Shown: positions 1 to 23,965 of the stretch, piece by piece
Layout: each line of letters opens with the position of its first letter
Numbering within the stretch: position 1 is the first letter of the stretch
Translations under genes and position numbers: made by a program
IMG/VR virus record: IMGVR_UViG_3300000576_000019
Coordinates: 2,948 to 26,912 of that record
DNA from: a virus
Strand: one strand, 5' to 3'
DNA: 23,965 nucleotides
Notes under the pieces: model-generated
What the model saw: the letters and a program-made list of their open reading frames with translations, nothing else
Databases searched by the model: none
Told to the model about the DNA's origin: nothing

Positions 1-486
1 ATTCCCCGCAATGCTGACATCATCAGTTAGCCCAATAGTGAATGTGGAATCATTCAGCGTGGTTTCTATTTGATCAATCGCCCCTTGTATCACAATAGTA
101 TCACTATTTTCTATTACTGTATTAGTGACACCATCGCTCACTGCAAAAGTAGCATCTGATACCAAATTTTCAACGTAACGCTTAGTAGCAGCATCGGAGT
201 TTGCTATAGGATCAGCAAGATTGTTTATGTTTATACCAGAAACATCAATATTACCAGTTGGATTGATGACAATTTTATCAGAGGATGATATTCCAGAAGA
301 AGAAATTGTTATATTTTCAACCGAAATATTGCCGACGACGGCTAAATCAGAACTAGGGGTAGTTGTGCCTATTCCGACTCGGGCATTGCCGATATCAAAA
401 TATATTAAATCCCCTTGTATTGAAAGGTCGTTATCTCTTTGCAAATCTGTTTGCAACATCCGACCTGAAATTCGATTAATAGCCAT
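1..486 (-). CDS. Tail-fibre-like structural protein, N-terminal part
   Basis: The reading frame is open from an ATG at 486 to the left edge, giving 162 residues with the C-terminus outside the window. The protein begins MAINRISGRMLQTDLQRDND. It then has a VGIGTTTPSSDLAVVGNISV stretch, followed by repeated short beta-type segments (VSGININNLADPIANSDAATKRYVE). The G-x-G-T-T-x-P-x-S-x-L-x-V pattern and the AATKRYVE motif are typical of phage fibre and adhesin shafts. An AAGGAA ribosome site lies about 5 bases before the ATG. It is the most distal gene seen in a leftward late operon of fibre-like genes. The fibre assignment rests on motif style, and no receptor-binding domain is visible in this part. 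Confidence 0.6.
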   Translation of the reverse strand, partial: MAINRISGRMLQTDLQRDNDLSIQGDLIYFDIGNARVGIGTTTPSSDLAVVGNISVENITISSSGISSSDKIVINPTGNIDVSGININNLADPIANSDAATKRYVENLVSDATFAVSDGVTNTVIENSDTIVIQGAIDQIETTLNDSTFTIGLTDDVSIAGN

Positions 487-501
487 GCGTTTCCTTTAGG
501 G

Positions 502-509
502 TATTTATT
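502..509 (-). promoter_or_regulatory. Possible T4-type late promoter (AATAAATA)
   Basis: On the minus strand this reads AATAAATA, one base away from the T4 late box TATAAATA. It lies 15 bases before the ATG of the fibre gene at 486, with the AAGGAA ribosome site between. It is a weak match and is included because close variants of the same box precede several other genes here. Confidence 0.3.
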
Positions 510-555
510 TACGAAAGCACTTATCAAATATACAACCGGCGTCGCATAGTAAAAA

Positions 556-969
556 TCAACTAGCTTGGTTATTTGCCAAATTATGGATTACGTTTATAGA
601 CTCACCGATTGGCGGTGGTGATGCAAAAGTAATATCATTATCATTGCCGGTGATTGTATATGTAACAGGAGTTTGGTAAATTGATCCGATAAACACGATA
701 ATCTTTTCTTCTGACGATACTGTAGTATTCATGGAGAAGGTTACCGTGCTTCCATCGCCCACAAACGAATCAACAAAAACATCGGTTTCTCCCGCAATGT
801 TCACTGATTGCCAAAGAACACCATTGAAAAATTCCAGCGATCCGATATCTGTATTATACCGAAAACTGCCAAATACGGCTCCTTCTGGACGTGTTGTAGA
901 GTCGCCAGTAGGAACAACCACGCTTTTTGAAGCACTACGCAGCTGTCGGTTTTTTACAAAGTATCCCAT
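556..969 (-). CDS. Small fibre or virion-like protein, 137 aa
   Basis: The protein starts MGYFVKNRQLRSASKSVVVP and continues with a segment resembling short structural modules of marine T4-like phages (STTRPEGAVFGSFRYNTD, then a LEFFNGVLWQSV strand). The second half (DSFVGDGSTVTFSMNTTVSS, then IIVFIGSIYQTPVTYTITG) looks like a beta-sandwich of the kind seen in fibre-associated proteins. There is no signal peptide or membrane segment. Its ATG overlaps the stop of the upstream gene by one base (TAATG), so translation is probably coupled. It sits in a run of four fibre-like genes. The role is inferred from context and beta-rich composition, and I recognise no specific family. Confidence 0.6.
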   Translation of the reverse strand: MGYFVKNRQLRSASKSVVVPTGDSTTRPEGAVFGSFRYNTDIGSLEFFNGVLWQSVNIAGETDVFVDSFVGDGSTVTFSMNTTVSSEEKIIVFIGSIYQTPVTYTITGNDNDITFASPPPIGESINVIHNLANNQAS

Positions 970-1295
970 TATACCTCAGTGAAACTTATACACGTATTGA
1001 TCGCTGAGTTTTCGCTTGCACGAATTTGTATTTGATCACCATCTGCCAACAACAACTTTTCTCCACCAACAAAAAATTGATAGGTATCATCTGATACAAT
1101 TTCCAAATTTGACAGTACGATAGCCGATTCAGAAATTGTAGAAAAATCATTGATGTCACTAGGAACAACATATACATCAACAGTCACAGGAATTGTGCTG
1201 CTATTAGTCATACTAAAAAATGTAACAACAGTATCATTGACACTGGTGTATATTGTTTTTACAGTGGTATCAACTGTGTTTACTGCTATAGCCAT
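969..1295 (-). CDS. Small beta-rich virion-like protein, 108 aa
   Basis: The protein begins MAIAVNTVDTTVKTIYTSVN and is rich in alternating hydrophobic and Ser/Thr residues, which suggests a single beta-sandwich. The ending (LLADGDQIQIRASENSAINT) resembles small phage proteins associated with fibres or with head decoration. A GAGGAAA ribosome site precedes the ATG. It lies 14 bases after the upstream 214-aa gene and overlaps the next gene by one base, so it belongs to the same operon. No catalytic motif is visible. The function is not known to me, and a structural role is inference from its neighbours. Confidence 0.55.
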   Translation of the reverse strand: MAIAVNTVDTTVKTIYTSVNDTVVTFFSMTNSSTIPVTVDVYVVPSDINDFSTISESAIVLSNLEIVSDDTYQFFVGGEKLLLADGDQIQIRASENSAINTCISFTEV

Positions 1296-1309
1296 TTAAA
1301 TTCATTTCC

Positions 1310-1954
1310 TCAAAGTATTAAAGACAGTTTTCTTGCTCGTCTATATGCAACCAACTCATCAGTTACATCCGCATTATTCACATACACGCCGCTATCACCG
1401 AGATCAGGAGCATCACTATATACCACCGTTGCATTTGATACAGAATTTGGTTCTTGGTCAACGTGAACGAACGCTTGATTCCCATCTAGTGTTACACGAG
1501 ACTCCCCAACATTCACGGTAAAATAATCAGCTCCGCCGAATGTGGTGTTACCAGCCTTGAACTGCAATGCAAAGGTGTCGCCGCCTGGTGAGGCTGCAAT
1601 TGAAGTAGCCAACGGTACATATACCCCGTCACCATCTAAATCAACATCAGTAGAAACCTCCCACTGAAAGGTACCCGAGTTATATCGCAAACCAGCCAAT
1701 TCATTGGTGTTTGTCTGTGCGATTATGCCAACCTCTGGAAATTCTCCTGCGTTTTCAGCACCAAGAACCACATAAGGATCTTTTATTGTGGTTTCCTCAA
1801 CGTTTATCATCGTAGTGTCACCAATAACAGACAGGTTACCATCAATGGTTACTGTATGCGTTTGAATAGTAACATTATCCGATGACACATTCCCTGTGCT
1901 TGGATCAACTGTGATTAAGAAGTAATCGCCTGCAATTTTATTATAAATACTCAT
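1310..1954 (-). CDS. Fibre-like structural protein, 214 aa
   Basis: The protein starts MSIYNKIAGDYFLITVDPST and contains a shaft-like segment (VTIDGNLSVIGDTTMINVEE) followed by TTIKDPYVVLG. Together with the G-N-L-S-V-x-G-D motif this is common in long-fibre and curtain proteins of marine T4-like phages. The middle (VGIIAQTNTNELAGLRYNSG) and end (SDAPDLGDSGVYVNNADVTD) are also beta-rich. The last residues (ELVAYRRARKLSLIL) look like a helical tail. A TATAAATA box and a GAGGAAAGG ribosome site lie just upstream, so this gene probably starts its own late transcript that continues through the 108-aa and 137-aa genes. The fibre assignment is by motif only. Confidence 0.6.
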   Translation of the reverse strand: MSIYNKIAGDYFLITVDPSTGNVSSDNVTIQTHTVTIDGNLSVIGDTTMINVEETTIKDPYVVLGAENAGEFPEVGIIAQTNTNELAGLRYNSGTFQWEVSTDVDLDGDGVYVPLATSIAASPGGDTFALQFKAGNTTFGGADYFTVNVGESRVTLDGNQAFVHVDQEPNSVSNATVVYSDAPDLGDSGVYVNNADVTDELVAYRRARKLSLIL

Positions 1955-1966
1955 ATAACCCTTTCC

Positions 1967-2545
1967 TCAAGTATTTATACTTGAACTAAATGTATGGATA
2001 TCAACCTCAGAATAGTGTTTAATGCTCTCTAAACTAGGAACAGGTGCAGATCCTTCACCCACAACTCGGACAATCTTTGAATTTCCAAATGTTTCTAATA
2101 AAGTTTTAATCTGTTTTATCCAATTGCCAGCATATGTTGGGGCACTTCCTACCTCTCGATAATTTGGCGTTCCTGCATAGCAATTGTTAAACTCCTTGCT
2201 AGAACCACCGAAATCATGACCAATCAAGTAAACCAGTTTATATCCATGATCTAATGCTAGTGCAACGCTTACTGGTCCTGAACTCCAACCTTTCCAATGA
2301 TTGGGTATTTCCAAAGAACCCGCAGATGTATTGGGTCGTCTAGTATAAAATGGGTGTGATTTTGGATATCCACTGTTTTCTATCTCTTCTGCAATCCCTC
2401 TATCAGTAGCAACAAGTACATCTGGGGTCATATCTCTATACAGAGCATTACACCCATAAACACTTCCTCTCGTTTTTAGGAAATTGATATTAATAATAGA
2501 ACGGCTATTTCCATTGCCAATAGCATATGCAGTATGTTTTCCCAT
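1967..2545 (-). CDS. Rossmann-like protein resembling MptE/DUF115-type proteins, 192 aa
   Basis: The protein begins MGKHTAYAIGNGNSRSIINI. An N-terminal strand followed by G-N-G-x-S-R is the nucleotide-loop style seen in MptE-like/DUF115 proteins, which include flagellin and polysaccharide-modifying factors. Later segments VYGCNALYRDMTPDVLVATD and GYKLVYLIGHDFGG fit further Rossmann strands, and the D and H in GHDFGG could be active-site residues. The ATG overlaps the stop of the HsdS-like gene by one base (TAATG), with AGGA just before it. It lies immediately upstream of the fibre genes, so a role in modifying virion or surface glycans is possible. That role is inference from family resemblance. 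Confidence 0.55.
   Translation of the reverse strand: MGKHTAYAIGNGNSRSIININFLKTRGSVYGCNALYRDMTPDVLVATDRGIAEEIENSGYPKSHPFYTRRPNTSAGSLEIPNHWKGWSSGPVSVALALDHGYKLVYLIGHDFGGSSKEFNNCYAGTPNYREVGSAPTYAGNWIKQIKTLLETFGNSKIVRVVGEGSAPVPSLESIKHYSEVDIHTFSSSINT
1972..1979 (-). promoter_or_regulatory. T4-type late promoter (TATAAATA)
   Basis: This is a perfect TATAAATA box on the minus strand, 17 bases before the ATG at 1954. It lies inside the last codons of the upstream gene. It is also embedded in an exact inverted repeat, CAAGTAT-TT-ATACTTG, at 1968-1983. Confidence 0.7.
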
Positions 2546-2844
2546 TATCCTATTTTGATATCTTTTATATCAGAAGAACGAATTCCTACCAGATTTGTTG
2601 TTCCAGTTGGCTCGTAATGTCCTTTTTGCCAAACATTTTTCAATGCATAAAACAGGTATTCTGGAAGAAGCCCATCGCTCGTTACCTTTATACCAAAGTG
2701 TTCTGGGTTGTATTCTTTAACAGGTTTTCCCACTTTATCAGGTGTTCCTCGGCGTATGATCCAAAAATCTGCATCCGGCATATTTTTAGAAACCTGAATA
2801 TAGTTACCTAATTTATTTTCTGTTATTAATTCTTTATAACGCAT
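2545..2844 (-). CDS. HsdS-like single target-recognition-domain protein with possible capsid-targeting leader, 99 aa
   Basis: I take the start as ATG at 2844 (MRYKELITENKLGNY). The longer frame would run through a terminator hairpin at 2851-2877. Residues 27-99 resemble half of a type I restriction specificity subunit: DADFWIIRRGTPDKVGKP, then LLPEYLFYALKNVWQKGHY, then GTTNLVGIRSSDIKDIKIG. These match the usual R-x-G...YLYYAL...G-S/T-x-N-I...DI order. There is only one recognition domain and no conserved spacer helix, so it is not a full HsdS. The leader resembles T4 internal-protein capsid-targeting peptides (MKTYQEFI-x-E), with ITE as a possible gp21 cleavage site. No ribosome site is evident. 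Packaging and an anti-restriction role are inference. Confidence 0.55.
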   Translation of the reverse strand: MRYKELITENKLGNYIQVSKNMPDADFWIIRRGTPDKVGKPVKEYNPEHFGIKVTSDGLLPEYLFYALKNVWQKGHYEPTGTTNLVGIRSSDIKDIKIG

Positions 2845-2850
2845 ATTGAT

Positions 2851-2877
2851 AAAAAAGAGTCCCGTTAACGGGACTCT
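2851..2877 (-). terminator. Rho-independent terminator
   Basis: A perfect 22-base palindrome at 2856-2877 (AGAGTCCC, GTTAAC, GGGACTCT) is followed on the minus strand by TTTTTT. It lies 25 bases after the stop of the 166-aa gene and ends that transcript. Confidence 0.85.
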
Positions 2878-2901
2878 GTAACTCATATGACATATAGTAA
2901 T

Positions 2902-3402
2902 TTAGCTTGCATCTACTTGAACAGCAGATATGGTCACATTATCCACACCGTTAAGTACGGCACGATCACCAACATCAGGATCAGCTGCATTGAATGTTAC
3001 AATGTAACTGTTTCCGTCAAAGTCAATTCCCCATCTGTTTGAAAACCGTGCCAAACGGAAGCTAACTGAAGAATCATCAGTTGCGGTAACAGTCATTTCG
3101 TTATCGCCAAGAGAACCGTTATCTTTATCTACCAAAAAGCAAGCACCAACGTTGCCACCAACGTTGACAAGATACTTTTTGCTGCCTTTTTGACGAACAA
3201 TGAATCCATCGCCCTCGGCATTGTCACCGACTTTTGCTCGGCATGCAATCTGATTGCCGGAAAGTGCTACGTTGCCACCAACGACACCGTATGTGTTGCC
3301 GGCACCCTCTGGGTTATTGTAATACTCTGGATCTTGTGTTCTAATAGTACGATCTATATCGTTTGCTGTATTAGCATTTGCAATTTTTAATGGACGTCCC
3401 AT
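2902..3402 (-). CDS. Virion-like structural protein of marine T4-like phages, 166 aa
   Basis: The protein starts MGRPLKIANANTANDIDRTI. The MGRPLKI start resembles one I recall from small structural proteins of marine T4-like phages, but I cannot check this. The middle has GNTYGVVGGNVALSGNQIAC and FIVRQKGSKKYLVN, followed by beta strands to the end (ISAVQVDAS). It is beta-rich with no membrane segment. A strong AAGGAG ribosome site lies 7 bases before the ATG, which suggests high expression, as for a decoration or tail protein. A strong terminator follows. The upstream 90 bases contain small inverted repeats but no clear late box. The exact position in the virion is unknown. Confidence 0.6.
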   Translation of the reverse strand: MGRPLKIANANTANDIDRTIRTQDPEYYNNPEGAGNTYGVVGGNVALSGNQIACRAKVGDNAEGDGFIVRQKGSKKYLVNVGGNVGACFLVDKDNGSLGDNEMTVTATDDSSVSFRLARFSNRWGIDFDGNSYIVTFNAADPDVGDRAVLNGVDNVTISAVQVDAS

Positions 3403-3492
3403 TTTGTTTCTCCTTGTAGAAGTCCTATGCGGGTTCTAGCCGCTACGCAGTGGGTTAACGCTGCATAAAACACCGAATTGTGTTATAAATTA

Positions 3493-4191
3493 TTACTCAC
3501 CGTCTTCGGTGACGATGTCCCAACCATCTACCATTTCTTGGCTAATGCCACTGATTGATGTTAAGTCATTGATGGATTCCCATTCTCGCCCATCAATAAT
3601 ATCTTGTGCTCTAGCCTCATCAATGCCATGAAGACTTCTCAACTCATCCAATGTCGCTGTATTAACGTTGATAGATCCACTAACCGATGGTAACTCTAGC
3701 CCTACATCAATGACAAAATCACATGTCATAGTTGTTTGTTCAAAAATCGGGATATTCCACTGCCCACTGTGGTCGCTACGCTTTTCTAAACGACCAAAGT
3801 CGTCTTCATCTGGAACACCATCAATTTTTATATTTTCGTTAGGATCGGATATAATTAATCCAGTTTCACTATCTTCAACATGCCGAACATTGAGCAAGGT
3901 AGGGTTTTCTAAATCTTCATCTCCAATATATGTGGTTTCGGTATTTGTGTATAAAATATTACCAGATACCGCTGTTATAGACAAAGCGTGTGTGCCCGCC
4001 TCATCTGGTGCAATCCACTCTGCAATAACCGTCTCACCTTCAACATCTGAACCAGAGTAATTCATCGATTGTGTAGTGTCAGTCACAATGACACCAGAGT
4101 TAATTAATTCACCATCAACTCTTACCTCGATCTGAGCATCATCACCCGATTCATCGAATCCAACACCATAAAACAAAATCTTTCTACTCAT
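3493..4191 (-). CDS. CBM-like beta domain with ComEA-like helix-hairpin-helix tail, 232 aa
   Basis: Residues 1-90 form a beta domain (GDDAQIEVRVDGELINSGVI, later DEAGTHALSITAVSGN) resembling calcium-dependent carbohydrate-binding modules that bear a DAQIEVxVDG strand. Residues about 174-226 are a clear helix-hairpin-helix pair of the ComEA type: INVNTATLDELRSLHGIDEA, then a second hairpin DLTSISGISQEMVDG. ComEA-type domains bind DNA non-specifically. No signal peptide is visible. An AAGGA ribosome site precedes the ATG, which overlaps the stop of the ADP-ribosyltransferase-like gene (ATGA). The first 11 residues are identical to those of that neighbour. Here they read as a natural first strand of the beta domain. 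A virion protein touching both glycans and DNA is inference. Confidence 0.6.
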   Translation of the reverse strand: MSRKILFYGVGFDESGDDAQIEVRVDGELINSGVIVTDTTQSMNYSGSDVEGETVIAEWIAPDEAGTHALSITAVSGNILYTNTETTYIGDEDLENPTLLNVRHVEDSETGLIISDPNENIKIDGVPDEDDFGRLEKRSDHSGQWNIPIFEQTTMTCDFVIDVGLELPSVSGSINVNTATLDELRSLHGIDEARAQDIIDGREWESINDLTSISGISQEMVDGWDIVTEDGE

Positions 4192-4192
4192 T
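4160..4192 (-). repeat. Duplicated gene-start repeat, copy 1
   Basis: This 33-base exact repeat is shared with 4531-4563. It covers the ATG, nearly 11 codons (MSRKILFYGVG) and one base upstream of the ATG. The flanking bases differ on both sides. The ribosome sites lie outside the repeat and are different. Confidence 0.95.
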
Positions 4193-4562
4193 TTAATTCC
4201 TTTATCATCTCAGGGTTAAACAAGTCATGATCATGATAAACCAAAGCCTCTTTACCACTCACACCATGCAACCCAGCCTTCTTGTCATTGAAGAAAAATA
4301 ACACCCGATCACCATAGGTCTCTGAGGTTGGATCTTCATCAATAGCATTGTCACCCATCTCACTTTTGGGCAAATCTATGTAATATACATAACCATATGC
4401 TCCCGCATATTCTCTCGCCAATTCTACACTATCAGTCCAAGTACTATATCCCCGCATAGCATCTGTCGTTGATAAATCATAATCGGGATCAAACTCTCTC
4501 TCCAACCCACGATATAATCGTATCTTATCACCAACACCATAAAACAAAATCTTTCTACTCAT
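4188..4562 (-). CDS. ADP-ribosyltransferase-like protein, 124 aa
   Basis: After an 11-residue leader shared with its neighbour, the protein has LYRG at residues 16-19 (R18 as the possible first catalytic residue). It then has GYSTWTDSVELAREYA with S40-T41 at the start of a helix, and YGYVYYIDLP as the following strand. GKEALVYH near the end contains E105. This R, S-T, E order and spacing fits the R-S-E class of mono-ADP-ribosyltransferases, to which T4 Alt, ModA and ModB belong, but the usual E-x-E is reduced to one Glu. A GGAG ribosome site and a CATAAATA box lie upstream, so expression is late. Targets are unknown. A similarly folded non-enzymatic domain cannot be excluded. Confidence 0.5.
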   Translation of the reverse strand: MSRKILFYGVGDKIRLYRGLEREFDPDYDLSTTDAMRGYSTWTDSVELAREYAGAYGYVYYIDLPKSEMGDNAIDEDPTSETYGDRVLFFFNDKKAGLHGVSGKEALVYHDHDLFNPEMIKELK

Positions 4563-4563
4563 T
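4531..4563 (-). repeat. Duplicated gene-start repeat, copy 2
   Basis: This is the second copy of the 33-base exact repeat at 4160-4192, offset by 371 bases, and it is the start of the ADP-ribosyltransferase-like gene. The next in-frame Met is at residue 36, inside the conserved domain, so this gene appears to depend on the copied start. Confidence 0.95.
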
Positions 4564-4587
4564 AATTTTCTCCAAAATCATTTAATA

Positions 4588-4595
4588 TATTTATG
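4588..4595 (-). promoter_or_regulatory. Probable T4-type late promoter (CATAAATA)
   Basis: The minus-strand box CATAAATA lies 25 bases before the ATG at 4562. The same variant precedes the tape-measure gene at 17150-17157. Confidence 0.5.
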
Positions 4596-4622
4596 CAACT
4601 GATAGAACAATTCGCTATGGGG

Positions 4623-5087
4623 TTAATCTTTGGGAGATCTCGTCATTTCTTGTGCCCCATCATCATCTGGAACAAATCCATGTCGCTTATACCAGTTCTT
4701 CAACTGACTGGTTTTTGTAGATGCATAACCTTTAGCATATAAATTTACAGGAAGTTTATGTTTGTCTGCCAACGAATTTACATACCTAAGTGCTCGTGAT
4801 CCTGCTCCAGAACCCGGTTGATGAGATTGTATATCTTTAATATGAACACCATCACCGTCATGAAAAACAACAACATGAGCATCACCAATAATTCTAGCAC
4901 TACTATTGAGTGGGTGTTGGGTTGTGTTTGCAATAAACTCTCTCATGAATTCATCACCACGTTTACGATTTTCTTCGCCACGCTTGCCTTTATCATCAAA
5001 TCCACGGAGACGAACCGTATTATCATTCAAATACTGTTTTCTATTAATCATCAGCGTTTTTCCATTGCTACAAACATACTTATGCAT
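4623..5087 (-). CDS. GNAT-like acetyltransferase, 154 aa
   Basis: The C-terminal half fits the GNAT fold. VVVFHDGDGVHIKDIQSHQP gives the central strands. PGSGAGSRALRYVNSLADKH (residues 91-110) is a motif A-like acetyl-CoA pyrophosphate loop and helix. LPVNLYAKG is the next strand, and LKNWYKRHGFVP (residues 129-140) is the typical final helix and strand with a Tyr. The first 60 residues are basic (KGKRGEENRKRGDEFMREF) and not recognisable. No good ribosome site precedes the ATG. Related small GNAT-like proteins occur in marine T4-like phages. The substrate is unknown. It is the first gene of the leftward group that ends at the terminator at 2851-2877. Confidence 0.6.
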   Translation of the reverse strand: MHKYVCSNGKTLMINRKQYLNDNTVRLRGFDDKGKRGEENRKRGDEFMREFIANTTQHPLNSSARIIGDAHVVVFHDGDGVHIKDIQSHQPGSGAGSRALRYVNSLADKHKLPVNLYAKGYASTKTSQLKNWYKRHGFVPDDDGAQEMTRSPKD

Positions 5088-5484
5088 TCAAAAATATCAA
5101 TAAGATTAAACTTATGCCATTTTATCAAGGAGATTACTGCGCTTCGCTTGTAACCCCTTTCCGGTCGAGATTTTCTAGAAAATCCCGCCGGCTTATTCTA
5201 AATCCGAGAAATACACATCTCAATCATATAATCCATTTCATTATCAATACGGAAAACATCGATTCTCCTAGATGATGATCACCACTTCTTGATGGAATGA
5301 ATCATGGACGAGAATGGATATTTGATGTCATGATATCTTCTCCATAAGGCTGACAATATTAATCTTCCATAAGGTTGACGATATTGAGATCCATGGGTTC
5401 CCCTACCATTAGGGTAGGAAGGTAGGAAGGTTTTTTGATGTATGATATTGCTTAGAAATGAGTGTGATTATTTTGTGAAAAAAC
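5088..5484. other. Gene-free segment with palindromes and repeats
   Basis: I see no gene of credible length here. A 16-base perfect palindrome GATTTTCTAGAAAATC lies at 5170-5185, flanked by CCGG on both sides, and could form one long hairpin. Two imperfect direct repeats lie at 5336-5387. A CCTACC-ATTAG-GGTAGG hairpin at 5402-5418 is followed by a purine repeat and TTTTTT at 5431-5436. The segment separates leftward genes from the rightward gene at 5547. Confidence 0.5.
5336..5387. repeat. Two tandem ~26-bp imperfect repeats
   Basis: Both copies share CCATAAGG-Y-TGAC-R-ATATT, the first at about 5336-5362 and the second at 5363-5387. They lie about 100-150 bases upstream of the plus-strand promoter at 5485 and could be binding sites for a regulator. 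No regulator is identified. Confidence 0.5.
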
Positions 5485-5513
5485 TTGAAATCAAAGTAGA
5501 TAATTGCTATGAT
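5485..5513 (+). promoter_or_regulatory. Sigma70-type promoter TTGAAA-17-TATGAT
   Basis: TTGAAA lies at 5485-5490 and TATGAT at 5508-5513, with an exact 17-base spacer. The predicted start is near 5520, giving a short leader before the ATG at 5547. It differs from the late boxes in this window and suggests early or host-polymerase expression. Confidence 0.7.
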
Positions 5514-5546
5514 CATATTTCACTTAGTTAGATAGGTTTGATTGTT

Positions 5547-5900
5547 ATGATTAATCAAGATCGCATTACTAATGTTGTTGCCATGAACCAAAAAGAATTG
5601 TATGCAGCTGCAGCAAAGGCTCAAATGGCAAGTGCTAACGTGTCGAATGTTCGTCCTGCTAATGGTTGTGGAAGGGTTTATGTTACCGTTGGATACAAAA
5701 CGATAAACAAAAACTCAAAAGCAACCAAAACACTAGAATCAGTTGGATTTCGGATGACTCGCCGACCATACAATTCTGGTCTTCACATTTATGTGGGGTA
5801 TGATAATGCATCAGGCAGAGAACTTGCGATGGGAGAAGCAATTGCTCAATCATTCAGAGACTCAGGAATTGCTGCTTTCGCTGATGCTGACGCAGATTAG
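5547..5900 (+). CDS. Small conserved-looking protein of unknown function, 117 aa
   Basis: I prefer ATG at 5547 (MINQDRITNVVAMNQKELYA) to a TTG at 5538, because the AGG at 5534-5536 sits at a workable distance. An Ala-rich helix is followed by NGCGRVYVTVG, SVGFRMTRRPYNSGLHIYVG and YDNASGRELAMGEAIAQSF, suggesting a small alpha/beta domain. The end is acidic (FADADAD). There are no membrane or catalytic motifs. I recall similar short proteins in other phages but know no function. It is the only plus-strand gene between 1 and 17167, and it has its own promoter and terminator, so it is an independent cassette dropped among late genes. Confidence 0.75.
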   Translation: MINQDRITNVVAMNQKELYAAAAKAQMASANVSNVRPANGCGRVYVTVGYKTINKNSKATKTLESVGFRMTRRPYNSGLHIYVGYDNASGRELAMGEAIAQSFRDSGIAAFADADAD

Positions 5901-5905
5901 ATTGT

Positions 5906-5932
5906 AGTGGGGATGATTATCCCCACTTTTTT
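5906..5932 (+). terminator. Rho-independent terminator
   Basis: A 9-bp perfect stem AGTGGGGAT / ATCCCCACT with a GATT loop is followed by TTTTTT. It starts 6 bases after the stop of the plus-strand gene. Confidence 0.95.
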
Positions 5933-5940
5933 AATAGCAA

Positions 5941-7512
5941 TCAAAATTTATACACCCACCGCTTTTTCCCACAATCCCAAATTTTTAACAAACCCATTTC
6001 CAACGTTATTTGCCGTTCTGTCTTAGCTAGATCATAACCTTGTTCAACCAATTTGTGTTTTGCAAAATTATACCTATGATACAATCGTTCGGTGTGTGGT
6101 CTAAGATACCAATAACTTGGTGCTATTTCATTTTCTAAATCAAATCCCAAAACTCTATACAAATTTCCATCACTCCACTCGTTATCAGAGTATGAAATTA
6201 ATTTTTTGACACTGTTATTTTTTAAAAAATGCTTCAATAACTTACTAGCACCACCAACAACTCTGCCACTGCTAGCAAACCGTACTAATTCATGAGCATC
6301 TTCGTTTACGCCCATCCCAGTTCTGCTTTTACTAAAAGTCATCAAAGCAACAAGTTCATTAGCATGCACTAAACCATAACGAATACTTGATGTAGTGTAT
6401 CCCTGTATGTGATGCTGATCTAAAAATTCTCTAGCTTGGGAAGACATAACATCAACTACGGAACACTTTCTCGCAAATACCGATTTCTCACTAATGCCAA
6501 TACGATTTCTTATTATATTCTTTACAATGTCTTGCTTAGATTTCCACTGTGTTGAAAATATTGTAAGCAACTGTATTCCATTAGACGCACACTCTTCAAA
6601 TTTATTCTTATGATAACTTCTTGTAATATGATCAATTCCATCATGGTGCCAATAAACGCCATTGTACTCAATAGCAAGATCATAATCTGGCAAATATATG
6701 TCCAATTCCTTTCTAGACTTTAAAATTTTTCTAGAATTTTCTACTATATTAGTGACACCCTCATCCTTGAGAAAATTTACTACCTCCGCCTCTTCGCTAG
6801 ATTTATAAGGAGTTCGCAGGTTATGCATATTCAAATGTCTGTATACAGTTTGAGGATGAACTGAAAGTTTTTTAGATATTTCCTCAATTGAATAAGTTTT
6901 ATATAACTGCAACAGAGTTTCTTTGTCTTGCAATTCCGCAATTCCTTTTTCAGGATATCGAGATTCCCAATAGTCTACGCCATAAGTTTCCTTAAACGTG
7001 CGCTTTATCTTTTCTGGGTTATTATAGTTTGCATCTCCATACTTTCTCAGCTTCGTTTCTCTAGATTTAGAATTGGCAGAATGAACCAATTCTGGGTTTT
7101 CATAAAACTGCCGGTGTTTTAGTTTTGCGTATTCTGTCTGTCCATTATTTGTCACACCATACTTCTGCAAAGACGTATTTTTGCGCTTTTCATTTATCTC
7201 TTCATGGCGAAGTTTTGAATAAGCCTTTTTAGTTTGGGAAATTTTTTTTGCGACTTCTTCCTTAGCACATGCACATTGCGAAACTTTGTCACAATATCCA
7301 TACCCAGATAAAACAGATTTGAACTTTTTAACATTGCCTTTTAAGCATATTGAATCAGCTGAGTACAGTGCGTTATAAATTTTTTCAGGAAAATTATCGG
7401 TATCAACATCTGAGTTTTCTTCAACCCAAGCATATAACTCCGGATTGCCTTTAATCATTTTAGAAAAATGCTTTGGCTTTTTCTCAATTAATTCAAGTAT
7501 TCTTTCTCTCAT
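5941..7512 (-). CDS. Free-standing homing endonuclease, EDxHD (VSR-like) type, 523 aa
   Basis: I choose ATG at 7512 (MRERILELIEKK) over an in-frame TTG at 7548. Residues about 75-185 have a Cys-containing N-terminal domain and repeats with T-x-L-x-K-Y-G, as in phage homing enzymes. A helix-turn-helix follows (YSIEEISKKLSVHPQTVYRH, about 208-227). The nuclease core is at about 268-325: KELDIYLPDYDLAIEYNGVY, then WHHDG and LLTIFSTQW. This fits the EDxHD family of I-Bth0305I, related to Vsr nucleases. The C-terminal half (LMTFSKSRTG, ELVRFASSGRVVGGASKLLK, LISYSDNEW) is a GNAT-like domain often attached to such enzymes. No ribosome site is seen. It lies directly after the gp23 terminator, a common homing position. 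Confidence 0.8.
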   Translation of the reverse strand: MRERILELIEKKPKHFSKMIKGNPELYAWVEENSDVDTDNFPEKIYNALYSADSICLKGNVKKFKSVLSGYGYCDKVSQCACAKEEVAKKISQTKKAYSKLRHEEINEKRKNTSLQKYGVTNNGQTEYAKLKHRQFYENPELVHSANSKSRETKLRKYGDANYNNPEKIKRTFKETYGVDYWESRYPEKGIAELQDKETLLQLYKTYSIEEISKKLSVHPQTVYRHLNMHNLRTPYKSSEEAEVVNFLKDEGVTNIVENSRKILKSRKELDIYLPDYDLAIEYNGVYWHHDGIDHITRSYHKNKFEECASNGIQLLTIFSTQWKSKQDIVKNIIRNRIGISEKSVFARKCSVVDVMSSQAREFLDQHHIQGYTTSSIRYGLVHANELVALMTFSKSRTGMGVNEDAHELVRFASSGRVVGGASKLLKHFLKNNSVKKLISYSDNEWSDGNLYRVLGFDLENEIAPSYWYLRPHTERLYHRYNFAKHKLVEQGYDLAKTERQITLEMGLLKIWDCGKKRWVYKF

Positions 7513-7563
7513 GTTGATAATTATACATTTGAAGCAGAGGTAAAACAAATTGTTTTATTAGAC

Positions 7564-7590
7564 AAAAAAACAGGGCTCGAAAGCCCTGTT
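7564..7590 (-). terminator. Rho-independent terminator of the head operon
   Basis: On the minus strand, AACAGGGCT-TTCG-AGCCCTGTT is followed by a run of T. The UUCG tetraloop is typical of T4 terminators. It lies 28 bases past the gp23 stop. Confidence 0.95.
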
Positions 7591-7618
7591 CAAACTTAAA
7601 AATTAAGTTTAGTTTAGA

Positions 7619-8806
7619 TTAGCTGAAGCTAAGGTTGCTTACAGAAATCTCACCCACATAGTCACCAGCGTTACCAAAGCTTGATGCCGTGTTGGTAAGC
7701 TCGATGTACCCGTAACGGGTCATAAAGCTAACTACTGGCTCAAACGTGGTTGGATCTAGTACTACACCACTGCTCATCAATGGGATGTATGGGCAGTAGA
7801 ATGCAGGGGCGTCAGCCTCACTAGAACCCTTATAGCCGACGAGAACTGGTGTGTTATCGTTTGCATAAGAATCAACAAATACGCGCATTGCGCCATTTAG
7901 CGTACCAACAAACTTGGTGTTAGTTGGAGCCTCAAATGTTCCCTCGGTGGTACGTGCAAAAGCAGAGGTAGTAGCACTTTGAAGAACTGTTAGAGACTGT
8001 GGGCTAACAACTGCGTAGTTGCCTGCACCACGACGTGTGCGCTGAGCGATCTTGTTAGCAACACGGTTAATTAGAACCGCAAGAGCAGCATGCTCGTCAC
8101 CAACAAAAGTACCCGTGCCAGAAACTGTTGACTGATCAAAGTTCTCTTCAACCGCAGCAAGACTGCGTAGGCTTAGTAGAATTTCCTGATCAATTTCAGC
8201 AGTGATTTCCTGTGCAAGAGCAGCCATAATCTCGGCTTCAACATCAATGCCGTGCATGGACTGTGCATCCTGAGCGGCTTCAAATGTCCAGCGAGCTTGT
8301 AGCTTACGCGTCTTGGCTTCAACAGCCTGCTTCAAGAGCTGAACGGAAATATTACGTCCGCCAGAACCCTCTAGTCCTGCTGTTGGAGATGCACGAAAGT
8401 CAGAAGCGGTGTTACCAACGCTTGCGGAATATGCTTGTGCAATCTTGAATGGGCTTAGTGCCTCTTCACCAGCTGTTGTGCTTGTGCTTGCAGCTGAGTT
8501 ATCAGTGACGTTGTCGCCATAACGCACACGCAATGTGTGAATCTGACCAACAGGTCCGGTCATTGGCTGAACACCAACAAGTTCGTTAGCAATAACGGTT
8601 GGCATTACACGACGAATAACTGGTAAAATTACACGGTTTAGTGTAGCAACATTGCCAGCCATTGTGGTTCCAGCAGCAGACTCTCTGAGGTGCTGACGGG
8701 TATTTTCAAGTATGACCTTCATGCTGGAACGACGTGATCCCTGTAGTCCTTCTAACAGGGCGTCTTTAGTCTCGCTCCAACGGCCTTCGAGTAGTTCTTG
8801 TGACAT
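7619..8806 (-). CDS. 23: Major capsid protein gp23
   Basis: The central segment GNVATLNRVILPVIRRVMPT followed by NELVGVQPMTGPVGQIHTLR matches the hallmark gp23 region (T4: GVQPMNSPTGQVFALR). It forms the hexamers of the prolate head. At 395 residues it is clearly shorter than T4 gp23 (521). A Leu-x-Glu site, HLRE|SAAG after residue 42, fits gp21 maturation cleavage. The T4 protein is cut at a later position in its longer leader. A strong AAGGAG site lies 8 bases before the ATG. It is the last gene of the head operon and is followed by a strong terminator. The short length suggests loss of the T4 insertion domain, which I infer from length only. Confidence 0.95.
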   Translation of the reverse strand: MSQELLEGRWSETKDALLEGLQGSRRSSMKVILENTRQHLRESAAGTTMAGNVATLNRVILPVIRRVMPTVIANELVGVQPMTGPVGQIHTLRVRYGDNVTDNSAASTSTTAGEEALSPFKIAQAYSASVGNTASDFRASPTAGLEGSGGRNISVQLLKQAVEAKTRKLQARWTFEAAQDAQSMHGIDVEAEIMAALAQEITAEIDQEILLSLRSLAAVEENFDQSTVSGTGTFVGDEHAALAVLINRVANKIAQRTRRGAGNYAVVSPQSLTVLQSATTSAFARTTEGTFEAPTNTKFVGTLNGAMRVFVDSYANDNTPVLVGYKGSSEADAPAFYCPYIPLMSSGVVLDPTTFEPVVSFMTRYGYIELTNTASSFGNAGDYVGEISVSNLSFS

Positions 8807-8834
8807 ATTAATGTCTCCTTTTTCCTTTAAAGTA

Positions 8835-9932
8835 TTAAAGCCCTGCTAAACGCTTCAGGTCGATCACATTTGATTGTGAATCAGTTTCCTGACGTGTCTG
8901 GGCAGTTTTATCTCCAGTTACTGAGCGAACAGACTCGGAAACCACTTGTTTTTTAGACTTGCGGTTACCACTTTCTGCCAACACAGCTGGTAGATATTTG
9001 TCAAATGTCTTACGCAACCGTGAGGTCTGGACATTTTCTAGCAAATTCTGCATGACTTCTTGCTTCTCTTCGTTAAGAGGAGCCAACAACTCTTCCATAA
9101 CTGCGTTACGTTTGTTGTTTTCTTCAATCATGCGGATTTTACGTTCTCTTGATTCAACAAGCTGAGCTTGTTTTTCCATCGATTTGGCGGCCTCAGCCAA
9201 CTTACGATCTTTATCAGCAAGCACTTTCTTTAGTTTACGCATCTCAGCATTTTCGTTGAGATAGGTAGTACCAAATTCAGATGCATATGCCTCAAAGATA
9301 CGACGACCAAAGTTGTTCTCACGAGCAGCTTTGATATCCTCTTTAAGTTGTCCAAGTTCAGCTTTAAGATGCTTGGCAACTGATTGACTCATTTTGCTGG
9401 AACTTTCCTGAACAAATTTCTTCTTCAGATTTTCCAACTTATCACGAGCTTCTGAAACCAAACGAACACGTGTTTCCACAACTGCTTGCTTGTCTTTTTG
9501 AAACTCTGCGATTTCTTCAGCCAATGCACGTGTAACAAAACTTTCCATTTTTGACATAGCTTTGTCTTGTGCGTTACGATCTTCGCGCAGTTCGCCAATC
9601 TCTTCAGCGAGTTTAGAAACCATAAAGTCGTTAAACTTAGTGGCATTTTCTTTTAACTTACTGTTGAAACGGACTCTATCCTCTGCTAAAGCTTTCTTTT
9701 CTTCTTTAACATGCTGGATTTCTTTGCTAATACCGTCAGTAACCATGCGATCCAATGCTTCCACCATCACTTTCTTGTCGTGCTCGTATTTTTCTGCAAA
9801 TTCTTCTCGCAATTCTGCGCGAACCTCTGCACGAGCCTCATTTAGTTTAGCGTCCCAAGCCTCGGATATCTCTTGACGGGTATCCTCGGTTATTAGGTCG
9901 CTGTCTAGTAATGATTTAATAGCATCAAACAT
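8835..9932 (-). CDS. 22: Prohead scaffold protein gp22
   Basis: This 365-residue protein is almost entirely charged helix with long coiled coils (residues about 15-300), as expected of the main core scaffold that is digested by gp21 during head maturation. The ending DLKRLAGL matches the C-terminal IKRLAGL-type tail that contacts the capsid protein in T4-like phages. Several L-x-E and I-x-E tripeptides are scattered through it and would serve as protease sites. A GGGAG ribosome site precedes the ATG. It is placed between gp21 and gp23, as in T4, and is longer than T4 gp22 (about 270). Confidence 0.9.
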   Translation of the reverse strand: MFDAIKSLLDSDLITEDTRQEISEAWDAKLNEARAEVRAELREEFAEKYEHDKKVMVEALDRMVTDGISKEIQHVKEEKKALAEDRVRFNSKLKENATKFNDFMVSKLAEEIGELREDRNAQDKAMSKMESFVTRALAEEIAEFQKDKQAVVETRVRLVSEARDKLENLKKKFVQESSSKMSQSVAKHLKAELGQLKEDIKAARENNFGRRIFEAYASEFGTTYLNENAEMRKLKKVLADKDRKLAEAAKSMEKQAQLVESRERKIRMIEENNKRNAVMEELLAPLNEEKQEVMQNLLENVQTSRLRKTFDKYLPAVLAESGNRKSKKQVVSESVRSVTGDKTAQTRQETDSQSNVIDLKRLAGL

Positions 9933-9942
9933 GCGTTTCTCC

Positions 9943-10569
9943 CTAGATTTTCAAATCCTTGATTAAACGAATGACTTCGTTCTTCAAGTGTTTTTGAACT
10001 TTGTTGCCCATACCAGCCTCTTTGCCCATTTCCAACAACTTATGACCATTCTTCATATTAAGAAGTCCTTCATAAATTGCTGTTGGATAAGCATTAGGAG
10101 CACTGGGTTGAGCTACTACATCAACAGTGACTATTTCAAAGCCACTGACATGTCCTGTTGTATTGTCAACTTCGCCGCTTCCACGGCTAGAAACACCCAA
10201 TCTAACACCAGCTTGAAGCATGGTTTTTACCAGTTCGCCCATTGGTGTTGGCAAAATTTTCAATTTACCATAACCATTTGGACCATCCATCCACATTTGA
10301 GTGATCATATGTGAGACTCGATCCAGATTGACTTTTAAATCATCTGGATGATCCACTTCACCCAATACCGAGTTGCCGTTGGTTATTTCTTCATTCAAAG
10401 AATCAACTGCACTCTGGATTTCATTAACCGGATATACACGCTCATTGGCGTTTTTTACACCACCCTGTATACAAATCCCTTTCATATACAAATCCTTGCC
10501 ATCATTGTCGTTTTCAACTATAATTCTAGCTGCGTCAAACGTAAGATGTTCTCTTAGATAATGGCTCAT
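9943..10569 (-). CDS. 21: Prohead maturation protease gp21
   Basis: This is a serine protease of the T4 gp21 family (S77). It cleaves scaffold, capsid and internal proteins after L-x-E or I-x-E. The segment VLGEVDHP carries the likely catalytic His74, and GVSSRGSGEV carries the likely Ser (127 or 128). The following FEIVTVDVVAQPSAPNA is the conserved strand after the active site, with D150 a possible third residue. NERVYPVNEIQSAV is also typical of the N-terminal part. At 208 residues it is near the usual length of about 210. An AAGGAA site lies before the ATG. It is 10 bases from gp22 and the two are co-transcribed. Confidence 0.95.
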   Translation of the reverse strand: MSHYLREHLTFDAARIIVENDNDGKDLYMKGICIQGGVKNANERVYPVNEIQSAVDSLNEEITNGNSVLGEVDHPDDLKVNLDRVSHMITQMWMDGPNGYGKLKILPTPMGELVKTMLQAGVRLGVSSRGSGEVDNTTGHVSGFEIVTVDVVAQPSAPNAYPTAIYEGLLNMKNGHKLLEMGKEAGMGNKVQKHLKNEVIRLIKDLKI

Positions 10570-10579
10570 TGGTGATTCC

Positions 10580-11347
10580 TTACTTTAAGGTGCTCTTTGT
10601 GTTGACTTCAGATGGCTCGGAGTCTTTTGGACTAGGTGCCTTACCAAGTTTATCAATATGTGTCGTATGACCTTGATCCTTGGCTTCTGGCGCTTTGCGT
10701 CCTGTTTCTTCTCCGCTGCCTAGACTGGCTGGCTTGGCTGCACTGCCTTTAGCACCCGCATTTGCAGCAACTGTGCTTTTGCTGTGAACAAAACTCTCTT
10801 CAGATGTCTTTGGCTTTGGTGCTGCTTGCAGTTCTAGTGCTTCAGCAAGATCTGCTAACTCTTCTTCGTCATCCTCTTCTGATTCAGAATCTCCCATGTC
10901 TTCGACATCTTCTGCATCTTCTACATCATCAAAAGATTCAACATCACCCATTTCGTCGCCTTCTACATCACCCTCTTCGGACGACATTAGGGCTTCAAAC
11001 TCAGCCATAAGTTCATCTAACTTATCTTCTACACCGACAACACGGTCTTCAAGTTCTTCAATGTCTTCTTCAGCATCTTCATCCGGCATTTCAACACCGT
11101 CGATTTCTGCATCAACATCTCCGATTTCTGCATCGTCGAATTCTAGTGAAGCGCCCTCTTCATCGGCTTCAATATCACCGATAAAGTCATCAGCGGCATC
11201 TCCGCCAAGGTCTTCCATGTCTTCGTCGGACATAAGGTTTTCATAAATGTCGCGACTTTTTTCAACCACGATTTCGTGAAATAATTCACGAGCTTTCGCT
11301 TCTTCATCATTGATCACGTATTCGATCAGACGTTCAAATTTTTCCAT
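10580..11347 (-). CDS. 68: Acidic prohead core protein, gp68-like, 255 aa
   Basis: The N-terminus MEKFERLIEYVINDEEAKAR followed by ELFHEIVVEKSRDIYENLM resembles prohead core protein gp68 of T4-like phages. A very acidic stretch (residues about 40-170, mostly Asp and Glu with a coiled-coil centre) follows. The tail is Ala/Lys/Ser-rich and low in complexity (about 175-255). T4 gp68 is only about 140 residues, so this is an enlarged version that may also cover the role of the small acidic gp67. GGAGG lies 6 bases before the ATG. The acidic interior suits a core component that is later degraded. It is placed between the 75-aa gene and gp21, matching the T4 order. Confidence 0.75.
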   Translation of the reverse strand: MEKFERLIEYVINDEEAKARELFHEIVVEKSRDIYENLMSDEDMEDLGGDAADDFIGDIEADEEGASLEFDDAEIGDVDAEIDGVEMPDEDAEEDIEELEDRVVGVEDKLDELMAEFEALMSSEEGDVEGDEMGDVESFDDVEDAEDVEDMGDSESEEDDEEELADLAEALELQAAPKPKTSEESFVHSKSTVAANAGAKGSAAKPASLGSGEETGRKAPEAKDQGHTTHIDKLGKAPSPKDSEPSEVNTKSTLK

Positions 11348-11378
11348 TAGATCCTCCAGATGTGGCTCGTCTTGAGGT

Positions 11379-11386
11379 TATTTACA
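11379..11386 (-). promoter_or_regulatory. Possible late promoter (TGTAAATA)
   Basis: The minus-strand box TGTAAATA differs by one base from the T4 late box. It lies 32 bases before the ATG of the gp68-like gene and could restart transcription for core, protease, scaffold and capsid. Confidence 0.4.
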
Positions 11387-11482
11387 AAAATGTGTTAAAA
11401 AAGGGGGGTTTAGGGGTTTTTTTGAACAAAAAACCAACAAAATAAGAAGAATATCTTGTTTTATGCGGAGTTTTGTTGTACA

Positions 11483-11507
11483 GTCAATGAACTATAGTTC
11501 CATTGAC
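11483..11507. repeat. 25-base near-perfect inverted repeat over a stop codon
   Basis: GTCAATG and CATTGAC arms enclose the self-complementary AACTATAGTT, with one bulged base. It covers the last codons and the TAG of the 75-aa gene. No T-run follows, so it is more likely an RNA-stabilising or processing hairpin than a terminator. Confidence 0.6.
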
Positions 11508-11719
11508 GACTCGCCAGATGACTGTGAATATTGAGATTTGATTCTCTCTAGTTTTTCATTTCTTTCGAATGTACGAACCTCTTGCATTCTTCTGAGTTTG
11601 TTTATTTGTTTTAGGGTCAAACGGCTCTTCCTAAGATCATCTAAATTTAGTGTGCTGTTGTCATCTTCAACATCTTGATAACCATCGGGAACCAAATCAA
11701 ACATTTCTAATAAATTCAT
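11492..11719 (-). CDS. Small conserved protein in the gp67 position, 75 aa
   Basis: The sequence is MNLLEMFDLVPDGYQDVEDD followed by a basic helix (LRKSRLTLKQINKLRRMQEV) and a charged coiled segment (FERNEKLERIKSQYSQ). R-x-T/S-R-L-T-L-K-Q-I-N-K-L-R-x-M is a pattern I associate with small proteins encoded between gp20 and the core genes in marine T4-like phages. T4 has gp67 (prohead core, 80 aa) at this place, but gp67 is acidic and this protein is not, so I do not assign that symbol. The ATG lies 19 bases after the gp20 stop. It is probably a minor core or portal-associated factor, which is inference from position. Confidence 0.65.
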   Translation of the reverse strand: MNLLEMFDLVPDGYQDVEDDNSTLNLDDLRKSRLTLKQINKLRRMQEVRTFERNEKLERIKSQYSQSSGESSMEL

Positions 11720-11738
11720 AATAGGTATTTATCCAAAT

Positions 11739-14627
11739 CTAAGTTTCTTCTGGTTCCCCAGCACCCATGTCATCACCGCCTTCCATATCACCGATATCAA
11801 GATCATCACCTTCTAAATCTAAATCCATGGCATCGGCAGTTTCTAAATCGGCATCAAAATCACCTGGCATCATGCCGACTGAACGCAGATCTTGCCCACT
11901 CGCCTCTAAATCACCTGCTCGATCTTGTTCTTCTGCCCATAGGGTTTCGTTTTCAACAATTTCTTCTTCAGTTAATCCCAAGAATCGCTTAAGAGCAAAG
12001 CGTTTACTCATGTATCCAAGTCCTTCTATACTTTGAAAAGCATTAATTCTGGTGCCATCCAACTCGGCTTGGCGGTAACTAGCAAAGTTTTGTGGTGGAG
12101 TGAATGTCAAGTCAAAAAGACCAGCGTCAATGTTGAATCCTCTCCAACGAAGAAACATTTTAAATTCATCATCAAGTTTTTGTATTATCAAACGTTGGAG
12201 TCGCTGACAATATTGATTGAACCGATGCTCTTGTATAAGAGCAGTTCCCAGTCTTCCATCATTAGAAGTTCTTTCAGAATCTTCGGGTCCGGTTGGCAAA
12301 TAACTAGAAGGAACTCGTAAACCACGTGCTAATTTGTTATTAAAGTATTTGAGATCGTCAATTTCACCTAGATTTTGACCACCAGGTAATACCTCTACTG
12401 AACTACCTCTACCGTCAGAGTTATGCACAAAAATTCCCACGGTTAAGGCAAAGTTATGACTGTTGCTAGCTGATTCAATAGTAATATCACCAGTATCAAT
12501 CACGTCTTCTAACCACTCAACCGAAATTATTTTGTGATTTGGGGCATAACTTTCTTTGAAATCTCTCCAATCATCATAACCCATATGCACTGCCATTTTT
12601 CTCAGTGATGTGTCTGTAGGCAACATAATGTCGGGTCGGTTTTTATCTCTTACAAGGTTTTTATTGGCAGATTTAAACTCTTGTTGAAATTTGTCATCTT
12701 CTCTTAGTTTTTTGACTAATTTGGGTATGCTGTCGTAACCATCATCATATAGTTCAACTAACCGATTACACATACCATCTGAAATTGAAATAGTTTTTGC
12801 TTTAATAACGCGTTGTCTAGCCTTTTCTAACGATTTTAAAACTTTCTCAGCACTTTCTTTATTTTTCCAAGTGTTTGCGCCATTGATTCTTCCTCTCTCA
12901 GCAAACATTTTTTTGTCAAGATCAGTTGCGTTTTTGTGGTATTCTCTAATCCCATCTAAAAGATTTTGTCGTTTTTCACGGTCTTTCCATGCATTCGTTA
13001 GATGATATGACCCCAAATCTTTATGTAATTGCCTATGTTCGACTGTATCCATTTCTACCAAATTGTCTGGATTATTATTTCGACTATTGCAGTCTATATG
13101 ATGTATTTCTGTATTTTTTCCAGCGATTTGTTTAGGACATACCATAGTATGCACCCATTTTTTCTTGTTATCCGAAGGACAAGTGTACCGCAAGTACTTG
13201 TTTGAACCTTGATACTTAGAAGTACTAGCATCATGCAAATACAATGGCATTACACTATCACCAGCTTTAAGGTGTTGTGCCTCAACTTCACCGCCATCTC
13301 GCATGATGAATCTGTGATCTGGGGTGCATGTAACAGATTTGCCATTGTCCAGCGTGACTTTGACCACTTGTGCGTTTCTTCTGGTTACACCCGCCCATAC
13401 TATTTTACCAGGCTCTAATTCTTGTGTTTGTTGATTTACCGTATAAGCATAATTGGTCTTTCCTTCATTATACTCTTTGATTATTTCACTTAGCGGCAAG
13501 CTTCTATCATCAAGTAACTTGACTTCTGTGTCCAAACTGAGACAGGAATGAGGAAAAAAATAATCTTCGTGCATAGACAATGGGTTATAACTGGAATCCA
13601 AAATGCTATCACCACCACCATCAGTAGTAGGTATTCTACGCTGATGAATTTCATTTTTAATACGTTCAACAAACTGCATTGCATGATGGGCTGGCATATC
13701 ACCAGTGTCTATTTTAAAAACACGCCGCTCTGGTGCACGTTGTACTCGATAGATGAGAATGGCATCCTCAAGCAATTCTTTCTGCTTAAAGACTTTGAAT
13801 ACCATTTCAAGAATACTCTGACCAAATGGCCAATACACATCTAAACCTTCAGATAAACTAATATGAATAACGTGCTTGGCATCTATACACATTTCATTCA
13901 CAGAGGTAGAAAATCTACCCTGTTGTCCCAATGGTGCATTTGGTACAGTTCTGTTATACTGAGTTTGATAACCACCTGATGTAGGGGTTACCTGATGATC
14001 AGTGGTAGTTTTTGGAGCTACTGTAAGGTTTTGGAAATTTGGATTAACATCCTGAACCACGTATTGTTCTGGTTCCTTTCCTTCGCTTTCATTAACAATT
14101 ACTCGATTAACCTTAGTCATGTCAACCCAGTACATCTCAAATGTTTCTGGATCTCGTAAAAAAACCTGATCGCCATATTTTATAGCATTTCTAAACAATT
14201 TAAACAGTCTTTGATCTAACTTGTTTAGTTTTGACCACTGTTTCAACTGCTTTTTAAGGATTTCGACCTCATTATCTGTGGGGTCATCATGAAAATTTAA
14301 CTCAAACGGAGTGTCATTCTTTTCGTTATTTTGTGTACAAAATTCCGCCAATATATCCAAGCATGCATTGATTTCAGCATCCATATCCATATTTTCATAT
14401 TGGTTATAACGCTCAACACGATTCGGATGTCCGGTATACACCTCGGGTAGACGACTTTGGTAGTTGCGGAAAGATACCTCGGAACTAGAACCAGAACTAC
14501 CATACCCAGTTCCGTAGTTAATCCCCCGATTAGTATTTCCAGATATTGGACTAAGAGTACCACCGGGATCGGCTACTTTGAAATACTTTTTCCATCCGCC
14601 TTTGTTTGTTTTGGTCATTTTAGACAT
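11739..14627 (-). CDS. 20: Portal protein gp20 interrupted by an intein
   Basis: The 962-residue frame is a T4-type portal protein split by an in-frame intein (residues 362-736). The N-extein has typical gp20 segments: NMDMDAEINACLDILAEFCT, DQRLFKLFRNAIKYGDQVFL, and GQSILEMVFKVFKQKELLED then AILIYRVQRAPERRVF. The C-extein has the gp20 hallmark VEVLPGGQNLGEIDDLKYFN, then KLARGLRVPSSYLPTG, and ends in an acidic tail. After splicing it would be 587 residues, close to other marine gp20 proteins and longer than T4 (524). The portal is the dodecameric head vertex that nucleates assembly and passes DNA. Only a weak ribosome site (AAAGAA) is seen. It is first of the head operon. Confidence 0.95.
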   Translation of the reverse strand: MSKMTKTNKGGWKKYFKVADPGGTLSPISGNTNRGINYGTGYGSSGSSSEVSFRNYQSRLPEVYTGHPNRVERYNQYENMDMDAEINACLDILAEFCTQNNEKNDTPFELNFHDDPTDNEVEILKKQLKQWSKLNKLDQRLFKLFRNAIKYGDQVFLRDPETFEMYWVDMTKVNRVIVNESEGKEPEQYVVQDVNPNFQNLTVAPKTTTDHQVTPTSGGYQTQYNRTVPNAPLGQQGRFSTSVNEMCIDAKHVIHISLSEGLDVYWPFGQSILEMVFKVFKQKELLEDAILIYRVQRAPERRVFKIDTGDMPAHHAMQFVERIKNEIHQRRIPTTDGGGDSILDSSYNPLSMHEDYFFPHSCLSLDTEVKLLDDRSLPLSEIIKEYNEGKTNYAYTVNQQTQELEPGKIVWAGVTRRNAQVVKVTLDNGKSVTCTPDHRFIMRDGGEVEAQHLKAGDSVMPLYLHDASTSKYQGSNKYLRYTCPSDNKKKWVHTMVCPKQIAGKNTEIHHIDCNSRNNNPDNLVEMDTVEHRQLHKDLGSYHLTNAWKDREKRQNLLDGIREYHKNATDLDKKMFAERGRINGANTWKNKESAEKVLKSLEKARQRVIKAKTISISDGMCNRLVELYDDGYDSIPKLVKKLREDDKFQQEFKSANKNLVRDKNRPDIMLPTDTSLRKMAVHMGYDDWRDFKESYAPNHKIISVEWLEDVIDTGDITIESASNSHNFALTVGIFVHNSDGRGSSVEVLPGGQNLGEIDDLKYFNNKLARGLRVPSSYLPTGPEDSERTSNDGRLGTALIQEHRFNQYCQRLQRLIIQKLDDEFKMFLRWRGFNIDAGLFDLTFTPPQNFASYRQAELDGTRINAFQSIEGLGYMSKRFALKRFLGLTEEEIVENETLWAEEQDRAGDLEASGQDLRSVGMMPGDFDADLETADAMDLDLEGDDLDIGDMEGGDDMGAGEPEET
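12420..13544 (-). other. HNH-containing intein in gp20, 375 residues
   Basis: The intein starts with Cys362 (CLSLDTEVKLLDD, block A). It has block B CTPDHRF with the T-x-x-H signature, and ends NFALTVGIFVHN with the penultimate His and terminal Asn of block G. The +1 residue is Ser737. Between these is an HNH endonuclease segment (residues about 507-536): EIHHIDCNSRNNNPDNLVEM with a later EHRQLHK. A helical DNA-binding region follows (EKARQRVIKAKTISISDGMC onward). The splice joins MHEDYFFPHS to SDGRGSSVEVLPGG, restoring the conserved portal loop. All splicing residues are present, so it is probably active. No frameshift or stop is seen in the endonuclease. Confidence 0.93.
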
Positions 14628-14642
14628 ATTCTTTATTTACCC

Positions 14643-17102
14643 TTATGCATAAGAGTTCTGAAGAATTTTACTCATGATGCTATTATTAGATTGTGTCACC
14701 TGAATCAACCTATCCAATCTAGTTATCTGATCTTTCAACGCAGAAATTTGCTCAACGCTGTATCTAAGCATTTCTGTATCTTCGTTGATAAGTTGAGGGG
14801 TTGGTGTTTGTCTGTCAGATACAGCAGTTAAGTCTTCTATAGAACTTATAGTTTCCGCTAACTGTTGCATGGGTGTGGCTATGCTCGATTCCAAACTAGA
14901 TATAGAATTCGCTATATTAACCCCAGACAGTTGTCGTAATGCTGTAGTAATTTGCCCTTCAAGATTGGATTGTGGATTATCTCCTGAAATTTCTCGTAAT
15001 GCAGTCATCATTTGCTGTTGAAGATTGGATTGTGGATTATCTCCTGAAATTTCTCGTAATGCAGTCATCATTTGCTGTTGAAGATTGGATATTGTTACCG
15101 GTATACTTCCACCAGAGAGTGGTACAATTGCTTCTGTACCGTGCAACTCAGCAAAATAACCGGATTCTGGACCAGTAGCGATGCCACCTTTTCTGAACTC
15201 TCCAGCAGTCCCGAGTTGAGATCGTAGTTGTTGACGTATTTCATCCTTGAATTCTTCACCAGATGATATGTTACCGTCAGTCTGTTTTCCAATTAACCCC
15301 ATAACAATTTTGCCAATGTTCTCTGGGGTAGGCTCTAAAATCTGAGTTGAATCAACGCCCATGTATCTAGAAATTTCTGCTGCCCAATCACCAGATTCAT
15401 TTTTGGGAGTAGAAATCATTTCTCCAACAGTCAATTCACCAGAAGATAGTACAGCATTCATGTGACTTACCAATTCGGTTATTTCGCTATTGCCGCCACT
15501 GTCCTCGCGTCGTTGTCGCGTTCCTCTTGTTGAGATATTGTTGGATTGTTCACCGGATGATCTATTGGCTCGGCTTCCTCTGCGCGAAGCACCAGATGGT
15601 GTACCATCATCCCGAAAATTTCCTTGGCCATCGGTTAAGCCAGCGCCAAATGCTCCAGCAGCAGCATCTGATATGCCCTCAAATGTCTTCGCCAAGGTTA
15701 ATGAAATCTTGTTCAATCCCATAAAATTTTGAATAATATCAGATAAATTCTGAGATTGATTGATTTGTAATTGAGTTAAATCCACTAAAGTTTCTAGATT
15801 GCCTTCTGGTTCTTCTATTTCACCAGTCTGAATTCTTCTAGCTTCCTGTATAGACTCAACGAAATCTTTTTGGGCAAGAATTGCGGCTCTCGCCATTGTG
15901 GCATACTCAACAAAAACACCTGATGCTCCTAGTGCCCCTACTTGGGGTAGACCTGACTCACGGAGCCCAACCGCCGACTCGCCTAGTGCCTCCGCAACGC
16001 GTTGTAGAGTTTCCTCATCAGTTGCTCTGCCTGACTCAAAATCAGCAGCAATTTTCTGAATACTTTCCGAACTCATGCCCGTGCTGACAAGTAATTTTTG
16101 AGCATCTTCACTTGTTATAGCACCACCCCCAGCAAGAATGTCCCTAAATCCTTTTGCCACTGTGTCATCAAACAAGTTGCCCATTGCACTGGTGAGAACC
16201 TCGGCTGATAATGCAAAATCACCCCTGCCTTGTGCTCGTAGTGTTGCTGTATAAGCTCGGAAACGTTCTTCTTCTCGCATAGAGCGTATTTTGTCTTCCA
16301 ACGCTTCTCTTTCAATTCCCGTCGCCTTGGTTAAAGCATTGATTTCTTTTAAATAACTCCCAGTCGCGTTTGCCAAACTAAGTGCGTTTCTTTGTTGTGT
16401 CATACCAACTTCAGATTGCATGCCGACGAAGTTCACCATTGCTTCGCTTATGCCTTCCGCACTCATGCCCAACAACATTAATTGGCGCGTTAACCCAGTC
16501 TCACCCTTCATTTCAGCGCCAATAGACGCTAATTCTTTTCTTGCATCACCGACGGTGTGTTGGAATAAGGCAAGAGATTCTGACTGATTACCAATCATTC
16601 TAGCCATTTCCATTAACTGGACTGTGGTTAAATTCAAACCAATTACCGTGTGTGCCATGCCTTCTAGACCGTCATTGGCAGTGGCACCAAATCTCTGCAA
16701 TTCTCTTAGGGCATTATATTGTTGATCTGCTTGATCACCTACTACAACGGAAAGTTGACCAAATGCTTTTGTCACTGCGCCTGCAGCTTTGCCTAAAGGT
16801 CCTAGTGTGCTTAAAAAATTTCCGGCAGATTTTGCCGCATCATTTACTGACCTTCCCATCACACTAGCACCGCGCTCTCCCTGCTGAACCGCGCTAGTAT
16901 ATGAGAGCAATGAGTTACCCAAGCCTTTGAACATCCTAGAAACTTTGTTAGATTCAGATGAAGACTTGCTTAATTCTTTATTAAATTCCGATAAGGACTC
17001 ATGCGTTTCGTCTGAAACTTTATTTCTCTCTTCAAGTTCACGATTTGCACGTTCTAGTAATTCCCGAAACCGTTCTAATTCTTCAGAAGTCCAATCATCC
17101 AT
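14643..17102 (-). CDS. Tail tape-measure-like structural protein, 819 aa
   Basis: I take ATG at 17102 (MDDWTSEELERFRELLERAN); the longer frame to 17147 crosses the late box region. An N-terminal coiled coil (1-60) is followed by Gly/Ala-rich, weakly hydrophobic helices (AAKSAGNFLSTLGPLGKAAG, then AVTKAFGQLSVVVGDQADQQ). The middle is helical (100-480) and a Ser/Arg/Gly linker follows (about 500-560). The signature GGIATGPESGYFAELHGTEA then IVPLSGG is typical of tape-measure proteins. A 20-residue repeat (about 675-735) and a C-terminal coiled coil follow. It would set tail length or fill the tube. T4 itself uses gp29 for that role, so equivalence is inferred from the motif. It is divergent from the gp26-like gene. 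Confidence 0.75.
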   Translation of the reverse strand: MDDWTSEELERFRELLERANRELEERNKVSDETHESLSEFNKELSKSSSESNKVSRMFKGLGNSLLSYTSAVQQGERGASVMGRSVNDAAKSAGNFLSTLGPLGKAAGAVTKAFGQLSVVVGDQADQQYNALRELQRFGATANDGLEGMAHTVIGLNLTTVQLMEMARMIGNQSESLALFQHTVGDARKELASIGAEMKGETGLTRQLMLLGMSAEGISEAMVNFVGMQSEVGMTQQRNALSLANATGSYLKEINALTKATGIEREALEDKIRSMREEERFRAYTATLRAQGRGDFALSAEVLTSAMGNLFDDTVAKGFRDILAGGGAITSEDAQKLLVSTGMSSESIQKIAADFESGRATDEETLQRVAEALGESAVGLRESGLPQVGALGASGVFVEYATMARAAILAQKDFVESIQEARRIQTGEIEEPEGNLETLVDLTQLQINQSQNLSDIIQNFMGLNKISLTLAKTFEGISDAAAGAFGAGLTDGQGNFRDDGTPSGASRRGSRANRSSGEQSNNISTRGTRQRREDSGGNSEITELVSHMNAVLSSGELTVGEMISTPKNESGDWAAEISRYMGVDSTQILEPTPENIGKIVMGLIGKQTDGNISSGEEFKDEIRQQLRSQLGTAGEFRKGGIATGPESGYFAELHGTEAIVPLSGGSIPVTISNLQQQMMTALREISGDNPQSNLQQQMMTALREISGDNPQSNLEGQITTALRQLSGVNIANSISSLESSIATPMQQLAETISSIEDLTAVSDRQTPTPQLINEDTEMLRYSVEQISALKDQITRLDRLIQVTQSNNSIMSKILQNSYA
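14961..15090 (-). repeat. Exact 60-bp tandem repeat within the tape-measure gene
   Basis: 70 bases (14961-15030) recur without any mismatch 60 bases later (15021-15090). Each unit encodes NLQQQMMTALREISGDNPQS. A third, diverged unit (NLEGQITTALRQLSGVN) lies just after it in the protein, at about 14901-14960. The lack of silent changes points to a recent duplication that adds a helical repeat. Confidence 0.97.
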
Positions 17103-17126
17103 TTTAAAATACCCATTATATGCGTG

Positions 17127-17134
17127 TATAAATA
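17127..17134 (+). promoter_or_regulatory. T4-type late promoter (TATAAATA)
   Basis: This is a perfect TATAAATA on the plus strand, 33 bases before the ATG of the gp26-like gene at 17168. Confidence 0.75.
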
Positions 17135-17149
17135 TCTCTATACACAAAC

Positions 17150-17157
17150 TATTTATG
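17150..17157 (-). promoter_or_regulatory. Probable late promoter (CATAAATA)
   Basis: The minus-strand box CATAAATA lies 47 bases before the tape-measure ATG at 17102. It lies just downstream of the opposing plus-strand box at 17127, so the two predicted transcripts would overlap at their 5' ends. Confidence 0.5.
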
Positions 17158-17167
17158 GAATAAAAAC

Positions 17168-18007
17168 ATGACTGAACACAACCCGTTAGCAGGATATTTT
17201 AGACAACCCGCAATTTATATCAGCCTTCCTAGTGAAGGGAAATGGTACAAAGATAATGCGATTGAAATGAGTGAAAATGGGGAGTACCCAGTTTATCCCA
17301 TGACAGCAATTGATGAGATAACATATAGAACACCAGACGCACTGTATAATGGCAGAGCATTCGTAGATGTCATTAAAAGCTGTGTCCCTGATATCAAAGA
17401 TGCATGGAGTGTTCCTAGCTGTGATATTGACACTCTATTAGTTGGAGTAAGAATAGCGACATATGGTCATGAAATGGAAATTCATTCAGAATGCCCAAAG
17501 TGTAAAAGTGATGAGTCAAGAACTCTTGATCTACGACAGGTAATAGATAGATTAAAAACGCCCGACTATAGTAGCCCTGTAGTAAAAGGCAATTTGAATA
17601 TCTATCTCAGACCATTGAATTACAATCAGTTAAACAAAAACAACGCTATTCAATTTGAAGAACAAAAATTAATGAATCTTCTTCCAGATACGGAACTTGA
17701 TGAAAAAGAAAAAATATCACGCATGGCAGAAGCAACAAATGCAATTACAAATATGACAGTGTCTGCACTTGCAGATAGCATAGTATCTATTGTTACACCT
17801 GACCAAACAGTTACTGACAAGGAGCATATTTTAGAATTTTTGAAAAATACTGATCGAGGTATGTTTGATTCAATTCGTTCTAAAATCGTAGAATTGAAAT
17901 CTATGGCAGAAGTACAACCATTGCAAATTGAATGCAGTAATTGCCAGCATCAATATCAGCAAGGATTCACACTAGACATGTCAAATTTTTTCGGAGCCGT
18001 CTCTTAA
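17168..18007 (+). CDS. 26: Baseplate hub assembly protein, gp26/T4_baseplate family, 279 aa
   Basis: The N-terminus FRQPAIYISLPSEGKWYKDN, then YPVYPMTAIDEITYRTPDAL and YNGRAFVDVIKSCVPDIKDA, is characteristic of the T4 base-plate protein family containing gp26. The central LLVGVRIATYGHEMEIHSEC leads to a Cys pair C109-x2-C112. A second pair C256-x2-C259 near the end probably completes a zinc site. In T4 this protein acts in building the baseplate hub. A GGA ribosome site and a perfect late box precede it. The end carries a slippery sequence and a stem-loop where a -1 shift would fuse it to the following frame, giving about 351 residues. T4 gp26 itself is 208 residues. Confidence 0.8.
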   Translation: MTEHNPLAGYFRQPAIYISLPSEGKWYKDNAIEMSENGEYPVYPMTAIDEITYRTPDALYNGRAFVDVIKSCVPDIKDAWSVPSCDIDTLLVGVRIATYGHEMEIHSECPKCKSDESRTLDLRQVIDRLKTPDYSSPVVKGNLNIYLRPLNYNQLNKNNAIQFEEQKLMNLLPDTELDEKEKISRMAEATNAITNMTVSALADSIVSIVTPDQTVTDKEHILEFLKNTDRGMFDSIRSKIVELKSMAEVQPLQIECSNCQHQYQQGFTLDMSNFFGAVS

Positions 18008-18021
18008 TACAAAACTCCGAA
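17983..18021 (+). promoter_or_regulatory. Candidate -1 ribosomal frameshift site with stem-loop
   Basis: The gp26-like frame contains A-AAT-TTT at 17983-17989, a canonical X-XXY-YYZ heptamer. T-TTT-TTC immediately overlaps it. A perfect 7-bp stem TTCGGAG (17990-17996) / CTCCGAA (18015-18021) follows with an 18-base loop holding the zero-frame TAA at 18005. The -1 frame is open from well upstream (17941) to 18222. The spacer is shorter than the usual 5-8 bases unless the stem base melts. Confidence 0.5.
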
Positions 18022-18033
18022 GAAATCAGCGAA

Positions 18034-18222
18034 ATGATCGACTCAATGGAGAAAGAGGCGGCAAGTATAAGACAAGAAATAGTCAAGATGTGTTGGTTCA
18101 TGCGGGGAGGATTAACTTATGATAATGCTTTATATCTCAGTCCTCATGAAAGAGATCTCATTTCAAAATTAATCAAAGAAAATTTAGATACAACCAAGAA
18201 AACAGGATTAAATTTCTTTTAG
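18034..18222 (+). CDS. Small baseplate-region protein with WFMRGG motif (stand-alone or frameshift extension)
   Basis: From ATG 18034 it is 62 residues: MIDSMEKEAASIRQEIVKMC then WFMRGGLTYDNALYLSPHER, ending DTTKKTGLNFF. The same frame is open upstream across the end of the gp26-like gene, so it could be read as a -1 extension adding 77 residues. The C-W-x-M-R-G-G and ending K-K-x-G-L-x-F-F are patterns I recall from small proteins next to gp26-like genes in marine T4-like phages. Ribosome sites before ATG 18034 and ATG 18046 are poor, which favours coupling or frameshifting. It is adjacent to the tape-measure gene, so a tail-assembly chaperone role is possible. No specific function is known to me. 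Confidence 0.65.
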   Translation: MIDSMEKEAASIRQEIVKMCWFMRGGLTYDNALYLSPHERDLISKLIKENLDTTKKTGLNFF

Positions 18223-18266
18223 GCAATAGAACTCCATTACCACAAACCATTCATTTTTCCTTTCTT

Positions 18267-18290
18267 AAAACCCCAAGTAAAACCCCAAGT
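18267..18290. repeat. 12-bp exact tandem repeat
   Basis: Two consecutive copies of AAAACCCCAAGT follow the plus-strand baseplate genes. No function is evident. Confidence 0.8.
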
Positions 18291-18328
18291 AAAAAACTTT
18301 TTCTTCTCTATGATTCCACTCCTTTGGA

Positions 18329-18378
18329 GATGGGCTAACGCCCATCTATTGTTTCGCTATCGCTCAACAATGATTTTT
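18329..18378 (+). terminator. Probable terminator region after the baseplate genes
   Basis: A perfect stem GATGGGC-TAAC-GCCCATC lies at 18329-18346. It is followed by a second hairpin with ATTGTT/AACAAT arms (18348-18371) and TTTTT at 18374-18378. The strong first stem lacks an adjacent T-run and the second stem is weaker, so termination is probable but not textbook. It would end the plus-strand late transcript from 17127. Confidence 0.5.
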
Positions 18379-18566
18379 AATCCCAAGAGGTAATGAAACT
18401 AAAAGATAACAATATTGAATCTAAGAACATATCATCTAGATTAAGCGGGCACACTTAGGCCCCGTTAAGGGGCAAGAAGCAGTAACACATCATCTGAGTA
18501 TCACAGGCACACAACATTAGAACTATATGCTTTGTAATAAAAATTAAACCATTAAATAATTCAATT

Positions 18567-18885
18567 ATCATTGCAAAACACGCGAAGGCGGTTGTCCGGT
18601 ACCTTCTCGTTCAGTCTTAACAACGGCAGCTCACTATACAAATGTTGTCTCATATAGCAAACCTGGGCATTATCCCATCATTTCCATCAAGCGTTCTTGA
18701 TCAACCATTCCGACTACACTAACGTTTCTGCACAAAGGCACGACGTTTAAGGCATCCCAGCAGCACTGGGGTAGAGTGTAGAAGCGAACAATGAGCAGTC
18801 CGATTGCTTTTCCCCTTACATCAAGAGGAATGAGCAGTACGATATTATTCGGCGTACCAACCTTTATCTCATTTGTGCTTTTTTT
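18567..18885 (+). ncRNA. Candidate structured RNA
   Basis: A run of compact hairpins lies here. They are GAAGG-CGG-TTGT-CCG-GTA-CCTTC (18584-18606), TGGG/CCCA (18664-18677), ATCAAG-CGTT-CTTGAT (18686-18701), and a TTCC-CTT / AAG-GGAA stem (18810-18830). There is also a possible three-way junction: CTACACT/AGTGTAG (18714-18720 with 18775-18781) enclosing AACGT/ACGTT and CCCAG/CTGGG. A TTGTAA-17-AATAAT promoter-like pair (18532-18560) precedes it and a T7 run lies at 18879-18885. AATGAGCAGT-N-CGAT occurs twice (18790, 18829). The strand is uncertain, since a minus-strand transcript would fold similarly. I recognise no known RNA family. Confidence 0.35.
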
Positions 18886-18966
18886 GTTTTATTAATTTTC
18901 TCTAATAAAGTTTTCCTTAATTTCATTAAATGTTTTTTTGCCTATATGTTTTTGATTTTGTTATTA

Positions 18967-19352
18967 GCCTAACTGTGATTAACCGTCACCCTAGAGCTTC
19001 TGTTAAACAGTGTTTGCTATACTATTTTTGCCTTGGTATTAGCCTTGTGTAGTATTAAAGCCTATTGAAAGCCTATATTAGCCAATTTTTGAGTCAATGT
19101 ATGAGCCATTACTATTATTTGCTAACTGTATTCAATGGTCACCCTAGAGCTTCCACTAAATTGTGTTTGCTATAATAATCTTTGCCTATTAGTATGCCTG
19201 ATTTAGCCTAGATGAAGTATTTTAAAAATGTTTTTTAGAATGCCTGAATTAGTGTTATTTTATTAGCCTGATTTAGCCTAGATTGAGTTTAGTTATTTGT
19301 TATAAAGCCTGTAGTTAATTTTTTAAGCCTAAGTTAAGTATTGTTTTAGCCA
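18967..19352. repeat. Array of short GCCT (AGGC) motifs
   Basis: I count 16 GCC trinucleotides in 386 very AT-rich bases, 13 of them GCCT and many as TTAGCCT. They start at 18967, 19030, 19042, 19060, 19071, 19081, 19105, 19184, 19196, 19206, 19242, 19266, 19276, 19307, 19327 and 19349. Spacings of 10-12 and 18-24 recur. An 18-base unit GCCTGATTTAGCCTAGAT is exact at 19196-19213 and 19266-19283. On the minus-strand transcript the motif is AGGCUAA. Confidence 0.75.
18969..19187. repeat. 65-bp imperfect direct repeat, two copies
   Basis: Copies lie at 18969-19033 and 19122-19187, about 153 bases apart. Both contain CTAACTGT, then GTCACCCTAGAGCTTC, then GTGTTTGCTATA, and end TTTGCCT. Copy 1 holds the palindrome CTGTTAAACAG, which is broken in copy 2. 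Each carries a -10-like TATACT or TATAAT on the plus strand but no matching -35. Confidence 0.8.
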
Positions 19353-19360
19353 TTTGAATC

Positions 19361-19389
19361 ATTATATGAGTATATTATCTTGTTGTCAA
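19361..19389 (-). promoter_or_regulatory. Perfect-consensus sigma70 promoter
   Basis: On the minus strand, TTGACA (19389-19384) is followed by exactly 17 bases and TATAAT (19366-19361). Both hexamers are full consensus. It lies 6 bases past the stop of the nuclease gene and would start an RNA near 19354 running into the gene-free region. The same strength is typical of T4-type early promoters. Confidence 0.85.
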
Positions 19390-19394
19390 GTGTT

Positions 19395-19922
19395 TTAATT
19401 TTTTTCTTGTTTACAAAGTTGCCTAACATTTTCCGAGTTTAATTGCCAAAATCGTGTGTTTTCCATTATAAGCCATGTTGTGTTATTGGTGCTTTCGTAT
19501 ATAAAGTGTTTATCATAGTTAAGTGTGGTGTTAATATTTTTTATTTGTGCTGCTATATATGTGCCTTTTCGGTTAAACTTCATAAAAATAATATTAAAGT
19601 CTTCTGGATCTGCTGGATCTAAACACTGTTCTATCCAAGTATCTAGTAATTTCACAGATCCAGAAAAGAGTTGGTGAAAGGGAAACTCTTTGTAACTCTT
19701 GCATTCCGCATTCATTAGGGGAAAACTTAGTCCTGGTATAATATCGCCTTTAAAGGTTCTTATTTGTCCTTCGTGCAGATATTCTTTTCTCTTTGAGTTG
19801 CCACCACCTATATATGCACCTGAACCAGGCGCTCGCAAGAACTTCTCTCCATATAAATTGGTCAAAAAGTCTGCGGTTTGTCTTTCAAAACTATTTCCTT
19901 TGTTTTTACTTGGTGATGGCAT
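19395..19922 (-). CDS. PD-(D/E)XK nuclease, Holliday-junction-resolvase-like, 175 aa
   Basis: The N-terminal half has the order of an Hjc-like resolvase: KNKGNSFERQTADFLTNLYG with E13, R30-APGSGAY as the loop, FKGDIIPG with D60, and MNAECKSYKEF with the E73-x-K75 signature. The later part (FNIIFMKFNRKGTYIAAQI) supplies further strands. T4 resolves branched DNA with endonuclease VII (gp49). This enzyme could replace it, which would match its place beside gp46. Its ATG follows the stop of the radical SAM gene directly (TAAATG), so the two are translated from one message. A non-specific nuclease role is the main alternative. Confidence 0.75.
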   Translation of the reverse strand: MPSPSKNKGNSFERQTADFLTNLYGEKFLRAPGSGAYIGGGNSKRKEYLHEGQIRTFKGDIIPGLSFPLMNAECKSYKEFPFHQLFSGSVKLLDTWIEQCLDPADPEDFNIIFMKFNRKGTYIAAQIKNINTTLNYDKHFIYESTNNTTWLIMENTRFWQLNSENVRQLCKQEKN

Positions 19923-20795
19923 TTATCGTATTTGTACTTCGTACTTCCATTGTTGTTCAAATGTTGTTTCGCCATTTGTTGTACCACACGTGGATTTACA
20001 AACTGAATTCGGGGAATCCGAAACCCAACTTTCTCTTATTTCCTTAAAACTGTTAATGTCATCATGTAGCCTCTCCCCAAGCCAACAACACGGCTTTATA
20101 TTTCCACGAGCATCAATATATACACTTTTATCTTTTAATGCAGCACACTTAATACTTCCAGATGTGCTAGTAGTTGGCGTTTTCCAGTTTACCGGATATT
20201 TTATTGTTGCTGTTTCTGGTCGCTTGCTTACTTTTGCTCTAAACCATGTAAATCCCATTGAATCAGCTAATTGTTTTGCTTCTTCAACTTGATGCTGATT
20301 GTGTTGATAAATTAGCATATCCCAGTGTGCTGACCCTCCATTTTCAATGAATGCAGAAATATTTTCCATCATGACATCCCAATTTACATTTATCCGATAT
20401 AGATGATTTGTATCACGTAACCCATCTATACTAAAAACTACATAATCATAGGTTTGATTAAACAACCCTGCCAATTCAGCCCACCACTCTTTGTTGCGTA
20501 TCCCCCCATTTGTATTCATCCCGAGGGTTATAGTGGGGTTAAGCAATCTAAAATTTTTATAAATATCTAGTGTATGTTTCCCTGCTGCGGGATCCCCATA
20601 ATTCCCGCACATAAACATTTTTTCTAACTGCTTTATTCTATCCTCAGGAAAACAATCTATTATCTGTTGATATGTTAGATGATTTTTTTCGTTTTTATCA
20701 AACAGGGGATCAGTTTCTCTTGCGCACAGTGGGCATGCAGCCTGACAAACGTCAGTTGATTCTAAATGAAGAACACTTATGTCCCTATCAATCAT
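19923..20795 (-). CDS. Radical SAM enzyme with SPASM-like C-terminus, 290 aa
   Basis: The cluster motif C17-x3-C21-x2-C24 lies in STDVCQAACPLCARET, preceded by the usual strand LHLES. The barrel continues with FMCGNYGDPA, ITLGMNTNGGIR and YDYVVFSIDGLRDTNHLYR, all standard radical SAM features. The C-terminus has C217, VYIDARGNIKPCCWLG with C236-C237, and C266-x3-C270, which fits a SPASM-type auxiliary cluster. SPASM enzymes usually modify peptides or proteins. The ATG overlaps the gp46 stop (ATGA), showing tight coupling. No precursor peptide gene is obvious nearby. The substrate is unknown, and RNA or small-molecule substrates remain possible. Confidence 0.85.
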   Translation of the reverse strand: MIDRDISVLHLESTDVCQAACPLCARETDPLFDKNEKNHLTYQQIIDCFPEDRIKQLEKMFMCGNYGDPAAGKHTLDIYKNFRLLNPTITLGMNTNGGIRNKEWWAELAGLFNQTYDYVVFSIDGLRDTNHLYRINVNWDVMMENISAFIENGGSAHWDMLIYQHNQHQVEEAKQLADSMGFTWFRAKVSKRPETATIKYPVNWKTPTTSTSGSIKCAALKDKSVYIDARGNIKPCCWLGERLHDDINSFKEIRESWVSDSPNSVCKSTCGTTNGETTFEQQWKYEVQIR

Positions 20796-22555
20796 TGCAT
20801 TGTTTCCAATCCATATTGGGTAAAACCGTTTGTCTTTACTACATTTAGCACATTTTCAACCCGATCAATTAAATCTTCTCGATGGGATACTAACCAAACT
20901 GCTTTCTTCCTCTCTTGCGTCATTTTTTCTAGAATAGTTAAACTATTCTCTACTCCAGATGTATCCATACCCGAGTCAATGAGTTCGTCAATAAACAAGA
21001 GGTTGATAGAGCCATATAAACTCTCCCATAAATCCCTAAATGCCCAACTCAATGATAGGATAAGACGGTTTCTCTCACCTCTAGATAAGTTGTCAAAGTC
21101 TAAATCTCTGCCTAGTTCAGTAATTTCCACACTGAGATCGTTTTGAAACACGATGTTGTGTGGTAGTCCAATGTTTTCTAAATAATGGGACAGTCTTGAA
21201 TTTAGATAACTTAAATTCTGGTTAATTATTTTTTTGCGAATAAAAGAATCTTTATTTGTCAACAGTTTTATCAAGAAATCTTGATGGTTATGTAGCCGAG
21301 TCAAATAGTTTAGGTGATCATATGAAATTTCTTGAATTGCCTGCGTTTTCATATCTTCTATTTGTTCGATATACGGATCAACCTCGGCATTTCGAGTTTC
21401 CAACTCTTTATATAAAGAGGTTAGGCTACTTTGGTGTTCGTATGCCTGCTCTAGTTTTTTATAAAACACCATTGGAATAGAATCGGGAACATCGCACGTA
21501 TCTAGAACGGCTTGATATTCTTCCTGTTGCTTCATGATTTCAGATAGTCGAGATTGAATTTTCTCCAGCGACTCCGTTTTCTCATTTAATATTTCTGCGT
21601 GTTTTTCATCATGCAGTTCCTGACCGCAAGCATGGCAACGATGATCTTTAATCTTTTCGATTTCTTTTGAAAGTGTTTCAGCTTGATCCTCTGTGCGTTT
21701 TTTGTCTTTTGCAATTGATTCAACCCACCGTTTTGCGTTATCAAATGTGGATTTTTGTGTGTTGTATACCTCTAATAGACGGTGATTCTCTATTTCTGCG
21801 TCTATATCAACGTGTGAGAGTTTTTCTATGGCTTTTGCAATAGCCAAAACGTCTTCTTCTTTTTTTTCATTCCACAGTTTGCTGCGCTTTTTCAAAGACT
21901 GAATTTGTTCTTCTATGCGAGAGTTTGCTTCAGTAACTGCAGATATACGCATGTTCTCCTGTGAGATGTCGTTTTTGGTTGCTCTGGCAACCTCTTTGAC
22001 TTTCTCGGCTTTCTCACTTAGTGCAGTGATGCCAAGTAGTTGTTCAATAATGTCACGCTGATCATTTGCTCTGAGGCTTAAGAATGGCTGGGAATAAGTG
22101 TTCAGAGCAACAATATGTCGAAACATGTCATGACTCATTCCCAATGCATTTTCAATATCATATTGAGTCTCTCGGCTATCGCCCTGAGCACTGTCATCTT
22201 CTTTATCTTCTTCTTTGTGGTTAATAAAGAATCTCAATGTGTTTGGTTTTCTTCCACGCTCTACACGATATTCGGTTTCTCCAATGGAAAAATCCAAACT
22301 AACCAACATGCTTTTGTTATTGGTTTTGTTGATTAAGTTGTCTTTTTTTATGTTTGTCAATGCCTGACCATAGAGTGCATACGAAAGAGCATTGATGATA
22401 GTTGTTTTACCCGTGCCATTTCTTGAGCCATCTCCACCCAAATCAAGGTTTTCACCCAGAACAAGTGTAAGAGCATTTTGATCAAAATTTACAGTCTGTG
22501 GAGTATTCCCGACGGACATAAAATTTTTAACTGTGAGCGTTTTTAGTTTAATCAT
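20792..22555 (-). CDS. 46: Recombination endonuclease subunit gp46 (SbcC/Rad50-like)
   Basis: This is an SMC-type ATPase that works with gp47 on DNA ends in T4-type recombination and replication. The Walker A is GSRNGTGKT (residues 43-51). A long coiled coil has a zinc hook C307-x2-C310 (HRCHACGQ) at its centre. The signature motif is LSRGE (490-494), the Walker B is INLLFIDE (517-524), and the H-loop His is at 558 (LVSHRED). At 587 residues it is slightly longer than T4 gp46 (560). All ATPase motifs are intact. The start MIKLKTLTVKNFMSVG is typical. The gp47 partner is not in this window; the next genes upstream encode other functions. Confidence 0.95.
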   Translation of the reverse strand: MIKLKTLTVKNFMSVGNTPQTVNFDQNALTLVLGENLDLGGDGSRNGTGKTTIINALSYALYGQALTNIKKDNLINKTNNKSMLVSLDFSIGETEYRVERGRKPNTLRFFINHKEEDKEDDSAQGDSRETQYDIENALGMSHDMFRHIVALNTYSQPFLSLRANDQRDIIEQLLGITALSEKAEKVKEVARATKNDISQENMRISAVTEANSRIEEQIQSLKKRSKLWNEKKEEDVLAIAKAIEKLSHVDIDAEIENHRLLEVYNTQKSTFDNAKRWVESIAKDKKRTEDQAETLSKEIEKIKDHRCHACGQELHDEKHAEILNEKTESLEKIQSRLSEIMKQQEEYQAVLDTCDVPDSIPMVFYKKLEQAYEHQSSLTSLYKELETRNAEVDPYIEQIEDMKTQAIQEISYDHLNYLTRLHNHQDFLIKLLTNKDSFIRKKIINQNLSYLNSRLSHYLENIGLPHNIVFQNDLSVEITELGRDLDFDNLSRGERNRLILSLSWAFRDLWESLYGSINLLFIDELIDSGMDTSGVENSLTILEKMTQERKKAVWLVSHREDLIDRVENVLNVVKTNGFTQYGLETMQ

Positions 22556-22576
22556 AAATCGTAATGTTTTTGGAAG

Positions 22577-23143
22577 TTAGTTGTTAATCAAAGAGTTAAG
22601 TTTGTTTTTTATACATTCTAACTCTGTGACCCTCAATTTTCGCAAATTATCAAAATTATTTTGCAATGCGTCTTGGTACTCTAACACGAACTGCCTAATG
22701 TTGTCCATCGGCAACGCACAAATGCGAGATATTTCATTTTGTAAAAACTGCAATCTTTTTATCGGATCTTCAATTTTGTCATATGATTCGTCAATAAATG
22801 GGTAAAACGTTTGGAATCCTTTTTCCTGCAAAAAATCTAATGTGTGGGGAGCACCGATTATCACGAATGCCCTTTTATTGACTAATGGGCGAATTGTTTT
22901 TTCTGTTATTTGAGGATAGGGATAATCAAATACTGTTTCGCAGACAAAGTCAATTGCGATGTCATCATAAAACTCGGATTGAAAATCATTTTCTGTCAAA
23001 CAGGTTCTTGCTGGTGTTTTTATGCTAGGATGTGAATGGTTTGCTCCATGATATGCGGAATCTACCTCTCCATTGTAGTTATAAAATTCATTTATGCGGG
23101 TAAACGGGTGGGGATATATTCTATATTTCATTTGTCCAACCAT
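22577..23143 (-). CDS. Glycosyltransferase-like protein, C-terminal half type, 188 aa
   Basis: The segment DFVCETVFDYPYPQITEKTI then RPLVNKRAFVIIGAPHTLDF and LQEKGFQTFYPFIDESYD matches a pattern I know from exostosin- or fucosyltransferase-like proteins of marine phages and bacteria. That pattern is an E, then I-T-E-K-T-x-x-P, then a hydrophobic strand and G-F-x-T-F. The TEK region is the nucleotide-sugar side of such enzymes. Start choice is open: ATG 23143 or ATG 23131 (MKYRIYPHPF); ribosome sites are poor for both. It overlaps the upstream gene by 23 bases. It is shorter than full enzymes, and together with the upstream protein may form one two-chain enzyme. The acceptor is unknown. Confidence 0.55.
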   Translation of the reverse strand: MVGQMKYRIYPHPFTRINEFYNYNGEVDSAYHGANHSHPSIKTPARTCLTENDFQSEFYDDIAIDFVCETVFDYPYPQITEKTIRPLVNKRAFVIIGAPHTLDFLQEKGFQTFYPFIDESYDKIEDPIKRLQFLQNEISRICALPMDNIRQFVLEYQDALQNNFDNLRKLRVTELECIKNKLNSLINN

Positions 23144-23699
23144 CGCTATTGTACGAAGTTTTAATTTTATCTAGCAACTTGTTTTTCTTTAAATGGTTGA
23201 AAATTGCATTTCTATGAACGCGTGGTTTGCCCATCATACAGATTCCATGATGCTCTATTCGTTCAATGTTAATTTTTTTATCTTCGTATTCTTTTGAGTA
23301 TGCATCTGAAATTCCGAAATGAAACACAGCATTAAAATTATCAAATACAATGGGCATATCATGATTTTTGCTTTTAAATATGTTGAGTAAAATTTCAATT
23401 TCTTTTTTTATTCCGCAGTGGTTTGATAAAAAAATAACTCTACCAGTAGAAATATCAAGTTCTTTAAACGTTTTCCATAAATTAAACATTGATAATCCAT
23501 ATGGACATTCTGGAAGATAATAGTCTGTGTCTGCATGATAAACAACATAAAATTCATTTGCAGAATAGCTTTCTTTTTTAGTTGAACGTAACCGATGTTT
23601 TAAATCATTGAAATCTGAATCATACTCATAAAGATTAATTACATCTACAATGATACATTCATTTTTGATGGCAGCAACCACATCAAAATCTAAACTCAT
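23121..23699 (-). CDS. Glycosyltransferase-like protein, N-terminal half type, 192 aa
   Basis: The protein starts MSLDFDVVAAIKNECIIVDV. The middle ECPYGLSMFNLWKTFKELDI, then STGRVIFLSNHCGIKKEIEI, and the end GKPRVHRNAIFNHLKKNKLL, then DKIKTSYNSDGW, resemble the N-terminal part of proteins whose C-terminal part carries the I-T-E-K-T motif found in the next gene. The R-x-H-R-x-x-x-F-x-x-L element typically precedes that part. The two frames overlap by 23 bases in different frames. Its ATG directly follows the TAG of the 83-aa gene. I consider it half of a split enzyme; an independent protein of unknown function is the alternative. Confidence 0.5.
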   Translation of the reverse strand: MSLDFDVVAAIKNECIIVDVINLYEYDSDFNDLKHRLRSTKKESYSANEFYVVYHADTDYYLPECPYGLSMFNLWKTFKELDISTGRVIFLSNHCGIKKEIEILLNIFKSKNHDMPIVFDNFNAVFHFGISDAYSKEYEDKKINIERIEHHGICMMGKPRVHRNAIFNHLKKNKLLDKIKTSYNSDGWTNEI

Positions 23700-23951
23700 C
23701 TATTGTTCCCAACTATACTGATCTTCTTTTTTAACCGCAAAGTTTAAATATGTTTCAATCTTTTCGAGATCGTTTACTGTTTTCAAACTACAAAGTTCAT
23801 TTGCAAAATGCATTTCCACACCTTTGTCTAGTGCTAATTCTAATAGTTCGCGTCTTCTAGTATTATCATCTGTCAAACAGTACATGCTACAAAGAACAAT
23901 TCCGTCTGGTGATTTATTGATATAGTGTTCTAGTCCTGGTTGCCAATCCAT
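23700..23951 (-). CDS. Small protein of unknown function, 83 aa
   Basis: The protein is MDWQPGLEHYINKSPDGIVL followed by CSMYCLTDDNTRRRELLELA, LDKGVEMHFANELCSLKTVN and DLEKIETYLNFAVKKEDQYS. It has three Cys residues and an alpha/beta appearance. The HFANELCSLKTVNDLEKIETY portion suggests a strand, loop and helix such as those closing a small Rossmann domain. The stop abuts the ATG of the next gene (TAGATG), so it belongs to the early-type operon that runs to 19395. I do not recognise the family. The ATG at 23951 is the only start inside the window in this frame. Confidence 0.6.
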   Translation of the reverse strand: MDWQPGLEHYINKSPDGIVLCSMYCLTDDNTRRRELLELALDKGVEMHFANELCSLKTVNDLEKIETYLNFAVKKEDQYSWEQ

Positions 23952-23965
23952 GTGCTCATTTTCAA

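Follow-up and report, generated by a model that had tools for sequence, protein, structure and literature searches.

In phage lambda, the tail assembly proteins gpG and gpGT are the model system for two products of one gene, a short form and a long form extended in the -1 frame (reviewed in PMC5009743). Phage T4 differs: gp26 and gp51, described as hub assembly chaperones (PMC3004832), come from two separate genes with no frameshift, and in the same 2010 review gp51 is listed as essential and of unknown function. Tail assembly chaperone genes of T4-like phages were identified by Vladimirov, Gautam and Davidson (Virology, 2022), as cited in PMC10885494 and PMC12846349; going by its title, that paper concerns a mechanism other than frameshifting. 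The PRFect paper describes separate short and long genes in some T4-like phages (PMC10885494), and the paper on Pseudomonas phage Adele cites Vladimirov et al. when it attributes slippery poly-T signals to the TAC-N genes of T4-like phages (PMC12846349). For Adele and the Vandenendeviridae and Andersonviridae, which are other families than the T4-like phages considered here, the latter paper reports that a -1 frameshift is conserved in the TAC-N gene, at the poly-T motif GTTTTT. Because of the 2022 paper, as it is cited, the general kind of system is already known, and the earlier note on this DNA went too far in treating a T4-like counterpart of G/GT as something new. What this analysis adds concerns only the jumbo lineage, the RNA signals and the pattern across the phylogeny.

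We analyzed a stretch of 23,965 nucleotides (the window), part of a 26.9-kb virus record from IMG/VR. Judged from its sequence and that of its relatives, this jumbo T4-like locus very probably encodes two tail assembly chaperones through programmed -1 ribosomal frameshifting. Like lambda G/GT, it is a single gene with a heptamer near its 3' end, a short and a -1-extended long form and a presumed role in tail assembly. It differs from lambda in that the predicted slip is from TTT TTC to TTT TTT, the neighboring gene is divergent, and the match of that neighbor to tape-measure proteins is weak.

Layout of the locus

The features of the locus are collected in Table 1. As the earlier note had claimed, the -1 frame is open ahead of the gp26-like stop: it opens at 17941, 64 nt before the TAA, and continues to 18222. 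Two heptamers in this region are in zero-frame phase, A AAT TTT (17983–17989) and T TTT TTC (17986–17992). The arithmetic of the ORFs agrees with the proposed fusion, 273 + 78 = 351 residues with the junction SNFFRSR. The note was also right that the downstream ORF has no good ribosome site. The first ATG in the -1 frame is codon 17 past the heptamer, and no Shine-Dalgarno match of at least 4 nt was found at any candidate start of the extension. A tRNA scan of the whole window found none.

Table 1. Coordinates of the predicted frameshift locus and its neighbor in the window
Feature	Position	Strand	Description and evidence
Zero-frame gene, gp26-type hub/tail assembly chaperone (short form)	17168–18007	+	279 aa; C-terminus zinc-ribbon-like; PF12322, phrog_150, AF2/BFVD
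Slippery heptamer T TTT TTC	17986–17992	+	Zero-frame codons 274–275; conserved and phase-locked in 35 representatives
-1 frame extension, C-terminal domain of the predicted long form, gp51 C-terminus-like	17986–18222	+	78 aa (FFRSRLL...LNFF) plus stop; pooled-family profile match to gp51 200–252
5' arm of predicted downstream stimulatory stem, GCCGTCTCTT	17996–18005	+	RNA fold against dinucleotide and synonymous-codon shuffles
3' arm of predicted downstream stem, AAGAGGCGGC	18053–18062	+	RNA fold against shuffles
Zero-frame stop TAA	18005–18007	+	4 codons past the heptamer
7-bp hairpin of the earlier note	17990–18021	+	Shares bases with the heptamer; pairing in 60% of cells over 22 relatives
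820-aa neighbor, virion-protein-like, divergently transcribed	14643–17105	-	Weak phrog_10613 match; positional counterparts in PA5oct and 121Q

The match of the 820-aa neighbor to the PHROG tape-measure family reaches an E value of only 0.011. Its positional counterparts in PA5oct and 121Q are annotated as structural proteins, the one in 121Q belonging to a family that PHROG names 'virion structural protein' and places in its head and packaging category. Downstream of the extension, a region of some 1.2 kb (18222–19395) shows no clear gene and contains two diverged direct repeats, one of 61 nt (79% alike, at 18969 and 19122) and one of 23 nt (91%, at 19196 and 19266).

Elsewhere in the window, the portal (gp20) gene (11739–14627, minus strand) is predicted from its domain matches to carry an intein and, within it, an HNH endonuclease (Intein_splicing, residues 373–736, E 2.2e-13; HNH_3, residues 504–527). 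An ORF amid the structural genes (5941–7548, minus strand, 523–535 aa) has a helix-turn-helix and the nuclease-like stretch IEYNGVYWHHDG, and is possibly a free-standing homing endonuclease. Two overlapping minus-strand ORFs, 3493–4191 and 4188–4562, share their first 11 residues (MSRKILFYGVG) and then diverge; the longer of the pair has a helix-hairpin-helix motif at its end.

The slippery site across relatives

Slippery-looking motifs are common in single sequences, and the window alone does not decide whether this one is a chance run or whether an error of sequencing or assembly has split one gene. We therefore turn to relatives drawn from IMG/VR and GenBank phages. Across a first survey of 137 non-T4 loci, near-duplicates included, TTTTTTC stands in the same codon phase in 135, TTTTTTG in one and neither in one. 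Of 13 named phages in a second batch, four have no heptamer, and in the others its last base is C, T or G. Clustering at 70% protein identity left 35 representatives that carry the heptamer, all with NNT TTT TTN in phase (last base C in 31, T in three and G in one). In 35/35 a T stands directly before TTT, though the preceding residue differs (Ser, Asn, Asp, His or Tyr). With the representatives treated as independent and the five phages without heptamer excluded, the constant NNT codon before TTT has a P value of ~1.7e-8 (background 0.60 from codon use in the same genes), and the constant TTT as first Phe codon one of ~6e-10 (background 0.55). Because the same site and frame recur across relatives, in ~140 separately assembled loci with finished phage genomes among them, chance or an assembly error is refuted as an explanation. 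No locus turned up when the Vibrio 2.275.O protein was used for a scan.

The alignment of junctions, which the earlier note had suggested as a check, shows a conserved frame, with a conserved heptamer in all but five of the sampled non-T4 phages, and the comparative data support its central proposal of a -1 frameshift that fuses a gp26-type protein with a WFMRGG domain. The heptamer it named first, A AAT TTT, is present and in phase; the conserved one is T TTT TTC. Elsewhere AGT, TCT, GAT, CAT or TAT stands before TTT TTC, and A AAT TTT was rejected as the slippery site.

None of six T4-type loci examined has the heptamer. The five sampled phages that keep the -1 ORF and are missing the canonical heptamer (L051 and L148–L151: Cygsa01, Vibrio K469, Kuja, Salmonella allotria and Dickeya XF4) belong to one lineage, which includes Ackermannviridae. 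In this lineage ATT TTC or CTT TTT replaces the heptamer and the -1 frame domain is retained. In allotria and Kuja a nearby ATG is missing as well as the heptamer.

Predicted stimulatory signals and constraint on the -1 frame

In the window, a predicted stem (17996–18005 paired with 18053–18062) starts 3 nt past the heptamer. Folding of 17986–18070 against dinucleotide shuffles gives a z score of -2.43. Compared with synonymous-codon shuffles built from codons of the same genome, z is -3.42 and 0/100 shuffles are as stable; when the codon pools come from the whole clade, z falls to -1.42. The 3-nt spacer is unusually short, which counts against the frameshift reading. The stem is stronger than the 7-bp hairpin described in the earlier note, TTCGGAG (17990–17996) with CTCCGAA (18015–18021). 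That hairpin does exist and its loop holds the TAA. It is not conserved, and we rejected it as a conserved element on the overlap and pairing frequency given in Table 1.

RNAalifold found no common structure among 22 relatives, the arms varying from one to another. This null result apparently arises because the distance to the 3' arm varies, and a synonymous-codon shuffle test was used instead. For the 90 nt 3' of the heptamer in the 35 representatives, the mean z score is -2.42, and 26/35 lie at or below -1.64. Control stretches in the same test give means of -0.51 far downstream and -0.19 upstream. Some relatives (L030-like, L024 and RL38J1) have no structure signal in this test.

The cyanophages have a candidate signal on the other side of the site. 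The Glu codon four codons before NNT is GAG in 52/56 unique loci, compared with 329/1294 (25%) elsewhere. This codon places GGAGG, which resembles a Shine-Dalgarno sequence, 10 nt ahead of the heptamer; the spacing is similar in the frameshift of E. coli dnaX. The predicted stimulators, downstream structure and, in cyanophages, the Shine-Dalgarno-like element, thus adjoin the heptamer.

These elements also bear on whether the polymerase rather than the ribosome slips, in which case a mixture of mRNAs would yield the fusion by standard translation. The run at the site, six T in all 35 representatives and seven in three, would be the substrate for such transcriptional slippage, but six T is short for it. 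Moreover, the run is phase-locked to codons, and a 3' structure and a 5' Shine-Dalgarno-like element are stimulators of ribosomes. We consider transcriptional slippage very improbable.

All non-T4 phages examined, the 13 named phages of the second batch among them, have the extension in the -1 frame. Its length is 78 aa in those sampled members of the window's clade that are complete, and 79 aa in Phosso. From the heptamer up to the earliest possible ATG, column entropies at the three -1 codon positions are 1.12, 0.80 and 1.57, as expected of a coding frame. Just past the heptamer, the constrained bases of an Arg codon and of two Leu positions do not vary. As read from these alignments, constraint on the -1 frame begins at the heptamer, ahead of the zero-frame stop and of any ATG.

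This pattern is relevant to translational coupling, in which termination and reinitiation close to or at the zero-frame stop would yield a separate protein from the small ORF and no fusion would arise. Database records do list it as a separate CDS. An ATG lies near the stop in 14/36 lineages, overlapping or soon following it in Phosso, Atu_ph07, 121Q, KVP40-like phages and all sampled cyanophages; extension codons 3–8 contain no ATG in 22/36. A near-stop ATG is missing from the window, PA5oct, XaC1, SCTP-2, Aeh1, phiAS5, IC12 and Melnitz-2, and in PA5oct the stretch scanned contains no NTG start. In the window's clade the extension, an overlapping ORF in the shifted frame, shows selection and has no conserved start of its own; some other lineages have the ATG. 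The phages that do have an ATG (cyanophages, KVP40-like, Phosso, Atu_ph07 and 121Q) retain the invariant heptamer, selection on the -1 frame begins ahead of the start codons, and the T4 counterpart, gp51, is itself a fusion. Reinitiation also does not predict a slippery heptamer with structure downstream. Coupling as the sole mechanism is therefore very unlikely, if somewhat less so than transcriptional slippage. In ATG-bearing lineages reinitiation could yield a separate product besides that of the frameshift.

Relation to T4 gp26 and gp51 and the proposed mechanism

The short form matches PF12322, T4_baseplate (E 1.8e-16, 60.9 bits against a gathering cut-off of 24.5 bits), and the PHROG baseplate hub family phrog_150 (E 2.2e-17). 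Its AF2 model has a pLDDT of 87.9, and the best BFVD matches are T4-like baseplate hub assembly proteins. T4 gp26 and gp51 both match PF12322 and one another, and by sequence are paralogues, gp51 having about 50 more C-terminal residues. A profile of the predicted fusion, in a comparison that assumes the fusion, aligns with the gp51 profile over 244 colinear columns with a probability of 98.9, the C-terminal ~50 aa included. The pooled extension alone matches gp51 200–252 with a score of 43.9, where the best of 40 column shuffles reaches 13.6. Extensions from cyanophages, Aeh1 and KVP40-like phages match phrog_634, 'baseplate hub assembly catalyst', as does the C-terminus of gp51.

The extensions of the jumbo phages match gp51 weakly by themselves (23.8, best shuffle 18.2), and PHROG and Pfam scans assign the window's extension alone to no family. 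For this reason the link between window and gp51 rests on position and the pooled family. The window's extension also differs from gp51 in a longer insert containing the WFMRGG motif. Because the fusion family aligns with gp51 end to end and the short product matches gp26, the locus appears to encode a gp26-type short form and a gp51-type long form. This correspondence, suggested by the profile comparisons, would explain the pair and was missed in the earlier note.

Among solved structures, no relative was found by sequence and Foldseek gave no significant match. VIA-align superposes the HK97 gp13 tail assembly chaperone (PDB 2ob9) over 99/107 residues (Z 5.8, rmsd 4.4), within the range of chance matches. 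An AF2 model of a T4-type gp51 was too poor for use (pLDDT 57). In BFVD, Foldseek finds a gp26-like fold (E ~1e-8 to 1e-4) in uncharacterised proteins of 380–690 aa from other jumbo phages (Erwinia phiEaH2 and Special G, and Ralstonia RSL1, RSF1 and RP12); these are possible unrecognised tail chaperones.

In a maximum-likelihood tree, T4-type gp26 and gp51 group together (94/93), adjoining the frameshifting proteins of KVP40-like phages, Aeh1 and phiAS5, and the five heptamer-less phages group with phiW-14. The tree is midpoint-rooted, several of its forks are weak and two of its rows are long. It is consistent with a single duplication that took the place of the frameshift, and with the canonical site having been lost once. 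We think it likely, with less assurance than for the frameshift itself, that -1 frameshifting is ancestral for both chaperones across the T4 superfamily. On the same reading, the stimulators would be lineage-specific, with stem-loops in many jumbo phages and the Shine-Dalgarno-like element in cyanophages. Frameshifting would have been abandoned once, in T4 and its near relatives, upon duplication into the separate genes 26 and 51, and the canonical site would have disappeared on one further occasion, in the lineage that includes the Ackermannviridae; this order of events is one we infer.

The frameshift picture would also explain two earlier observations. Sullivan et al. (2010) described cyanophage gp51 as ~20% of the normal length, seemingly without its first ~200 aa, and scored Aeh1 as without gp51 (PMC3037559). 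In Aeh1 (L158) a gp51-like extension is present in the -1 frame just after 2217, unannotated and with no start near the stop.

We propose the following mechanism. The majority of ribosomes would terminate at 18005–18007 and release the 279-aa gp26-type short form. A fraction, aided by the stem spanning 17996–18062, would slip from TTT TTC to TTT TTT at 17986–17992 and read on to 18219, giving the 351-aa long form, the equivalent of T4 gp51. The slippage and its efficiency are our reading of the conserved signals. By analogy with lambda G/GT, both forms may act on the tape-measure/hub complex, the extension adding an interaction that would start tail assembly.

Phage annotation currently splits or misses this gene, the extension being entered as a separate hypothetical protein or as an 'assembly catalyst', or omitted, as in Aeh1. 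The proposed frameshift offers an explanation, open to testing, of the means by which jumbo and marine T4-like phages would make their counterpart of gp51.
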